Assembly (NCBI RefSeq): GCF_014268595.2
Contig: NZ_CP077091.1
Location: forward strand, 394,501 to 458,500
DNA length: 64,000 bases
Direction: 5' to 3'
Source of the DNA: Pseudomonas hamedanensis
Lineage (GTDB): Bacteria; Pseudomonadota; Gammaproteobacteria; Pseudomonadales; Pseudomonadaceae
This document shows positions 1 through 64,000 of the stretch, in pieces. Both the position numbers and the translations under genes were made by a program. How positions within the stretch are numbered: position 1 is the first letter of the stretch; each line of letters begins with the position of its first letter. Under the pieces are notes generated by a model. That model made no database searches, was not told where the DNA came from, and saw nothing but the letters and a program-made list of their open reading frames with translations.

Positions 1-240
1 GTGTTCGGCAGCCAGCGTTCTGGCATTGGCAATCACCTGTGCCTCACGTGGGCTGTCCTGGATCGGCTTGCCGCTGTCCCATTTGGTCAGGGCAACGAGG
101 TCGCCGATGTTCAGGCGTTCATTCAGGGTGGACAGTAATGGCTTCAATGAATCAGGCGCCGCTGAAGGTGCGGCTGCCTGGGTGCAGGCGGCGCATAGAG
201 CGAGGAGGGTGCCTAGCAAAACATTGACAGCGTTGCGCAT
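1..240 (-). CDS. Secreted chorismate mutase (AroQ-gamma type), 5' part only
   Basis: The first 80 codons of a minus-strand gene that runs off the left edge. It starts with a signal peptide (hydrophobic stretch ending near CAACTQAAA), followed by LSTLNERLNIGDLVALTKW and a KPIQDSPREAQVI segment. That arrangement (leading helix with Arg and Lys, then W-x3-KPI-D-x-REA) is typical of the all-helical AroQ chorismate mutases exported to the periplasm, which convert chorismate to prephenate. The C-terminal half, including the rest of the active site, is outside the window. The start ATG ends at 240. Family call from motif recognition; physiological role of periplasmic chorismate mutases is not settled. 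Confidence 0.75.
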   Translation of the reverse strand, partial: MRNAVNVLLGTLLALCAACTQAAAPSAAPDSLKPLLSTLNERLNIGDLVALTKWDSGKPIQDSPREAQVIANARTLAAEH

Positions 241-423
241 GATTCGAGCCTCAATAAATAACTGTTGAAAAGCCGTGCTTTACCACAGCTGCACACTGCC
301 ACAAAGCAATGCCCGGTATTTACACAAATGCCAAAACAGACAATCAACAGGGATTGGAAATGTTGATTGCACCCGGCACGCAACTCACCGAAGCTATCGT
401 CAATCAGGCCTTCCGCCGTCGAG

Positions 424-1797
424 ATGGACCTCCAGCCAATGCAAAGTGCCACCTTCCCAAAGCCCCTCTGGCAAACCTATCTGCTTTTTCTGGCGCCGAT
501 GGTGCTGTCGAATTTTCTGCAATCGATGTCCGGCACGGTCAACAGCATTTATATCGGCCAGATGCTCGGTACCCAGGCGCTGGCGGCAGTGTCCGGCATG
601 TTCCCCATCGTGTTTTTCTTCATTGCCCTGGTCATCGGCCTCGGCGCTGGCGCGGGTGTGTTGATCGGTCAGGCGTGGGGCGCGCGGGAAACGCATAGGG
701 TCAAGGCGATCGCCGGCGCGACACTGCTGTTGGGTGTGTTGATCGGCCTGGTTGCCGCAGTGCTGGGAACCCTGTTTGCGCGGCAGGCGCTCACGGGGTT
801 GGGGACTCCGGCGGATGTACTCGACGATGCGGTGAGCTATGCCCGCGTCATGTTGTGGATCCTGCCGTCGCTGCTGGTGTTTGTGCTGTTCACGCAATTG
901 CTGCGCGGTGTCAGCGACACGCTGTCGCCGTTGCTGGCGTTGATCGTATCGACGGCCGTGGGGCTGGCGCTGACGCCGGCACTGATTCGCGGCGGGTTCG
1001 GCTTGCCGCAACTGGGCATCCAAAGTGCGGCGTATGCCGGGCTGGCCGGGAATCTCGCGGCCATGGCGTGGCTTGCGTGGCGCCTGCTCCGCAAGGGCCA
1101 TCCGCTGGCGCCGGATCGTGAGTTCTTTGCTGCCTTGCGACTGGACCGGGTGATTCTCGGCAAGGTCCTGCGTATCGGTTTGCCGACCGGTGTGCAGATG
1201 ATCGTGCTGTCGTTATCGGAGCTGGTGATTCTGGCACTGGTCAACCAGCACGGCTCACAGGCGACGGCGGCTTATGGCGCGGTGACCCAGATCGTCAACT
1301 ATGTGCAGTTTCCGGCGTTGTCGATTGCGATCACCGCGTCGATCCTCGGCGCCCAAGCCATCGGCGCCGGGCGTCTGGAGCGCATGGGGCCGATTCTGCG
1401 CACCGGGCTCTGGATAAACGTGTGCCTGACCGGCAGCCTGATCGTGCTCGGGTATCTGCTGTCGCACTGGTTGCTGGGTTTGTTCCTGACGGAGGACTCG
1501 ACCCGGGCGATGGCCGAGCACCTGCTGCACATCATGCTGTGGAGTCTGTTGGTGTTCGGGTTCCAGGCAATCGTCGGCGGGATCATGCGCGCCAGCGGCA
1601 CGGTACTGGTGCCAGTGGCCATTGCGATCTTCTGTGTGGTCGGCGTGCAGTTGCCGGCGGCGTACTGGCTCGACGGACAGTTTGGTTTGCAGGGGGTGTG
1701 GATGGCGTTCCCGGTGGCGTATCTCGGCATGCTGGCGTTGCAGACCCTGTACTACAAAAGGGTGTGGCAACACCAGAAAATCGAGCGGTTAGTGTAG
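424..1797 (+). CDS. MATE family multidrug/Na+ (H+) efflux transporter
   Basis: Polytopic inner-membrane protein of 457 residues, the usual MATE length, with about 12 hydrophobic segments in two homologous halves. The N-terminus shows the family pattern LWQTYLLFLAPMVLSNFLQ, followed by GTVNSIYIGQMLGT and later GAGAGVLIGQAWGAR. MATE proteins export cationic drugs or metabolites using an ion gradient; the substrate cannot be told. ATG codons at 424 and 439 and a TTG at 367 are all in frame; 424 was chosen because conserved sequence starts soon after it and 367 would add a non-conserved head. Transcribed alone, divergent from the chorismate mutase. Confidence 0.85.
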   Translation: MDLQPMQSATFPKPLWQTYLLFLAPMVLSNFLQSMSGTVNSIYIGQMLGTQALAAVSGMFPIVFFFIALVIGLGAGAGVLIGQAWGARETHRVKAIAGATLLLGVLIGLVAAVLGTLFARQALTGLGTPADVLDDAVSYARVMLWILPSLLVFVLFTQLLRGVSDTLSPLLALIVSTAVGLALTPALIRGGFGLPQLGIQSAAYAGLAGNLAAMAWLAWRLLRKGHPLAPDREFFAALRLDRVILGKVLRIGLPTGVQMIVLSLSELVILALVNQHGSQATAAYGAVTQIVNYVQFPALSIAITASILGAQAIGAGRLERMGPILRTGLWINVCLTGSLIVLGYLLSHWLLGLFLTEDSTRAMAEHLLHIMLWSLLVFGFQAIVGGIMRASGTVLVPVAIAIFCVVGVQLPAAYWLDGQFGLQGVWMAFPVAYLGMLALQTLYYKRVWQHQKIERLV

Positions 1798-1865
1798 GCG
1801 CTGGCGTAACGGCGGGTTGTTTGCTTAAGTCATCCAAGGCCCGCGACGGGCGTCCGGAGAATTCC

Positions 1866-2423
1866 ATGTCGCTGCGATTGCTGCTGGTTGCCGTGATTTC
1901 CTTCTGTGCCACGGCCGCCGCGCAGGCCGCCGAATACACCCGGGTCAATACCAGCGCCAGTCAGATCAGTTTCACCTACAACCAGATGGGCTCGCGGATG
2001 TACGGCACCTTCAGCAAGTTCGAGGCGACGCTGGACTTCAACACCGACAACCCCGCCAACGCCCGCACCACCTTGCACATCGATCTGGGCAGCATCGATG
2101 CCGGCAGCGAGGACGCCAATACCGAGCTGGTGAAACCGGCCTGGTTCGACACAGGTAAATTCCCGGTGGCCGTGTTTGAATCCAGCCGATTTACACCGGT
2201 GGGCGAGAACCGTTACCGGATCGCTGGCCAGCTCACCCTCAAGGGCATCACGCGCGAGGTTGATGTGCCGGTGGAGCTGAAGCCGGACAACGCCGTCGGC
2301 ATTTTCGACGGTGAACTGATCCTCAAACGCGACGAGTTCGGCCTCGGTGCCGGGGAGTGGGCGGACAGCGTGGTGTCCAAGGACATCGCGATCAAGTTCA
2401 GGGTGGTGGCGCCACAACAGTGA
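1866..2423 (+). CDS. YceI family periplasmic protein
   Basis: 185-residue protein with a cleavable signal peptide (residues about 1-22, ending AAAQA) and a YceI lipocalin-like barrel: YTRVNTSASQISFTYNQMG at the start, F-D-TGKFPVAVFES in the middle and a GQLTLKGITREVDVPV strand pair. YceI proteins bind polyisoprenoid lipids in the periplasm and are often base- or stress-induced. Start ATG preceded by GGAGA at good distance. It lies 68 bp after the MATE gene, so the two could be co-transcribed. The stop codon forms one arm of a short hairpin shared with the next gene. Confidence 0.88.
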   Translation: MSLRLLLVAVISFCATAAAQAAEYTRVNTSASQISFTYNQMGSRMYGTFSKFEATLDFNTDNPANARTTLHIDLGSIDAGSEDANTELVKPAWFDTGKFPVAVFESSRFTPVGENRYRIAGQLTLKGITREVDVPVELKPDNAVGIFDGELILKRDEFGLGAGEWADSVVSKDIAIKFRVVAPQQ

Positions 2424-2443
2424 AGACGTGATTGGCGTCTTCA
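2421..2443. terminator. Short hairpin between convergent genes
   Basis: TGAAGACG, a 7-base loop, then CGTCTTCA. The outer ends of the 8-bp stem are exactly the TGA stop codons of the YceI gene (plus strand) and of the AraC gene (minus strand). There is no T-run, so a true intrinsic terminator is uncertain; it could act in both directions as a 3'-end structure. Confidence 0.4.
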
Positions 2444-3478
2444 GTGCCCGCCGAGTAATTGGCGAATCAGATTGGGCGTGCTGCCTGTCCAGCGCTTGAA
2501 CGAACGTCGGAAGTTCGCGGCATCGGTAAAACGCAGGTAGTCGGCGACCTCTTCGTTGCTCATGCCTTTGACCTGATACAGGTAGAGCGCCACATGTTTG
2601 CGCACCCGGTCCACCTGTTGCTGGAACCCGGTGTCGTGTTTATGCAGTTTGCGCTTGAGAGTCGCAGCGCTCATGGAAAAATGCTGAGCGGCTTGTTCCA
2701 GGCTCGGCGGTTGGCGCACATGGTCTTGCAGGTGGGCGTAGAGACAATCGGTGAAACTGGCGGCGAACCCCAGATGTTCGATCTCGCGCAGCGCGTCCTG
2801 GCGTGCGACCTGGCCCGCCGTCGCCGAGGCACCCGGCCAGGGGCGAGCGAGGTATTCCCGGGGGATACGCATCAGGTCCAGCGGCCGTTCGAACCGGGTC
2901 TGTTCGCCCAGATGCACCCAGTACTGTTCAACGTAACGCGGTTCTGCGTGGCTGAAGCTGCATTCCCACGGCAGACGCTGCCCGCTGAGCCACTGACTCA
3001 TGGCCACCAGCGAGGTCATGCCCGCTTCGAGCAGGAAGCGCCATTGCTCGCCGGCACCGCAGCTGTCCAGCCAGTAGATGTAGGCGAAGCGTTCATCGAG
3101 TAACAGTCGCGGGGTCATCAACGGGCTCAGCAACGCCTGTTGCTGGATCAGCGTGTCGAGGGCCTGATGCAAATTTTGCGCGTGGCGCAAGGCGTGACTG
3201 GCTGCGCCGTAGTGTCCGGGCAGCAAGCGCTGGCCGAACAGAAAACTACTGTCGTCGGCATTGAGCAAGCGCCGGCTGTTGCCGATCAACCCGAGAAACT
3301 GCTGCGGACTCAAACGGGTCTGGCCGGCCAGAATGTCCTCATGGAACAGCCCGGTGCCGCGCAACAGACGGTGGCTGTCGATATCCCGGGACAGGGCCAG
3401 GTCGATCAGGGTGGCGGGTTGGTAATGCCCGGGAATGAAACGGCTGTCGGCTTCGTACCACGTGGTCTTGACGGTCAT
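2441..3478 (-). CDS. AraC family regulator with arabinose-binding-like N-domain
   Basis: 345-residue transcriptional regulator. N-terminal about 200 residues match the Arabinose_bd type (LIDLALSRDIDSHRLL...LSPQQFLGLIGNSRRLL), and the C-terminus holds the two AraC helix-turn-helix units, with SLEQAAQHFSMSAATLKRKL in the first and the typical DAANFRRSFKRWTGSTP end in the second. Members of this subgroup control catabolic or oxidative-stress genes. ATG at 3478 (preceded by TTGAGG) is preferred to the upstream TTG at 3490, which would overlap the previous stop. It follows the degenerate GGDEF gene by 8 bp, so the two form an operon. Target unknown. Confidence 0.85.
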   Translation of the reverse strand: MTVKTTWYEADSRFIPGHYQPATLIDLALSRDIDSHRLLRGTGLFHEDILAGQTRLSPQQFLGLIGNSRRLLNADDSSFLFGQRLLPGHYGAASHALRHAQNLHQALDTLIQQQALLSPLMTPRLLLDERFAYIYWLDSCGAGEQWRFLLEAGMTSLVAMSQWLSGQRLPWECSFSHAEPRYVEQYWVHLGEQTRFERPLDLMRIPREYLARPWPGASATAGQVARQDALREIEHLGFAASFTDCLYAHLQDHVRQPPSLEQAAQHFSMSAATLKRKLHKHDTGFQQQVDRVRKHVALYLYQVKGMSNEEVADYLRFTDAANFRRSFKRWTGSTPNLIRQLLGGH

Positions 3479-3486
3479 GGTCGGCC

Positions 3487-4401
3487 TCAAGCGCTTTTCG
3501 CCAGGGGCGATTTGGCTCGGGCCAGCGCCAGGTTCAGACGCTTGAGCAGCGCCTCGGGCGTCTCCTCCAACGCCATGACCGCGGCGGTGCAGGCCGACAG
3601 TTGCAGCCGCTCGCCATGCTGGCGCGTCTTGTGTGCCAACGCTTGCACGGCCTGTTGCAGTTCCTGCGCCATCGCCTGCGCCTGGCGTTCGCCCGTGTTG
3701 GGCAGCAACACCACAAAGCGGTCGCCGGCCAGCCGACAGAGCAAATCCTGATGGCGCAGGTTGAGCAGTAACAAATGACTCAACGCTTGCAGCACCGCAT
3801 CGCCCTCGGCGTGCCCGTAGGCCTGGTTGATGGCAGCGAAGTTGTCCAGATCCAGCACCAGCAACGACAGCGGCTGCTGCTGCGCGACGCTCTCCACGAG
3901 GCTATCGGCCAGTTGGCGCTTGAGGTAGTCGGCGCTGCCCAGAGGGGTGAGTTTGTCGAACAGCCGGTGTTCGCGGAACAACCGTTCGCGTTTTTCCATC
4001 TGCGCGCTGATCGCCAGTTGCTCGCGATGCCAGTGATAAATGCCCAGGGTCAGCAACACCATCCCCACGGGCATCGGTCCGGATTCCAGCCAGTGGTCCC
4101 AGGTGATGCTGTCGGGCAAGCGGATGAATTCGTCGAGGCTGTCGATCCACCAGGAAAAGAAAATGCCGCTCAGGCCCAGCACCAGATAATTGGTTACGCG
4201 CCCGGCCGGTCGGCTTTTAAGCACCAGCGCCAGCCAGATCAGGGCGAGCAGCGCCGAGCCGCCTTCGCCGACGATATCGAGCCAGACCCATTCGCTGATC
4301 GGCTTGAGTTCTCCGCAGGCCAGATGCAGGAGCAGACCGAGATTGGCCGCCACCAGCAGTGCCGCAAGTTTCCAACGGTGGGGTTTGAGCACTGAGAACA
4401 T
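3487..4401 (-). CDS. Membrane GGDEF-domain protein with degenerate active site
   Basis: 304 residues: about four hydrophobic segments in residues 10-125, a short linker, then a GGDEF domain from about residue 150. The signature loop reads AGDRF (residues about 225-229) in place of GGDEF or GGEEF, and the upstream metal/substrate segment reads LDLDNFAAINQAYGH, with Ala and Gln where Lys and Asp are usual. The fourth-position acidic residue needed for c-di-GMP synthesis is replaced by Arg, so diguanylate cyclase activity is unlikely and a sensory or GTP/c-di-GMP-binding role is possible. ATG at 4401 has AGGA 9 bp upstream. It heads a two-gene unit with the AraC gene. Confidence 0.8.
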   Translation of the reverse strand: MFSVLKPHRWKLAALLVAANLGLLLHLACGELKPISEWVWLDIVGEGGSALLALIWLALVLKSRPAGRVTNYLVLGLSGIFFSWWIDSLDEFIRLPDSITWDHWLESGPMPVGMVLLTLGIYHWHREQLAISAQMEKRERLFREHRLFDKLTPLGSADYLKRQLADSLVESVAQQQPLSLLVLDLDNFAAINQAYGHAEGDAVLQALSHLLLLNLRHQDLLCRLAGDRFVVLLPNTGERQAQAMAQELQQAVQALAHKTRQHGERLQLSACTAAVMALEETPEALLKRLNLALARAKSPLAKSA

Positions 4402-4533
4402 GGCCGCGATCCTGTGGCGAAGAAGCAATGCGCGCCAGCACAGCAGATGCTTGTGACAGTAGGGTGACAGCGGCTGCGGGTCGGATCAGCTCATCGTTGT
4501 GCAGGGGATTTCTGAAAAAACAGCGCCGACCTT

Positions 4534-4625
4534 GTGGGAGCGCGCTTGCTCGCGAAGGCACGGTGTCTGCGGCCGATCAGGCTGCAGGTGCCGCGGCCTT
4601 CACCAGCAAGCTCGGTACCACAGGT
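4534..4625. repeat. Degenerate REP pair (REPIN)
   Basis: A REP palindrome (GTGGGAGCGCGCTTGCTCGC) at 4534-4559 is followed by a decayed inverted partner around 4596-4625 (CCTTCACCAGCAAGCTCGGT...CACAGG). It occupies most of the 400-base gap between the GGDEF gene and the Pho-box promoter. Confidence 0.7.
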
Positions 4626-4712
4626 TCAAGTGCCGGGTGGGGGAGGTCATTTCAGCTCATTCTGCCGGCCAGATCCTGCAAAACCCCGACTTAAACGGCT
4701 CGCCCGTCAATC

Positions 4713-4746
4713 CTGTCACAGAAGCGTCACGCGCCGCCCCTAGCGT
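4713..4746 (+). promoter_or_regulatory. Candidate Pho box and -10 element
   Basis: CTGTCAC-AGAA-GCGTCAC at 4713-4730 are two 7-base repeats 11 bp apart, matching the PhoB box form (CTGTCAT, 4-base spacer, CTGTCAT). Ten bases downstream is TAGCGT (4741-4746) in the place of a -10 hexamer, the spacing expected when a Pho box replaces the -35. It lies 59 bp before the receptor start and upstream of a phytase, which fits phosphate-starvation control. Confidence 0.7.
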
Positions 4747-4804
4747 GCCCCTCCAGTTGCCGGGCCACTTGCCTGGCCGGACCGGACTCTTTTGGGGGAC
4801 ACAC

Positions 4805-7333
4805 ATGTACCAGCGCAGCGGCACCGTCGGGCTCTTCAGTTTCACCCTGACCGCCTTGGCCATGGCGATGACCAGCGAGCGGCTTTACGCCGCCGATGCC
4901 AGCGCCAATGTCGAGCATGTTGAAGTGGTGGGTCAGGCTGCCAGTATCGACTCGGCGCTCAAGCAACAGCGGCGTTCCGACAGCATCGAAAGCGTGGTGC
5001 ACGCTGATGGCGTCGCGCAGCTGCCGGATGAAAACGTTGCCGAAGCGGCGCAACGCTTGCCCGGCATCAGCGTCGAGCGCGATCAGGGCGAAGGGCGTTT
5101 CGTCAGCGTGCGCGGCCTGGGACCGGATCTGAACAGCGTGACCATCAACGGCACACTGGTGCCGTCACCGGAAAGCGAACGCCGTGCCGTGGCATTGGAC
5201 GTGTTGCCGTCGGAGCTGGTGCAGTCGCTGTCGGTGATCAAGACGCTCACCCCGGACATGGACGCCAACTCCCTGGGCGGCACGGTGGATGTCAAAAGCC
5301 TTTCGGCGTTCGATCACAAAGGCTTGTTCTACACCGGCGGCACCGAAGCCAGCTACGACAAGAACACGCATCAGACCAGCCCGAAATTTTCCGGTGCGGT
5401 CAGTAACCGGTTCAGCCTTGGCGATGGCATCGACAACTTTGGCGTCGCGGCTGCATTGAGCTGGCAGAAGCGCGACTTCGGTTCGGACAACGTCGAAACC
5501 GGCGGCGCCTGGGATTTCCAGCGCGGTGCGCAACTTGAAGAGTTTGAACAGCGCGACTACGACATCAGCCGCGAACGCACCGGCGCAGGTGTCAATTTCG
5601 ATTACAAACCTGACGACCTCAGCAGCTATTACCTGCGCACGCTGTACAGCCGCTACAAGGACAGCGAAACCCGTAACTCGACCGCTATTGAGTTCGTCGA
5701 GCCTCAGGTGGCCGGTGTGCTCGGCGATGCCGAAGGCAGTCGCAAGCTCAAGCAGCGCGAGGAAACCCAGCAAATCCAGTCCTACGTGCTCGGCGGCGAA
5801 CGCCTGCTTGGCCTCTGGACCCTCAGCGGTCAGGCCGGCTACAGCCGCTCCAGCGAAGACAGCCCAGGGCACATCGCCAATGCCGCGTTCAAAGGCATTG
5901 ATGACTTTTCCGACAGCGGCTTCTACAGCAACGACAAACCGCGCCCGATCATTGGCCAGAACTTCTACAACGCCAGTCAGTTCAGCCTCGACAAGGTCGA
6001 CTGGGAAAAGCAGAACACCACCGACACCGAGAAAAACCTGCGCCTGGACCTGGCCCGCGACTACGACCTGAGCGGCTATGCCTCGCAGGTCAAATTCGGC
6101 GGCAAGGTCAGCCGGCGCAACAAGGACAACGACCTCGACGCCTGGGTCTATGAGGACTTTGACGACCTCGGCTTCAATGACGCGCAGCTCAACCTCGATC
6201 GTTTCGCCAAAGGTTCGGTGGATTATCGCCTGGGTCAGTTCGGACCGGGGATCAGTGGCAGCGCGATCAAGAACCTCATCGGCGGGCTGAACCGTGCGGA
6301 TTTCTACGACCAGACCGAATCGACGGTCAACGATTTCAAGATGAGCGAGGACATCAACGCCGGTTACCTGATGAACACGATCGACATCGATGACTGGCGC
6401 TTCATCGCCGGCCTGCGTTACGAGGGCACCGAATTCGAAGCCAAAGGCACTGGCGCCACCGATGGCGACTTCGAGGCCACCAAGACTCAGCGTCGTTATC
6501 ACCATTGGCTGCCGGGCTTGCATGCGCGTTATCAACTGGACAAAAACACCCAGGTGCGCGCGGCCTGGACCAAGACCGTGGTGCGCCCGACCTTCGGCCA
6601 ACTGGCGCCAGGGTTTGTCATTGACGACGATGAAGCGACGTTCGGCAACCCCGATCTGAAACCGCTGGAGTCGAGCAACCTCGATCTGGGCATCGAACAT
6701 TTCATGGGCCGCGCCGGTACGGTCTCGGCGTTCGTGTTCTACAAGGACATCGAAAACTTCGTCTACAACACCGACCTTGCCGGCACCGGTGCCTGGACCA
6801 ATTTCTCCGAAGCGCACACCTTCGCCAACGGCGACAGCGCCAAACTCTACGGCCTGGAGCTGGCCTATTCGCAAAAATTCGACTGGTTGCCGGCGCCGTG
6901 GGACGGCCTGTTGCTGGGCGCGAACACCACGTTCAGCCGCTCCAGTGCCGACATCGAAGGCTTCGATACTGCCAGAGGCACTCAGCGCAAACGTAGCATC
7001 GATCTGCCGAGCCAGTCCGACACCGTCGGCAACCTGATGCTCGGTTGGGAAAAGGACAAGGTCAGCCTGCGCCTGTCGGCCAATTACAAATCCGCTTACC
7101 TCTATGAGCTGGCGTCGATCGATGACAAAGACCATGACCTGCATGTTGATGCGCAGACCTTCGTCGATTTCAGCGCGCGTTATTCGCTGACAAAAAATCT
7201 GCAGTTGAGCTTCGAGGCGCAGAACCTCACCGACGAGTCGTATTTCGTCTACACCGGCCACCGCTCCTACAACGGTCAGTACGAAGAATACGGCCCGACC
7301 TACAAGCTCGGCCTGACCTTCACTCATTTTTAA
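4805..7333 (+). CDS. TonB-dependent outer-membrane receptor, phytase-linked
   Basis: 842-residue receptor with signal peptide (to about residue 30), TonB-box-like VEHVEVVG, plug domain carrying SIESVVHADGVAQLPDENVA and a QRLPGISVERDQGEGRFVSVRG segment, then a beta-barrel ending in phenylalanine (GLTFTHF). The plug pattern is that of the Caulobacter/Xanthomonas-type TonB receptors used for organic nutrients rather than siderophores. The ATG at 4805 follows a GGGGGA-like ribosome site. It sits first in a run receptor-phytase-ExbB-ExbD-TonB behind a Pho box, so the likely ligand is phytate, its metal complex, or lower inositol phosphates. Ligand is inferred from context. Confidence 0.88.
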   Translation: MYQRSGTVGLFSFTLTALAMAMTSERLYAADASANVEHVEVVGQAASIDSALKQQRRSDSIESVVHADGVAQLPDENVAEAAQRLPGISVERDQGEGRFVSVRGLGPDLNSVTINGTLVPSPESERRAVALDVLPSELVQSLSVIKTLTPDMDANSLGGTVDVKSLSAFDHKGLFYTGGTEASYDKNTHQTSPKFSGAVSNRFSLGDGIDNFGVAAALSWQKRDFGSDNVETGGAWDFQRGAQLEEFEQRDYDISRERTGAGVNFDYKPDDLSSYYLRTLYSRYKDSETRNSTAIEFVEPQVAGVLGDAEGSRKLKQREETQQIQSYVLGGERLLGLWTLSGQAGYSRSSEDSPGHIANAAFKGIDDFSDSGFYSNDKPRPIIGQNFYNASQFSLDKVDWEKQNTTDTEKNLRLDLARDYDLSGYASQVKFGGKVSRRNKDNDLDAWVYEDFDDLGFNDAQLNLDRFAKGSVDYRLGQFGPGISGSAIKNLIGGLNRADFYDQTESTVNDFKMSEDINAGYLMNTIDIDDWRFIAGLRYEGTEFEAKGTGATDGDFEATKTQRRYHHWLPGLHARYQLDKNTQVRAAWTKTVVRPTFGQLAPGFVIDDDEATFGNPDLKPLESSNLDLGIEHFMGRAGTVSAFVFYKDIENFVYNTDLAGTGAWTNFSEAHTFANGDSAKLYGLELAYSQKFDWLPAPWDGLLLGANTTFSRSSADIEGFDTARGTQRKRSIDLPSQSDTVGNLMLGWEKDKVSLRLSANYKSAYLYELASIDDKDHDLHVDAQTFVDFSARYSLTKNLQLSFEAQNLTDESYFVYTGHRSYNGQYEEYGPTYKLGLTFTHF

Positions 7334-7393
7334 GCCTCGGCTGGCGGCCGGGTGCCGCCGTCTATCCACGCACGACAAGGATTCTGCCGGTTC

Positions 7394-9298
7394 ATGAGTA
7401 TTCATTCGCGACACCCACGCTGGCTGCTGGCGACGCTGATCAGCCTGTTCGCCGGCCCGACCCTGGCGGCCACGCCGAGCCTGACGCTCGAACCGTGGGC
7501 GCCGACGCTCAAGCTTGAGGCACTGAGTTTTCTGCCCGGAGACCTGCGCCTGGCGATAAGCCCCGCGCAAGGTCTGTTGTTGCTCGATGCCCAAGGCGCC
7601 GAGCGCGCCCGGTTGCAAGGTTCGTTCAGCAGCCTGGACAGCCGCGCATCCGCTCGCGGCACGTGGGTCGCCAGCCTCGACACCGCGCGCCAGCAGGCGC
7701 TGGTCGTGGGCCTGAATGCCGAGCGGCGGCAATGGGGCACGCCATTGTATTTGCCCACCCGGGACTTCGCCGTGAACGGCCTGTGCCTGTACCGCGACGA
7801 CGCCGACAACCTGTTTGTTTTTCTCGTCGGTGAGGAGGGCAAGGGCGAGCAATGGTTGGTGGGCAGCGGCGTCACCCTCAACGCTCAAGCCCAGCGCGTG
7901 CGCGGCCTGCCATTGCCACCGTCGGCGACGTACTGTCGGGTCGACGACGCTGCGCAGCAACTGCTGGTCAACGAAGAAAACGTCGGCTGGTGGGCCTACC
8001 CCGCGCAGGCTGAGGCCGAGGTGATACGCTCGCCGGTGGCCCTGCGCGAACCATTCGGCCAGATCAGTGGCGAGGCCGGCGCGATGGCCGTGCTCCCTGG
8101 TGGCATCCTCGGGCTTGACCCGAAAGCCGCACAGTTGCACCTCTATCAACAGCAGGACGAGGGCTGGACGGCGCAGGCGACCTTGCCCTTGGCGGGGTTG
8201 AAGGAACCGCAGGATCTCGCTGTGCAGCCAGCCGGCAGCGGTTTGCAGGTGCTGATTCGTGACGATGACGATGGCCGCGTTTACCAAGGCCATCTCGACT
8301 GGCAAGCCACGCCGGTGCCGCTGCCGCCGGTGCTGCCCACCGTGACTGCGCAGGCGCAGAGCGCGCCGGTCGCGCGTCAGGGCGATGCGGCGGATGATCC
8401 CGCGATTTGGGTGCATCCGCAGCAACCGTCGCTCAGCCGCGTGCTCGGCACTAACAAGAAGCAGGGCCTGCTGGTGTATGACCTGCAAGGCCGGCAAGTA
8501 CAGGAGTTGCCGGTCGGACGCCTGAACAACGTGGATGTGCGGGCCCACTTCAAACTGGGTACGCAAACGGTGGATCTGGCGGTGGCCAGCCATCGCGATC
8601 ACAACAGCCTCAGCCTGTTCGCCATCGACCGCCACAGCGGCCAACTGCGCGCCATCGGCGAAGTGCCGACGCCGTTGCAGGACATCTACGGCCTGTGCCT
8701 GTTTCAACCGGCCAGCGGCGAAATCTACGCCATCGCCAACGACAAGGATGGCACCTTTCTGCAATACCGGCTTGGCGCCCCCGACGGCAAGGTTCAGGGC
8801 GAGTTGGTGCGGCGTTTCAAGGTCGATAGCCAGCCTGAAGGTTGCGTTGCCGACGACCAGCGCCAGCGTCTGTTTATTGGTGAAGAGGACGTCGGTGTCT
8901 GGGCCGTGGATGCCCGTGCCGATCAGCCCGCGACCCTGACCAGCGTGATCAAGGTTGGCGGGCCGCTGCACGCTGATGTTGAAGGGCTGGCGCTGTATCA
9001 GAGCCAGACGCGCGATTACCTCGTGGTCTCAAGCCAGGGCAATGACAGCTATCTGCTGCTGGACGCCGAGCCGCCCTTTGCTGTGCGCGGGGCGTTCCGG
9101 GTCGGCCTCAATGCGTCCGCCGGGATTGACGGAGCGTCGGAAACCGACGGTCTGGAGGCCACCTCGGCCAACCTCGGCGGGCCTTGGAGCCAGGGCTTGC
9201 TGGTGGTGCAGGACGGCCGCAAGCGCATGCCCGAGCAAAGTCAGAACTTCAAGTTCGTGCCCTGGGCCGAGGTGACCAAAGCGCTGAAGTTGCCCTGA
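7394..9298 (+). CDS. Two-domain beta-propeller phytase (3-phytase family)
   Basis: 634 residues with a signal peptide (cleavage near residue 26). The C-terminal half (from about residue 330) has the beta-propeller phytase signatures: DDPAIWVHP, GRLNNVDVR, DIYGLCLF, QPEGCVADD with GEEDVGVW, ADVEGLALY and DGASETDGLEAT, which supply calcium and phosphate ligands. The N-terminal half (about 40-310) repeats the fold in eroded form (QGLLLLDAQG, NGLCLYRDD, NEENVGWW), the arrangement known from dual-domain phytases where the first domain assists release of lower phosphates. Hydrolyses phytate to inositol phosphates and Pi outside the cytoplasm. ATG at 7394 preferred over GTG 7352 because the signal peptide begins there. 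60 bp after the receptor. Confidence 0.88.
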   Translation: MSIHSRHPRWLLATLISLFAGPTLAATPSLTLEPWAPTLKLEALSFLPGDLRLAISPAQGLLLLDAQGAERARLQGSFSSLDSRASARGTWVASLDTARQQALVVGLNAERRQWGTPLYLPTRDFAVNGLCLYRDDADNLFVFLVGEEGKGEQWLVGSGVTLNAQAQRVRGLPLPPSATYCRVDDAAQQLLVNEENVGWWAYPAQAEAEVIRSPVALREPFGQISGEAGAMAVLPGGILGLDPKAAQLHLYQQQDEGWTAQATLPLAGLKEPQDLAVQPAGSGLQVLIRDDDDGRVYQGHLDWQATPVPLPPVLPTVTAQAQSAPVARQGDAADDPAIWVHPQQPSLSRVLGTNKKQGLLVYDLQGRQVQELPVGRLNNVDVRAHFKLGTQTVDLAVASHRDHNSLSLFAIDRHSGQLRAIGEVPTPLQDIYGLCLFQPASGEIYAIANDKDGTFLQYRLGAPDGKVQGELVRRFKVDSQPEGCVADDQRQRLFIGEEDVGVWAVDARADQPATLTSVIKVGGPLHADVEGLALYQSQTRDYLVVSSQGNDSYLLLDAEPPFAVRGAFRVGLNASAGIDGASETDGLEATSANLGGPWSQGLLVVQDGRKRMPEQSQNFKFVPWAEVTKALKLP

Positions 9299-9387
9299 GC
9301 CGTCATCAATCGGTCATCCATTTTTCATCGAATAGCGGTGCGGTTGTTGCCTTGACCGCACCGGCCATTGCCACAAGGAGATTTACC

Positions 9388-10098
9388 ATGCAGGCCACGC
9401 TCGAACACATGACGATCTGGGGGCTGATCAGCGATGCCAGTCTCTTGGTCAAAGCCGTGATGCTCACCCTGTTACTGGCCTCGCTGGTCAGCTGGTATCT
9501 GATCATCCAGCGCGGCCGCGTGCTGCAACGGCGCGACCGTCAGTTGAGCGCGTTCCTCCAGCGTTTTCGTTCGACCCCGGAATTGTTGCCGCTGTACCGC
9601 GAAACGGCGCAGGTCGATGCTGCCGAGGCGGGGATCGAGCCGATTTTCAATGCCGGATTCGCTGAGTTTCGCCACCTCAATCAGCACGCCGGCAATCACG
9701 CCGACGCCGTCCAGGAAGGCGTAGAGCGGGCACTGCATGTGGCCATCAGCGAGCAAGAATTGCAGCTGGAAAAAGGTTTGCAGTTCCTCGCCACGGTCGG
9801 TTCGGTGAGTCCGTATATCGGTTTGTTCGGCACCGTGTGGGGCATCATGAATTCCTTCCTCGGTTTGTCTCAGGTCCAGCAAGCCACGCTATCAACGGTT
9901 GCGCCGGGCATCGCCGAAGCGTTGATTGCCACCGCCATCGGCCTGTTCGCGGCGATCCCGGCGGTCATCGCTTACAACCGGTTTGCGGCGCGCAGCCAGA
10001 CCCTGCTGACGCGTTACTACGCCTTCGGCAACGAACTGCAAGTGCGCCTGCATCGCCAGTTGCACGGCACGCCAATGAACATTGCCGCTGCGGCGTGA
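9388..10098 (+). CDS. ExbB/TolQ-type proton channel subunit
   Basis: 236 residues, MotA/TolQ/ExbB family. One N-terminal membrane helix (about 14-38), a cytoplasmic stretch, then two helices: the region LEKGLQFLATVGSVSPYIGLFGTVWGIMNSF and GIAEALIATAIGLFAAIPAVIAYN are the conserved channel segments. With ExbD it would use the proton motive force to drive TonB. A strong AAGGAG precedes the ATG. It is 89 bp downstream of the phytase on the same strand and 13 bp before exbD, so it is likely part of the same phosphate-controlled unit. The sequence is as close to TolQ as to ExbB; the following TonB, not TolA, decides the role. Confidence 0.85.
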   Translation: MQATLEHMTIWGLISDASLLVKAVMLTLLLASLVSWYLIIQRGRVLQRRDRQLSAFLQRFRSTPELLPLYRETAQVDAAEAGIEPIFNAGFAEFRHLNQHAGNHADAVQEGVERALHVAISEQELQLEKGLQFLATVGSVSPYIGLFGTVWGIMNSFLGLSQVQQATLSTVAPGIAEALIATAIGLFAAIPAVIAYNRFAARSQTLLTRYYAFGNELQVRLHRQLHGTPMNIAAAA

Positions 10099-10111
10099 AG
10101 GAGAGACAACG

Positions 10112-10558
10112 ATGCTCGTCCGGCCGCAACGCAAGCACGGCCCCAAGGCCGAAATGAACGTGGTGCCTTACATTGACGTGATGCTGGTGCTGTTGGTGAT
10201 TTTCATGGTGACCGCACCGATGCTGACCCAAGGGGTAAAAGTCGAGTTGCCGAAAATTGCCAGCGAAGCCCTGGCCAGCGACACGCGCCAGCAGATTCTG
10301 ACGCTGTCGGTAAAAGCCGAGGGTGGTTATTACTGGAACCTGGGCGGCGAGCTGGATACGCAGCACCAGACCGACAGCGCCGTCGCCCTCGATGACATGC
10401 GCGCCAAGGTCGAGCAGATTGTCGCGCAACGCCCCGACACCCAAGTGTACATCCGTGCCGACAAGGACGCCGGTTATGGCCGGGTGGTCGCGGCGATGGC
10501 GGTGTTGCAGCAGGGCGGGGTGAGCCACCTCGGGCTGGTGACCGAGGCCCCGCAATGA
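10112..10558 (+). CDS. ExbD/TolR-type biopolymer transport protein
   Basis: 148 residues with one N-terminal membrane helix (about 18-40) carrying the conserved aspartate in VVPYIDVMLVLLVIFMV, followed by a periplasmic domain (VYIRADKDAGYGRVVAAMAVLQ). Member of the ExbD/TolR family that forms the proton-conducting core with ExbB. AAGGAGAG ribosome site; the ATG at 10112 is 13 bp after exbB. Its stop overlaps the TonB start (ATGA), showing translational coupling. Works with the neighbouring receptor by context. Confidence 0.88.
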   Translation: MLVRPQRKHGPKAEMNVVPYIDVMLVLLVIFMVTAPMLTQGVKVELPKIASEALASDTRQQILTLSVKAEGGYYWNLGGELDTQHQTDSAVALDDMRAKVEQIVAQRPDTQVYIRADKDAGYGRVVAAMAVLQQGGVSHLGLVTEAPQ

Positions 10559-11346
10559 CGGCGATGATCATGCACAGTCCTTCTACGATGACCGCGTCCA
10601 TGCCCCGTCGGAATTTGCGTCAGCACAGTCTCGCCGCCGCGCTGGCGCTGGCCCTGCACGCGGTGGTGCTGGGCTTGCTCATCCACACATGGTCGGCGCC
10701 GGCGCCTGAGGGCAAACCGCCGCCCGTGTTGACCACGCAACTGGTGATGGTCGCGCCCGCCGCGCCCGCTCCGGCACCTGAACCCGTTGCCGCGCCTGCG
10801 CCGATCGTCGAGCCGGCGGCGGCTGCTGCCGTCGCCCCTGCGAAACCGCTCGCGGCGGCAAAACCTGCGGCACACAAACCGCAAGCCGCGGCACTGGCCC
10901 GCAAACGCGTGGAGGAACGCCAGCGCGAGCAACAGGCCGAGCAGCAACGCGAGCAGCAGCAAGCGCAAGAAACCGCCGCTGCGCAGCAACGGCTGGCGCA
11001 ACAGCAAGCGGCGCAACAAGAGGCACAGCAGCAAGCGCAGCAGGCCGAGCGCACCCGTCAGCAGGCGCTCGCCGACAGCCGTCAATACCTGCCGCTGAGC
11101 AAAGAGGCGCCGGAGTATCCCGAGCGTGCACTGGACAAAAATATCGAAGGCGATTGCTCCGTGGAGTACACGGTCAACCCGCAGGGCCGGGTCGAGAACC
11201 CCAGGGTCCTCGACGGCTGCCATCCGCTGTTCATCCGGCCATCGCTGGCCGCGGCGCAGACGTTCAAGTATCAGCCGCGGATCATCGACGGCGTCGCGGT
11301 GTCCGTGCCGGCGGTGCGCAATACCTTTCACTATCGGATCAAGTGA
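10555..11346 (+). CDS. TonB family energy-transducing protein
   Basis: 263 residues: short cytoplasmic head, one membrane helix at about 26-47, a Pro/Ala-rich spacer (about 50-115), a Gln/Glu/Arg-rich predicted coiled coil (about 118-170) and a C-terminal TonB domain (SKEAPEYPERALDKNIEGDC...GRVENPRVLDG...FKYQPRIIDG). The long charged coiled coil is TolA-like, but the C-domain is TonB-like. Start overlaps exbD by 4 bp. Presumed to energise the phytase-linked receptor; genomes of this group usually carry several TonB systems, so cross-use is possible. Confidence 0.85.
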   Translation: MTAMIMHSPSTMTASMPRRNLRQHSLAAALALALHAVVLGLLIHTWSAPAPEGKPPPVLTTQLVMVAPAAPAPAPEPVAAPAPIVEPAAAAAVAPAKPLAAAKPAAHKPQAAALARKRVEERQREQQAEQQREQQQAQETAAAQQRLAQQQAAQQEAQQQAQQAERTRQQALADSRQYLPLSKEAPEYPERALDKNIEGDCSVEYTVNPQGRVENPRVLDGCHPLFIRPSLAAAQTFKYQPRIIDGVAVSVPAVRNTFHYRIK

Positions 11347-11419
11347 GCGGTCTGTGATCCGTGCATGCCTGGGGGAAAGCACAGGGTATGATGTCGCGGT
11401 TTTCCGCCGGAGTTCGCCC

Positions 11420-12106
11420 ATGCCACGCATCACCCACTACACAACCCCATGCCCCGAAAGCGTCAACAGCCAGATCCTGCAAATGGTCGTCGATTACCTG
11501 ACCGACATCAGCGCCGTCGGCCTCGGCCCGAGCAATCTGTTGTACAACGTTTATCAGTACGCGGTCGGCTATGAGGTGCATCTGTATCTGGAAGCGTTGA
11601 ATGGCGAGAAGGGCACCGAGGTGGAGTTGCTGGTTGCCAGCGCTGATGACGACCCGGAACAAGTCATCGGCTTTCTGTTGTACCTGCCGGTGCAGGGCGA
11701 TTGGGAAGCGTGCAGCGTCGCTTACCTGGCGGTGCGCGACGGGCATCGCCGTCAGGGTGTGGCGCGGGCGATGATCGCCGAGATGGTCGGGCGGTATCCC
11801 CATGCGGAACTGGCGTGTAGCGTCGGCAAGGTGCCGTATTTCGAGGCGATGGGTTTCGAGGTGATCGGTCAGCGCGAAACCCAGGTGCTGATGAGCACCC
11901 GGCATTACCGCAGCAACGGCCTGCGCGGCTTTATCGACACGACGCCGATCTACCGTTCGCTGGAGGTGCAACAGATTCACACCTACCTGCTGCAGAAAAA
12001 CGGCAAGCGCGCGATGCTCGATGCGGAAAAACAGCGTGACCGGCACCTGGATCAGACCAGTCGCCACGTTGAAGCATTTGTCCGTCAGCGCCTGACCTTG
12101 CACTGA
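11420..12106 (+). CDS. GNAT family N-acetyltransferase
   Basis: 228 residues. The acetyl-CoA site is visible as VAYLAVRDGHRRQGVARAM (motif A, RxGxxR/G variant at HRRQGVAR), followed by a motif-B-like VPYFEAMGFEVIGQRE. The N-terminus (ITHYTTPCPESVNSQILQMV) and the helical C-terminal extension with HLDQTSRHVEAFV are outside the core fold. Substrate unknown. GGAG lies 7 bp before ATG 11420. It follows tonB by 73 bp but a terminator follows it, so it may be its own unit or the tail of the phytate run. Confidence 0.78.
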   Translation: MPRITHYTTPCPESVNSQILQMVVDYLTDISAVGLGPSNLLYNVYQYAVGYEVHLYLEALNGEKGTEVELLVASADDDPEQVIGFLLYLPVQGDWEACSVAYLAVRDGHRRQGVARAMIAEMVGRYPHAELACSVGKVPYFEAMGFEVIGQRETQVLMSTRHYRSNGLRGFIDTTPIYRSLEVQQIHTYLLQKNGKRAMLDAEKQRDRHLDQTSRHVEAFVRQRLTLH

Positions 12107-12122
12107 TTTGGCTGTAGGCCAG

Positions 12123-12160
12123 AAGCCCTTGTTGCGAACCGCGCAGCAAGGGCTTTTTTG
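12123..12160 (+). terminator. Intrinsic terminator after the GNAT gene
   Basis: AAGCCCTTG and GCAAGGGCTT pair around a loop and are followed by TTTTTT. It ends the plus-strand run and also lies just beyond the 3' end of the convergent hotdog gene. Confidence 0.85.
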
Positions 12161-12171
12161 TGTCTGCAATC

Positions 12172-12612
12172 TCAACCGAGCTTGACGTTCATGGTGATCC
12201 GCGCCGTGAACACTTTCTTGCCTTCGCTATCGTGGATGTCGACGGTAACGATCTTGTCGCCATCGCTGTGCCAATCCACCCCCTCAGCGCTGGCGACGGC
12301 GGTCACATCGGTCTTGGCTTTGGCCAGATATTCCACGGTCATGCCTTTGGGGATCCAGCGAGCGCCGTCGGGAATCGACACATCGGTCATCATCCCGCCG
12401 GCCAGTTCTGCCGCGTTGCACAGGGCGATCGCATGCACCGTGCCGAGGTGATTGGTGATCTCCTTGCGAAATGGCACGTGCACGGTGGCTGCGTTTGGGC
12501 GCAGTTCACTGATCAGCGGATTGATGGTGCTGAAATACGGTGCGAACTGGCAGGCCATTTTGCTGAAAGCATCGGCACCGACGCTGTTGAACATGCTGAG
12601 CGACTGACTCAT
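12172..12612 (-). CDS. Hotdog-fold thioesterase-like protein (DUF4442 type)
   Basis: 146 residues resembling DUF4442/PaaI-like hotdog proteins: FSKMACQFAPYFSTINPLI, then AATVHVPFRKEITNHLGTVH, AIALCNAAELAGGMM and a C-terminal EGKKVFTARITMNV strand. N-H-x-G-T-V-H with the following NAAELA is the usual substrate-pocket motif of acyl-CoA-type hotdog enzymes. ATG at 12612 chosen (AGGGGT upstream); the longer reading frame would translate the operator region. It faces the TetR gene across the triple palindrome and is its probable target. Confidence 0.75.
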   Translation of the reverse strand: MSQSLSMFNSVGADAFSKMACQFAPYFSTINPLISELRPNAATVHVPFRKEITNHLGTVHAIALCNAAELAGGMMTDVSIPDGARWIPKGMTVEYLAKAKTDVTAVASAEGVDWHSDGDKIVTVDIHDSEGKKVFTARITMNVKLG

Positions 12613-12641
12613 GAGAAAGACCCCTGATTTAGGCTGGTTGG

Positions 12642-12692
12642 CAGAATGATATTCCGTTACAGAATAATGTTCTGTAACGGAACGGTATTCTG
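12642..12692. promoter_or_regulatory. Triple palindromic operator between hotdog and tetR genes
   Basis: A perfect 13-bp inverted repeat TTCCGTTACAGAA-TAATG-TTCTGTAACGGAA (12652-12682) is flanked symmetrically by CAGAAT (12642-12647) and ATTCTG (12687-12692). Read as GAAT-N3/4-ATTC units there are three sites centred at about 12649, 12667 and 12685, 18 bp apart. The position between divergent genes, one of them a TetR regulator, suggests autoregulatory binding. Confidence 0.75.
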
Positions 12693-12778
12693 TCTGAGGG
12701 AAATCTGTCAACCTAGGCGTGCTTTTCTCACGGGCAATGCCTGCCTTTTTTCCACCTCGTCTTCAGGCCTCAAGCAGC

Positions 12779-13411
12779 ATGGACACCGCCGATTTACTGG
12801 AACGCAGCTACCCCGGCCGCCGCGCCGAACTCAAGCGCGATATTTTTCGCAAGGCCCTGAGCCTGTTCAACGAACAGGGGATCGAGGCCACCACCATCGA
12901 GATGATTCGCGCCGAATGCGACACCAGCGTCGGCGCGATCTACCACCATTTCGGCAATAAGGAAGGTTTGGTGGCGGCGCTGTTTTTCACCGCGCTGGAG
13001 GATCAGGCGCGCCTGCGCGATGCGTATCTGGACGCGGCGAAGACCACCGAAGAAGGCGTGCAGGCGCTGGTTTTCAGCTACGTCGACTGGGTCGAGCAAC
13101 AGCCGCAGTGGGCGCGTTTTCAGTACCACGCGCGCTTTGCCGTGACAAAAGGGCCGTTCAAGGAGGAGCTGGCCGAGCGCAACAAAACGCGCAATCTGCG
13201 TCTGCGCCAATGGCTGGCTGAGTCCGGGCGCGCCGCTGAACTTCAGCAGCTGCCCGCCGAACTGTTGCCATCGCTGATCATCGGCCAGGCAGACAGCTAT
13301 TGCCGGGCCTGGCTGGCCGGTCGGGTCAAGGGCAGTCCGACCGCCTATCGCGGAATACTCGCGCAAGCGGCATGGCGCTCGATTCGCGCTGAGGCGCCGG
13401 CTGGGGACTGA
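12779..13411 (+). CDS. TetR/AcrR family transcriptional regulator
   Basis: 210 residues with an N-terminal TetR helix-turn-helix: LKRDIFRKALSLFNEQGIEA, then TTIEMIRAECDTSVGAIYHH and FGNKEGLVAALF. The rest (about 75-205) is the helical ligand-binding and dimer domain, with WARFQYHARFAV in its centre. ATG 12779 lacks a strong ribosome site; it is the first Met before the conserved DNA-binding domain, and earlier Met codons read through non-conserved sequence. Divergent from the hotdog gene, so probably controls it and itself. Ligand unknown, perhaps an acyl-CoA given the neighbour. Confidence 0.85.
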   Translation: MDTADLLERSYPGRRAELKRDIFRKALSLFNEQGIEATTIEMIRAECDTSVGAIYHHFGNKEGLVAALFFTALEDQARLRDAYLDAAKTTEEGVQALVFSYVDWVEQQPQWARFQYHARFAVTKGPFKEELAERNKTRNLRLRQWLAESGRAAELQQLPAELLPSLIIGQADSYCRAWLAGRVKGSPTAYRGILAQAAWRSIRAEAPAGD

Positions 13412-13422
13412 TGCGCGCAGAC

Positions 13423-13447
13423 AAAAAAAAGAGCCTCAAAGCTCTTT
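13423..13447 (-). terminator. Intrinsic terminator of the candidate sRNA
   Basis: Minus-strand AAAGAGC / GCTCTTT stem of 7 bp followed by eight consecutive T. It points away from tetR (plus strand), so on the plus strand it would lack a T-run. Confidence 0.75.
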
Positions 13448-13563
13448 GATGGGGAGGAAGTAGAGCCCGTGAGGCTCAAGGGGCATGTGCAGCAAGACGT
13501 GGGCTTGATTAGGGTTCAGAACACCCGCGTCTACGCAGCGCCGGATCAGTCCAGTCACTGCGT
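13423..13563 (-). ncRNA. Candidate small RNA (about 140 nt)
   Basis: On the minus strand, TTGAGT (13598-13593), 17 bp, then TAGGAT (13575-13570) form a sigma-70-type promoter. About 130 nt later there is a clean intrinsic terminator: AAAGAGC, 6-base loop, GCTCTTT, then a run of eight T (13447-13423). No reading frame or ribosome site is seen between them. The RNA would contain a C-rich part (ACATGCCCCTTGAGCC, TTCCTCCCC) suited to pairing with ribosome sites. Size and layout fit known Pseudomonas intergenic sRNAs such as P16/RgsA, but identity is not established. Confidence 0.6.
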
Positions 13564-13569
13564 AAGTTC

Positions 13570-13598
13570 ATCCTAGGAGCGCGCGCAGGCCGACTCAA
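13570..13598 (-). promoter_or_regulatory. Promoter of the candidate sRNA
   Basis: TTGAGT-N17-TAGGAT, four of six matches to each sigma-70 hexamer with ideal spacing. The predicted transcription start is near 13563. Confidence 0.55.
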
Positions 13599-13661
13599 GT
13601 ACCGCCAGTCGTCCTGAATCACCGCGATTTCCTGTCGATTCGGCTTCGGCTGACAGACCGT

Positions 13662-14091
13662 CTTCGCGAGCAAGCCCGCTCCCACAGGTTTTTGTGGCTT
13701 CAGTGGCTGTTGTGTCTAGCCGCGGCCAATGTAGGAGTGATCCTGCTCGCGAAGGCGGTGGGTCAGGCGGCGGGGATGTTGGCTGTGCTGGCGCCTTCGC
13801 GAGCAAGCTCGCTCCCACAGGTTTTTGTGGCTTCAGTGGCTGTTGTGTCTAGCCGCAGCCAATGTAGGAGTGAGCCTGCTCGCGATGGCGGTGTGTCAGG
13901 CAGCGGGGATGTTGGCTGTGCTGGCGCCTTCGCGAGCAGGCTCGCTCCCACAGGTTTTGTGGCTTCAGTGGCTGTTGTGTCTAGCCGCGGCCCATGTGGG
14001 AGCGAGCTTGCTCGCGAAGGCGGTGTGTCAGGCAGCGGGGATTCTGACTGTACAGGCCCCTTCGAGAGCAGGCTCGCTCCTAGGGATTGCT
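13662..14091. repeat. Tandem REP array, about 133-bp unit, 3.2 copies
   Basis: The block beginning CTTCGCGAGCAAGC recurs at 13662, 13795, 13928 and 14060 (spacing 133, 133, 132). Each unit holds two REP palindromes in inverted orientation (GCGAGCAAGCTCGCTCCCACAG and GTAGGAGTGAGCCTGCTCGC) separated by the same linker (TGGCTTCAGTGGCTGTTGTG). No gene is seen; open frames across it are products of the repeat. Confidence 0.9.
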
Positions 14092-14097
14092 GGTGCG

Positions 14098-15039
14098 TCA
14101 GGTGGTGCGCTGGAAGACCAAAGCCTTGAGGCCGCTTTGCGGGTCGATATCGGGGAACTCCGGCGGGTTGTCCAGCCGCTGTTCGAAGCGCAGGCTCGGC
14201 GCTTCCTGGGTCACGCCATCAATCAGGAAGTCCGGGCCGAACGACGGGTCGTTCATGCAGGCCAACACGGTGCCTTGCGCTGTCAGCAGTTCCGGCAGGC
14301 GCCGCAGGACACGCTGGTAATCCTTGGTCAGCAAGAAGCTGCCTTTCTGGAACGACGGCGGATCGATGATCACCAGATCGTACGGCCCGCTGTTGATCAC
14401 TTTGCCCCAGGACTTGAACAGGTCGTGGCCGAGAAAACTCACTTTGCTCAGGTCGTGGCCGTTCAAGCGATGGTTGTCGCGCCCCCGGCTCAGCGCCGCG
14501 CGGGACATATCCAGATTGACCACATGGCTGGCGCCACCCTCGATCGCCGCTACGGAAAAACCGCAGGTGTAGGCAAACAGGTTCAGCACGCGCTTGCCTG
14601 CCGCCTGTTCGCGCACCCAGTTGCGCCCAAACCGCATATCCAGAAACAGTCCGGTGTTCTGCTTGCGGCCCAGGTCGACGCGGTACTGCAAGCCGCCCTC
14701 GACGATGGTCATTTCGTCGATTTCCTCACCGATCAGCCATTCGGCCGTGCTTTGCGGCAGGTATCGATGCTGGAGCAACAAGGTGTGCGCGCCGCACTGC
14801 TGCCATTGCGGCGAAGCGGTCAGTTGCAGCAGCGTTTCCTTCAGACCTTGCAATTGCTCCGGCGCCGGTTCCTTGAACAGCGACACCAGCACCACGCCCT
14901 GTAACCAATCCACGGTCAGTTGCTCCAGCCCCGGCCAGCAACGTCCACGGCCGTGAAACAGGCGGCGGGTTTCGCTGGGTGCTGCCGTCAGTGCAGGCAG
15001 CAAATGGGCTTGAAGGGTGGCAAGGGCTTGAGGGTTCAT
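14098..15039 (-). CDS. Class I SAM-dependent methyltransferase (RlmK/RlmI-like)
   Basis: 313 residues. The N-terminal part has the VDLGRKQNTGLFLDMRFGR segment seen in the RlmI/RlmK group of 23S rRNA cytosine/guanine methyltransferases, followed by SAM motif I VLNLFAYTCGFSVAA, an acidic motif II VNLDMSRAA and catalytic-loop-like VIIDPPSFQKGSF (DPPSF). A PUA domain is lacking at the N-terminus, so the exact rRNA target is unsure. ATG at 15039. Single gene behind the REP array. Confidence 0.78.
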   Translation of the reverse strand: MNPQALATLQAHLLPALTAAPSETRRLFHGRGRCWPGLEQLTVDWLQGVVLVSLFKEPAPEQLQGLKETLLQLTASPQWQQCGAHTLLLQHRYLPQSTAEWLIGEEIDEMTIVEGGLQYRVDLGRKQNTGLFLDMRFGRNWVREQAAGKRVLNLFAYTCGFSVAAIEGGASHVVNLDMSRAALSRGRDNHRLNGHDLSKVSFLGHDLFKSWGKVINSGPYDLVIIDPPSFQKGSFLLTKDYQRVLRRLPELLTAQGTVLACMNDPSFGPDFLIDGVTQEAPSLRFEQRLDNPPEFPDIDPQSGLKALVFQRTT

Positions 15040-15234
15040 CGGTCAGGATCGGCCAGAAAAGGGCCGGCATTTTAACCATAAATGAGCGCTCGGGAGGCTC
15101 GTTGCCGCCCGAAAACAACACCTTGTAGAAAACACCTGTATCAAAAATGAATTTATGCAAGGCGCGCTGCTCATACCAGATAAGCAGCGGATTCAAGCCG
15201 CTATTCGAAAATGTAATTCGGGGGAGTGCTGTTC

Positions 15235-15648
15235 ATGTGCCCTACACCTACGTCGAGCGCGCACCTTCCTGGCGGATTGATTCTGGTTGTCGAGGACGAT
15301 CCGTTGATTCTGGAATTTCTCTGCGAAATTCTTCAGGAAGAAGGGTTCAAGGTCGAACCGCAAATCAGCGCCGACGCTGCATCACTGTATCTGGAGCAGC
15401 ATGCGGCGGACGTCGCGCTGTTGCTGACCGACATCACCATGCCCGGCACCCTCAACGGTGCCGACCTGGCCAATCTGGTCGGCGACCGCTGGCCGGAAAA
15501 ACCGGTGATGGTCATGTCCGGCTATGAAACGCCGGAAACCTCGGGGGTCAAGCACACGGTCGCGTTCATCAAGAAGCCGTGGGCGATCGGCCAGTTGCTC
15601 GATTGCGTCGAGAGCGCGTTCAAAGCCAAGGCACCGCGCCTGCACTGA
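15235..15648 (+). CDS. Stand-alone response-regulator receiver protein
   Basis: 137 residues forming only a receiver domain: LILVVEDDPLILEF (acidic pair), LLLTDITMPG with the phospho-acceptor aspartate, VMVMSGYE (switch Ser) and FIKKPW (conserved Lys). No output domain follows. Such proteins usually relay phosphate from a hybrid kinase or act by protein contact. ATG at 15235 chosen, with GGGGGAG 8 bp upstream; the GTG at 15226 would overlap this site. The partner kinase is not adjacent. Confidence 0.85.
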   Translation: MCPTPTSSAHLPGGLILVVEDDPLILEFLCEILQEEGFKVEPQISADAASLYLEQHAADVALLLTDITMPGTLNGADLANLVGDRWPEKPVMVMSGYETPETSGVKHTVAFIKKPWAIGQLLDCVESAFKAKAPRLH

Positions 15649-15703
15649 CAATGCTACATTGCCGTGCTCATCTGCCCGGCCATCTGTCAGAGGATTTGCC
15701 CCT

Positions 15704-16372
15704 TTGTCTGCTAACACATCGGTTTTCGAGCGCGCCTTCGGCGCTTTCCTGTTCGACATGGACGGCACCGTCCTCAATTCCATCGCCGCCGCCGAGCGCA
15801 TCTGGTCAGCCTGGGCCGTGCGCCATGGCGTCGATGTCGAGGCGTTTCTGCCGACCATTCATGGCGCGCGGGCCATCGATACGATCACGCGCCTGAACCT
15901 GGCGGGCGTGAATACGCAGGAGCAAGCGGCGTTTATCACCGCGGCGGAAATCGACGATGTCGAAGGCATTGTCGAGATTCCCGGCGCAGCGGCATTTCTC
16001 AACCGCTTGCCGCAAGACCGTTGGGCCATGGTGACCTCGGCGCCACGGGACCTGGCCCTGCGGCGAATGGCGGCAGCGGGAATTGCCGAACCGGCGGTGA
16101 TGATCACGGCTGAAGACGTACAGGCCGGCAAGCCTGATCCTGCGGGTTATTTGCTCGCTGCGAAACGGCTTGGCGTCGAGCCTGCGGACTGCCTGATTTT
16201 CGAAGACGCCGCTGTCGGCATCCAGGCAGCGGAAGCGGCGGGGGCGGCGCTGATGATCATCACCACTACTCATCAACACCCGATTGAAACGGCGCACGCG
16301 ACGCTGGCCAGTTACGACGCGCTGCGTGTCGATGTGGACAGCAATGGTCGATTACGCCTGCAAAAAAACTGA
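15704..16372 (+). CDS. HAD family hydrolase (sugar-phosphatase-like)
   Basis: 222 residues starting from TTG at 15704, with AGGA nine bases upstream and conserved sequence right after; no better ATG is available. HAD motif I is FLFDMDGTVLNS (nucleophile Asp), motif II VTSAPRD, motif III AGKPDPAGY and motif IV FEDAAVGIQAAEAAGA. The alpha-helical cap between motifs I and II matches the beta-phosphoglucomutase/YfbT-type sugar phosphatases. Likely dephosphorylates a small sugar or polyol phosphate. Starts 55 bp after the receiver gene. Confidence 0.8.
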   Translation: MSANTSVFERAFGAFLFDMDGTVLNSIAAAERIWSAWAVRHGVDVEAFLPTIHGARAIDTITRLNLAGVNTQEQAAFITAAEIDDVEGIVEIPGAAAFLNRLPQDRWAMVTSAPRDLALRRMAAAGIAEPAVMITAEDVQAGKPDPAGYLLAAKRLGVEPADCLIFEDAAVGIQAAEAAGAALMIITTTHQHPIETAHATLASYDALRVDVDSNGRLRLQKN

Positions 16373-16400
16373 CATCAGATTTTGTGGCGAATGTCCGTTC

Positions 16401-16430
16401 GCCTTCGCGAGCAAGCTCGCTCCCACAGGT
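16401..16430. repeat. Single REP element
   Basis: GCCTTCGCGAGCAAGCTCGC followed by TCCCACAGG, between the HAD and SRPBCC genes. Confidence 0.85.
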
Positions 16431-16490
16431 TTTTGCGCTGTTCATACCGTTAAAATCCGACTATCTGAATGCTTCGAGAGAGAGGTTTTT

Positions 16491-16901
16491 ATGCCAACAG
16501 CATCCGCAACCATCGACATCCCGGCCTCGGCCGAACAGGTCTGGCAATTGATCGGCGGCTTCAACACGCTGCCGGATTGGCTGCCGTTCATTGCCAGCAG
16601 CGAGCTGAGCGAAGGCGGGCGTGTCCGCACCCTGCGCACTGCGGACGGTGCCGTGGTAATCGAGCGTCTGCAAAGCTTCGATAACGCCGCGAAGACTTAC
16701 ACCTATTCAATCGAACAGGCACCGTTCCCGGCGAGTGATTATCTGGCAACGATCAAGGTCGAGGCCCAAGGGCAGGGCGCCCGGGTCATCTGGTCGGGAA
16801 GCTTTAACGCCGTCGGCGTGAGCGATGACGAAGTGGTGGCATTGTTCACTGGCATCTACCAAGGCGGCCTCGACGCCCTGCGGGCGAATTACCCAACCTG
16901 A
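16491..16901 (+). CDS. SRPBCC family (START/polyketide-cyclase-like) protein
   Basis: 136-residue SRPBCC-fold protein: ATIDIPASAEQVWQLIGGFN with the DWLPF turn at the start, GRVRTLRTADGAVVIERL, TYTYSIEQAPFPASDY and the long C-terminal helix VVALFTGIYQGGLDALR. This small hydrophobic-pocket family binds lipids or aromatic ligands; the subgroup next to metabolic genes has no clear enzymatic role. Good GAGAGAGG ribosome site before ATG 16491. Confidence 0.82.
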   Translation: MPTASATIDIPASAEQVWQLIGGFNTLPDWLPFIASSELSEGGRVRTLRTADGAVVIERLQSFDNAAKTYTYSIEQAPFPASDYLATIKVEAQGQGARVIWSGSFNAVGVSDDEVVALFTGIYQGGLDALRANYPT

Positions 16902-16917
16902 GAACACCACAATCCCA

Positions 16918-17010
16918 CTGTAGGAGTGAGCCTGCTCGCGATTGCGGTGTGTCAGTCAACATAGGTATCGACTGGGACGACGCTATCGCGAGCAGGCTCA
17001 CTCCTACAGG
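16918..17010. repeat. REPIN
   Basis: CTGTAGGAGTGAGCCTGCTC and its inverted partner GAGCAGGCTCACTCCTACAG bracket a 50-base linker. Confidence 0.9.
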
Positions 17011-17030
17011 GGTTGCGTTTCAAGTGGGGA

Positions 17031-18425
17031 TCAGGAGTTTTCAATCAAGCTCTGCCGACAATCGAGCAGCAGTTTCGCCCCGCCCAGATCGCTGCTGCCG
17101 ACTTCAAGGCTGAAACCGTGCAAGCTGACAATCGCCGCGACAATCGACAGGCCGAGGCCAAAGCCACTGTGTGGTTGTCCGCCTTCGGTGCGATAGAAAC
17201 GCTGGAACACCGCTTCACGTTCAGCCTCGGGAATCCCCGGGCCTGAATCGTGAACCTCGATGCGCGTTCGCCCGTCCGCGTTGACCCCACGCAACATCAC
17301 CGTTCCACCGGGCGGGGTGAACTTGATCGAGTTGCTCAACAGGTTCGCCAGCGCCTCGAACAGCAACGCGCGGTCGCCATTGAGGGGCGGCAGCGTTTCC
17401 GGCATGTTCAGCTGGAAACGCAAATCGCCTTCCTCGGCCAGCGGCAGGTAAAACGCGTGTAACTCCTCGAGTAATTGCACCGGGTCGAGTTCGATAAAAC
17501 CTGAGCGGCGCTGACGATCCTCCAATTCGGAAATCCGCAGCAGACCGCGAAAGCGCGCCATCAGCGTATCCGCTTCAGCCAGCACCAGATCCAGTTGCGC
17601 CGCCTCCTGCGTGCCTTCGCCGGCCTGTTGCTGCATGCGGTACAACTGCGCGCGCAAGCGGGTCAGCGGTGTGCGCAGGTCATGGGCGATGTTGTCGCAC
17701 ACGCCTTTGACTTCGTTCATCAAGCGCTCGATGCGTTCAAGCATGGCGTTGACGATGGCGGCAAGCATGTCCAGCTCATCGCGGCGATTGGACAGCGGCA
17801 GACGCTGGGCCAGATCCCCGGCGACGATGGCCTGGGCACGGTCCTGAATCGCGCGGATCCGTTGCAGCGGGCGCCGCCGCAGCAGATGCCAGCCGGCGAT
17901 CCCCGGCAGAATCGTCAGCGACACCCCCCAGAGCAACGCGTGCAGAATGATCCGTGTTACCGCAAACAGCGAGCCGTTGTCGCGCAGCAGCACCAGCCAG
18001 CGACCGTCGCGAGTCTGGGTGGCCACGGCATCGCAGCTGTCGCTGGGCAGGGTCGGGTCGTCGGAGTCGGCGCACTCGGCGAGCATGTGGATCTTGCCGT
18101 CCAGCGGCAGACCTTCGGGGATTTGCTGGAGCGCACCGCCGAGGTACACACCGTTGGCGTCGAACAGGCCGTAGGCGTCGATGCCGCGAATGTCGAAGGT
18201 CATGCTCGCGGCGAGGGCGTCTTCAAGCTGTTCGCCGCGAAAGTGCGAAAACAGATGCTGACGCTGCATCAGCGAGTGTTTGGCGAGCTTGTCGAGGTAG
18301 CCGGACACCTCGTAATACATGACCCCCATGAGGATCGCGCTCCAGGCCACGAATAGTGAACTGTACAGCGCCAGCAAGCGACTGCTGGAGGAGCGCCAGC
18401 CGTCAGACGGGTTCGGCAATGACAT
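17031..18425 (-). CDS. Two-component sensor histidine kinase
   Basis: 464 residues: membrane helix at about 17-37, periplasmic sensor domain 40-153 with a CADS...DSCD cysteine pair, second helix 158-178, HAMP (to about 235), dimerisation helix with the phospho-acceptor H248 in NIAHDLRTPL, then ATPase boxes N (NLLSNSIKF), G1 (GPGIPEAE) and G2 (GFGLGLSI). It overlaps the end of its response regulator by 23 bp, so they are one operon. The signal is unknown; the periplasmic domain is unlike simple metal sensors. Confidence 0.9.
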   Translation of the reverse strand: MSLPNPSDGWRSSSSRLLALYSSLFVAWSAILMGVMYYEVSGYLDKLAKHSLMQRQHLFSHFRGEQLEDALAASMTFDIRGIDAYGLFDANGVYLGGALQQIPEGLPLDGKIHMLAECADSDDPTLPSDSCDAVATQTRDGRWLVLLRDNGSLFAVTRIILHALLWGVSLTILPGIAGWHLLRRRPLQRIRAIQDRAQAIVAGDLAQRLPLSNRRDELDMLAAIVNAMLERIERLMNEVKGVCDNIAHDLRTPLTRLRAQLYRMQQQAGEGTQEAAQLDLVLAEADTLMARFRGLLRISELEDRQRRSGFIELDPVQLLEELHAFYLPLAEEGDLRFQLNMPETLPPLNGDRALLFEALANLLSNSIKFTPPGGTVMLRGVNADGRTRIEVHDSGPGIPEAEREAVFQRFYRTEGGQPHSGFGLGLSIVAAIVSLHGFSLEVGSSDLGGAKLLLDCRQSLIENS

Positions 18426-19086
18426 AGCCCGAGCCCCGTACCGTGCGGATCAGCGGCACGTGGCCGGCGGCGTCGATCTTCTTGCGCAAACGGCCGATGT
18501 GCACATCGATGAGGTTGGTGCCCGGGTCGAAGTGGTAGCCCCAGACTTCCTCGAAAATCATCATCCGCGAAAGGATCTGGCCGCTGTTGCGCATCAGGAA
18601 TTCCAGCAGCTTGTATTCGGTCGGCAACAGCGTCAGCACCTGCTCGGCACGCCGGGCTTCGTGGCTGATCAAGTCCAGTTCCAGGTCAGCGACTGTCAAC
18701 GTGGTGGCCTGAGTGGCAACGCTGTTCTGCCTGCGCAGCAATACTTCGACCCGCGCCGCCATCTCATCGGTGGCGAACGGCTTGGTCAGGTAATCATCGC
18801 CACCGGCGCGCAAACCACGCACGCGCTCATCAACATCGGACAGCGCACTGATCATTAGAATCGGCGTCGCTACGCCCATGGTGCGCAAAGTGGTGACAAT
18901 GGCCAGGCCATCCAGCTCGGGCAACATGCGGTCCAGGGTGATCAAGTCGTAGTTGCCGCTGACGGCGCGGTCGAGGCCTTCGCGGCCATTGTCGACCCAG
19001 TCGACGTCCAGCCCGTGGCTGCTCAGTTCGGCAACGATTTCCCGCGCGGTCACGGCGTCGTCTTCGATGGTCAAGATTCGAGTCAT
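18403..19086 (-). CDS. OmpR/PhoB family response regulator
   Basis: 227 residues. Receiver domain with IEDD, phospho-acceptor D52 in LITLDRMLP, switch Ser in ILMISALSD and Lys in YLTKPF; then a winged-helix output domain (TLLPTEYKLLEFLMRNSGQI...NLIDVHIGRLRKKID...IRTVRGSGYVI). Start ATG 19086. Cotranscribed with the kinase downstream; divergent from the small secreted protein gene at 19253, which is a possible target. Confidence 0.92.
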   Translation of the reverse strand: MTRILTIEDDAVTAREIVAELSSHGLDVDWVDNGREGLDRAVSGNYDLITLDRMLPELDGLAIVTTLRTMGVATPILMISALSDVDERVRGLRAGGDDYLTKPFATDEMAARVEVLLRRQNSVATQATTLTVADLELDLISHEARRAEQVLTLLPTEYKLLEFLMRNSGQILSRMMIFEEVWGYHFDPGTNLIDVHIGRLRKKIDAAGHVPLIRTVRGSGYVIAEPV

Positions 19087-19252
19087 AGGCAGGCCTGCTG
19101 ATCGGGTTAAACGCAATGGCAGCATTTTGCCAAGAATTTGCCGTGACGCTTTAAATTAACTTTCATGTTGTAGCTGCCATTCGCCGGGACAAGCGTCCTA
19201 ATGACGGGAAGATTGATATCATCTGGCCATAAAGTCCAACAGGAGTGGCGCT

Positions 19253-19588
19253 GTGATTATATTGATTAGCCGGGGCTGGAGGACGATAGTTCTGCTTTTG
19301 CTGGTGTTCAGCAGCAGTCTCGCTCTGTCTGCCAACACGCCTTGTTCCGGCAAGAAAGGCGGAATTGACCGTTGCGACGGCGATCTGTTCCTGTGCAATG
19401 ACGGCTCGATCAGCGGTTCGAAGAAGAGCTGCGCGGCGATGTTCGGCGAACGCCAGTCGGTACGCCCGCAGAACTTCCTGCAGAGCGACGATGGTTGCGC
19501 CTGCGGTACCGGCTCGTTTTGCACAGGACCGCGTGGCGGCGTGTATTGCCTGACGCCCGGCGGAAGCAAGAGCTACAAGCGAAAATGA
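19253..19588 (+). CDS. Small secreted cysteine-rich protein, unknown function
   Basis: 111 residues starting at GTG 19253, with AGGAG eight bases upstream. An N-terminal signal peptide (about 1-26, ending ALSA) precedes a mature domain with eight cysteines spaced as four likely disulfides (TPC, DRC, FLC, KSC, GCAC, SFC, VYC). It is basic at the C-terminus (KSYKRK). No family recognised. Transcribed away from the adjacent two-component system. The cysteine pattern argues for an extracytoplasmic stable domain. Confidence 0.75.
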   Translation: MIILISRGWRTIVLLLLVFSSSLALSANTPCSGKKGGIDRCDGDLFLCNDGSISGSKKSCAAMFGERQSVRPQNFLQSDDGCACGTGSFCTGPRGGVYCLTPGGSKSYKRK

Positions 19589-19607
19589 TCGACTCAGCCA
19601 ATGCATA

Positions 19608-19630
19608 AAACCCGCTGTTATTCAGCGGGT
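19608..19630 (+). terminator. Hairpin after the Cys-rich gene
   Basis: ACCCGCTG and CAGCGGGT pair around a short TTATT loop, followed by only a weak T stretch (GTTGC); likely terminator of the short unit. Confidence 0.5.
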
Positions 19631-19777
19631 GTTGCAATTTGCAACGTCTCAACAAATTCGTCTTTTATAACTTATTGAAAACCAAGTATTTATTTGTTCG
19701 CTGCAACTGGCACGGTCACTGCACTTGCTCACATGACGAGTTGTAACACCATTTTTCATGCCTGGAGCAGTACAACA

Positions 19778-20707
19778 ATGAATAGATCCCCTGATGACTA
19801 TTATCCTGCCTTGGAAGAGTCGAGCAGTGTGTCCGGCGTGTCCTGGGGCGCGATCTTCGCCGGTGCCGCGGCTGCCGCTGCGCTGTCGATGATCCTCGTG
19901 CTGCTCGGTTTCGGCCTGGGCTTTTCGGCTGTATCACCGTGGGCCGGAGAGGGCGTCAGCGCCAAGGGCCTGGGCATTTCGACGATTGTCTGGCTGGCGG
20001 TAACGCAGATCATTGCTTCCGGCATGGGCGGCTATATAGCCGGTCGGCTGCGGGTGAAATGGGCCAACATGCACGGTGATGAAGTCTACTTTCGCGACAC
20101 CGCGCACGGTTTCCTGGCTTGGTGCGTAGCCACTTTGGTCACCGCTGTTCTGGTGGTCGGCTCGGTCAGCAGCGTCGTCAGCGGCGGTGTGCAGGCCGGT
20201 GCCAATGCCGTTGGCGGCGCTGCCGGGGCGATGAGTCAGGCGGCCGGTTCTGCCGCCGCCAACACTGACAGCGATCAGTACGGCTACTTCGTCGACAGTC
20301 TGTTTCGTGATGACCGTCCGGCGGCCGTCAGCGATGACGCGGCGCGTGGCACCGTGACCCGCATTTTCGCCCAGAGCCTGGCCAACGGTCAGCTCAGCCC
20401 TGAGGACCGTACCTACCTCGCACAGCTCGTATCGCAACGCACCAACCTGACCCAGGCCGATGCCGAACGCCGTGTTGATGAAATTTATGCCAACACACAG
20501 AAAGCCATCGCCGACGCCAAACTGAAAGCCCAGCAAGCCGCCGACAGCGCCGCGAAAGTCGCTGCCTACACCTCGCTGTGGATGTTCGTCGCGCTGCTCG
20601 CCGGTGCGTTCTTCGCCAGCCTCGCAGCCACCTTCGGCGGCCGTCGTCGCGATGCGGTCGAGTACGTCGAAGTCGACACCTACACCACGACCACTGCGGT
20701 CCGTTAA
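19778..20707 (+). CDS. Membrane protein with three helices, unknown function
   Basis: 309 residues. Membrane segments at about 22-49 (SWGAIFAGAAAAAALSMILV), 70-92 (IVWLAVTQIIASGMGGYIAG), 112-135 and a C-terminal one near 270-290. Between them is an Ala/Gly-rich stretch and a soluble helical part (SPEDRTYLAQLVSQRTNLTQ, then ADAERRVDEIY). Similar proteins are common near stress genes in Pseudomonas, with no proven role. ATG 19778 follows TGGAG. It is 13 bp upstream of a tiny membrane-peptide gene in the same unit. Confidence 0.8.
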   Translation: MNRSPDDYYPALEESSSVSGVSWGAIFAGAAAAAALSMILVLLGFGLGFSAVSPWAGEGVSAKGLGISTIVWLAVTQIIASGMGGYIAGRLRVKWANMHGDEVYFRDTAHGFLAWCVATLVTAVLVVGSVSSVVSGGVQAGANAVGGAAGAMSQAAGSAAANTDSDQYGYFVDSLFRDDRPAAVSDDAARGTVTRIFAQSLANGQLSPEDRTYLAQLVSQRTNLTQADAERRVDEIYANTQKAIADAKLKAQQAADSAAKVAAYTSLWMFVALLAGAFFASLAATFGGRRRDAVEYVEVDTYTTTTAVR

Positions 20708-20720
20708 AAGGAGAGTCACC

Positions 20721-20795
20721 ATGCGCTCATTACTGCTGTTCTTTCTCGGCGTACCGATTCCGATCATCATCCTGATCGCCCTGTTCGTGCACTGA
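20721..20795 (+). CDS. 24-residue hydrophobic membrane peptide
   Basis: A complete small gene with a strong AAGGAGAG ribosome site 6 bp before ATG and its stop just before a terminator. The peptide starts MRSLLLFFLGVP, continues with an Ile/Leu run and ends LFVH, i.e. a single membrane helix. It follows the three-helix membrane protein by 13 bp, so the two are probably co-translated and may interact. Confidence 0.7.
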   Translation: MRSLLLFFLGVPIPIIILIALFVH

Positions 20796-20818
20796 TCCCT
20801 CTGAGGCAGGATGCCTCT

Positions 20819-20851
20819 GCCGCTTTCACCTTCGGGTGGAAGCGGCTTTTT
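20819..20851 (+). terminator. Intrinsic terminator
   Basis: GCCGCTTTCACC, TTCG tetraloop, GGTGGAAGCGGC, then TTTTT. Strong 12-bp stem ending the 19778-20795 unit. Confidence 0.92.
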
Positions 20852-20884
20852 GCTTTCTGGGGCTGCCACTGCAGGTGCGGTGAA

Positions 20885-21154
20885 TTACTCGGTAGGCACA
20901 ACGTTATCCAGCGCCTTGTTCACGGCCAACTCGCCCAGCATGACCACTTGCGCAATGCCCAACAGAGTATTGCGCCGTGAGCCTTCGAGCCTTGCGGCAA
21001 AATCACCGAGCATCACCGTGGCGGAGGCCAGGGATTCGCACGCGTTGACCAGCAGGGATTCGGTGTCGGCTTGCGGGTTGACCCTAAACAGGGTGTTGGG
21101 GCTATAGGGCGTGGCGTTGATGTCCGCCGCCGGGTTGGGAGGTGTCTGTGACAT
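20885..21154 (-). CDS. DUF6124 family protein (copy 1)
   Basis: 89 residues, Pro/Asn-rich head then a helical part with LFRVNPQADTESLLVNACES, LASATVMLGDFAARLEG and VVMLGELAVNKALDN. This is the small Pseudomonas DUF6124 family, no known function. ATG 21154 has CGGAG upstream. It lies 114 bp after a second, divergent copy and may share a transcript. The conserved NACESLA core is the same in both. Confidence 0.75.
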   Translation of the reverse strand: MSQTPPNPAADINATPYSPNTLFRVNPQADTESLLVNACESLASATVMLGDFAARLEGSRRNTLLGIAQVVMLGELAVNKALDNVVPTE

Positions 21155-21268
21155 CAGCTGAAACTCCGATGAGAGCCGCTTGAGCGTCCGGGTATGAGAA
21201 TGCCGCGCCGCCGCCATGGCGCGCGTGTTGGCAATGAGGGAGCGTGCCCCCTCATGCCTCAGTGGCGG

Positions 21269-21634
21269 CTAGTTCGACACACGTCGGCTGTCGAGCACGC
21301 GATTGACCACCAGCTCACTCAGCATGATCACCTGTTGCAACATCAGCATTGATCGGCGCTGTGCCGGGTCGATGGCAGTGCTTATCTCGCGGGCCATGTC
21401 GTTGGCCGCGGCCAGCGATTCACACGCTTCGACGAGCAATGTCTCCTCGTCCACCGTAGGATCGACGAGAAAGATCCGCCCGGGCTGGCGGGACGCAATC
21501 GTGGTCTTCGACGTTTTTGGGGGCAGATAAAAGTTAATGGCGCGAGCGGCGGCCTCTTTTATTCGTTGTGGCTCCAGCGTCGGGTCGTACGGGATCGAAT
21601 CGTCTTCTGGCGGGTTTGGCGTTACTTTGAACAT
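21269..21634 (-). CDS. DUF6124 family protein (copy 2)
   Basis: 121 residues beginning MFKVTPNPP, with a longer linker than copy 1 and the shared core FLVDPTVDEETLLVEACESL, then VIMLSELVVNRVLD. Tandem paralogue of the gene at 20885-21154; together they look like an old duplication. The ATG at 21634 overlaps the end of a possible leader frame on the same strand. Function unknown. Confidence 0.75.
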   Translation of the reverse strand: MFKVTPNPPEDDSIPYDPTLEPQRIKEAAARAINFYLPPKTSKTTIASRQPGRIFLVDPTVDEETLLVEACESLAAANDMAREISTAIDPAQRRSMLMLQQVIMLSELVVNRVLDSRRVSN

Positions 21635-21891
21635 AGTTGACTCTCTACCTTGAAGGAATGAAGAGCCGTCACTATCGCTACCAAACGAAGGGTGGCGGCC
21701 ACACGCGGGTTGGTAGACCGGTCAAGATAGTTAACCCCGGCGCTCACGAATGAGCCCCACGCATGGTCACCATATAGAGCTGCGCCTGAAAATAGAGGCC
21801 GCTTAGGGGACGCCATACAACTATCAAGAAACGGGCTACCAAACCCGATCACTGTTTTGCAGTGACAGGGCAACGATATATCCCGCCTCAT
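21622..21891 (-). other. Possible leader ORF upstream of DUF6124
   Basis: An 89-codon frame starting at ATG 21891 ends at 21622, 13 bases inside the DUF6124 gene that starts at 21634, so the two would be translationally coupled. It has no strong ribosome site and no recognisable domain; Cys and Ser are frequent and part reads VAATLRLVAIVTALHSF. The same frame is open further upstream to 22101. It may be a coding leader, a structured RNA leader, or chance. Confidence 0.3.
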
Positions 21892-22123
21892 AGCTGTGTA
21901 AGCCGGCGGATTCTGATGCACCCGTAGGCAGCGACGCAAGGTGTTGTAGGGTTGATGCAGTAACAGCGCGTGTGATTTAAACAACGTCGGTAAATTGCGT
22001 TTAGTCACTGCGCAACGCTCAGGCATCCCTGAGCCTTTTGCTTTCGGCGACTCAACAAAGCGACAATCCGCACCCGAAGTGCACCTCGGCTTCACCCCCA
22101 TTTATTCATTAAGGAAGAACACG

Positions 22124-22663
22124 TTGGACAAGAAGGAAATCAAACGTCAGGTCGGCGAAATGCTCGATGCCGGCCGCTCGAAAACCGAGACGTTCAAAGC
22201 GTTCTCCGGCGGTGCGCTGAAAGACAAGGCGCTGGCGTACCTGATTGGCTCACGCCCCGATCCGGCTCTGCTTGAGCGTCACGCCGGCAAGATCAAAATC
22301 CTTCTGGGGCTGATCTATGTTCAGGCGCTGATCGGTCTGGTGGGCGGCTATCTTCTCGGGCTGACCATCAGCACCGGATTCGCCATCGGCCTCGGGCTGT
22401 TGGCTGGCGGCGTGCCGTTGCTGTTCGCCTGGGGTTTTTATCGCAACGCGGCGCACGCTTACACCGTGTACGTGGTGCTTTCGATCAGCCAGGTGCCGCG
22501 CCTGTTCAAGGGATACGGCGATGACCCGACCGGAACGGTGGTCGGCGTGGCAATCACCCTGGCGATGATCTTCTACGTCGCGTGGCTGAAAAACCTGTTG
22601 TTTCCCGACCTCGGTTTTTTCGGCGCGAAGAAGATCAAAGGCCAGTTCGTTTTCTCCAACTGA
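22124..22663 (+). CDS. Membrane protein, unknown function
   Basis: 179 residues starting at TTG 22124 (AAGGA eight bases upstream; no ATG before conserved sequence). A charged cytoplasmic head (DKKEIKRQVGEMLDAGRSKT) is followed by about four membrane segments from residue 60 onward (LLGLIYVQALIGLVGGYLLG, FAIGLGLLAGGVPLLFAWGF, VVGVAITLAMIFYVAWL). No family recognised. Isolated between the DUF6124 pair and hcn. Confidence 0.7.
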   Translation: MDKKEIKRQVGEMLDAGRSKTETFKAFSGGALKDKALAYLIGSRPDPALLERHAGKIKILLGLIYVQALIGLVGGYLLGLTISTGFAIGLGLLAGGVPLLFAWGFYRNAAHAYTVYVVLSISQVPRLFKGYGDDPTGTVVGVAITLAMIFYVAWLKNLLFPDLGFFGAKKIKGQFVFSN

Positions 22664-22687
22664 TCGTTGAACCTGCCACCCGTTTCA

Positions 22688-22743
22688 CTGGCCTGGATCA
22701 ATATTTCTTCTGGCGATATCGCCTAACGTAAATGATCCAGGCC
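22688..22743. promoter_or_regulatory. hcn promoter region: ANR-type box inside a nested palindrome
   Basis: CTGGC-CTGG-ATCAA (22688-22701) fits the FNR/ANR half-site layout with one perfect half (ATCAA). It is embedded in an 11-bp inverted repeat GGCCTGGATCA (22690-22700) / TGATCCAGGCC (22733-22743), which also encloses the palindrome GGCGATATCGCC (22712-22723). A weak -10 (TAACGT, 22724-22729) lies at the right distance. Oxygen limitation through ANR is known to activate hcn operons. Confidence 0.5.
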
Positions 22744-22885
22744 TTTGCTGAGGTATGAGCTACAGTGCTTTGACGCGCACCCTGTTGCGCTGACGGAGTA
22801 CCGCAGCCGCCCCATGGAAAGCATTAAAAACGGGGCGCACGGTGTAGTGCAGCAAGGAGCTGGCGCAAAACTCCCCTGAAATTTT

Positions 22886-22893
22886 CACGGACG
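22886..22893 (+). promoter_or_regulatory. RsmA/RsmE binding site at the hcnA ribosome site
   Basis: CACGGACG overlaps the ribosome-binding region 11 bases before the hcnA ATG; the A(C)GGA motif there is the known target of Gac/Rsm post-transcriptional control. Further GGA motifs lie in the leader near 22793, 22813 and 22855. Confidence 0.75.
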
Positions 22894-22902
22894 AACATCG
22901 CA

Positions 22903-23217
22903 ATGAACTGCCTAGAAAGACCCTTCGATATCCAGCCCTTGGTGCAGGCGGACATGACTGTCCACATCAACGGCCAAGCGGTCAGCGCCGCCCTCGGCGA
23001 AACCGTGCTCACTGTCATCCAGTCACTCGGCGTGCGGCAGATCGCCCGCAACGACCACAATCAAATCAGCGGCGCCTATTGCGGCATGGGCGTGTGCCAG
23101 TGCTGCCTGGTAAAAATCAACGGTCGGCACAAGCGCCGCGCCTGTCAGACCGTGGTGCGCGACGGCATGCAGATTGAAACCCAGGTCAACCGCGTTGTCG
23201 GTCAGGAGGTCGTATGA
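22903..23217 (+). CDS. hcnA: Hydrogen cyanide synthase subunit HcnA
   Basis: 104-residue [2Fe-2S] protein with MTVHINGQAV, GETVLTVIQSLGV and the cluster-binding run GAYCGMGVCQCCLVKINGRH, plus C81 in RRACQTV. With HcnB and HcnC it forms the membrane-associated synthase that oxidises glycine to HCN and CO2. Full family length. First gene of a tightly coupled operon: its stop overlaps hcnB (ATGA). Translation is expected to be repressed by RsmA/RsmE through the ACGGAC at its ribosome site. Confidence 0.95.
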   Translation: MNCLERPFDIQPLVQADMTVHINGQAVSAALGETVLTVIQSLGVRQIARNDHNQISGAYCGMGVCQCCLVKINGRHKRRACQTVVRDGMQIETQVNRVVGQEVV

Positions 23218-24623
23218 GCCTGCAACCGGTGATTGTCGGCGGCGGGCCGGCGGGGATGGCGGCGGCCATCGAACTGGCGCGCCACGGCGTGCGCTGCACC
23301 CTGCTTGAAGAGGCTTCGCGCCTGGGCGGCGTGGTCTATCGCGGGCCGCTGCGTGACGGCGTGCAACTGGATTATCTGGGGCCGCGCTATTCAGAGGTTT
23401 TGGGAAAACTGCATGGCGAATTCCATGAACACGCCGCGCTGATCGACGTACGCCTCAACCACCGCGTGGTCGGCGCTGAAGGTACCCAGGCGCTGGTGGT
23501 GCTGGACGACGAGGAGCAATTGCAGCGAATCGAATACCCACAGTTGCTGCTCGCGGCCGGTTGCCACGAACGTAGTGTGCCGTTCCCCGGTTGGACGCTG
23601 CCGGGCGTCATTCTGCTCGGCGGTCTGCAACTGCAAATCAAAAGTGGCGTGGTCAAACCGCAAGGGCCGGTGATCATTGCCGGCACAGGACCGTTGCTGC
23701 CGCTTGTGGCGACCCAGTTGCATGCATCCGGTGTGTCTGTGGCGGGTGTCTACGAGGCCTGCGCTTTCGGCAAAATTGCCCGTGAAAGCCTGGCGCTGCT
23801 GAACAAGCCGCAATTATTTCTCGACGGCTTGAGCATGCTCGCGTACCTCAAATTACACGGTATCCCGATGAGCTATGGTTGGGGCGTGGTGGAAGCCCAT
23901 GGCGAGGGCGAACTGAGAAGCGTCAGCGTCGCCCCGTATTCGGCGACCTGGGAGCCGGACCTGTCGCGGGTCGAACGCTTCGAAGCGCAGACCCTGGCCG
24001 TCGGTTACGGCTTCATTCCGCGCACCCAACTGAGTCAGCAGATGGGCCTCGACCACGGTTTCAGTGACGACGGCTACCTGCGCGCCCACGCAAATATCTG
24101 GCAGCAAAGCAATGCACCCCATGTGCACCTGGCCGGCGACATGGGCGGGATTCGCGGCGGTGAAGCAGCGATGCTGGCCGGCAGGATCGCCGCGACTTCA
24201 ATGCTGCTGCAACGCGGCGTGCTTGAAGAAGACTTGGCCCGCGTGCGCCGCGACCGTTACCTGAGCAAACTTAAAGCCATCGTGCGTTTCCGTGCTGCGG
24301 TGGATCGCTACACCGAACGCGGCGCCGGCCAGACGGCTTTGCCGGCGGCCGACACGGTGATTTGCCGCTGCGAACACGCGACCCGCGCCGACATCGATCG
24401 GGCGCTGGAGCAGGGCGTGCAAGACATCGCCAGCTTGAAAATGCGCACCCGCGTCAGCATGGGCGATTGTCAGGGGCGCATGTGCGTCGGCTATTGCACT
24501 GATCGTCTGCGCCAGGCCACAGGCCGCCAGGATGTCGGCTGGCTGCGCCCGCGCTTTCCGATTGATCCGGTGCCTTTTTCCGCGTTCCAGTCCCTCGGCA
24601 CGGAGGCCGCTGCCCATGAGTAA
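23214..24623 (+). CDS. hcnB: Hydrogen cyanide synthase subunit HcnB
   Basis: 469 residues. FAD/NAD(P)-binding oxidoreductase with the N-terminal dinucleotide loop IVGGGPAGMAAAIELARHG, an LAAGCHERSVPFPGW turn, a second GTGPLLPLVA loop and HLAGDMGGIRGGEAAMLAGR. The C-terminus carries a BFD-like [2Fe-2S] domain (VICRCEHATRADID...MGDCQGRMCVGYC). Works with HcnA and HcnC. AGGAGG precedes the start inside hcnA; its end overlaps hcnC by 8 bp. Confidence 0.95.
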   Translation: MSLQPVIVGGGPAGMAAAIELARHGVRCTLLEEASRLGGVVYRGPLRDGVQLDYLGPRYSEVLGKLHGEFHEHAALIDVRLNHRVVGAEGTQALVVLDDEEQLQRIEYPQLLLAAGCHERSVPFPGWTLPGVILLGGLQLQIKSGVVKPQGPVIIAGTGPLLPLVATQLHASGVSVAGVYEACAFGKIARESLALLNKPQLFLDGLSMLAYLKLHGIPMSYGWGVVEAHGEGELRSVSVAPYSATWEPDLSRVERFEAQTLAVGYGFIPRTQLSQQMGLDHGFSDDGYLRAHANIWQQSNAPHVHLAGDMGGIRGGEAAMLAGRIAATSMLLQRGVLEEDLARVRRDRYLSKLKAIVRFRAAVDRYTERGAGQTALPAADTVICRCEHATRADIDRALEQGVQDIASLKMRTRVSMGDCQGRMCVGYCTDRLRQATGRQDVGWLRPRFPIDPVPFSAFQSLGTEAAAHE

Positions 24624-25875
24624 GTTCTACGATGTGGTCATTGCCGGTGGCGGCGTGATCGGCGCGTCCTGCGCCTACCAATTGTCCAAACGCAAAGACC
24701 TCAAGGTTGCATTGATCGACGCCAAGCGCCCCGGCAATGCGACCCGCGCTTCGGCCGGCGGTTTGTGGGCGATTGGCGAGTCGGTCGGCCTCGGTTGCGG
24801 GGTCATTTTTTTCCGCATGATGTCGGCCAACCGCAAGCGCGAAACCCAGGGCGCGGCGGTGGCGGTGGACGCCAGCACGCCGCACATTCTGCCGGAATCG
24901 TTTTTCGACTTTGCCTTGCAGTCCAACGCGCTTTACCCGGCGCTGCACCGCGAATTGAAAGACAACCACGGCATGGACTTCAAGTTTGAAAAGACCGGAC
25001 TGAAGTTCGTGATTTATGACGATGAAGACCGGCTCTATGCCGAGCACATCGTCGGCTGCATTCCGCATTTGGCCGACCAGGTGCGCTGGCTTGATCAGGC
25101 TGCGCTGCGCGAGGCGGAACCGAGCGTCAGCCATGAAGCACGCGGAGCGCTGGAGTTTCTTTGCGATCATCAGGTCAGCCCGTTTCGTCTGGCCGACGCC
25201 TACATGGAAGGCGCGCGGCAGAACGGCGTCGACATTTTCGTCAACACCAACGTCACCGGCGTGCTGCATCACGGCACACGCGTCACTGGCGTACAGACGG
25301 CCGAGGCGGGCGTGTTCCACTGCAAGACGCTGATTAACGCCGCCGGCGCCTGGGCGGCGGATTTGAGCGAGTGGGCCACGGGGATTCGCATCCCGGTGAA
25401 ACCGGTGAAAGGGCAGATTCTACTGACCGAGCGCATGCCGAAAATCCTCAACGGCTGCCTGACCACCAGCGACTGCTACGTCGCGCAGAAGGACAACGGC
25501 GAAATCCTCATCGGCAGCACCACCGAGGACAAAGGCTTCGACGTCACCACCACTTACCCGGAAATCGCCGGGCTGGTGCAGGGCGCGGTGCGCTGCTTGC
25601 CGGAGCTTGCCGACGTCAACCTGAAACGCACCTGGGCAGGGCTGCGCCCGGGCTCGCCGGATGAATTGCCGATCCTCGGCCCGATGCGCGGGGTGGAGGG
25701 TTATCTGAATGCTTGCGGGCACTTTCGCACCGGCATTCTGACTTCGGCGATTACCGGTGTGTTGTTGGACAAGTTGGTGAATGACGAGCCGCTGCCGCTG
25801 GACATCACACCGTTTCTGGCGGATCGGTTTGCAGTTGCGGCGGTCGAGCCTACGCCCGCGCTGGAACTGGCCTGA
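24616..25875 (+). CDS. hcnC: Hydrogen cyanide synthase subunit HcnC
   Basis: 419 residues, D-amino-acid/glycine oxidase (DAO) type flavoprotein: VVIAGGGVIGASCAYQLSK, NATRASAGGLWAIGES, TLINAAGAWAADLSEWATG, and the C-terminal RTWAGLRPGSPDELPILGP with CGHFRTGILTSAITG. This is the glycine-oxidising part of the HCN synthase. GGAGG sits 11 bp upstream. The last gene of the operon; a REP array follows. Confidence 0.95.
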   Translation: MSKFYDVVIAGGGVIGASCAYQLSKRKDLKVALIDAKRPGNATRASAGGLWAIGESVGLGCGVIFFRMMSANRKRETQGAAVAVDASTPHILPESFFDFALQSNALYPALHRELKDNHGMDFKFEKTGLKFVIYDDEDRLYAEHIVGCIPHLADQVRWLDQAALREAEPSVSHEARGALEFLCDHQVSPFRLADAYMEGARQNGVDIFVNTNVTGVLHHGTRVTGVQTAEAGVFHCKTLINAAGAWAADLSEWATGIRIPVKPVKGQILLTERMPKILNGCLTTSDCYVAQKDNGEILIGSTTEDKGFDVTTTYPEIAGLVQGAVRCLPELADVNLKRTWAGLRPGSPDELPILGPMRGVEGYLNACGHFRTGILTSAITGVLLDKLVNDEPLPLDITPFLADRFAVAAVEPTPALELA

Positions 25876-25906
25876 CTTCAGCAAGATTGATGTTGACTGT
25901 GCCGGC

Positions 25907-26585
25907 CTCTTCGCGGGCAAGCCCGCTCCCACAGGGTTTTTATGTCGTACGCCAAAGTCGGTTCGACTCGACCACTGTGGGAGCGGGCTTGCCCGCGAAG
26001 GCAATCTGTCAGTTATTGAAGTGTTACTGACACGACGCTTTCGAGAGCAGGCTCGCTCCCATAGGTTTTTATGTCGTACACCAAAATCGGTTCGACTCGA
26101 CCACTGTGGGAGCGGGCTTGCCCGCGAAGGCAATCTGTCAGTTGTTGAAGTGGTAGCTGACACGACGCTTTCGCGAGCAAGCCCGCTCCCACAGGATTTT
26201 ATGTCGCACGCCAAAGTCGGTTCGACTCAACCACTGTGGGAGCGGGCTTGCCCGCGAAGGCAATCTGTCAGTCATTGAAGTGTTAGCTGACACGACGCTT
26301 TCGCGAGCAAGGCCGCTCCCACAGGATTTTATGTCGCACGCCAAAGTCGGTTCGACTCAACCACTGTGGGAGCGGGCTTGCCCGCGAAGGCAATCTGTCA
26401 GTTATTGAAGTGTTAGCTGACACGACGCTTTCGCGAGCAGGCTCGCTCCCACAGGGTTTTATGTCGTACACGAAAATGGGTTCGACTCGACCACTGTGGG
26501 AGCGGGCTTGCCCGCGAAGGCAATCTGTCAGTTATTGAAGTGTTACTGACACGACGCTTTCGCGAGCAGGCTCGCTCCCACATGT
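25907..26585. repeat. Tandem REP array, about 130-bp unit, 5 copies
   Basis: GTGGGAGCGGGCTTGCCCGC recurs at 25977, 26106, 26236, 26366 and 26496 (spacing 129-130). Each unit has two inverted REPs, a linker with TCGTACGCCAAAGTCGGTTC and a second with AATCTGTCAGTTATTGAAG. Copies are nearly identical, suggesting recent amplification. Fills the 730-base gap between hcnC and the Kef-type gene; no gene is seen. Confidence 0.92.
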
Positions 26586-26604
26586 GGATCTGTGCAAGGC
26601 AGGA

Positions 26605-28413
26605 TCAGCTGTTGCGCGCTTGCTCTTCGAGCTGATCCGACTCAAACAGTTTGGCCAGTTCCGCCCGCGCTTCCTGGGCGGTCTGCAGGACTTTGGCGGC
26701 GTCGTCGTAAACGGCGTGTTGCGCCTCCAGCACCTGTTCGTCGTGATGCTTGAAACGCTTGATCCGCGCATCCGCCTGGGCTTGGGTGAGACCAAGGCCA
26801 ACCAATGTACGCCGGCTCATTTCCAGGCTGGAGTAATAGGTTTCGCGAATCGCCTCCGCACCGACGTCAACCAAGCGATGCACGTGCTGACGGTTACGCG
26901 CACGGGCGATGATTTTCATGTGCGGATAGAGTTTGTGCACCACTTCGGCGGTCTTGATGTTGGTTTCCGGATCGTCCGTGGCGATCACAAAATACTCTGC
27001 CTCGCCGGCCTTCGCCGCGTGGAGGATTTCCGGGCGCATCGGGTCGCCGTAGAACACCGGCACGCCGCCGAAGCTGCGCGACAGTTCGATGGTTTCCACC
27101 GAGGTGTCCAGCGCGACGAATTTGATGTTCTGCGCGCGCAGGATCCGCGCCACGATCTGGCCCATCCGGCCCATGCCGGCGATCACCACGCGTGGCGCGT
27201 CGGTGTCGATCTGGCGGAACTGCTCCGGCACTTCCACCGGCTGCACTTTCGGGCTGACCAGACGCGCGCAGACCAACAGCAGCAGCGGCGTCACTGCCAT
27301 CGACAAGGTGATGGTCAACACCAGCAAGTCATACAGACGCGGCTCGAACAAGCCCTGATCGCGACCGATCTTGAACACCACAAAGGCAAACTCACCACCG
27401 GCCGCGAGGACGATACCGAGGCGAATCGCACTGACTTTATTCAAACCACCGGCCAGACGCCCGACGACAAACAGCAGCGGCAATTTCAGGCCGATCAGCA
27501 ACAGGGTCAGGCCCAACACGGTGATCGGCGCGCTGAGCAACAGGCTGAGATTGGCGCCCATGCCGACGCTGATGAAAAACAGCCCGAGCAGCAGGCCTTT
27601 GAACGGTTCGATCTGCGCTTCCAGCTCATGGCGATATTCCGAATCCGCCAGCAGCAGCCCGGCGAGAAACGCCCCCAGCGCCATGGATACACCGACCAGG
27701 TCCATCAACCACGCCGTGCCAATCACCACCAGCAACGCCGTGGCGGTGGACACCTCCGGCAGACCGGTTTTCGCCACCACGCGGAACACCGGGCGCAGCA
27801 AATAACGACCGCCGATCACCACCACCGCAATACCGCCGAGCACCTGCAAACTGTGACGGATATCGTCGGCGGTGCTGGTGTGATGGTCGACGCCGGCGAG
27901 CATCGGCACCAAGGCGATCAACGGGATCGCGGCAATGTCCTGGAACAGCAGAATGGCAAACGCCAGGCGCCCGTGGGGGCTGGTCAGTTCCTTGCGCTCG
28001 GCAAGGCTTTGCAGGCCAAACGCCGTGGAGGACAGCGCCAGACCCAGGCCCAGCACAATCGCGCTGTTCAACGGTTGGCCAAACACCGACAAGGCCAGCA
28101 CGCCGATCACCGACGCGGTCAGCAGCACCTGCGCCAGCCCGACGCCGAACACCGATTTGCGCATCACCCATAAGCGTCGCGGCGACAATTCCAGGCCGAT
28201 GATAAACAGCAGCAGCACCACGCCCAGTTCGGAAATATGCGCAACGCTCTGCGGGTTGCCGATCAGGCCCAGCACCGATGGGCCGATGATCACCCCGGCG
28301 AACAAATAACCGAGCACTGCGCCCAGTTGCAGGCGTTTGGCCAAAGGCACGGTGAGCACCGCCGCGAACAGAAACACGACAGCGGCTTGCAACAGATTGC
28401 CTTCATGGGGCAT
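26605..28413 (-). CDS. Kef-type monovalent cation:proton antiporter (CPA2)
   Basis: 602 residues: 12-13 membrane segments (residues about 1-385) with the CPA2 pattern GYLFAGVIIGPSVLG and LELSPRRLW, then an RCK/TrkA-N domain at about 405-520 (VVIAGMGRMGQIVARILRAQN, ATDDPETN) and a helical tail. Fits K+ efflux proteins KefB/KefC, which protect against electrophiles. ATG 28413 has CAGGAG upstream; a longer frame would run into the REPIN. No KefF/KefG partner nearby. Confidence 0.88.
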   Translation of the reverse strand: MPHEGNLLQAAVVFLFAAVLTVPLAKRLQLGAVLGYLFAGVIIGPSVLGLIGNPQSVAHISELGVVLLLFIIGLELSPRRLWVMRKSVFGVGLAQVLLTASVIGVLALSVFGQPLNSAIVLGLGLALSSTAFGLQSLAERKELTSPHGRLAFAILLFQDIAAIPLIALVPMLAGVDHHTSTADDIRHSLQVLGGIAVVVIGGRYLLRPVFRVVAKTGLPEVSTATALLVVIGTAWLMDLVGVSMALGAFLAGLLLADSEYRHELEAQIEPFKGLLLGLFFISVGMGANLSLLLSAPITVLGLTLLLIGLKLPLLFVVGRLAGGLNKVSAIRLGIVLAAGGEFAFVVFKIGRDQGLFEPRLYDLLVLTITLSMAVTPLLLLVCARLVSPKVQPVEVPEQFRQIDTDAPRVVIAGMGRMGQIVARILRAQNIKFVALDTSVETIELSRSFGGVPVFYGDPMRPEILHAAKAGEAEYFVIATDDPETNIKTAEVVHKLYPHMKIIARARNRQHVHRLVDVGAEAIRETYYSSLEMSRRTLVGLGLTQAQADARIKRFKHHDEQVLEAQHAVYDDAAKVLQTAQEARAELAKLFESDQLEEQARNS

Positions 28414-28491
28414 GGAAAGACTCCTGACTACGGGTACGGCGGGGGGCGACAAGGATAAGGGTTGATCCAATTTCAGATCCAGTGAGATTCC

Positions 28492-28584
28492 CTGTAGGAG
28501 TGAGCCTGCTCGCGATAGCGGTATATCAGTCGACATGATCGGTGACTGACACACCGCTATCGCGAGCAGGCTCACTCCTACAGG
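28492..28584. repeat. REPIN
   Basis: CTGTAGGAGTGAGCCTGCTC and its inverted copy around GATAGCGGTATATCAG...ACACCGCTATC. Confidence 0.9.
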
Positions 28585-28662
28585 GGATTTTCGGTGTTGC
28601 TGTAATAATTTGCATCAATTGGTTACATTTATAACCCCTGCGAATCAATCCACGGAAGCGTC

Positions 28663-29577
28663 ATGGCCATTAACTTCGACCTCAACGACCTGCAAGCCTT
28701 TCGCGCCGTGGTCGAGCAGGGCAGTTTCCGCAAGGCCGCCGACACCGTACGCCTGTCGCAACCGGCGCTGAGCCGACGCATCGAAAAGCTTGAAGACGCC
28801 CTCGGCGTGAAACTGTTCGAGCGCACCACGCGCAAGGTCAGCCTGACCCAGGCCGGGCGCGGCTTCATGCCAAGCGTCGAGCGGTTGCTGGACGATCTCG
28901 ACATTGCCTTGCTCGGCATCAGCGAAGTCGCCTCGACGCGATTGGGCCACGTCACCGTCGCCTGTGTGCCCTCGGCGGCGTACTACTTCATGCCGCGGGT
29001 GGTAGCGCGTTATCACCAGCAGTTTCCGCGAATCAAAGTCAAAGTCCTCGATTCCAGCGCTCACGATGTGCTGAGCGCGGTAGTCAATGGCGAGGCGGAT
29101 TTCGGTCTGAGTTTTCTCGGCACGCAGGATGCCAAAGTCGAGTTCGAACCGCTTGTGCAGGAGTGCTACGTTGTCGCCTGCCGTCGCGATCATCCGCTGG
29201 CAGGGCGCAGCAGTGTGACGTGGGACGAGTTTTATCAGCAGGACTACATCGCGCTGGACAAAACCTCGGGCAATCGCTTTCTGCTTGATCAGGCCTTGGG
29301 CGGGGTGGTGCCGCAGCGTCAGAGCATCTGTGAGACGCGGCATGTGACGACCATGATCGGCCTGGTGGAGGCGGGGTTGGGCGTGGCGGCGGTGCCGCTG
29401 ATGGCGATGCCCGGGCCGGATCATCCGATCCTGACGCGGGTGCCGCTGACCGCGCCGCAGGTGATGCGCAGCGTCGGCATTATCAAGCGCCGGGATCGCA
29501 CGCTGACCCCGGCGGCGTTGGAACTGGAGCGGCTGGTCGTGGAAATGCGCGTGCAGCCGCCATCGATCAACGCTTGA
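28663..29577 (+). CDS. LysR family transcriptional regulator
   Basis: 304 residues. N-terminal winged helix-turn-helix LNDLQAFRAVVEQGSFRKAA, then LSQPALSRRIEKLEDALGVK, and a periplasmic-binding-type effector domain (from about residue 90: GHVTVACVPSAAYYFMPRVV; VNGEADFGLSFLG). Faces the binding-protein and MFS genes convergently and overlaps the former by 11 bp at the 3' ends; it may control them. Effector unknown, perhaps a tricarboxylate. Confidence 0.9.
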   Translation: MAINFDLNDLQAFRAVVEQGSFRKAADTVRLSQPALSRRIEKLEDALGVKLFERTTRKVSLTQAGRGFMPSVERLLDDLDIALLGISEVASTRLGHVTVACVPSAAYYFMPRVVARYHQQFPRIKVKVLDSSAHDVLSAVVNGEADFGLSFLGTQDAKVEFEPLVQECYVVACRRDHPLAGRSSVTWDEFYQQDYIALDKTSGNRFLLDQALGGVVPQRQSICETRHVTTMIGLVEAGLGVAAVPLMAMPGPDHPILTRVPLTAPQVMRSVGIIKRRDRTLTPAALELERLVVEMRVQPPSINA

Positions 29578-30337
29578 CCGAGTCCAGCCCGGTGGCTTGC
29601 ACGTCAGCTTGAGCGGCCGGTGCGGCAAGATAAGCGAGCAGGGCCTTGGCTTCTTCTGGATGTTGGGCCTTGACCAGGATGCCAGCGGCGAAACGCGTCA
29701 CCGACTGCACCGATTCCGGGATCTTCGCGACGAAACTCACACCCGGCACCGGCAACAATTCGCTGACCTGCTGAAAGCCCAGTTGATAGTCGCCCGTGGC
29801 AACCACCGAGCCCACCGGAATCTTCGCAATCATTTTCGCCTTCGGTTTCAACTGATCTTCGATGCCGAGTTTCTTGAACAATTGCTGCTCGATGTACACG
29901 CCGCTGGCGCTGTCGGAGTAGGCCACCGACTGCGCGTCGAGCAGGGTTTTCTTCAGGCCGTCCACACTGCTGATGTCCGGTTTCGGCGCGCCTTCACGCA
30001 CCACCATGCCGATCCGCGAATCGGCCAGCTCGACGCGAGACGCCGGGTCGACCTTGCCCTGTTTGATCAGCTCATCAAGGGCGTAGCCGACCATGATCAC
30101 CACGTCCGCATGCTCACCCCGCGCCAGGCGATTGGGGATCGCTTCCGGTGCCTTGCCCATCGACGGGCCAAGGCTGGTGGTCAGGGTGTTGCCGGTGGCT
30201 GCGGCGAATTTCGGGCCGAGGATTTTATAGGCAGCGGTGAAGCCGCCGGAGGTCATCACGCTCAGTTCTTCGGCCTGGGCCGCGAGGTTAAACGCAAGGC
30301 CGGCGAGCAGGGCGGTGACCGTAAATAGCTTTTTCAT
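29567..30337 (-). CDS. Orphan periplasmic substrate-binding protein (ModA-like)
   Basis: 256 residues with a signal peptide (to AAQA, about residue 22) and a PBP type II fold of the SBP_bac_11/ModA kind: EELSVMTSGGFTAAYKILGP, RGEHADVVIMVGYALDELI, and the SDSASGVYIEQQLFKKLGI hinge. No ABC permease or ATPase is adjacent; instead it follows an MFS carrier by 12 bp. May bind a carboxylate as an accessory or sensory protein; a role in molybdate transport is unlikely in this context. Confidence 0.75.
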   Translation of the reverse strand: MKKLFTVTALLAGLAFNLAAQAEELSVMTSGGFTAAYKILGPKFAAATGNTLTTSLGPSMGKAPEAIPNRLARGEHADVVIMVGYALDELIKQGKVDPASRVELADSRIGMVVREGAPKPDISSVDGLKKTLLDAQSVAYSDSASGVYIEQQLFKKLGIEDQLKPKAKMIAKIPVGSVVATGDYQLGFQQVSELLPVPGVSFVAKIPESVQSVTRFAAGILVKAQHPEEAKALLAYLAAPAAQADVQATGLDSVKR

Positions 30338-30349
30338 GGCGAGTTTTCC

Positions 30350-31642
30350 TCAGGCCGCGACAGGTTGCAGACGACCACCGGCACGGCGGTACAGATAAAG
30401 CGTGGCGCACAGGGCGCACAACGCACCGATGCTCATCCAGTAACCCGGCGCGGCTTTGTCGCCGGTGTACTGGATCAGGAAGGTCGACATCGCCGGGGTG
30501 AAGCCGCCGAAAATCGCCGTGGCCAGGCTGTAGGCCAGCGAGAAACCGGCGACGCGCACTTCCACTGGCATGATTTCAGTCAGCGCTGGAATCATCGCGC
30601 CGTTGTACAGGCCGTAAATAAACGACAGCCACAACAGCGACAGCAGCATGTGGGTGAAACTCGGCGCCTGCACCAGGAACGACAGCGCCGGATAAGTCGT
30701 GGCCAGCGCCAGTAATGACATGGCGATCAGCACCGGGCGACGGCCGATGCGGTCGGACAACGCGCCGCCAATCGGCAGCCAGAAGAAGTTCGAAACGCCG
30801 ACCAGCAGCGTCACCAGCAGGGCATCGGAAGTGCTCAGGTGCAGCACGGTTTTGCCGAAGGTCGGCGCGTACACGGTAATCAAATAGAACGCTGTGGTGG
30901 TCAGCGCAACCATCAACATGCCGCCGAGCACCACGCCCCAGTTCTGGCCCAAGGTGCGGAATACTTCGCGCATGCTCGGGCGATGTTTGCGCGCGGTGAA
31001 TTCTTCGGTTTCCGCCAGATTTCGGCGCAGGAAAAAAATGAACGGGACGATCATGCAGCCGACGAAAAACGGAATCCGCCAGCCCCAATCGGCCACCGCT
31101 TGCGGTTCCATCCACTGATTCAGACCGTAGCCCAGCGCGGCAGCCACGATGATCGCCACTTGCTGACTGGCCGACTGCCAGGCCGTGAAGAAGCCTTTGC
31201 GGCCCGGCGTGGCGATCTCGGCCAGGTACACCGATACACCACCGAGTTCCGCACCGGCCGAGAAGCCCTGCAACAGGCGTCCGATCAATACCAGCGCCGG
31301 AGCGAACAGGCCGATGGTTTCGTATCCGGGCACCAGCACAATCAATATCGTGCCGCTGGCCATGATCGACAGGGTGACGATCAGACCTTTGCGCCGACCG
31401 ACATCATCGATGTACGCACCGAGCACGATGGCGCCCAGCGGCCGCATCAAAAAGCCCGCGCCGAACACGGCAAAGGTCATCATCAGGGAAGCGAACTCAC
31501 TGCTCGCCGGGAAGAACACCGCCGCGATCTGCGTGGCGTAGAAGCCGAACAGAAAGAAGTCGAACTGTTCGAGGAAGTTGCCCGAGGTCACCCGGAAAAT
31601 GGCACCGGCCCGCGAGCCGCTCTGTGGGATTGAGGCTGTCAT
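30350..31642 (-). CDS. MFS citrate/tricarballylate-type proton symporter
   Basis: 430 residues, 12 membrane segments. The N-terminus ([20 protein letters not shown]) and [20 protein letters not shown], plus [16 protein letters not shown], closely match the citrate and tricarballylate carriers (CitA/TcuC group) of the metabolite:H+ symporters. ATG 31642 (GGAG upstream) chosen; an in-frame upstream Met precedes it without conservation. Head of a two-gene unit with the orphan binding protein. Confidence 0.85.
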
Positions 31643-31799
31643 AGAAAAGTACTCCACCGCTTTTATGACGTGCGCTACGGAGAGGCGGCGCACGGTTTTT
31701 ATTGAGGTGGATGGTGGCGTAGATGTAACAATCTGTTAATTGCATTATTGGCATGGATTGATGCGTGGGGCGGATCAATGGCTTCAGGGCTTGGCGCAT

Positions 31800-31830
31800 A
31801 TGTGGGAGCGAGCCTGCACGCGAAGGCGTC
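31800..31830. repeat. Single REP element
   Basis: TGTGGGAGCGAGCCTGCACG with CGAAGGCGTCGCATCAGG, a slightly changed REP. Confidence 0.7.
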
Positions 31831-31835
31831 GCATC

Positions 31836-32150
31836 AGGCGGTGATTTGTTCTGGCGGACGGGGTACATATCCGTTTCTGCGGTCAGGGCGGCTTAGGGTT
31901 CCGCCCTTACGGCGGGTCACTTTTTCCAGACGCCCGGAATGCCGGCCCAGAAAAAAGTAACCAAAAAGGCTTGCTCCTGCGTTCGGCCCTCGCGGGCTCG
32001 GGTTCCTTCGCTCCGGGATTGATCCGGGCGCAGCGTTTCCGGTTTGCTTCGCTGCACCTCCTTGCGCTGTGTTCGACTTCGTCGAACGGTCGCTGCGCTC
32101 CCACGCCCGGATCAATCCCTCCACTCAGCCTTCCGACGTCGCCCGTGGAT
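31836..32150. repeat. Structured dispersed Pseudomonas repeat
   Basis: A GC-rich block without a convincing gene. It holds a 16-bp perfect inverted repeat GGGATTGATCCGGGCG (32015-32030) / CGCCCGGATCAATCCC (32104-32119) around 73 bases, with an inner hairpin GTTCGAC-TTC-GTCGAAC near 32069. The AAAAAAGTAACCAAAAAGGC stretch before it is familiar from intergenic repeats in other Pseudomonas genomes (from memory). Open frames on both strands look like by-products. Confidence 0.5.
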
Positions 32151-32232
32151 CAAGATCAAAAGCAGTACTCGAGCTTGCGCTCATTGTTGAGTGGGGCGGC
32201 TTTGCCGCGGGCAACTGCGCTGCTTTGCTTTT

Positions 32233-32396
32233 ATGTGGGAGCGAGCCTGCTCGCGAAGGCGGCCCGACAGCCGACCTGTTCTCGCTGATGTACTCGATTC
32301 AAACTGTAGGAGTGAGCCTGCTCGCGATGGCGGTGGGTCAGGCGGCAGTGACATCGGCTGGTCGGACGCTATCGCGAGCAGGCTCACTCCTACAGG
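32233..32396. repeat. REP plus REPIN cluster
   Basis: A GTGGGAGCGAGCCTGCTCGC REP at 32233-32260 followed by a complete REPIN (CTGTAGGAGTGAGCC ... GGCTCACTCCTACAG) at 32304-32396. Confidence 0.88.
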
Positions 32397-32573
32397 GACC
32401 GGAGTTCAGGTCAAAAATTGTGGTGTAACACAATCCGTGTGGGAATTGGCTTGCCAGCGATGGCGGTCTGATGGACAAAGCTCTCTAACGTCCATCTCCG
32501 GCAAAAAACAAGGAATGTTTCCCGCGCCGCGCAGTCGGAGTTCAGGTACTACCTATCTGAAAGAGGTTCACCG

Positions 32574-32882
32574 ATGAACAGCAAAACCCTCATTGCCAGC
32601 CTGGCCCTTGTCGCCGGCATCGCCGGGATCACGCCCATTGTTCAAGCGGCGCAAACCTCCAGCGACCCCTCCGTGCAATCGCCGACCAGCGACCGTCAGC
32701 TGAAGGTCAACGACCGCGCGCCGGAGATGTATCAGCGCGAAGACAAGGCTCTGAAGAACTGGAAAGCCAAAGGTCTGAAAGCACCGATCGAGCAGGCGCA
32801 GTGGGTGCAGATCAATGACAAGTACGTGATGGTGATGATCACCAATGGCACGATTGTCGAGATGCAGCCGGTCGAGCGATAG
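32574..32882 (+). CDS. RcnB-like small periplasmic protein
   Basis: 102 residues with signal peptide (to about residue 25, IVQA-A) and a C-terminal part (DRAPEMYQREDKALKNWKAK, then GLKAPIEQAQWVQINDKYVM) like the RcnB/YohN family, whose members assist nickel/cobalt homeostasis in the periplasm; many Pseudomonas homologues are uncharacterised. GAAAGAGG before ATG 32574. Stands alone. Confidence 0.75.
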   Translation: MNSKTLIASLALVAGIAGITPIVQAAQTSSDPSVQSPTSDRQLKVNDRAPEMYQREDKALKNWKAKGLKAPIEQAQWVQINDKYVMVMITNGTIVEMQPVER

Positions 32883-32903
32883 GCCGAAATGCCGGGGGGG
32901 CGT

Positions 32904-33215
32904 CTACAACAGCTCCCCCTTGTCCCAGAGATGCACCAGCTCCCCCGGCGCCTGATCCTCCGGCACCTTCAGCACCATTTCTCCGGACTGATAGCGCACC
33001 TCAATCTGATAGAAGCGTTGATCGCCACGGCCGGATTCGCGGGTGTCCAGCGGCAAACAACCCTCCAGCACCGAGCAAATCCTTGAGCGCTGACTGATGT
33101 CGCATTGCGCGAATTCGATTTCGCGTGGACGGCTCAGGCTGTGGATTGCTGCAACGCCACCCTGGCGAGATACTCGCAAAACGGAATCGTCGCCTAACTC
33201 GGGTAGCGTTTTCAT
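32904..33215 (-). CDS. Emfourin-like protealysin inhibitor
   Basis: 103 residues with the emfourin layout: LRVSRQGGVAAIHSLSRPRE at the N-terminus, then DQRFYQIEVRYQSGEM and a PGELVHLW tail. Emfourins are small cytosolic inhibitors of protealysin-like M4 proteases and are encoded next to them. Located 14 bp downstream of the protease gene on the same strand, exactly that arrangement. Inhibitory role from family knowledge and context. Confidence 0.78.
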   Translation of the reverse strand: MKTLPELGDDSVLRVSRQGGVAAIHSLSRPREIEFAQCDISQRSRICSVLEGCLPLDTRESGRGDQRFYQIEVRYQSGEMVLKVPEDQAPGELVHLWDKGELL

Positions 33216-33229
33216 ACAGCCTCCTCGGA

Positions 33230-34276
33230 TTATTCGATGCCGACCTGTGCCCAGGCTTGCTGCACTGCGTCGGCTGCTTCGGCGCCGAAGCGCTGGCCGG
33301 CGTGGTCGATCGTCAGTTTGGCAAATGCGTCGAACGTTGCGTCCTGGTTCAAGCGGTCATCGCACAGCGTGTCGTACCAGACTCGTCCGGCTTTCTCCCA
33401 CGCAAATCCGCCAAAGGCGCGGGCTGCCAGATAAAACGCGCGATTGGGAATGCCGGAATTGATGTGCACGCCGCCATTGTCTTCGCTGGTGATGACGAAC
33501 TTGCGCATGTGATCCGGTTGCGGATCCTTGCCCAGCAACGGGTCATCGTACGCCGTGCCGGGGTGCGACATAGAGCGCAGGCCTTTGCCCTGAATCTTTG
33601 GCATCAGCAGATCGGCGCCGATCAGCCAATCGGCTTGTTCGACCGTATGCCCGAGGGTGTATTGCTTGGTCAGCACGCCAAACACATCCGACAGCGACTC
33701 GTTCAACGCGCCGGACTGGTTGGCGTAAATCAGCCCCGCCTCGCTCTCCGTGACGCCGTGCGCCAGTTCGTGGGCAATGACGTCCAGCGAACGGGTGAAG
33801 CGCTGGAAGATTTCACCGTCGCCGTCACCGAAGACCATTTGCGCGCCGTTCCAGAAAGCATTCTCGTAGCCCTGGCCGTAATGCACGCTGCCAATCAGGG
33901 CGAATCCCTGATTGTCGATCGAATCACGAGCGAGCACTTTCCAGAAGAAATCATAGCTGGCGCCCAACGCATCGTAGGCCTCATCGACCGCCGGATCGCC
34001 TGACGGCGGCTGGCCTTCGAGGCGCACCGGCATGCCCGGCAGGAGCATTTTGTTTTGTGCATCATGCACGCTGCGCCGGGCCAGCCCGGGTTTGCTCGCC
34101 TGCGGCAGAACCGCGCGCGCCGGCGGCTGGGAAGGGCGGCCGGGGTTGGGCAACAGACTGCGCACATGATTGAGCGTCTGCATCGCGGCGTTGCGCTGCG
34201 GCTCCGAACCGTGAGCAATGATGCGGTTGAGGATGTAGGGCGGGATGAAACTGCGCAGCAATCGAGAGTCGGTCAT
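33230..34276 (-). CDS. Protealysin-like M4 family metalloprotease
   Basis: 348 residues. A short PLN-type propeptide (residues about 1-55, with SFIPPYILNRIIAHGSEPQR) replaces the long thermolysin propeptide, and no signal peptide is present. Zinc site H169-E-L-A-H173 with G-V-T-E after it, third ligand E193 in NESLSDVFG, and substrate-site GGVHINSGIPNRAFYL. ATG 34276 (AAGGA, 7-base gap). Protealysin relatives are stored in the cytoplasm or leave by unusual routes and have been linked to bacterial invasion. Operon with the emfourin-like gene. Confidence 0.88.
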   Translation of the reverse strand: MTDSRLLRSFIPPYILNRIIAHGSEPQRNAAMQTLNHVRSLLPNPGRPSQPPARAVLPQASKPGLARRSVHDAQNKMLLPGMPVRLEGQPPSGDPAVDEAYDALGASYDFFWKVLARDSIDNQGFALIGSVHYGQGYENAFWNGAQMVFGDGDGEIFQRFTRSLDVIAHELAHGVTESEAGLIYANQSGALNESLSDVFGVLTKQYTLGHTVEQADWLIGADLLMPKIQGKGLRSMSHPGTAYDDPLLGKDPQPDHMRKFVITSEDNGGVHINSGIPNRAFYLAARAFGGFAWEKAGRVWYDTLCDDRLNQDATFDAFAKLTIDHAGQRFGAEAADAVQQAWAQVGIE

Positions 34277-34419
34277 CAAAGCATCCTTGTCGTCATACGA
34301 TGTCGATACACATGTGAGCGGCAACGTGTGTTTTCGGTTCCATGGATTGCCATCGTCGACGGATTCTGCGAAAAACGCCATCCGCGCCCGACCGGGCCAT
34401 CGTGAATGAGTTAACCAAC

Positions 34420-34758
34420 ATGACAAACGAACTGCAAATCATCGACCTGCAGCCAGGCACCGGCAACGCCGCGGTCAAGGGTGCGCTGATTACCACTCAA
34501 TACACAGGCTGGCTGGAAGACGGCACTGAATTCGATTCGTCCTGGAGCCGGGGCAAACCATTTCAGTGCGTGATCGGCACTGGTCGGGTTATCAAAGGCT
34601 GGGATCAAGGCTTGATGGGTATGCAGGTGGGCGGCAAACGCAAATTGTTGGTGCCGGCGCATCTGGGTTATGGCGAGCGGACCATGGGCAAGATTCCGCC
34701 GAATTCGAATCTGCTGTTCGAGATAGAGTTGCTGGAGGTTTTGACGCGAGAGGATTGA
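34420..34758 (+). CDS. FKBP-type peptidyl-prolyl cis-trans isomerase
   Basis: 112 residues, single FKBP domain: ALITTQYTGWLEDGTEFDSS, then KPFQCVIGTGRVIKGWDQGL, MQVGGKRKLLVPAHLGYGER and IPPNSNLLFEIELLEV. All main pocket residues are in place. No signal peptide, so cytosolic. Start ATG 34420; a GTG at 34402 is a possible alternative. Divergent from the protease gene. Confidence 0.9.
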   Translation: MTNELQIIDLQPGTGNAAVKGALITTQYTGWLEDGTEFDSSWSRGKPFQCVIGTGRVIKGWDQGLMGMQVGGKRKLLVPAHLGYGERTMGKIPPNSNLLFEIELLEVLTRED

Positions 34759-34791
34759 GGTTAACTGCCTTTACGCTTGGGAATAAATCTG

Positions 34792-35211
34792 ATGGATATT
34801 TGGCAAGTCGTTTCGCAAGTGACCGATTGGTTGGTTGAAAAGCATGGAACGCGTGGCAGATCGAACTACAACTACATGTATATCTTGTCCGTTGCAGCGG
34901 GAGTGGGGAGTTGGGTGGTTAGCACGGAGTTGCTTGGCAAGCGCAAAAAGCTCAAGGCGAAGGTGGCTCAGGACCTCCAGGCCAAGCCGATAAGCGTGAG
35001 CTCCTTTGCTCAGCAGAATGGAAGGATAATCAAGACCACCGGGACCTTGGTTCGAAGGGAAGGGGTGTATACCGTAACGGTGGTTCGTCAGGACGATAGG
35101 GACAGTGCCAAGTCATCCAGCGGACCATTGCATACGCTGGGTGACGTCGACGTTTACCTCCGCGCCCACACGTCCTTTATCCTCGCTGACTTCCGCATTC
35201 AGGTTAACTGA
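34792..35211 (+). CDS. Membrane-anchored protein of unknown function
   Basis: 139 residues: N-terminal amphipathic part (MDIWQVVSQVTDWLVEK), one membrane segment near 28-48 (YILSVAAGVGSWVVSTELLG), a basic stretch (KRKKLKAKV) and a C-terminal beta-rich domain (GRIIKTTGTLVRREGVYTVT). No family recognised. Base composition is less GC-rich than its neighbours, which together with the orphan XRE gene suggests a small acquired patch. TTG 34777 is an alternative start. Confidence 0.6.
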   Translation: MDIWQVVSQVTDWLVEKHGTRGRSNYNYMYILSVAAGVGSWVVSTELLGKRKKLKAKVAQDLQAKPISVSSFAQQNGRIIKTTGTLVRREGVYTVTVVRQDDRDSAKSSSGPLHTLGDVDVYLRAHTSFILADFRIQVN

Positions 35212-35235
35212 CGACGATCCTCAGCAGATCGCTTG

Positions 35236-35547
35236 TCAGGCCCACTGCAATGGTGAGCCTGACGGAAAGCAAATATCCACCTCCAGCTTTGCCGCAGCCG
35301 AGAGGTTGACCAGAGCGTCCAGCGAAAACTTGTCGATTTTCCCGTTGAGTACATCATTGAGGCGCGGCTGCGAGATTACCAATCTCTGTGCAGCGTCTTT
35401 CTGAGGCAGCTCCCACGCTCGAATGGTCTCGCAAAGCGAGCGCATGAGCTTGGCTCGCAAACGCATATTGGCCGCTTCCCGAGGCGTGTCTTCCAGTGCA
35501 TCCCATATGCTCAAGAAGCGCGGGGAGGATGTTTGATGATCATTCAT
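35236..35547 (-). CDS. XRE family antitoxin-like regulator (HTH_37 type), orphan
   Basis: 103 residues with LRAKLMRSLCETIRAWELPQ, then KDAAQRLVISQPRLNDVLNG and a KIDKFSLDALVNLSAAAK tail, the compact HTH of HigA-like antitoxins. These normally follow a RelE/HigB-type toxin; the 300 bases upstream (35548-35853) contain no toxin frame, so this copy is an orphan or has lost its partner. ATG 35547. Confidence 0.75.
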   Translation of the reverse strand: MNDHQTSSPRFLSIWDALEDTPREAANMRLRAKLMRSLCETIRAWELPQKDAAQRLVISQPRLNDVLNGKIDKFSLDALVNLSAAAKLEVDICFPSGSPLQWA

Positions 35548-35752
35548 GGAGGGATTTATTCCGGGTTAGTGGTGAAGCGTAGGTTGAATCTGTAAGCGTG
35601 CAGTGCAGATCACTGACCAATCAGCAATACAAATCAACTTACGGGCGAGCGCTAACCCGTACAAGCCAGCGAATTCGGGCGAAGTTGTAGGCAAAGGCGC
35701 AAGACGCTGTAGCTCATGGCTGGTGCTGGAATAATGCTGCGTTTTTTCTTAC

Positions 35753-35780
35753 GCCTTCGCGAGCAGGCTCGCTCCCACAG
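35753..35780. repeat. Single REP element
   Basis: GCCTTCGCGAGCAGGCTCGC then TCCCACAG. The rest of 35548-35853 shows no gene or further element. Confidence 0.85.
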
Positions 35781-35853
35781 GGGCAGCGCATTTAAAAAGT
35801 GAGAGCAGGCTCGATCGCGAAGATGCCTTCAAATTCACCTCAGGAACTGGTGT

Positions 35854-36813
35854 TCAACCCCGCCCAAATCGCTCCCGATAAACCGATGGCGGCACGCCCA
35901 CCACGCTGCGAAACGCCACACGAAAACTCTCCACCGAACGATAGCCGCAGCGTTGGGCGATTTGCTCGGTGTGTTGGTGGGTGCTTTCCAGTAATTCTCG
36001 CGCCCGCGCGAGGCGTTCATGTTGCAGCCACGCCTTGGGCGATTGGCCGCTGGCTTCGGTGAAGCGCCGCAGAAAGGTGCGCTCGCTCATTGCCGCTTCA
36101 CTGGCCAGATCGCGCACTTCCAGCGGTTCGTGCAGGCGTTCGCGGGCCCATTGCATGACTCGCGACAGGTCGCTGCGCGGTGTCGGGCTGACGGGCGTGG
36201 GGATGAACTGCGCCTGACCGCCGGTGCGCTGCGGCGACATGACCAGTCGCCGTGCCACGGCGTTTGCGATCTGCGTGCCGAAGTCACGCGTCACCAGGTG
36301 CAGGCAAGCGTCTATGCCGGCCGCGCTGCCTGCCGAAGTGATCAGCTGACCGGCGTCGACGTACAGCACGTCGGGATCGACCTCGATGGCCGGGAAGCGT
36401 TGCGCCAGTTCGGCGGCGTAGCGCCAATGCGTGGTAGCGCGATGGCCGTCGAGCAAACCGCTGGCCGCAAGGACAAATACTCCGGAGCAGATCGACAGCA
36501 AACGCGCACCGCGGGCATGCGCCTGACGCAACGCCTCGATCAGTGCTGGCGGCACCGGCGCGTTACGGTCGCGCCAGCCGGGAATGACAATGGTACGCGC
36601 TGCGGCGAGCAGTTCCAGGCCGCCATCAGCCATTACCTGAATACCGCCCATGGCGCGCATCGGGCCTTGGTCGACGGCGGCAATCGCGTGGTCGTACCAA
36701 GGGAAGTCGAACTCCGGCCGGGCCAGGCCGAAGATCTCCACGGCGATGCCGAACTCAAACGTACAGAGGCCATCGTAGGCCAGAATCGTAACCAGTCCTG
36801 GTGAAGTCGGCAT
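35854..36813 (-). CDS. GlxA-type AraC family regulator (DJ-1/PfpI domain)
   Basis: 319 residues: N-terminal DJ-1/PfpI-like domain (LVTILAYDGLCTFEFGIAVE, with the elbow LLSICSGVFVLAASGLL containing the nucleophile-position Cys) and a C-terminal AraC HTH pair (VRDLASEAAMSERTFLRRFT; IAQRCGYRSVESFRVAF). Such GlxA/FtrA regulators control catabolism of amines or other small metabolites. ATG 36813 chosen. Divergent from the rhodanese gene, a possible target (100 bp between starts). Confidence 0.88.
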   Translation of the reverse strand: MPTSPGLVTILAYDGLCTFEFGIAVEIFGLARPEFDFPWYDHAIAAVDQGPMRAMGGIQVMADGGLELLAAARTIVIPGWRDRNAPVPPALIEALRQAHARGARLLSICSGVFVLAASGLLDGHRATTHWRYAAELAQRFPAIEVDPDVLYVDAGQLITSAGSAAGIDACLHLVTRDFGTQIANAVARRLVMSPQRTGGQAQFIPTPVSPTPRSDLSRVMQWARERLHEPLEVRDLASEAAMSERTFLRRFTEASGQSPKAWLQHERLARARELLESTHQHTEQIAQRCGYRSVESFRVAFRSVVGVPPSVYRERFGRG

Positions 36814-36913
36814 TTGGCGGAAAGTTCCCGGTCGGTGTCTTGTGCGCCACTGTAGCGCCAGGCGGCGGCTCGATAAAGTCTGTTTACACCCGCAGACATA
36901 GGAGCAATACCCC

Positions 36914-37342
36914 ATGACCAGCCTTGTTCGTACTATTCCCGCAGCCCCGTCGGCCATCGCCCTGATGCATTTCAGCAATCGTCTGACTTTCGAAACCGAT
37001 TGTTCCGACGTCTTCAGTAGCCAGGAAGCCGGTGAGGTTGATTTTGTTCTGGTCGATGTGCGCGGACCGTTGGCCTTCGAGCGCGGGCATGTGCCGGGGG
37101 CGATCAATATTCCGACGCGGTTGTTGACGGTCGAAAGCCTGGCGGACTATGCGAAAAATACCCTGTTCGTGGTCTATTGCGCCGGCCCGCATTGCAACGG
37201 CGCGAACAAGGCGGCCGTGAAACTGGCGGCGCTGGGCTACCCGGTCAAGGAGATGATCGGCGGCGTGACGGGATGGCTGGACGAAGGCTTCAAGCTGAGC
37301 GTGGCGTCGGTCGCCAACACACCTGTCGCCTGCGCATGCTGA
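36914..37342 (+). CDS. Rhodanese-like sulfurtransferase
   Basis: 142-residue single rhodanese domain: FVLVDVRGPLAFERGHVPGA with INIPTR, then the active-site loop VVYCAGPHCNGANKAA carrying the catalytic Cys, and VKEMIGGVTGWLDEGF. The loop is longer than the classical CxxGxR form. GGAG upstream of ATG 36914. No signal peptide. Possibly regulated by the divergent GlxA-type protein. Confidence 0.88.
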   Translation: MTSLVRTIPAAPSAIALMHFSNRLTFETDCSDVFSSQEAGEVDFVLVDVRGPLAFERGHVPGAINIPTRLLTVESLADYAKNTLFVVYCAGPHCNGANKAAVKLAALGYPVKEMIGGVTGWLDEGFKLSVASVANTPVACAC

Positions 37343-37345
37343 TAC

Positions 37346-37442
37346 TTGTGGCGAGGGAGCTTGCTCCCGCTCGGCTGCGCAGCGGTCGTAAAATCATGGG
37401 GGCCGCTGCGTGACCCAGCGGGAGCAAGCTCCCTCGCCACAA
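37346..37442. repeat. REPIN, second sequence class
   Basis: TTGTGGCGAGGGAGCTTGCT and its inverted copy AGCAAGCTCCCTCGCCACAA flank GCTGCGCAGCGGTC...GACCGCTGCG-like arms. A REPIN class distinct from the GTAGGAG type. Confidence 0.88.
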
Positions 37443-37518
37443 TTTGCATGTCCGTTGTGTTTTTCCTGCGCGAATAAAGGTCCTGTCCTACAGCCTTTGC
37501 ACCACTGCGGCGCACGCG

Positions 37519-37575
37519 TTGACTTCGGTCAATGGGTCCGCCGATCTTCTGTAAGTATTTGTCGCTTAAAGACAA
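37519..37575 (+). promoter_or_regulatory. FNR/ANR-like box and inverted repeat before an ABC binding protein
   Basis: TTGAC-TTCG-GTCAA (37519-37532) has the exact half-site spacing of FNR/ANR/Dnr sites. A possible -10 (TAAGTA) lies at 37552, and a second inverted repeat TTGTC-N7-GACAA follows at 37559-37575. The first could also be a simple TTCG-loop hairpin. Confidence 0.4.
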
Positions 37576-37691
37576 TTGCCTCCGTGCGCGGCGCCATAGA
37601 CTGCCGGCCACTTCGGTGTTTGCTGTTAAAAAGCCATCGCCGAACGCTGAATCGAAAGCTGCCAATAAAAGCCTCCGCACGGGAGTAATAA

Positions 37692-38471
37692 ATGAAAAAG
37701 CTAGTGATGTTCGGTGCCCTGGCACTGTCGATGTTGTCCTTGACCGCGGTGGCTGCAGACGCCAAGCCGATCCGCATCGGTATCGAAGCCGGGTATCCGC
37801 CATTCTCGATGAAAACCCCTGACGGCAAACTGACCGGTTTCGACGTCGATATCGGCGATGCGCTGTGCGCACAGATGAACGTCAAATGCACCTGGGTCGA
37901 GCAAGAGTTCGATGGCCTGATCCCGGCACTGAAAGTGAAGAAAATCGACGCGATTCTGTCGTCGATGACCATCACCGATGACCGCAAGAAAAACGTCGAT
38001 TTCACCATCAAGTACTACCACACCCCGGCGCGCTTCGTGATGAAGGCTGGCTCGGGCGTCAAAGACCCGCTGACCGAACTCAAGGGCAAGAAAGTCGGCG
38101 TGCTGCGCGCCAGTACTCATGACCGTTACGCCACCGAAGTGCTGGTCCCGGCCGGGATCGAACTGGTGCGCTACGGCTCGCAGCAGGAAGCCAACCTGGA
38201 CATCACCTCGGGTCGTCTGGACGCGATGCTGGCCGACTCGGTCAACCTCAGCGACGGTTTCCTGAAAACCGACGCCGGTAAAGGCTTCGAATTCGTCGGC
38301 CCGACTTACGAAGACGCCAAGTACTTCGGCGGCGGCGCCGGCATCGCAGTGCGCAAGGGCGATACCGCGCTGGCCGAGCAGTTCAACAAAGCCATCACCG
38401 AAATCCGCGCCAATGGCGAGTACAAGAAAGTGCAAGACAAGTACTTCGACTTTGACGTGTACGGCCATTAA
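37692..38471 (+). CDS. ABC amino-acid transporter substrate-binding protein (Lys/Arg/Orn type)
   Basis: 259 residues with signal peptide (to about residue 22, VAA-DA) and a SBP_bac_3 fold: [20 protein letters not shown], then [37 protein letters not shown] and [15 protein letters not shown]. The pattern fits basic-amino-acid binders (ArgT/AotJ). No permease genes adjacent, and a strong terminator follows, so it is monocistronic here. Confidence 0.88.
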
Positions 38472-38481
38472 TAGACCGTAG

Positions 38482-38520
38482 AAAAAAGTGGCCCCCGTTT
38501 GCGCGGTGGCCACTTTTTTT
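38482..38520 (+). terminator. Intrinsic terminator
   Basis: AAAAAAGTGGCC...GGCCACTTTTTTT, stem of about 11 bp and a seven-T run. Confidence 0.92.
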
Positions 38521-38542
38521 GCACTCTAAATTCACCGATCCC

Positions 38543-38635
38543 CTGTAGGAGTGAGCCTGCTCGCGATAGCGGTTTACCATCCAACATCATCGTTGACTGA
38601 CGAACCGCTGTCGCGAGCAGGCTCACTCCTACAGG
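38543..38635. repeat. REPIN
   Basis: CTGTAGGAGTGAGCCTGCTC and inverted GAGCAGGCTCACTCCTACAG with about 50 bases between. Confidence 0.9.
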
Positions 38636-38669
38636 GGATCTGCGTGATCCAGACAGCAAGGAGTTTCCC

Positions 38670-39782
38670 ATGCAACGCATTGACCATGTCCTGCCCTGGA
38701 GCCACTTGGGCAGCGAGCGCTCGCTCAGTGTGTTCCGTTACGGCACCGGCAACCGCAAAGCGTACATCCAGGCCAGCCTGCACGCCGATGAACTGCCAGG
38801 CATGCGCACCGCGTGGGAGCTCAAGCAACGCCTGAACGAGCTTGAACAGCAGGGCCGCCTGCAGGGCGTCATCGAGTTGGTGCCGGTGGCCAACCCGATC
38901 GGCCTGGACCAGCACCTGCAAGGCAATCACATGGGCCGTTTCGAACTGGGCAGCGGCAAGAATTTCAACCGCGCCTTCGTCGAACTCAGTGCCCCGGTTG
39001 CCGCTTTGGTTGGTGAGCGTCTGGGCGCGGATGCCGAGGCCAACGTGGCGTTGATCCGCGAGGCCATGGGGCAGGTGTTTGCTGAATTGCCGGCGCCGGC
39101 CTCGCAACTGGAGGCTCTGCATCGACTGCTGCTGCGCCACGCATGCGACGCCGACATCACCCTCGATTTGCATTGCGACTTTGACGCTGCGATTCACCTC
39201 TACGCGCTGCCGCAGCACTGGCCGCAGTGGCAATCGCTGGCCGCGCGGCTGCAAGCGGGCGTAGCGTTGCTCTGCGAAGATTCCGGCGGCAGCTCGTTCG
39301 ATGAGTCCTGCTCGACGCCGTGGTTGCGTCTGGCCAAATCATTCCCGAACGCGGCGATTCCGCCGGCGAATCTGGCGACCACGCTGGAGCTGGGCAGCAT
39401 GGGCGACACCCGCGTCGATCAGGCCCGGGCCAATTGCGAAGCGATTCTTGGCTTTCTTGCCGAGCAGGGCTTGATCAGTGGTGAATGGCCGGCAGCGCCG
39501 AGCGAGTGCTGTGAAGGCCTGCCGTTCGAAGGCACCGAATACCTGTTCGCGCCGCACCATGGCGTGGTGAGTTTCTTGCGCAATGCCGGTGAGTGGGTAG
39601 AGCAGGGTGACGCGCTGTTCGAGGTGGTCGATCCCTTGCAGGATCGCGTGACCACCGTGCGCGCCGGCACCAGCGGCGTGTTGTTTGCGATTGATCGCGG
39701 GCGTTATACCGAACCGGGGATCTGGCAGGCGAAAGTGGCGGGGCGGGTGGCGTTTCGCACCGGGAAGCTGACCAACGACTGA
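38670..39782 (+). CDS. Succinylglutamate desuccinylase/aspartoacylase family deacylase
   Basis: 370 residues of the AstE/ASPA zinc carboxypeptidase fold: zinc ligands in ASLHADELPG and LDLHCDFDAA, substrate part GKNFNRAF, and a C-terminal beta-rich tail (GVVSFLRNAGEWVEQGDALF) like a lipoyl/carboxyl-carrier motif. Removes an acyl group from an N-acyl amino acid or ectoine-like compound; exact substrate not clear. CAAGGAG before ATG 38670. Confidence 0.82.
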   Translation: MQRIDHVLPWSHLGSERSLSVFRYGTGNRKAYIQASLHADELPGMRTAWELKQRLNELEQQGRLQGVIELVPVANPIGLDQHLQGNHMGRFELGSGKNFNRAFVELSAPVAALVGERLGADAEANVALIREAMGQVFAELPAPASQLEALHRLLLRHACDADITLDLHCDFDAAIHLYALPQHWPQWQSLAARLQAGVALLCEDSGGSSFDESCSTPWLRLAKSFPNAAIPPANLATTLELGSMGDTRVDQARANCEAILGFLAEQGLISGEWPAAPSECCEGLPFEGTEYLFAPHHGVVSFLRNAGEWVEQGDALFEVVDPLQDRVTTVRAGTSGVLFAIDRGRYTEPGIWQAKVAGRVAFRTGKLTND

Positions 39783-39808
39783 CAGCGTGTGGGTGAAGGT
39801 GCGGGCCT

Positions 39809-39876
39809 CTTCGCGAGCAGGCTCGCTCCTACAGGGGAACGCATTTCAACTGTAGGAGCGAGCCTGCTCGCGAAAA
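39809..39876. repeat. Close REP pair
   Basis: CTTCGCGAGCAGGCTCGCTC and TGTAGGAGCGAGCCTGCTCG face each other with only a short linker. Confidence 0.85.
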
Positions 39877-39964
39877 GGACCTGCGCAACACCGCAAGATT
39901 CGGATCTGCGCCCCAAGATGTTAGGCTCACCCGCGAACCCGACACTCTGTGAAGGAACGCTCCA

Positions 39965-40681
39965 ATGCTGAAAATATTCGCCCTGCTGACCTTGCTCGCA
40001 TCCACCGCCGTCCACGCCCAGACCACCCTGCAAACCGACCTGCCGCTCAAGTACCTCGAACAGGTCCACGCCGACGCCGAGCCGCGTCCGCTGGTGATTT
40101 TTCTGCACGGCTACGGCAGTAACGAGGCCGACCTCATCGGTATGAAATTTCAGCTACCGGCGCAGTACAACTACCTGTCGGTGCAGGCGCCGATGGCGTT
40201 GGGCGAAGGGCGTTACCAGTGGTTTCGCAAAAAAGGCGAAGGCGCCTACAACGGCGAGACCGACGATCTGAAGGCCAGCGGCGAGAAACTGCGTCACTTC
40301 ATTGCTCAGGCGGCGAAGAAATACCACACGACCACGGACAAGGTGTACCTGGTCGGCTTCAGCCAGGGCGCGATGATGAGCTACGAAGTGGGCTTGCGCC
40401 CGCCCGCCATCGTGGGCGGGTTCGCGGCGTTGAGCGGGCGTCTCTTGCCCGTGCTGAAAAGCGAACTGAAGCCAGGGCAGCCGCCGCTGCCGGTGCATGT
40501 TTTCATCGGCCACGGCACCGCAGACGATCCGGTGCCTTATCGCCACGGCACGGAAGCCGATGCACTGTTGCAGAAACTCGATTACAAGCCCGAGTTCCAC
40601 GCTTATCCCGGCGTCGGCCACAGCATCAGTGCGGCCGAGCTGCGCGACTTGAATGGCTGGTTGCAGCGGCTCAATCCTTGA
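39965..40681 (+). CDS. Alpha/beta hydrolase (phospholipase/carboxylesterase family), exported
   Basis: 238 residues with a signal peptide (to AVHA, about residue 18). Carboxylesterase/YpfH family: oxyanion HGYGSNEADL, nucleophile elbow VGFSQGAMMSYEVGL (Ser), Asp in HGTADDPVPY and His in GVGHSISAAEL complete the triad. Hydrolyses short esters or lysophospholipids in the periplasm. Its 3' end overlaps the convergent DcrB-like gene by 11 bp. Confidence 0.85.
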   Translation: MLKIFALLTLLASTAVHAQTTLQTDLPLKYLEQVHADAEPRPLVIFLHGYGSNEADLIGMKFQLPAQYNYLSVQAPMALGEGRYQWFRKKGEGAYNGETDDLKASGEKLRHFIAQAAKKYHTTTDKVYLVGFSQGAMMSYEVGLRPPAIVGGFAALSGRLLPVLKSELKPGQPPLPVHVFIGHGTADDPVPYRHGTEADALLQKLDYKPEFHAYPGVGHSISAAELRDLNGWLQRLNP

Positions 40682-41228
40682 CGATGGTTTTCACTAAGGC
40701 GTCGTGGGCCTTCTTGTCGCTGGCCCGGGAGATCACCTGAACCAGCGCCATCTTCGTCCCGGAGCCGGCCATCAACGTGGTGTTGAGGGTCTGGCCGCCG
40801 CCCTGCGTGGCGGTGCTGTCAACCTGACGCAGGCCCAGGCCGGTGCCTTTCTGGGTCAGGCTCTTTTCGCTGAGCTTGTTGAAATCCGGCAGGGCCTTGC
40901 GTTGATCTTCGATGAAACTCGACACGCTGCCATCGAGGAACTCACCGTCGTTGTCCTTGACGTTCTGCCCGGCGGGAATCTGGTTTTCGGCGGTGATGAC
41001 CACGGTTTTTGTGGTCTGGTTGGTGTACATCGTGCCCTTGGCGCCACTGGGGCTGGCTGGCAGCGGCTCAGCGACAAAGCCCTTGGGCAGGACAAAGGTG
41101 AGCTTGCCGTCGAGCATCGAGACTTTCTCGGTTTTGACTTTTTCCCTGGCAGCGTGCGCGTTGATCGCACCGAGACCGGCGACAGTCGCCAACAACAGGA
41201 CGGCGGCTTTTCTGCTCAGCAATGACAT
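40671..41228 (-). CDS. DcrB-like exported protein
   Basis: 185 residues with signal peptide (about 1-27, INAHA) and a DcrB/PsbP-like domain: KVSMLDGKLTFVLPKGFVAE, VVITAENQIP and TLMAGSGTKMALVQVISRAS. The family assists envelope lipoprotein or phage-related functions in enterics; role here unknown. ATG 41228. No lipobox cysteine, unlike E. coli DcrB. Confidence 0.7.
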   Translation of the reverse strand: MSLLSRKAAVLLLATVAGLGAINAHAAREKVKTEKVSMLDGKLTFVLPKGFVAEPLPASPSGAKGTMYTNQTTKTVVITAENQIPAGQNVKDNDGEFLDGSVSSFIEDQRKALPDFNKLSEKSLTQKGTGLGLRQVDSTATQGGGQTLNTTLMAGSGTKMALVQVISRASDKKAHDALVKTIVKD

Positions 41229-41318
41229 GTGAATCTCCGGGGAATGGTCGTGCGAGGCGGGCGATCATCCCACGCAGAGCGCGATCACTCCAGCCCGGCT
41301 CATCTGGACAAGAGGCAA

Positions 41319-41436
41319 CTGTGGCGAGGGAGCAAGCTCGCGCTCCAGTGCGCAGCGCCGTGGTGCGTCAGATGTATTGGGTCGGATGGTTTGGGGGCGC
41401 TTCGCTACCCAGCGGGAGCAAGCTCCCTCGCCACAG
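41319..41436. repeat. REPIN, GTGGCGAGGG class
   Basis: CTGTGGCGAGGGAGCAAGCT and inverted AGCAAGCTCCCTCGCCACAG; one arm is mutated (CTCGCGCTCC). Confidence 0.85.
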
Positions 41437-41442
41437 AAATGT

Positions 41443-42225
41443 TCAAGCTCGAGTGGGCGGAGTTTTGGCCGGGGCGGGTCTGGCCAGCAGTTTGCGCGTC
41501 ACCCCGAGCATCGCCACCGACACCGCCACTCCCACTGCAAAACCGCTGAGGCCCATGCTTGGCAACGTCAAGGCTGACACCAGGCAGAACGCCGAAAACG
41601 AATACATGCCGGTCGCGGTTGCGCGCAATAATGCAGCGGTAAATGCCGGTCCGCGTGTCTGTTGCGAGAACACTGCCATGACGCTGCCCAGCACCGGAAA
41701 CACCGCGAGCAGGCCGCTCCAGCGTTCACCGACGGTGCTGGCGAGCATCGTCACCACCAGCGTCAGCGCTGCACCGGCAATCATCCGCCAGATCAGTTTG
41801 TCCGACTTCGGCGCTGGCCCGTTCAATATCGGCTGCACCTCAGGGAACAAATAAGGCGAAGCGAGTAGCGCCACCGCCGCCGCAATTACCGAGAACGGCA
41901 AAGATGCCGGAATCACGGACAGCACCAGCGCCAGCATGCCCCAAACCGCCAGTGAAACCATCAATGCCAAAGGCCAGTTCGCCCGTTGCGCGACCTGCGC
42001 GTAAGTGATGCAGAACGCAATCATCGCGAACATTGCCGACAGCGCCGCCACCGCCGATTGCGCGGCAAATTGCGGTCCCTGTTCAATGGCGAGGAAAAAC
42101 AGAATCGGCCCGACCACCACCGGCAACCCCGACAGCCAACCGGCCACGCTCGGCCCCCAACGTTTGCCTGCCAGGGAAATCAGCAGCAGAAATCCGGGAA
42201 TCAGCAGCAGTTTGAGGATCAGCAT
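41443..42225 (-). CDS. Integral membrane protein, unknown function
   Basis: 260 residues, about eight hydrophobic segments starting at LILKLLLIPGFLLLISLAGK, with WGPSVAGWLSGLPVVVGPIL and a repeated half near residue 150 (MIAGAALTLVVTMLASTVGE; WSGLLAVFPVLGSVMAVF). The WLSGLPVV / WSGLLAVFPV duplication suggests an inverted or tandem repeat transporter fold. GGAG before ATG 42225. No named family recognised; transport is inferred from topology only. Confidence 0.75.
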   Translation of the reverse strand: MLILKLLLIPGFLLLISLAGKRWGPSVAGWLSGLPVVVGPILFFLAIEQGPQFAAQSAVAALSAMFAMIAFCITYAQVAQRANWPLALMVSLAVWGMLALVLSVIPASLPFSVIAAAVALLASPYLFPEVQPILNGPAPKSDKLIWRMIAGAALTLVVTMLASTVGERWSGLLAVFPVLGSVMAVFSQQTRGPAFTAALLRATATGMYSFSAFCLVSALTLPSMGLSGFAVGVAVSVAMLGVTRKLLARPAPAKTPPTRA

Positions 42226-42369
42226 GCAGGTGTCTCCGTCGGGTGGGGTGAGCCACGTTAGCATTGCCGACTGAAGATTGCTGCCTATGTGTGCGGTTTT
42301 TGTATACAAAGTTCAGGCATCGAATCGGCTATGCTCCGACTGTCAGGGCATGCCGGAGTCGATAACGCA

Positions 42370-42897
42370 ATGAGCAGAACACTGAAGGTCCTGTCCGGCA
42401 TCGGCGTGTGGGCCTTGTTGCTGATGCCGGCCTGGGCCAATTGGCAGGACGCTGTGCCGGGCGCACGCATCATCGGCAGCGGTGATTTCAGTGTCTGGGG
42501 CTTCGATGTCTACAGCGCGCGCCTGTGGAGTGCCGCGCAGCCGCTGGCGCCAGGGCAACCCTTCGCGCTGGAACTGATCTACCGGCGCTCGCTGTCCCGG
42601 GACGAACTGGTCAAGGCCAGTGTCGATGAAATAAAACGTCTGGCGGGCCCTGGCGTCAGCCCTGCGCAACTGGCCGGCTGGCAGCGTCAGATGGAGCAAG
42701 CGTTTATCGATGTGCAGGCCGGCACGCGCATTACCGGCGTCTATCTGCCGGGGCAGGGCGCGCATTTTTTTGTGGGTCAGCAGTTACAGCACGCGGTGGA
42801 CGATCCGCAGTTCGCCCGGGCGTTTTTCGACATCTGGCTGGATCCGCGCACGCGCGACCCCCAATTGCGCGAGCAGTTGCTGGGGGCAAGTCAGTAA
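42370..42897 (+). CDS. Chalcone isomerase-like periplasmic protein
   Basis: 175 residues with signal peptide (to about residue 23, AWA-N) and a chalcone-isomerase-like fold: GSGDFSVWGFDVYSARLW, LELIYRRSLSRDELVKAS, and GVYLPGQGAHFFVGQQL with an ARAFFDIWLDPRT ending. In bacteria such proteins bind fatty acids or are of unknown use; flavonoid chemistry is not implied. ATG 42370. Confidence 0.8.
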   Translation: MSRTLKVLSGIGVWALLLMPAWANWQDAVPGARIIGSGDFSVWGFDVYSARLWSAAQPLAPGQPFALELIYRRSLSRDELVKASVDEIKRLAGPGVSPAQLAGWQRQMEQAFIDVQAGTRITGVYLPGQGAHFFVGQQLQHAVDDPQFARAFFDIWLDPRTRDPQLREQLLGASQ

Positions 42898-42901
42898 GAT
42901 C

Positions 42902-42977
42902 AAAAGATCGCAGCCTTCGGCAGCTCCTGCATGGAATGCACTCTCCTGCAGGCGCTGGCGAAGGCTGCGATTTTTTG
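42902..42977. terminator. Palindromic element / likely terminator (GATCGCAGC class)
   Basis: AAAAGATCGCAGCCTTCG and CGAAGGCTGCGATTTTTTGA form a long inverted repeat ending in a T-run. The GATCGCAGCC motif recurs near 48659, so this is also a dispersed repeat. Confidence 0.7.
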
Positions 42978-43038
42978 ATTCTAGGTTCTGGTTGAAACGT
43001 CTAAGCTGCGTCTTTCCGATTTGTTTCTGGATGTGTTC

Positions 43039-44358
43039 GTGAAATTCAGCTTGCCGAAAATCGCCACCGCGCCGTTTTGCCCGCCGGAAGTGGCGGGCAG
43101 CGTTGCGGTCGATCCCAACGCCTCGTTCTTCAAACGCGTGCTGCGCTTCGCCGGACCCGGTTTGCTGGTGTCGATCGGCTACATGGATCCGGGCAACTGG
43201 GCGACGGCCATCGAGGCCGGATCGCGTTTTGGTTACAGCCTGTTGTTCGTGGTATTGCTGGCGAGCCTGGCGGGGATGGTCGTGCAATGCCTGTGCTCGC
43301 GGCTGGGCATCGCCACTGGGCGCGACCTGGCGCAGCTGTCCCGCGAGCGCTACAGCACGCCGACCGCGCGGCTGCAATGGGGACTTGCGGAGATCTCGAT
43401 CATCGCGACCGACCTCGCTGAAGTACTCGGCTGTGCGCTGGCGTTTCACTTGTTGCTCGGTTGTTCGCTGACCTTCGGCATTGCCCTGACAGCGTTCGAC
43501 ACGCTGCTGGTGCTGGCCCTGCAGAACCGCGGTTTCCGCCGTCTGGAGGCGATCATGCTGGTGCTGGTCGCGACCATCGGTGTGTGCTTTTTCGTTGAGC
43601 TGTTGCTGATCAAACCGTACTGGCCAGACGTGGCGCAGGGTTTCAAACCCTCGCTGTCAGCCCTCAGCGATGCCGCGCCGCTGTACTTGGCGATCGGCAT
43701 TCTTGGGGCGACGGTAATGCCGCATAACCTCTATCTGCACACCTCGATTGTGCAGACCCGCACGATCGGCAAGGACTTGGCGAGCAAGCAGGACGCGGTG
43801 AAGCTGGCGCGCATCGATACCATCGGTTCGCTGGCGCTCGCGTTGCTGGTCAACGCAGCGATTCTGATCCTCGCCGCCGCAGCCTTTCACCAGTCCGGGC
43901 ATACCGACGTGGTGGATATCCAGGATGCCTACCATCTGCTCGACCCGCTGGTTGGCGGTGCGCTGGCCAGCGTGCTGTTCGGCGTGGCATTGCTCGCCTC
44001 CGGGCAGAGTTCGACCTTCACCGGGACCATTGCCGGACAGGTGATCATGGAAGGCTATCTGAACCTGCGCATCCCGTGCTGGCAGCGACGCCTAATTACC
44101 CGTGGGCTGGCGCTGATTCCGGCGTTTATCGGTGTGTGGCTGTTGGGCGATGGCGCGGTCGGCAAATTACTGGTGCTCAGTCAGGTGGTGTTGAGTCTGC
44201 AACTGCCGTTTGCCTTGTATCCATTGATCCGCATGACCAACGACCGGCAATTGATGGGGCCTTTTGTCAATCGCTGGCCGACGCGGGTGCTGGCGTGGGG
44301 GTTGTTTGTTGTGATCAGCGGGGCGAATAGCTGGTTGATTTTGCAGTGGGTGGTTTGA
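43039..44358 (+). CDS. Nramp family divalent metal transporter (MntH-like)
   Basis: 439 residues with 11 membrane helices. Metal site in SIGYMDPGNWATAIEAG (DPGN) and GATVMPHNLYLHTSIVQTR (MPH) are intact, as expected for Mn2+/Fe2+ proton symport. GTG at 43039 with GGA seven bases upstream chosen; TTG 43021 is an alternative. No Fur/MntR-type site is obvious upstream. Confidence 0.9.
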   Translation: MKFSLPKIATAPFCPPEVAGSVAVDPNASFFKRVLRFAGPGLLVSIGYMDPGNWATAIEAGSRFGYSLLFVVLLASLAGMVVQCLCSRLGIATGRDLAQLSRERYSTPTARLQWGLAEISIIATDLAEVLGCALAFHLLLGCSLTFGIALTAFDTLLVLALQNRGFRRLEAIMLVLVATIGVCFFVELLLIKPYWPDVAQGFKPSLSALSDAAPLYLAIGILGATVMPHNLYLHTSIVQTRTIGKDLASKQDAVKLARIDTIGSLALALLVNAAILILAAAAFHQSGHTDVVDIQDAYHLLDPLVGGALASVLFGVALLASGQSSTFTGTIAGQVIMEGYLNLRIPCWQRRLITRGLALIPAFIGVWLLGDGAVGKLLVLSQVVLSLQLPFALYPLIRMTNDRQLMGPFVNRWPTRVLAWGLFVVISGANSWLILQWVV

Positions 44359-44388
44359 ACCATAGATGTGGGGTGTCTGAACAGGCCG

Positions 44389-44461
44389 CTTCGCGAGCAG
44401 GCTCGCTCCTACATTGGATCACGATGAGTTCAGCATTGTGGGAGCGAGCCTGCTCGCGAAG
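44389..44461. repeat. Close REP pair
   Basis: CTTCGCGAGCAGGCTCGCTC and GTGGGAGCGAGCCTGCTCGC face each other. Confidence 0.85.
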
Positions 44462-44469
44462 TCTGATCA

Positions 44470-45579
44470 TCAGACGCCGCCAAGATTGAAAAGTGGAACC
44501 CGCCCATTAAGCGAAGGCCTGTAACTCCAGCTCAGGCAATTGAGATCAAGGCCACTGGCAAGGATCTCCTTCAAGGTCGCAGCGGCGATACACATCGCCA
44601 GCCCTTGCCCCGGGCACTCATGCCGACCGCTGCCAAAACTGAAATTGCGCCGATTTGGTCGGTCGAGCAAAAACCGCTCCGGCTGGTCATTCAGCGCCGG
44701 ATCACGGTTGGCCGAGGCCAACACCAGCACAATTACATCACCTGCCTCGAGCCGCATGCCGTCGATATCGCAGCAAGTTGCAACGAAGCGGCGGGTGTTC
44801 TGCACGGGCGGATCGAAGCGCTGGACTTCCGCCAGCAGCTCCTCCAGCGGTGCCCCGCGCAGATCTGGCTGACGACTCAACGTCACCAATGCATTGCCGA
44901 TCAGCCCGGCGCAGGCGTCGTAGGTCTGCGAGCAGAGGCCGATCAGGTTGGCGAGCAATATGTCTTCGTCGCCCTCGAAACGCTGTGTGATGCCCCTGAG
45001 CAAAACGCTCTGCGCAACAGGGTCAGCCAACAGCTCGATGAAACAGCCGCGTAACTGTGCCGCTGCGGCATGGGCGGCGATGATTTGCAGTTCATTGCTC
45101 AAGGGTGACAGGCAGGCGACGAAATCAGCGGTCAGTTCGCTGATCGTGCGGCTCTGCGCTGGAGAGAAACCGAGCAATGTCGCGACGACGGCTGCCGGGC
45201 CGCGGAACATTGCTTTATAGAGGCCGTCGGCATCTGCTGAAAATAGCCTCGCGGCGACTAAATCCTGGACGTCGGTTTCGTTGATCAACCCCAGCGTAGG
45301 CTCGATGGCTGAGCGCGGGCAGCGGTGGCCGGCGCCGTCATTCATGCGCATCAATTGGCCGAACACCACGCCGGCCGGGCCTTGCGCAATGGCTTGAGGC
45401 ACCGGTTCCTGCACCGGGCGCACCCGGCACTCGGTATGCGCCATCACTGCATAGACTGCCCGCGCGCTGCTGGCGACCCACAGCTTCAGCTCGCGGTGAA
45501 AGGTCAGTCCGCCTGCAGCGCGAAGTTCGGCGTAATAAGGATAGGGATCGGCGTGAGTCGCAGCGATGATCGGGTCCAT
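44470..45579 (-). CDS. Cytochrome P450
   Basis: 369 residues, somewhat shorter than usual (about 400). Heme loop FSFGSGRHECPGQGLA with the Cys ligand; ExxR in EVQRFDPP (K helix). The I-helix region reads LIGLCSQTYDACAGLIGNA: Gln takes the place of the acid in the usual A-G-x-D/E-T oxygen-activation motif, which may change the chemistry. No redox partner adjacent. ATG 45579. Divergent from and probably controlled by an ArsR regulator. Substrate unknown. Confidence 0.85.
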   Translation of the reverse strand: MDPIIAATHADPYPYYAELRAAGGLTFHRELKLWVASSARAVYAVMAHTECRVRPVQEPVPQAIAQGPAGVVFGQLMRMNDGAGHRCPRSAIEPTLGLINETDVQDLVAARLFSADADGLYKAMFRGPAAVVATLLGFSPAQSRTISELTADFVACLSPLSNELQIIAAHAAAAQLRGCFIELLADPVAQSVLLRGITQRFEGDEDILLANLIGLCSQTYDACAGLIGNALVTLSRQPDLRGAPLEELLAEVQRFDPPVQNTRRFVATCCDIDGMRLEAGDVIVLVLASANRDPALNDQPERFLLDRPNRRNFSFGSGRHECPGQGLAMCIAAATLKEILASGLDLNCLSWSYRPSLNGRVPLFNLGGV

Positions 45580-45618
45580 GATTGGCAGCCTTGTCAGCGG
45601 AAAAAGTCTTGCTAATAT

Positions 45619-45633
45619 CTGCAGTTCTTGCAG
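45619..45633. promoter_or_regulatory. Candidate operator between P450 and arsR-type gene
   Basis: CTGCA-GTTCT-TGCAG inverted repeat in the 79-bp space between the divergent starts; likely binding site of the winged-helix regulator. Confidence 0.45.
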
Positions 45634-45658
45634 GCGACGATTCGTTGGGGAGCGAAAT

Positions 45659-46414
45659 ATGCACGCAGAGCATCACGACATCGGCGTGTCGCAAGTCGCC
45701 GCCGCCATCGCCGAACCGGCGCGGACCAGGATGCTCTGTTCGCTGATGGACGGCCACGCGCGCACCAGCACCGAGCTGGCGACCATCGCCGACGTCAGCA
45801 CTTCCACCGCCAGCGCCCACCTGAGCAAACTCAAGGAACTGGCCCTGGTGCGCCTGCACGTGCAGGGCCGGCATCGTTATTACAGTCTGGCCGACCCACG
45901 CGTCGCCCAGGCGCTGGAAGCGTTGATGGTGATCGGCCAGAACGCCGCGCCGAGTTTCAAGCCGCACACGCCGGATCGTCTGCAATTTGCCCGCACTTGC
46001 TACGACCACATGGCCGGCACACTGGCGGTGTTGCTGCATGACCGCTTGATGGAGGCGGGATGGCTGCTGCCCGCCGATCAGCAGGCGTATCGCTTGAGCG
46101 CCAGTGGTGAGGCGTTGTTGCTGGGGTTGGACATTGAAGTGCACCACCTGGCTACGCTGCGCCGCAAATTCGCCTGCCCGTGCCTGGACTGGAGCATGCG
46201 CCGGCCGCATCTCGGCGGATCGCTTGGAGCGGCATTGCTGCAAACGGCGCTGAAGCGCAAATGGCTGACGCAGGACCTGGACAGCCGGGCGTTGGGTTTG
46301 ACGGCACTGGGGCGCAAGGAGATCAGTGCGCGGTTTGGGCTCGAACTGGCGAGTGAAAACATCCAGATCAAAACGCCGCAGCCTTTGAGTGTTGAGGGTG
46401 TTTACACTTCCTGA
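45659..46414 (+). CDS. ArsR-type winged-helix regulator with long C-terminal domain
   Basis: 251 residues. N-terminal ArsR winged helix: VAAAIAEPARTRMLCSLMDG, ELATIADVSTSTASAHLSKL and VRLHVQGRHRYYSLADPRVA. No classic metal-binding Cys set (CxC) is present in helix 3. The C-terminal 130 residues (LQFARTCYDHMAGTLAVLLH; RKFACPCLDWSMRRPHLGG) are an extension seen in a subset of these regulators and may bind an organic ligand. GGGGAG before ATG 45659. Probably regulates the divergent P450. Confidence 0.85.
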   Translation: MHAEHHDIGVSQVAAAIAEPARTRMLCSLMDGHARTSTELATIADVSTSTASAHLSKLKELALVRLHVQGRHRYYSLADPRVAQALEALMVIGQNAAPSFKPHTPDRLQFARTCYDHMAGTLAVLLHDRLMEAGWLLPADQQAYRLSASGEALLLGLDIEVHHLATLRRKFACPCLDWSMRRPHLGGSLGAALLQTALKRKWLTQDLDSRALGLTALGRKEISARFGLELASENIQIKTPQPLSVEGVYTS

Positions 46415-46433
46415 ACAATCCCATCGTTCGAAT

Positions 46434-46522
46434 GTGGGAGCGGGCTTGCTCGCGAAGACGGTGCGTCAGGCGCTGTGATTTTGAATGTGCCGACCTCTTC
46501 GCGAGCAAGCCCGCTCCCACAA
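46434..46522. repeat. REPIN
   Basis: GTGGGAGCGGGCTTGCTCGC and inverted GCGAGCAAGCCCGCTCCCAC. Confidence 0.88.
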
Positions 46523-46576
46523 GGACGACCAGCCGTCGAGGGGGTGTCGACCCGCTTGTGTCACAGTGGTGGAATC

Positions 46577-46600
46577 TATACTGTATATGCACACAGTATA
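46577..46600 (+). promoter_or_regulatory. LexA (SOS) box before the radical-SAM gene
   Basis: CTGTATATGCACACAG (46581-46596) has the CTG-N10-CAG form and 13 of 16 matches to the LexA consensus. It is extended by TATA on both sides into an 8-bp-arm palindrome (TATACTGT/ACAGTATA). It lies 15 bases before the start codon and overlaps the likely promoter. Confidence 0.78.
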
Positions 46601-46611
46601 GAGCCCGTGCC

Positions 46612-47832
46612 ATGCAAATCATCGACAAGCTCAGCATCCTCGCCGACGCCGCCAAGTACGACGCCTCCTGCGCCAGCAGCGGTGCGCCCAAGCGCAGTTC
46701 CGAAGGCAAGAGCGGGCTGGGTTCGACCGATGGCATGGGCATCTGCCACAGCTACACGCCGGACGGCCGCTGCGTGTCGTTATTGAAGATTTTGCTGACC
46801 AATTTTTGCCTTTACGATTGCCAGTACTGCGTCAATCGCCGCTCCAGTGATGTGCCCCGGGCACGTTTCACCCCCGAAGAAGTTGTCGCGCTGACCATGG
46901 ATTTCTACCGGCGCAATTGCGTCAGCGGCTTGTTTCTAAGCTCCGGGATCATTCGTTCGGCGGACTACACCATGGAGCAACTGGTGCGCGTGGCGAAGCT
47001 GCTGCGTGAGGAACACGAGTTTCGCGGCTATATCCACCTCAAGACTATTCCAGAGGCCGATCCGGCATTGATCGAAGAAGCGGGGCGTTACGCCGATCGC
47101 CTCAGCGTCAACATCGAATTGCCCACCGATGCCAGCCTGCAGACGCTGGCGCCGGAGAAAGACATCGCCTCGATCAAGCAAGCGATGAACACCATCTACA
47201 CCGGCGTGCAGACGGTATTGAACGAGCCGCGCTCGGCGAAATTCGCCCCGGCCGGGCAAAGCACGCAACTGATCGTCGGCGCCGATGACACCGACGACAG
47301 CACCATCCTCCACAGCGCTCAATCCTTATATGGCAACTTCCGCCTGCGCCGGGTCTATTATTCGGCGTTCAGCCCGATCCCCGACAGTCCGAAAAGCGTG
47401 CCGCTCGCCGCGCCGCCGCTGATGCGCGAGCACCGTTTGTATCAGGCTGACTTTCTCCTGCGCAGCTATGGCTACAGCGCAGACGAATTGTTGAAAGGGC
47501 CGGGCAATCTGGCGCTGGATATCGATCCAAAACTCGCATGGGCATTGGCAAATCGCGAGGTGTTCCCGCTGGACCTGAACCGCGCCGAACCGTCGTTGAT
47601 CGCGCGCATTCCCGGCATCGGGTTGCGCACCACCGAGCGCCTGGTCGAGCTGCGCCGCCAGCGCCGCATCCGCTACGAGGATGTGGCGCGGATGCGCTGT
47701 GTACTGGCCAAGGCCAAGCCGTTCATCATCACCAGCGACTACCATCCGCAGCAGGCCGAAGTCACCAGCCATATGCTCTATCAGCAATTGCGCGACCGAC
47801 CGATGCCACAACAGATGGGGTTGTGGGGATGA
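46612..47832 (+). CDS. Putative DNA-modification/repair radical SAM protein
   Basis: 406 residues. Radical-SAM cluster motif C66-LYD-C70-QY-C73, after LTNF; GRCVSLLKILL and SGLFLSSGIIRSADYTMEQL follow. This is the family named in TIGR models as a putative DNA modification/repair radical SAM protein linked to a uracil-DNA-glycosylase-type partner. The C-terminus has a helix-hairpin-helix, LNRAEPSLIARIPGIGLRTT (from about residue 320), typical of DNA binding. ATG 46612 behind a LexA box; overlaps the next gene (ATGA). Real reaction unknown. Confidence 0.88.
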   Translation: MQIIDKLSILADAAKYDASCASSGAPKRSSEGKSGLGSTDGMGICHSYTPDGRCVSLLKILLTNFCLYDCQYCVNRRSSDVPRARFTPEEVVALTMDFYRRNCVSGLFLSSGIIRSADYTMEQLVRVAKLLREEHEFRGYIHLKTIPEADPALIEEAGRYADRLSVNIELPTDASLQTLAPEKDIASIKQAMNTIYTGVQTVLNEPRSAKFAPAGQSTQLIVGADDTDDSTILHSAQSLYGNFRLRRVYYSAFSPIPDSPKSVPLAAPPLMREHRLYQADFLLRSYGYSADELLKGPGNLALDIDPKLAWALANREVFPLDLNRAEPSLIARIPGIGLRTTERLVELRRQRRIRYEDVARMRCVLAKAKPFIITSDYHPQQAEVTSHMLYQQLRDRPMPQQMGLWG

Positions 47833-48650
47833 TCAGTCTTGATTGCGATGATCTGTTCGACACCTGGCGCCAGCAGGCGCGCTGGTTGCTCAGTCATGAA
47901 GTCGACCCGAGTCGGGTGGGCTGGGCGGCGGAAGGGGTGGGCGATCTGTTTGCCAGCGATGAGCGCCTGCCTGAAGAGCAGGGGCCGTTTCAGGCGCGCA
48001 TTCCGCGTGCGCTGCTCGATACCCTGGAGCAGGCGGCACAGTATCGTGGCGAGCAACGCTGGAGTCTTTTGTATGAAGTGCTCTGGCGTGTGAGCCACGG
48101 TGACCGCACCGCGATGATGGCCGGCGACAAACTGGGCAGCGAGCTGCAACGCCGCCTCAAGCAAGTGCACCGCGAGGCCCATCATCTGCATGCCTTCGTG
48201 CGCTTCATCGAGCGACCGGGGGATTTGCCCGGCCCGCAATACGTGGCGTGGCACGAACCGGCGCACGACATTCTGCACAGCGCCAGCGCACATTTCATCG
48301 GACGCATGGGCCAGCACCGCTGGTTGATCGCGACCCCGCGTGACGGGGTGTATTACGACGGCGAACAACTGATTCATCAACGCCAATGCCCCGTCGAATG
48401 GCAGCAGATGGCGCAAAACGTCGACGATCCCCATGGCGATTTGTGGTTGACCTACTACAGCCACATCTTCAACCCGGCACGGTTGAACCCAAAGGTCATG
48501 CAGGGGCATTTGCCCGCGCGGTTCTGGAAAAATTTACCGGAGGGGGAGCTGATTCCCGGATTGATCACCCAGGCGCGGATGGGCAAGCAGCAGAATGGGC
48601 AGGCGAGCGGGATTTCGAGTCGCTCGGGCAAGCGGATCACCTTGAAATAG
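47829..48650 (+). CDS. Probable DNA-metabolism protein (DUF4130 type), partner of the radical SAM
   Basis: 273 residues: ISLDCDDLFDTWRQQARWLL, LLYEVLWRVSHGDRTAMMAG, EAHHLHAFVRFIERPGDLPG, YVAWHEPAHDILHSASAHFI, GQHRWLIATPRDGVYYDGEQ. This fits the protein family that always accompanies the radical SAM gene above; in many bacteria it is fused to a C-terminal uracil-DNA-glycosylase-like domain, which is absent here. Start overlaps the radical-SAM stop by 4 bp, so both are under the same SOS box. Confidence 0.82.
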   Translation: MISLDCDDLFDTWRQQARWLLSHEVDPSRVGWAAEGVGDLFASDERLPEEQGPFQARIPRALLDTLEQAAQYRGEQRWSLLYEVLWRVSHGDRTAMMAGDKLGSELQRRLKQVHREAHHLHAFVRFIERPGDLPGPQYVAWHEPAHDILHSASAHFIGRMGQHRWLIATPRDGVYYDGEQLIHQRQCPVEWQQMAQNVDDPHGDLWLTYYSHIFNPARLNPKVMQGHLPARFWKNLPEGELIPGLITQARMGKQQNGQASGISSRSGKRITLK

Positions 48651-48678
48651 AAGATCAACAGATCGCAGCCCAACAAAA

Positions 48679-48712
48679 AAGCCCTCCATCAATCACTCAA
48701 TGGAGGGCTTTT
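48679..48712. terminator. Bidirectional intrinsic terminator
   Basis: AAAAAAGCCCTCCAT...ATGGAGGGCTTTTT; 11-bp stem with A-run before and T-run after, serving the DNA-metabolism gene on plus and ilvE on minus. Confidence 0.9.
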
Positions 48713-48733
48713 TCGGTATCAACAACAGTCAAC

Positions 48734-49753
48734 TCAAACCTTGACGATCCAGCCCGCTGGCGCTTCGATGTCGCCGGTCTGCACACCGGTCAGCTCTTTG
48801 TAGAGCTTCTGGGTCACCGGGCCCACTTCGGTTTCGCTGTGGAATACATGCAGATGGTCGTTGTAGCTGATGCCACCGATCGGGGTGATTACCGCCGCGG
48901 TGCCGCAGGCCCCGGCTTCCTTGAAGTCCGACAGTTTGTCGATCAGCACGTCGCCTTCAACCACTTCCAGGCCCAGACGCGATTTCGCCAGTTCGATCAG
49001 CGACAGACGGGTGATACCTGGCAGGACCGACGGCGAGTTCGGGGTGACGAACTTGTTGTCGTGGGTGATCCCGAAGAAGTTGGCCGAACCAACTTCTTCG
49101 ATCTTGGTGTGAGTCATCGGATCGAGGTAGATCGCGTCGGCGAAGTTGGCTTTCTTGGCTTTCGAGCCCGGCATCAAGCTGGCCGCGTAGTTGCCACCGA
49201 CCTTGGCCGCGCCGGTGCCTTGTGGGGCGGCGCGGTCGTAGCTGGAGATCTGGAAATTGTGCGGGGTCAGGCCGCCCTTGAAGTAGGCGCCGACCGGGAT
49301 GCAGAAGATCGAGAAGATGAACTCCGGTGCAGTGCGCACGCCGATGTTGTCACCTACGCCGATCACGAACGGGCGCAGATACAGCGCGCCGCCGGTGCCA
49401 TACGGCGGGATGAAACGCTCGTTGGCGCGAACCACGGCTTTGCAGGCTTCGATGAACTGCTCGGTGTCGACCGTCGGCATCAGCAGGCGCGCACAGCTGC
49501 GCTGCATGCGCAGGGCGTTCTGGTCCGGACGAAACAGGTTGATCGAACCGTCCTTGCAGCGGTAGGCCTTCATGCCTTCGAAGCACTGCTGGCCATAGTG
49601 AAGGGCCGTCGAGCCTTCGCTGATGTGCAGGACGTTATCTTCGGTCAGGGTGCCTTTGTCCCACTCGCCATTGCGAAAGTACGACAGATAGCGCTTGTCG
49701 GTCTTGATGTAGTCAAAACCCAGCTTGTCCCAATTGATGCTTTCGTTACCCAT
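48734..49753 (-). CDS. ilvE: Branched-chain amino acid aminotransferase
   Basis: 339 residues, class IV PLP aminotransferase: ALHYGQQCFEGMKAYRCKDG, GALYLRPFVIGVGDNIGV, PLP lysine in TGAAKVGGNYAASLMPG, EEVGSANFFGI and GITRLSLIELAKSRLGLEV. The length and the long EDNVLHISEGSTALHYGQ start fit the 339-residue (BCAT-II-like) bacterial type. Converts Val, Leu and Ile to 2-keto acids, the substrate of the bkd complex encoded next door. ATG 49753. Confidence 0.93.
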   Translation of the reverse strand: MGNESINWDKLGFDYIKTDKRYLSYFRNGEWDKGTLTEDNVLHISEGSTALHYGQQCFEGMKAYRCKDGSINLFRPDQNALRMQRSCARLLMPTVDTEQFIEACKAVVRANERFIPPYGTGGALYLRPFVIGVGDNIGVRTAPEFIFSIFCIPVGAYFKGGLTPHNFQISSYDRAAPQGTGAAKVGGNYAASLMPGSKAKKANFADAIYLDPMTHTKIEEVGSANFFGITHDNKFVTPNSPSVLPGITRLSLIELAKSRLGLEVVEGDVLIDKLSDFKEAGACGTAAVITPIGGISYNDHLHVFHSETEVGPVTQKLYKELTGVQTGDIEAPAGWIVKV

Positions 49754-49852
49754 GACACCCTCTATCACTGAACAACCGCCGAAACGGTTCAAGGCTTCTG
49801 ACGTTTTTTTGGATGGGCACAACAATACTTCATTCTGGGGCGGTTTCGCAGC

Positions 49853-49979
49853 TTGTGGCGAGGGGATTTATCCCCGCTGGGCTGCGAAGCGGCCCCTTTG
49901 GCTCGGATATCTGACGCCTGGCGGTGACTTGTTCTGGGGTTGCTGCGCAACCCAGCGGGGATAAATCCCCTCGCCACAG
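49853..49979. repeat. REPIN, GTGGCGAGGGG class
   Basis: CTTGTGGCGAGGGGATTTAT and inverted ATAAATCCCCTCGCCACAG. Confidence 0.88.
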
Positions 49980-49998
49980 GGGCATTCAGCTGCAACTG

Positions 49999-51381
49999 TT
50001 ACAAATGCAACGCATGCCCCAGCGCACGCAACGCCGCTTCCTGCACCGCTTCACCCAGGGTCGGGTGCGCATGAATGGTGCCGCCGATGTCTTCCAGCCG
50101 CGCGCCCATTTCCAGGCTCTGCGCAAATGCGGTCGACAATTCCGAGACCCCGACGCCCACCGCTTGCCAGCCGACAATCACATGGTTGTCACGACGAGCG
50201 ACCACACGCACGAAGCCGCTTTTGGACTCTAGCGTCATCGCCCGGCCGTTGGCGGCGAACGGGAAGCTGGAAACGATGCAGTCGATGCCCGCAGCCTTGG
50301 CCTCGTCCGGCGTCTTGCCGACAACTACCAGTTCCGGGTCGGTAAAGCACACCGCAGCAATGGCCGTCGGGTTGAATTCGCGGGTCTTGCCGCTGATCAG
50401 TTCGGCAACCATTTCCCCTTGGGCCATGGCGCGGTGCGCAAGCATCGGTTCGCCGCTGACGTCGCCGATGGCGTAGACGTTGAGCATGCTGGTCTGGCAA
50501 CGGTTGTTGATCTTGATCGCCGAACCGTTCATGTCCAGATTCAGCGCTTCGAGGTTGAAGCCCTGAGTGTTGGGTTTGCGACCCACAGCGACCAGCACCT
50601 GATCGGTTTCCAGGTTGAGGGTTTCGCCCTCAGGATCGCGCACCTGCAACGTGCCGTCGAAACCCAGCACGCTGTGCTTGAGGTAGAGCTTCACGCCCAG
50701 TTGCTTCAATGCGTCATGCACCGGTTGCGTCAGCTCCGCGTCATAGGCCGGGAGGATGCGATCCTGCGCCTCGACCACGCTGACTTCAGCTCCCAGCTTG
50801 CGGTAGGCGATACCCAACTCCAGGCCAATGTAACCACCGCCGACCACGGTCAGGCGTTTTGGCACCGACGTCGGCGCCAGTGCTTCGGTGGACGAGATGA
50901 CCGGCCCGCCAATCGGCAGGATCGGCAGGATCGGCAGGTTGACGCTGGTCGAACCGGTGGCCAGCACCAGATGCTCACACTGAATGCGCGTGTCGCCGAC
51001 TTCCACGGTCTTGCCATCAATGATTTTCGCCCAGCCGTTGATGACCTGAACCTTGTTTTTCTTCAGCAATGCAGCGACACCGGTGGTCAGGCGGTCAACG
51101 ATGCCGTCCTTCCACTCGACGCTCTTGCTGATGTCGAGAGTCGGCGCGGACACGTTGATGCCCAGCGCAGAATGCTCGCTGTGGTGCCGGGTCTGGTGGA
51201 ACTGCTCAGCCACATGGATCAGCGCTTTCGACGGGATGCAGCCGATGTTCAAACAAGTGCCGCCCAACGATTGGCCCTCGACCAGAATGGTCGGGATACC
51301 TAGCTGTCCGGCGCGAATCGCCGTGACGTAACCGCCAGGGCCGCCGCCAATAATCAGCAGCGTGGTGTTCAAAGCTTGCAT
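49999..51381 (-). CDS. lpdV: Dihydrolipoyl dehydrogenase, branched-chain keto acid complex E3
   Basis: 460 residues of the Lpd family: FAD loop [19 protein letters not shown], redox disulfide [19 protein letters not shown] loop [39 protein letters not shown] and C-terminal catalytic His in [14 protein letters not shown] 9-bp tandem triplication (50912-50938) gives a repeated LPILPILPI. Reoxidises the lipoamide of E2. Last gene of the bkd operon, 4 bp after bkdB. Confidence 0.95.
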
Positions 51382-51385
51382 TCCA

Positions 51386-52654
51386 TTACTCCACAAACAA
51401 GGTGGCAGGTTGTTCGAGCAAGCCACGAATGGCCTGGATGAAGAGTGCCGCGTCCATGCCATCGACCACGCGGTGGTCGAAGGAACTGGAGAGGTTCATC
51501 ATCTTGCGAATCACCACCTGGCCTTTGACGACCATCGGCCGTTCGACAATTTTGTTCACGCCGACGATCGCCACTTCTGGCAGGTTCAGTACCGGTGTGC
51601 TGACGATGCCGCCCAATGCGCCGAGGCTGGTCAGGGTGATGGTCGAGCCGGACAACTCGTCGCGACTGGCTTTGCCATTGCGCGCGGCGTTGGCCAAACG
51701 CGAAATTTCCGCAGCGCTGTCCCACAGACTGCGTGCTTCGGCGTGACGCACCACCGGCACCATCAGGCCGACATCGCTTTGCGTGGCAACGCCGACATGC
51801 ACCGCGCCGAGGCGGGTGATGATCTGGGCTTCGTCGTCATAACGGGCGTTCATCTGCGGGAAGTCGCGCAGTGCAACAACCAGTGCGCGCACGAGGAACG
51901 GCAGCAGGGTCAACTTGCCGCGGCTGGCGCCATGTTTTTCATTCAGATGCGCGCGCAGTTCTTCGATTGCGGTGACGTCGATTTCCTCGACGTAACTGAA
52001 GTGCGCGGCACGCTGAGTGGCGTCCTGCATGCGCTGGGCGATCTTGCGGCGCATGCCGATAACCTGAATCTGTTCTTCATCGTTGCGTTGGGTGTAAGCG
52101 GCAGCAGCGGGCGCCGAAGCGTTCGCCTGACCCTGGGCCAGATAGGCTTCAAGGTCTTCGTGCAGGATGCGACCGGCAGGACCGGTGCCTCGCACCAGAC
52201 GCAGTTGGATGCCCAGATCCAGCGCATGTTTGCGCACGGCCGGCGAGGCCAGCGGGCGCTCATCGGCTTCGCGGGCAACCACCGGACCCTGGCAAGCCGG
52301 TGCGGGACGCGGTGCCGCAGCCGGTTTGTTGTCGACCGTGGTTTCGACTTTCGGTGCAACTGGCGCCTCTTTAACCGGAGCCGGTGCCGCCGATTCTTTC
52401 AGATTGCCAGCGCCTTCCACTTCAATACTGATCAGCACACTGCCGACCGCCATCACTTCACCCGGCTGACCGCCGAGGGCGATGACCTTGCCGTGTACCG
52501 GGGACGGAATATCGACCATTGCCTTGTCGGTCATCACATCCGCCAGCACCTGATCTTCAACGACCAGATCGCCAACCTTGACGTGCCACTGCGACAGTTC
52601 TACTTCTGCGATGCCTTCGCCGATGTCCGGCATCTTGATAACGTGCGTGCCCAT
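51386..52654 (-). CDS. bkdB: Lipoamide acyltransferase, branched-chain keto acid complex E2
   Basis: 422 residues: lipoyl domain at 1-80 with lipoyl-lysine in [13 protein letters not shown], a Pro/Ala linker, peripheral-subunit-binding domain near 148-185 ([20 protein letters not shown]), and a catalytic domain with the HxxxDG site [13 protein letters not shown]. Start immediately follows the bkdA2 stop (TGA-ATG). Accepts branched acyl groups from E1. Confidence 0.95.
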
Positions 52655-53713
52655 TCAGACCTCCATGACCCGTTTCAACGCCGCGCCCACTCGGGACGGC
52701 CCTGGGAAATACGCCCACTCCTGCGCGTGCGGGTAGGGAGTGTCCCAACCGGTGACGCGTTCGATCGGCGCTTCCAAGTGATGGAAGCAGTGCTCTTGCA
52801 CCAGCGATACCAGCTCGGCGCCGAAACCGCAGGTGCGGGTGGCTTCGTGAACCACCACGCAACGGCCGGTTTTCTTCACCGATTTGACAATGGTCTCCAG
52901 GTCCAGCGGCCACAGGCTGCGCAGGTCGATGACTTCGGCATCGACGCCGGATTCTTCAGCAGCGACTTGCGAGACGTACACGGTGGTGCCGTAGGTCAGC
53001 ACCGTCACATCCTTGCCCGGGCGGGTGATCGCGGCGACGTCCAGTGGCACGGTGTAATAACCGTCCGGCACCTGGGCTTGCGGGTGTTTCGACCACGGCG
53101 TTACCGGGCGATCGTGATGGCCGTCGAACGGGCCGTTGTACAGGCGTTTCGGCTCGAGAAAGATCACCGGGTCATCGTTTTCGATGGAGGCAATCAGCAG
53201 GCCTTTGGCGTCATACGGGTTGGATGGCATGACGGTGCGCAGACCGCAGACCTGAGTGAACATCGCCTCGATGCTCTGGCTGTGGGTCTGGCCGCCGTAG
53301 ATGCCGCCACCGCAAGGCATGCGCAGGGTCATCGGCGCGGTGAATTCACCGGCCGAACGATAACGCAGACGCGCGGCTTCAGAGATGATCTGATCGGAAG
53401 CAGGGTAGACGTAATCGGCAAACTGAATTTCGGCGACCGGGCGCAAGCCATAAGCGCCCATGCCGACGGCGACGCCGACGATGCCGCTCTCGGAGATCGG
53501 CGCGTCGAACACCCGCGAGGTGCCGTACTTGGTCTGCAGACCTTCGGTGCAGCGGAACACACCGCCGAAGTAGCCGACGTCCTGACCGAACACGACGACG
53601 TTGTCATCACGCTCAAGCATCACATCCATGGCCGAGCGCAGGGCCTGGATCATGGTCATGGTGGTCGTGGTCATGGCGGTTTCCAACTGAATATTGTTGT
53701 TGTGATCGTTCAT
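52655..53713 (-). CDS. bkdA2: 2-oxoisovalerate dehydrogenase E1 beta subunit
   Basis: 352 residues, transketolase-central and C-terminal domains: VVVFGQDVGYFGGVFRCTEG, DAPISESGIVGVAVGMGAYG, LRMPCGGGIYGGQTHSQSIE, and DLRSLWPLDLETIVKSVKKT. Partner of bkdA1 in the TPP-dependent decarboxylation of branched-chain 2-keto acids. One base from bkdA1 stop; its last codon is next to bkdB. Confidence 0.95.
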   Translation of the reverse strand: MNDHNNNIQLETAMTTTTMTMIQALRSAMDVMLERDDNVVVFGQDVGYFGGVFRCTEGLQTKYGTSRVFDAPISESGIVGVAVGMGAYGLRPVAEIQFADYVYPASDQIISEAARLRYRSAGEFTAPMTLRMPCGGGIYGGQTHSQSIEAMFTQVCGLRTVMPSNPYDAKGLLIASIENDDPVIFLEPKRLYNGPFDGHHDRPVTPWSKHPQAQVPDGYYTVPLDVAAITRPGKDVTVLTYGTTVYVSQVAAEESGVDAEVIDLRSLWPLDLETIVKSVKKTGRCVVVHEATRTCGFGAELVSLVQEHCFHHLEAPIERVTGWDTPYPHAQEWAYFPGPSRVGAALKRVMEV

Positions 53714-53714
53714 G

Positions 53715-55135
<1,421 letters not shown>

Positions 55136-55624
55136 ATGCGCAAACTGGACCGTACCGACATCGGCATTCTCAACAGCCTTCAGGAGAACGCGCGCATCAC
55201 CAACGCCGACCTTGCCCGCTCGGTGAACCTTTCACCGACGCCGTGCTTCAACCGGGTCAAGGCGATGGAAGAGCTGGGCCTGATTCGCGAACAAGTGACG
55301 CTGCTCGATGCCGACCTGCTGGGGCTGCACGTCAATGTGTTCATTCACGTCAGCCTGGAAAAACAGGTGGAGGAAGCGCTGCAGCATTTCGAGGAAGCGA
55401 TCTCCGATCGCCCTGAGGTGATGGAGTGTTATTTGATGGCCGGCGACCCGGATTATCTGATCCGGGTGCTGGTGCCGAGCATCCAGTCCTTGGAGCGCTT
55501 CATGATGGATTTTCTGACCAAGGTTCCGGGAGTGGCGAATATTCGTTCGAGCTTTGCGCTGAAGCAGGTGCGCTACAAGACCGCGTTGCCGTTGCCGGCC
55601 AATGGGTTGACGTTGGGCAATTGA
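55136..55624 (+). CDS. bkdR: Lrp family activator of the bkd operon
   Basis: 162 residues: AsnC/Lrp HTH ([40 protein letters not shown]) and RAM effector domain ([40 protein letters not shown]). Divergent from bkdA1, matching the known bkdR arrangement. ATG 55136. Confidence 0.93.
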
Positions 55625-55645
55625 TACGCCTGACCTGCAGACGCC

Positions 55646-55757
55646 GATCGTTCCCACGCTCCGCGTGGGAATGCCGCCAGGGACGCTCCGCGTTCCGCCT
55701 CAAGAAGTGACGCAGAGCGTCACGGGATGCATTCCCACGCGGAGCGTGGGAACGATC
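55646..55757. repeat. Palindromic intergenic repeat (GATCGTTCCCACGC class)
   Basis: GATCGTTCCCACGCTCCGCG and CGCGGAGCGTGGGAACGATC flank smaller inverted arms (GACGCTCCGCGT / ACGCAGAGCGTC). A third class of Pseudomonas intergenic palindrome. Confidence 0.85.
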
Positions 55758-55791
55758 AGTTGGCGCTGCTGGAGGCTGCGTTGTCGAACCG

Positions 55792-56655
55792 TCAGAGTTT
55801 GTTGAGCGGAATCTTCAGGTAAACCACGCCGTTGTCTTCCACCGCCGGCAGGTTCCCCGCCCGCACGTTCACCTGAATCGCCGGCAGCAGCAGCGTCGGC
55901 ATGCCCAACCCGGCGTCGCGCTTCGTACGCATCTCAACAAACGCCGCTTCATCGATCCCGTCATGCACATGAATATTGCTTTTGCGTTGCTCGCCGACCG
56001 TGGTCTGGCACTGCGCGGCGCGGCCTTCGGGTGGGTAATCGTGGCAAACGTAAAGCTTCACGCTCGCCGGGAAGGCCAACAGTTTGTGAATTGATTTGAA
56101 CAGCTGCTGCGCATTGCCGCCTGGGAAATCACAGCGCGCCGTGCCGACATCGGGCATGAACAGCGTGTCGCCCACCAGAATCTGCTCGCCGTCGATCAGG
56201 TACGCCATGTCCGCTGGCGTATGGCCGGGCACGTGCAGGGCGGTGGCCTTGAGGTTGCCGATCATGAACGATTCGTTCGGTGCAAACAGGTGATCGAACT
56301 GCGAGCCGTCGACGCGAAATTCCGGCTCCAGGTTGAACAGCGCCTTGAACACGTTCTGCACCTTGCTGATCGATGCGCCGATGGCGATTTTGCCGCCCAG
56401 TTCCCGGCGCAGGTACGGCGCGGCGGACAGGTGATCGGCGTGGGCGTGGGTTTCCAGCAACCACTGCACTTGCAACTGATGCGCACGGACGAAGGCGATG
56501 AGCTTGTCCGCCTGCGCCGTGCAGGTGCGACCGGCGGCACCGTCGTAATCGAGGACCGGATCGACGATCGCGCATTGCCCGCCATCGTCTTCATAGACCA
56601 CGTAACTGTAGGTCGAGGAGGCGGGGTCGAGGAACGCTTCAATCAGGGCGGGCAT
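55792..56655 (-). CDS. Persulfide dioxygenase-like MBL-fold protein
   Basis: 287 residues of the metallo-beta-lactamase fold with the iron-site motif ETHAHADHLSAAPYL, HVPGHTPADMAYL, and DVGTARCDFPGGNAQQLFKS. It belongs to the ETHE1/Blh group, which oxidises glutathione persulfide to sulfite. Divergent from the BigR-type sensor (ATG 56655). Together with SQR it handles sulfide. A separate rhodanese domain is absent. Confidence 0.87.
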   Translation of the reverse strand: MPALIEAFLDPASSTYSYVVYEDDGGQCAIVDPVLDYDGAAGRTCTAQADKLIAFVRAHQLQVQWLLETHAHADHLSAAPYLRRELGGKIAIGASISKVQNVFKALFNLEPEFRVDGSQFDHLFAPNESFMIGNLKATALHVPGHTPADMAYLIDGEQILVGDTLFMPDVGTARCDFPGGNAQQLFKSIHKLLAFPASVKLYVCHDYPPEGRAAQCQTTVGEQRKSNIHVHDGIDEAAFVEMRTKRDAGLGMPTLLLPAIQVNVRAGNLPAVEDNGVVYLKIPLNKL

Positions 56656-56694
56656 GGCAAAAACCTGTGCAGAGGAATTCAGGGTTGCAACACT

Positions 56695-56710
56695 TTATGT
56701 AAAAACATAA
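56695..56710. promoter_or_regulatory. Candidate BigR-type operator
   Basis: TTATGT-AAAA-ACATAA perfect inverted repeat between the divergent dioxygenase and sensor genes; A/T-rich palindrome of the size bound by BigR/SqrR regulators. Confidence 0.65.
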
Positions 56711-56747
56711 TGTTCGCAGCTTAAGTGACCTTCAAGGCCTCGTGCAA

Positions 56748-57089
56748 ATGCAATCCAATCTGACCGAATGTGAAGTCGCCCAACTGCGCGCCTCGGCCTC
56801 CAAGGCCTGCGCGCTGCTCAAGGCCTTGGCCAATGAGGATCGCCTGCTGATTCTGTGTCAACTGACCCAGGGCGAACGCAATGTTGGCGAACTGGAAAAG
56901 ATGACCGGCGTACGCCAGCCTACGCTGTCCCAGCAACTGGGCATCCTGCGCGACGAGGGGCTGGTCGCGACCCGCCGTGAAGGCAAATACATTTTCTATG
57001 GGCTGGCCAGTCACGAAGTGATCCAGGTGATGAAGACCCTGTCGGGGCTTTATTGCGGAGCGGTGCTCAAAAGCTGGGAACAGCCATAA
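56748..57089 (+). CDS. BigR/SqrR-type persulfide-sensing ArsR regulator
   Basis: 113 residues, ArsR winged helix: LLKALANEDRLLILCQLTQG, ELEKMTGVRQPTLSQQLGIL and VATRREGKYIFYGLASHEVI. Two cysteines, C37 in helix 2 and C103 in helix 5, sit where SqrR/BigR form a tetrasulfide link with reactive sulfur. A GTG at 56742 is an alternative start. Divergent from the dioxygenase gene and followed by SQR, so likely represses both. Confidence 0.85.
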   Translation: MQSNLTECEVAQLRASASKACALLKALANEDRLLILCQLTQGERNVGELEKMTGVRQPTLSQQLGILRDEGLVATRREGKYIFYGLASHEVIQVMKTLSGLYCGAVLKSWEQP

Positions 57090-57110
57090 ATGCCAGCTAT
57101 CACACGCCCC

Positions 57111-57201
57111 CTGTAGGAGTGAGCCTGCTCGCGATAGCGGTGTGTCAGCCAACACATTCATTGACTGTTACACCGCTATCGCGAGCAGGCTCACTCCTAC
57201 A
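57111..57201. repeat. REPIN
   Basis: CTGTAGGAGTGAGCCTGCTC and GAGCAGGCTCACTCCTAC, inverted. Confidence 0.9.
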
Positions 57202-57253
57202 AATGGGGTGTGTGAAGGCTTAGAAATCTTGCGTGCAGCAAAAGGAACAAGCA

Positions 57254-58498
57254 ATGAACGATCAACACTGGGGCCCATCCATCAGTGCAGACATCGTGGT
57301 CATCGGCGGCGGGACGGCCGGCATCGGTTTTGTCGCGAGCCTGCTCAAGCGTGACCCGCACCTTAATGTCACCGTGATCGAACCGAGTTCACAACACTTC
57401 TACCAACCGGCGTGGACGTTGGTCGGCGGTGGCGCCTTTGATGTGAAAGACACTGTCAGGCCGATGAGCAAAGTCATGCCGCGCCAGGCGACTTGGATTC
57501 AGGCCAGCGTCAGCGCCATTGATCCGGACAAACGCCAACTCACCCTCAATGACCAACGCACCATCGGCTATCAAAACCTGATCGTCTGCCCAGGCCTGCG
57601 CCTGGCCTGGGAGAAAATCGAAGGCTTGCAGGAAAGCCTCGGCCAACACGGCGTCACCTCCAACTACAGCTATCAACACGCCGAGTACACCTGGGATCAA
57701 GTGCAGAAACTGCGCGATGGACGAGCCTTGTTTACCCAGCCAGCGATGCCGATCAAATGCGCGGGCGCACCGCAAAAAGCGCTGTACCTGTCCTGCGACC
57801 ACTGGCGCAGATCCGCTGTGCTGCACAACATCAACGTTGAATTCAATCTGGCCGGCGCCGCGCTGTTCGGTGTGGCGACGTTCGTGCCGCCGCTGATGAA
57901 ATACATCGAGAAATACAACGCGCAACTGGCCTTCAACTCGAATCTGGTCAAGGTCGACGGCCCGGCAAAAACCGCGTGGTTCGAGGTCAAGGACACCGAC
58001 GGAAACGTCAGCCGCATAGCGAAAACCTTTGATTTGCTACACGTCGTCCCGCCGCAGGTCTCGCCGGATTTCATCGCGCAAAGTCCGCTGGCCGACACCG
58101 CCGGCTGGTGTGAAGTCGATCCGCACAGCCTGCAGCATCTGCGATATCCCGAGGTGTTCGCGCTGGGCGATATCTGTGGCACCAGCAACGCCAAAACTGC
58201 TGCGGCGGTGCGCAAGCAGGTCGTGGTGGTTGCGCAAAATCTCTTGGCCTTGCGCAAACAGCAACTGCTGCCACTCAAGTACGACGGCTACGGCTCCTGT
58301 CCGCTGACGGTGGAGAAGGGCAAGGTGATCCTCGCCGAGTTCGGCTACGGCGGCAAACTGCTGCCGACTTTTGCACTGGACCCGACCGTGCCCCGGCGCT
58401 CGGCGTGGTGGCTGAAAGCGACGCTGCTGCCATGGTTCTACTGGAACGGCATGCTCAAGGGCCGCGAATGGCTGACGCGTGTGTCCAAGGTCGATTGA
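57254..58498 (+). CDS. Sulfide:quinone oxidoreductase
   Basis: 414 residues, SQR flavoprotein: IVVIGGGTAGIGFVASLLKR, SQHFYQPAWTLVGGGAF, LIVCPGLRLAWEKIEGL, MPIKCAGAPQKALYLSCDHW (catalytic-type Cys) and FALGDICGTSNAKTAAAVRK. A C-terminal amphipathic part (WWLKATLLPWFYWNGMLKG) anchors it to the membrane. Oxidises H2S with ubiquinone. AAAGGA before ATG 57254; 9 bp before a TauE/SafE gene. Confidence 0.9.
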   Translation: MNDQHWGPSISADIVVIGGGTAGIGFVASLLKRDPHLNVTVIEPSSQHFYQPAWTLVGGGAFDVKDTVRPMSKVMPRQATWIQASVSAIDPDKRQLTLNDQRTIGYQNLIVCPGLRLAWEKIEGLQESLGQHGVTSNYSYQHAEYTWDQVQKLRDGRALFTQPAMPIKCAGAPQKALYLSCDHWRRSAVLHNINVEFNLAGAALFGVATFVPPLMKYIEKYNAQLAFNSNLVKVDGPAKTAWFEVKDTDGNVSRIAKTFDLLHVVPPQVSPDFIAQSPLADTAGWCEVDPHSLQHLRYPEVFALGDICGTSNAKTAAAVRKQVVVVAQNLLALRKQQLLPLKYDGYGSCPLTVEKGKVILAEFGYGGKLLPTFALDPTVPRRSAWWLKATLLPWFYWNGMLKGREWLTRVSKVD

Positions 58499-58507
58499 GA
58501 TAACCCT

Positions 58508-59308
58508 ATGTTGCTGGCAAGTCTGTTTGGCGTGGTGATGGGGTTGGTGCTCGGTTTGACCGGGGCCGGCGGCGGGATTCTCGCGGTGCCGGCGCTGGTG
58601 CTCGGCCTCGGCTGGACGATGACCCAGGCCGCGCCCGTGGCGCTGTTTGCGGTCGGCAGTGCGGCGGCGGTCGGCGCCATCGATGGTTTGCGTCATGGCC
58701 TGGTGCGCTATCGCGCGGCGTTGTTGATTGCGGCCCTCGGCGCGGTATTTTCGCCGCTGGGCATCTACATCGCGCATCAGTTGCCGGAAAAAATCCTGAT
58801 GATCCTGTTCAGCCTGCTGATGGTCATGGTCGCCTGGCGAATGTTCAGGAAAGAGCGTCAGCAAGCAGGACCGAGCGATCACGGGCACGCCAGTTGGGGT
58901 CAGAAAAACTGCATGCTCAACGAGCAGACCGGGCGCTTTGACTGGACCGCCAAGTGCACCGCCACCCTGGCAGCGCTGGGTGCGGTTACCGGCGTGGTGT
59001 CGGGATTGCTCGGTGTCGGTGGCGGGTTCCTGATCGTGCCGGCGTTCAAGCAACTAACGGACGTGCAGATGCGCGGGATCGTGGCGACGTCGCTGATGGT
59101 GATCAGTCTGATTTCGGCGATCGGGGTGATCGGCTCGTTTCACGCCGGTGTGCGGATCGACAGCCAGGGAGCGGCGTTCATCGTTGCCAGTGTGGTCGGC
59201 ATGATCGTCGGACGCCAGTTGTGCGCTCGGGTGCCGGCGCGGGCGTTGCAGGTGGGGTTTGCCAGCGTGTGTCTGGTGGTGGCGGGGTACATGTTGTTGC
59301 AGGCATGA
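58508..59308 (+). CDS. TauE/SafE family sulfite/anion exporter
   Basis: 266 residues, eight membrane helices in two halves with the family loops GLTGAGGGILAVPALVLGLG and SGLLGVGGGFLIVPAFKQLT. Located behind SQR, it may export the sulfite made by the persulfide dioxygenase; that is context inference. Nine bases separate it from SQR. Confidence 0.85.
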   Translation: MLLASLFGVVMGLVLGLTGAGGGILAVPALVLGLGWTMTQAAPVALFAVGSAAAVGAIDGLRHGLVRYRAALLIAALGAVFSPLGIYIAHQLPEKILMILFSLLMVMVAWRMFRKERQQAGPSDHGHASWGQKNCMLNEQTGRFDWTAKCTATLAALGAVTGVVSGLLGVGGGFLIVPAFKQLTDVQMRGIVATSLMVISLISAIGVIGSFHAGVRIDSQGAAFIVASVVGMIVGRQLCARVPARALQVGFASVCLVVAGYMLLQA

Positions 59309-59316
59309 AGCAAAAC

Positions 59317-59411
59317 CTGTGGCGAGGGAGCTTGCTCCCGCTCGGGCGCGCAGCGGCCGCTCTTTAAGGGCCTGCTACGCAGTCCAGCGGGAGCAAGCTC
59401 CCTCGCCACAA
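59317..59411. repeat. REPIN, GTGGCGAGGG class
   Basis: CTGTGGCGAGGGAGCTTGCT and inverted AGCAAGCTCCCTCGCCACA. Confidence 0.88.
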
Positions 59412-59420
59412 GTCACATTG

Positions 59421-60701
59421 TTACAGGACCAGATGCGGTAGCCACAGCGACAGAGCCGGGACGTAAGTCACCAGCATCAACACCAGGAACAACACGGCGT
59501 AGAACGGCAGCAGTGCCTTCACGGTACTTTCGATGCTCACCTTGCCGATGGCGGAGCCGACGAATAGCACCGCGCCCACGGGCGGCGTTATCAGTCCGAT
59601 CCCCAGGTTCACCAGCATGATCATGCCGAACTGCACCGGATCGACACCGATGTCCAGAATCACCGGCATCAGGATCGGCGTGAGAATCAGGATCAGCGGC
59701 GCCATGTCCATCACCGTGCCCAACAGCAGCAACATCACGTTGATGCACATCAGGATCACGTAGCGGTTGTCCGACAGGGTCAGGAACATGGTGGTGATCT
59801 TCGCCGGAATCTGCATCAGCGTCATGATGTAGCCGAAGCTGGCGGCGAAGCCGATCAGGATCATCACGATGGAGATGGTGCGCACCGTGCGATGCATCAG
59901 CTTGGGCAGTTCACGCCACTTGTAGTCGCGGTAGATGAACATGGTCACGAAGAACGACCACAGCACGGCGATAGCGGCCGATTCGGTGGCGGTGAAGACA
60001 CCGGAGAGGATACCGCCGAGAATGATCACCATCGCCATCAGGCCCCAGAGGGCTTCGCCGACGATTTTCAGCGCCTGGCGCATCGGGATCACTTCGCCCT
60101 TGGGGTAGTTGCGCTTTTTCGCGAAGATCAGGCACAGCACCATCAGGCATGCGCTCATCAGCAAGCCCGGCACGATGCCCGCCATGAACAGCGAGGCGAT
60201 CGAAACGGTACCGCCGGCAGCCAGGGAGTAGAGCACCGAGTTGTGGCTCGGCGGGGTCAGCAAGGCCTGCACCGAACCGCTGACGGTCACGGCGGTGGAG
60301 AAATCCCGTGGATAGCCCTTGCGTTCCATTTCCGGGATCAGCACCGAACCCACCGAAGCGGTGTCGGCCACCGACGAACCGGAAATCGCGCCGAAGAAGG
60401 TCGAGGCGACGATGTTCACCAGTGACAGGCCGCCACGGACGAAACCTACCAGCACCCCGGCGCACGCCACCAACCGGCGGGACATGCCGCCCTCGGCCAT
60501 GATCGCGCCGGCCAGTACGAAGAACGGAATGGCCAGCAGCGAGAACTTGTTAACCCCGCCCGCGACCTGAATCATCACGGCCTGGAACGGGATGTCGATC
60601 CACCATGCACCGATCAGGGCGGCGGCGCCCAATGCGTAGGCGACCGGCATGCCGATCAGGATCAATACGATAAAACTGCCCAGCAGAATCAGAGCGTCCA
60701 T
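59421..60701 (-). CDS. TRAP transporter large permease (DctM)
   Basis: 426 residues, about 12 membrane segments: LILLGSFIVLILIGMPVAYA, FFVLAGAIMAEGGMSRRLV, FFGAISGSSVADTASVGSVL and ATESAAIAVLWSFFV. The start overlaps the small permease stop by one base. With DctQ and DctP it forms a TRAP transporter; the neighbouring lactonase and uronate dehydrogenase suggest uronic acids as substrate. Confidence 0.92.
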   Translation of the reverse strand: MDALILLGSFIVLILIGMPVAYALGAAALIGAWWIDIPFQAVMIQVAGGVNKFSLLAIPFFVLAGAIMAEGGMSRRLVACAGVLVGFVRGGLSLVNIVASTFFGAISGSSVADTASVGSVLIPEMERKGYPRDFSTAVTVSGSVQALLTPPSHNSVLYSLAAGGTVSIASLFMAGIVPGLLMSACLMVLCLIFAKKRNYPKGEVIPMRQALKIVGEALWGLMAMVIILGGILSGVFTATESAAIAVLWSFFVTMFIYRDYKWRELPKLMHRTVRTISIVMILIGFAASFGYIMTLMQIPAKITTMFLTLSDNRYVILMCINVMLLLLGTVMDMAPLILILTPILMPVILDIGVDPVQFGMIMLVNLGIGLITPPVGAVLFVGSAIGKVSIESTVKALLPFYAVLFLVLMLVTYVPALSLWLPHLVL

Positions 60702-61228
60702 TAAACGGCACCTTCACTTTCTTCAACCAGATCGAATTGCACGACCCGACGTTTGCTCTGGTCACCCAGAAAGAGTTTTTCCAGGACAAAAACCAGGGTC
60801 AGCAAACCGCCCACGGGAATCGGCAAGTAGGTCACGCCCACACGCAGGGTGGGCAGGGACGCCATGAACTGGTTCCAGGTGGACATGCACAACTTGAAGC
60901 CCCAGATCGTCATGAAAATGCAGATCAGGGCCATCAGCAGTTGGGAAAAAACCGACGCTGCGCTGCGCAGGTGCGGCGGCATGCGATCAGTCACCATGGC
61001 CACCGCCATGTGCGCACCGGCGCGGTAGCTGGCAGCGGCGCCAATGAAGGTGAACACGATCATCAGCAGGATGGCCGTAGGCTCCGGCCAGCTCGAGCCG
61101 GTGCCCAGCACGTAGCGGGCAAACACGCCCCAGGGAATCATCAGCGAGACTGCCAGAACGGAAAGGCCGGCCACCCAGATGCACGTCATGTAGATCTTAT
61201 CGTTGATACGCAGCAGCAAATTCTTCAT
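60701..61228 (-). CDS. TRAP transporter small permease (DctQ)
   Basis: 175 residues, four membrane helices, with SLMIPWGVFARYVLGTGSSW and PEPTAILLMIVFTFIGAAAS, the DctQ pattern. 74 bp after the binding-protein gene and fused in reading to DctM by a TAATG overlap. Confidence 0.9.
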   Translation of the reverse strand: MKNLLLRINDKIYMTCIWVAGLSVLAVSLMIPWGVFARYVLGTGSSWPEPTAILLMIVFTFIGAAASYRAGAHMAVAMVTDRMPPHLRSAASVFSQLLMALICIFMTIWGFKLCMSTWNQFMASLPTLRVGVTYLPIPVGGLLTLVFVLEKLFLGDQSKRRVVQFDLVEESEGAV

Positions 61229-61302
61229 CGGGTTTCACCGTAACCGGGCGCGCCTCGAACATCAGGCGCGCCGGGCCTTTTTCATAAGTACAGAGCGGGA
61301 GG

Positions 61303-62274
61303 TTACTGAACGGCTTCGATTTTCTTGATCAGGTCGGCATACGGCGCGCCGTACTTGGCCCGCACCGGTGCAGTGGCGTCGTAGAACGGTTTTTTGTCGA
61401 CGGTGATGAACTCGACGCCGGCGGCCTTGAGCTTTTCCTCACTGGCGGTGGACTTCGCGTCCCACAACACGCGCTCTTCAGCCTGGGCAGCCTTGGCGGC
61501 TTTCTTGACCAGGGTCTGTTGATCCGGGGTGAGTTTTTCCCAAGTGATTTTCGACATCACGATTGGCTCTGGCAGGATCAGGTGACCGGTCAGGCTGTAA
61601 AACTTGGCGTTCTGAAAGTGGTTGTGTTCGAGCAGGGTCGGCGGGTTGTTTTCCGCGCCGTCGATCACGCCGGTCTGCAGGGCGCTGAAGATCTCGCCGG
61701 TGTCCATGGCGATACCGTTGGCGCCCATGGCGTTCATCATCTCGATGAACATCGGGTTGCCTTGCACGCGGATTTTCATGCCCTTGAGGTCTTCAAGCTT
61801 GCGCACCGGCTTCTTGGTGTAGATGTTGCGCGTGCCGCCGTCCATCCAGGCGAGGGCCACCAGGCCGAATTCGGAGTTGGTGATCTTGTCGAGGATTTCA
61901 TCGCCGACTGCACCGTCGATAACGTTACGCATGTGCTGGTGGTCGCGGAAAATGAACGGCATGTTGAAAACGTTCACGTCCGGCACCACGGGGCCGACGA
62001 TCCCCAGGCTGACCCGGGACATCTGTATCGCGCCGACCTGCATCTGTTCGATGACTTCTTTTTCAGAACCCAGCACACCGCCTGGGAAGTACTTGAAAGT
62101 CAGCTCGCCGTTGGTCTCTTTGGTCAGCGTCTTGCCCATGTTTTCTTCCGCCACCGTGGTCGGATAACCCTTGGGGTGGATGTCGGCGACTTTGAGTTCC
62201 AGTGCCTGGGCGGCGCCAGCGAGGGTAAACATCAGCGGAAGTGCAGCGGCGAGCAAGGTGCGTTTGAAGTTCAT
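61303..62274 (-). CDS. TRAP transporter substrate-binding protein (DctP)
   Basis: 323 residues with signal peptide (to QA, about residue 24) and the DctP fold: ELKVADIHPKGYPTTVAEEN, VFNMPFIFRDHQHMRNVI, FGLVALAWMDGGTRNIYT, KKPVRKLEDLKGMKIRVQGN (Arg that holds a carboxylate) and MVSKITWEKLTPDQ-like end. Binds an acidic sugar or dicarboxylate in the periplasm. Confidence 0.9.
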   Translation of the reverse strand: MNFKRTLLAAALPLMFTLAGAAQALELKVADIHPKGYPTTVAEENMGKTLTKETNGELTFKYFPGGVLGSEKEVIEQMQVGAIQMSRVSLGIVGPVVPDVNVFNMPFIFRDHQHMRNVIDGAVGDEILDKITNSEFGLVALAWMDGGTRNIYTKKPVRKLEDLKGMKIRVQGNPMFIEMMNAMGANGIAMDTGEIFSALQTGVIDGAENNPPTLLEHNHFQNAKFYSLTGHLILPEPIVMSKITWEKLTPDQQTLVKKAAKAAQAEERVLWDAKSTASEEKLKAAGVEFITVDKKPFYDATAPVRAKYGAPYADLIKKIEAVQ

Positions 62275-62335
62275 GGGGGTGAGTCTCCAGTCTTGTTATT
62301 TTTGTGTTCAAGGCGCAGCGGTGCAGCAGAGGGTT

Positions 62336-63229
62336 TTAAAGCAAATCGTTGAATTCAGGTTCGGCGAGGCCTTTGACGCCGGGCTTCAAGGCGAACACGC
62401 CGCCGGCCAGGGACTGCGGATCCTGATCGTCGCCAGGCCGAATCGAGGCGACGAACAAGGTGTCCATGTCGCGCCCGCCGAACGCACACATGGTCGGTTT
62501 TTTCACCGGCACTTCCAGTGAGAAATCGAGGCGGCCGTCAGGGGCGAAGCGGTGGATCAGGCCGGCATCGTTGGCGCAGATCCAGTAGCAACCGTCGGCA
62601 TCCACGGCGGCGCCATCGGGACGGCCGGGGAAGTGGTTCATGTCCACAAACACGCGCCGATGAGACGGCGTGCCGGTCTCGGTGTCGTAATCGAAAGCCC
62701 AGATCAATTGCACGTCGGGATGCGAATCCGACAGGTACATGGTTTTACCGTCGGGGCTGAAACCCAGACCGTTGGGCACGATGAAACCGTCAAGTTGCGC
62801 TTCGACCACGCCAGTCTGCCCGGCGCTGTAGCGATAGAGCCGGCCTTCAGACGCGTTCAGGCCCATGTTCAAGACCATGCTGCCGGCCCAGAAACGGCCC
62901 TGACGGTCGCAGCGACCGTCGTTGAGGCGCATGTCGGGGCGGCTGTGGTCGACGGTCGCCAGCAACGTGGCGTCCAGGCTGCCGTCGCTGTGCGGATGCA
63001 AATGGAAGAAACCGCTTTCCATGCCGGCGATCCAGCCACCCCTGCGGTGGCGGGTAATGCAGGCGAGCATTTCCGGCGCTTTCCACGATGCGACGTGCCC
63101 GGTGTCAGCGCTCCAGCGTTGCAGTCCGCCGTTGGGGATATCGACCCAGTACAGCGCGTTTTCCTGCGGCACCCAGACCGGGCTTTCACCGACCGCGTTG
63201 CGGGCGTCGACGATCAATTCGGCTTGCAT
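62336..63229 (-). CDS. SMP-30/gluconolactonase family lactonase
   Basis: 297 residues, six-bladed propeller: ARNAVGESPVWVPQENALYW (metal Glu), RLNDGRCDRQGRFWAGSM, FIVPNGLGFSPDGKTMYLSD and AVDADGCYWICANDAGLIHR. Opens the aldaro-lactone made by uronate dehydrogenase. ATG 63229 is preferred to 63235 because AAGGGA lies six bases before it; the earlier ATG would sit against the ribosome site. Confidence 0.88.
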   Translation of the reverse strand: MQAELIVDARNAVGESPVWVPQENALYWVDIPNGGLQRWSADTGHVASWKAPEMLACITRHRRGGWIAGMESGFFHLHPHSDGSLDATLLATVDHSRPDMRLNDGRCDRQGRFWAGSMVLNMGLNASEGRLYRYSAGQTGVVEAQLDGFIVPNGLGFSPDGKTMYLSDSHPDVQLIWAFDYDTETGTPSHRRVFVDMNHFPGRPDGAAVDADGCYWICANDAGLIHRFAPDGRLDFSLEVPVKKPTMCAFGGRDMDTLFVASIRPGDDQDPQSLAGGVFALKPGVKGLAEPEFNDLL

Positions 63230-63273
63230 ACTCATTCCCTTGGCTTTTATTGGAGGGGGATCAAGTCGAGCGG

Positions 63274-64000
63274 TCAGTCGCCGAACGGGCCTGCTGCAAC
63301 GAAGGCGCCGCCCTGATAGATTCGCGCCGGATCATCATCGGCCGGCATCGGCTGCGCTTCGACCTTGTCGCGGAATACTTCCGAGGTGTCTTTGGCTTCG
63401 AAGCCGAGGTGGCTGGCGTAGCGGTTGTCCCACCAGACGTCCTTGTTGGCGGACATGCCGTAAACCACGGTGTGGCCGACATTCGGCGTGTACAGCGAGC
63501 GTTCGAGCAGTTGCGTGAGGTCGTCGAAGCTCAGCCAGGTGTGCATCATCCGGCGGTTTTGCGGCTCGGGGAACGAGGAGCCGATGCGGATGCTGACGGT
63601 TTCGATGCCATAGCGATCAAAGTAAAAACTGGCCATGTCTTCGCCGTAGGACTTGGACAGACCGTAGTAACCGTCCGGGCGGCGCGCGGAAGTGGCGTCG
63701 AGCTTTTCGTCCTGTTTGTAGAATCCGATGACGTGGTTGGAGCTGGCGAAAATCACCCGCTTCACACCGTGCTTGCGTGCGGCCTCGTAAATGTGGAAAA
63801 CGCCGCAAATGTTGGCGCCGAGGATCTCTTCGAACGGACGCTCAACCGAGACGCCGCCGAAATGCAGGATGGCGTCGACACCTTCGACCAATTGATGCAC
63901 GGCTTGCTTGTCGGCGAGGTCGCAGAGCACGACTTCTTCATGCTCGTCGGTCGCCGGGGCGAGGGCGGCGATATCGGACAAACGCAGCACGTTGGCGTAA
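63274..64000 (-). CDS. Uronate dehydrogenase, 3' part (5' end outside window)
   Basis: The last 241 residues of a short-chain-type NAD-dependent dehydrogenase: DAILHFGGVSVERPFEEIL, KRVIFASSNHVIGFYKQDEK, catalytic YYGLSKSYGED (Y-x3-K), and VWWDNRYASHLGFEAKDTSE. This pattern, with FGGVS and the PDGYYGLSK site, is that of uronate dehydrogenase, which oxidises galacturonate and glucuronate to aldarolactones. The Rossmann start is cut off at the right edge. First gene of the run udh-lactonase-TRAP on the minus strand. Confidence 0.88.
   Translation of the reverse strand, partial: YANVLRLSDIAALAPATDEHEEVVLCDLADKQAVHQLVEGVDAILHFGGVSVERPFEEILGANICGVFHIYEAARKHGVKRVIFASSNHVIGFYKQDEKLDATSARRPDGYYGLSKSYGEDMASFYFDRYGIETVSIRIGSSFPEPQNRRMMHTWLSFDDLTQLLERSLYTPNVGHTVVYGMSANKDVWWDNRYASHLGFEAKDTSEVFRDKVEAQPMPADDDPARIYQGGAFVAAGPFGD

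Follow-up and report, generated by a model that had tools for sequence, protein, structure and literature searches.

A putative LexA-controlled radical-SAM and DUF4130 gene pair without a UDG domain in Pseudomonas hamedanensis

A radical-SAM gene preceded by a LexA-type palindrome, and overlapping a gene whose relatives usually carry a uracil-DNA glycosylase (UDG)-like domain that is missing here, raises the question of what such a pair does for a cell with damaged DNA. We analysed a 64,000-nucleotide stretch of the Pseudomonas hamedanensis chromosome (the window), which belongs to a single-contig genome of 6.05 Mb. Our main reading, to which we assign a probability of roughly 60%, is that the pair forms a LexA-repressed operon for a damage-induced, UDG-independent two-protein unit that would act on DNA in repair or damage processing.

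Locus and LexA-type operator

The palindrome consists of two perfect 10-nt arms, TCTATACTGT (46575-46584) and ACAGTATAGA (46593-46602), around 8 nt, and its core CTGTATATGCACACAG (46581-46596) ends 15 nt before the ATG at 46612. The site and its spacing are thus as the sequence-only reading had described them, except that its start coordinate, 46577, falls inside the palindrome, the left arm of which begins at 46575. The radical-SAM gene (46612..47832, + strand) encodes 406 amino acids and matches TIGR03916 at 536.7 bits against a cut-off of 343.5. The ATG of the following DUF4130 gene (47829..48650, + strand; 273 amino acids) overlaps its stop codon in the sequence ATGA (47829-47832), again as first read. 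The DUF4130 protein scores 205.4 bits with TIGR03915 (cut-off 112.25) and 125.5 with PF13566 (cut-off 27), so that both proteins pass the curated cut-offs that define TIGR03916/COG4277 and TIGR03915 pairs, and the gene is the only TIGR03915 match in the genome. Downstream, ilvE is oriented towards the pair, and a terminator-like stem-loop (48681..48714; GCCCTCCAT/ATGGAGGGC, then T5) that we read from the sequence lies in between. A terminator scan did not report this stem-loop, its 10-nt loop being outside the range that the scan accepts. A sigma-70 scan found no promoter-like site, Rfam gave no match and a PADLOC search of the pair returned nothing at E up to 0.01. In PHROGs the radical-SAM protein had a generic radical-SAM match and the DUF4130 protein had none.

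The minimal pattern CTG-N10-CAG occurs 22 times in the window, against 21.87 expected by chance, and was rejected as operator evidence by itself. Because this pattern is so frequent by chance, the operator must be judged by conservation. A 20-base operator pattern matches only this site (mean 0.00 over 100 shuffles), in a test that is partly circular since the pattern was derived from the site itself. Independent tests come from the boxes found in relatives and at other genes of the same genome.

We searched relatives from 130 bases before the start codon to just inside the gene. A box within one mismatch of CTGT-N8-ACAG precedes the radical-SAM gene at 98 of 99 loci of the genus Pseudomonas (97 of 98 others plus the window's own), and the match is exact at 60 of the 99; control windows inside genes gave 62 matches in 2,520 at one mismatch and 4 in 2,520 exact. 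The sole exception among the 99, L119, has an altered right half. Beyond the genus, the box was found at 3/3 same-family, 3/4 same-order and 9/13 same-class loci, and among named records at 18 of 19 from Betaproteobacteria and 23 of 30 from Gammaproteobacteria. A different motif, GTTC/GAAC-N7, precedes all 53 loci of our same-phylum group, which its LexA motif leads us to take to be Alphaproteobacteria, and 26 of 30 named Alphaproteobacteria (control 7/2520). These sets overlap, some named records being the same genomes as those in our sample, and their counts are not additive; one locus (L044) had too little upstream DNA for the test. Seventeen tested copies from outside the two well-covered groups, including Xanthomonadaceae, Rhodanobacteraceae and Psychrobacter, carry none of the three box types. 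The Xanthomonad LexA motif is TTAG-N6-TACTA, and it had no match at any locus tested. Loci found boxless comprise four of the same class (L032, L038, L040, L130), a Psychrobacter-like locus (L022), one from Pseudomonas (L197), one from Verrucomicrobia (L244), those of Xanthomonadaceae (L225-L227, L246) and Rhodanobacteraceae (L228, L247), and L230, L233, L248, L256 and L260.

Within the P. hamedanensis genome, CTGTAT-N6-ACAG marks 15 sites (9 forward and 10 reverse matches), and the same pattern read backwards gave 1 and 2 matches. One of the 15 belongs to the pair itself; with start codons assigned by rule, others lie 10 nt before lexA, 43 nt before a YebG-family gene, 62 nt before topB and 8 nt before a PA0069-family radical-SAM gene; another overlaps the first ATG of a DUF1654 gene and one stands at an unnamed 105-aa gene. 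The remaining 8, at other places, may be chance occurrences. The neighbours identified do not include recA. Since boxes are conserved in relatives and similar boxes stand at lexA and other genes, the pair is very likely under SOS control. The sequence-only proposal of an SOS-induced, radical-based DNA repair or base-modifying system therefore keeps its SOS control and its damage-related role, which the conserved, lineage-specific boxes support; that the proteins act on DNA is something we infer.

COG4277 is the TIGR03916 radical-SAM family. Control by the SOS response is not a new idea for this gene: the available parts of earlier reports predict it for COG1573-COG4277 in Bacteroidetes, citing still earlier reports for Verrucomicrobia and Alphaproteobacteria (PMC8565304), and for CAC3343-CAC3344 in Clostridium acetobutylicum (PMC3828012). 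Earlier predictions of SOS control for the TIGR03916 gene thus span several phyla, and NCBI already names UDG-less DUF4130 proteins. What our analysis adds is the conservation of the box with a lineage-specific switch of motif, the finding that UdgX is optional while the pair is the core, and three extra conserved cysteines. The TIGR03916 gene is present in 84 of the 398 sampled Pseudomonadota genomes, very often behind a LexA box.

A coupled pair with an optional UdgX domain

The two genes occur together almost strictly. Of 119 genomes of the genus, 92 have a TIGR03915 match and 92 a TIGR03916 match, and the two sets look identical by eye. Across the 398 Pseudomonadota genomes, TIGR03915 is over its cut-off in 87, and these include all 84 with TIGR03916. 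Three genomes have DUF4130 without the radical-SAM gene: the DUF4130 gene is truncated in G402 and disrupted in G332, and G315 has kept the operator and an intact DUF4130-UdgX gene and lost the radical-SAM body save apparently its first dozen or so codons. A contig-edge effect was rejected for G315, where the gene body itself is deleted. Conversely, a Verrucomicrobia bin (G513) has the radical-SAM gene and no TIGR03915 match, on a contig that ends 17 bases past the gene.

A domain search of the DUF4130 protein confirmed that the UDG domain is absent. The family is nonetheless usually linked to one, as had been noted: TIGR03914 (UdgX) is over its cut-off in 77 of the 398 genomes, namely in 62 of the 84 with the radical-SAM gene and in 15 without a radical-SAM match. 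The window's partner therefore differs from that of most pairs. In 61 of the 62 the domain is fused (with a frameshift in G271), and in one (G309) it is split off by a contig edge. The absence that the sequence-only reading had singled out is real and yet less odd than it seemed, for 22 of the 84 pair genomes lack UdgX over the cut-off (one of them, G502, with a degenerate fused domain), as do 95 of the 99 Pseudomonas-genus loci. The co-occurrence counts indicate that the two genes behave almost as a unit, with UdgX as a module that may be present or not.

The suggestion that a detached UDG-like partner might be encoded elsewhere did not hold. The whole genome has no TIGR03914 match, and its sole match to the UDG superfamily (PF03167) is the ordinary Ung (TIGR00628, 283.2 bits), encoded 2 Mb from the operon.

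Within the Pseudomonas genus, the UDG domain occurs as present, decayed and absent. Four loci carry it (L056, L093, L106, L169): both motif A and the R-loop histidine are intact in L056 and L106, motif A reads GDQPG and the histidine is missing in L093, and neither is present in L169. All three of motif A (GEQPG), the R-loop histidine and motif B (HPS) are intact in 106 of the 120 UDG-bearing loci, a set with some duplicates, and another 10 deviate only in HPS. These three features are, in the available text of a biochemical account, the hallmarks of the self-crosslinking UdgX (PMC10359453). Selection on the domain varies, with a dN/dS of 0.136 for L056-L106, below that of DUF4130 (0.268), and of 0.245-0.311 for two pairs with L093, above that of DUF4130 (0.166-0.199). 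The L056-L106 value rules out a general relaxation of selection on the Pseudomonas UDG domain.

Removal of near-copies from 250 radical-SAM rows left 108 for a tree, on which the fused or UDG-less state changes 14 times with two contig-edge rows excluded. Starred branches force at least 7 of these changes. The count is approximate, because the tree was built quickly and has no bootstrap values, and because a few of the UDG-less rows come from metagenome bins. Of three apparent UDG-less states that are contig-edge artefacts, L202 never entered the tree, and L050 and L240 were excluded from the second count. UDG-less L138 has DNA just downstream of the gene in common with the domain-bearing L056, L106 and L093 and with the UDG-less L155, L004 and L001, so that, at least in the L138 branch, the fused and UDG-less states differ at a single position. 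This downstream DNA is not shared by the window's locus. Since the domain is present in L143, which belongs to a sister genus, and among Betaproteobacteria, loss is the simpler direction, and we infer it for the branch of the window as well. UdgX has been lost repeatedly and is an optional module, with the pair as the core. A deletion scar of the domain inside the L138 protein was considered and rejected: the matching stretch continues beyond the gene into downstream sequence, and further UDG-less loci have it as well, so that it probably represents the tail of an adjacent gene.

The DUF4130 protein itself (structure model pLDDT 88.8) shares its core with the UdgX-DUF4130 fusions named 'UdgX family uracil-DNA binding protein'; the NCBI name for UDG-less proteins of some 285-290 aa is 'TIGR03915 family putative DNA repair protein'. 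An alignment of 72 of 74 non-redundant rows (L050 and L178 omitted) has 18 invariant columns common to fused and UDG-less members; alignment and model begin at residue 2, so that position numbers are one below those of the full protein. DHH phosphoesterases have catalytic DHH and DxD residues. The RecJ or DHH-DHHA1 phosphoesterase fold was considered for DUF4130; those residues are lacking here: no aspartate is among the 18 invariant columns of the 72 members, and D99 and D199, although nearly invariant, are single and far apart. A comparison with RecJ and AlaRS profiles gave no match, as did its positive control, and a search of solved structures by sequence found nothing beyond one chance-level row (E 0.37).

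Two sets of cysteines in the radical-SAM protein

The radical-SAM assignment stands. The triad C66-x3-C70-x2-C73 (46807..46830), the expected site of the SAM-binding [4Fe-4S] cluster, is invariant in 38 of 38 aligned members and, with further homologues, present in 157, 158 and 158 of 158. The nearest named record among the matches listed, from Pseudomonas sp. efr-133-TYG-5, is 95% identical. Fold searches of the structure model (pLDDT 82.7) place the barrel nearest to HydE, LipA/LIAS and BioB, and searches of solved structures by sequence gave weak rows only, to the radical-SAM proteins HydG and HydE and to the helix-hairpin-helix proteins RuvA and ComEA. The C-terminal helix-hairpin-helix noted earlier was recovered at residues 320-350 (47569..47661), with HHH_3 in 37 and HHH_5 in 30 of the 38 members at E up to 1; the window's protein alone matches HHH_3 at E 0.0024, below Pfam's cut-off, and the region has weak ComEA and RuvA matches.

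Three further cysteines lie N-terminal to the triad in the spacing C-x24-C-x8-C: C20 (codon 46669..46671; 38/38, and 156/158 with further homologues), C45 (46744..46746; 158/158) and C54 (46771..46773; 158/158). MoaA, LipA, MiaB, RimO and TYW1, which act on GTP, protein or RNA and use a second, three-cysteine [4Fe-4S] cluster, resemble the window's protein in having three conserved cysteines beyond CxxxCxxC. By this analogy C20, C45 and C54 are probably the ligands of a second, substrate-binding Fe-S cluster that has an open site, although they could instead bind zinc; the model is poor around them (pLDDT <50 at 18-31 and 39-57). In TYW1 (C-x12-C-x12-C) and LipA the extra cysteines are likewise N-terminal to CxxxCxxC, according to the part of a report available (PMC5352715). 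The window's protein differs from all five in its spacing, its helix-hairpin-helix and its LexA box, and its second cluster is a prediction, a structural idea not met in the literature searched. As those five enzymes act on substrates other than DNA, a DNA substrate here rests on the helix-hairpin-helix, the SOS control and the link to UdgX.

Proposed mechanism and its rivals

We propose that DNA damage would lead to LexA cleavage and synthesis of both proteins, and that the radical-SAM protein would bind DNA through its C-terminal helix-hairpin-helix. The C66/C70/C73 cluster would generate a 5′-deoxyadenosyl radical that attacks the damaged nucleotide directly, and the open site of the C20, C45 and C54 cluster could bind or activate the lesion, a co-substrate or a group for delivery. 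DUF4130, the regular partner, would probably present or recognise the DNA. In most relatives a UdgX-type domain on DUF4130 would excise uracil and stay covalently bound, serving as an optional anchor or extra specificity, and its absence in this lineage would leave a working core. A more specific version, which we propose only tentatively, is a two-cluster enzyme that would bind the damaged base or a co-substrate at the C20/C45/C54 cluster and use the radical to rewrite the lesion without removing it, a reaction like those of TYW1, LipA or MiaB though on DNA. In this version DUF4130 would be a nucleic-acid holder of the RecJ/Cdc45 type that has no catalytic activity, UdgX would be a covalent anchor that the system can do without, and the UDG-less Pseudomonas pair would be the natural minimal form. 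If true, it would amount to new direct-repair chemistry. C20, C45 and C54 make the second cluster a specific, mutable prediction; the optional UdgX and the bare pair in easily grown, aerobic Pseudomonas show which two proteins to purify, and the UdgX link makes uracil, abasic sites and UdgX-DNA crosslinks the first candidate substrates.

Alternatively, the pair might act, like TYW1, MiaB or LipA, on RNA, for example tRNA, or on a small molecule in the damage response. We consider this unlikely, because DNA is indicated by the helix-hairpin-helix, by the UdgX domain that the partner carries in most genomes and by SOS control in both groups of LexA motif. UDG activity might also still be required and be supplied in trans by Ung, which the genome does encode. 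Ung belongs to a UDG family different from UdgX and lacks the UdgX crosslinking loop. This difference, set against the UdgX traits described in the accessible text of PMC10359453, and the distance of ung from the operon make such a supply decidedly improbable.

Lesion reversal of the spore-photoproduct-lyase type would fit the repair context, and radical-SAM proteins linked to DUF4130 are labelled 'SplB-like' in the part of one report available (PMC3765255). However, spore photoproduct lyase was not among the fold-search matches listed (HydE, LipA, BioB and others), an absence that proves nothing, and BLASTP shows no significant similarity (E 2.1) between the protein and the genome's radical-SAM protein of the PA0069 family, the latter not known to us to be such a lyase; we give this identity very little credence. 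Very little room, too, is left for a relic, a pair that has lost the UDG domain and is decaying while its transcription continues. The domain has indeed lost catalytic residues in L093 and L169, and DUF4130 is damaged in the two genomes G402 and G332, which have no radical-SAM gene. Against such decay, purifying selection on the UDG-less pair is strong, with dN/dS values from four UDG-less Pseudomonas pairs of 0.015-0.052 for the radical-SAM gene and 0.050-0.081 for DUF4130. The near-universal retention of the operator in the genus and the invariant DUF4130 columns common to fused and UDG-less members argue the same way.

That the chemistry of these families is undescribed agrees with the literature matches listed, which cover few subscription journals and contain no biochemistry paper on TIGR03915 or TIGR03916. 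A chromate-fitness paper was set aside because, in the part available, its radical-SAM gene is NirJ and not the TIGR03916 gene (PMC5554334). The PA0069-family protein (NF033668; G000:C1:3982144) likewise stands behind a LexA-type box and, unlike the TIGR03916 family, has no helix-hairpin-helix match in Pfam. An Acinetobacter gene that shares its product name with the pair's families is upregulated under desiccation, according to the available part of another report (PMC13130816).

A second radical-SAM gene and other LexA-type boxes

The genome that contains the window (G000) encodes a second radical-SAM gene, a member of the PA0069 family (NF033668, 503 bits), and a LexA-type box lies 8 nt upstream of its start (G000:C1:3982144-3982159; locus L319). 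Two mutually dissimilar radical-SAM genes of G000 appear to be under SOS control. Another LexA-type palindrome is located 62 nt upstream of the start of topB, which encodes topoisomerase III (G000:C1:1455503-1455518; L315), and a further box precedes the gene for a 105-aa protein that has no Pfam or NCBIfam matches (G000:C1:5082707-5082724; L276, L322).

Other repeated elements

An 18-bp palindrome, ACTGTCAGATCTGACAGT, is present in G000 in four identical copies (G000:C1:807567, 1668162, 2269285 and 2275205; L265, L267, L269 and L270), with variants at further sites, and its sequence looks like an operator for a different regulator. Upstream of the window's LexA-type operator lies a perfect 26-nt inverted pair (window 46433-46521), presumably a Pseudomonas REP/REPIN element from its appearance; a 23-mer taken from it, GTGGGAGCGGGCTTGCTCGCGAA, has 21 matches within the window at up to two mismatches.

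Loci with missing, altered or separated genes

In locus L182 (G315:C184:1-4000), the radical-SAM gene has been lost by deletion except for its apparent first codons. The locus retains its LexA-type box together with a DUF4130-UdgX gene that is intact. This intact DUF4130 sets G315 apart from four other genomes that lack a radical-SAM match: UdgX is retained with DUF4130 reduced to remnants in L179 (G188) and L183 (G172) and with DUF4130 disrupted in L176 (G332), whereas in L144 (G402) DUF4130 is truncated and UdgX is absent. Genome G437 carries, in addition to a normal operon, a diverged second DUF4130-UdgX gene in a stretch that contains no radical-SAM gene (L178; G437:C5:277500-281500). The radical-SAM and DUF4130-UdgX genes of L180 (G356) and L181 (G344) are not adjacent, being separated by approximately 3 kb.
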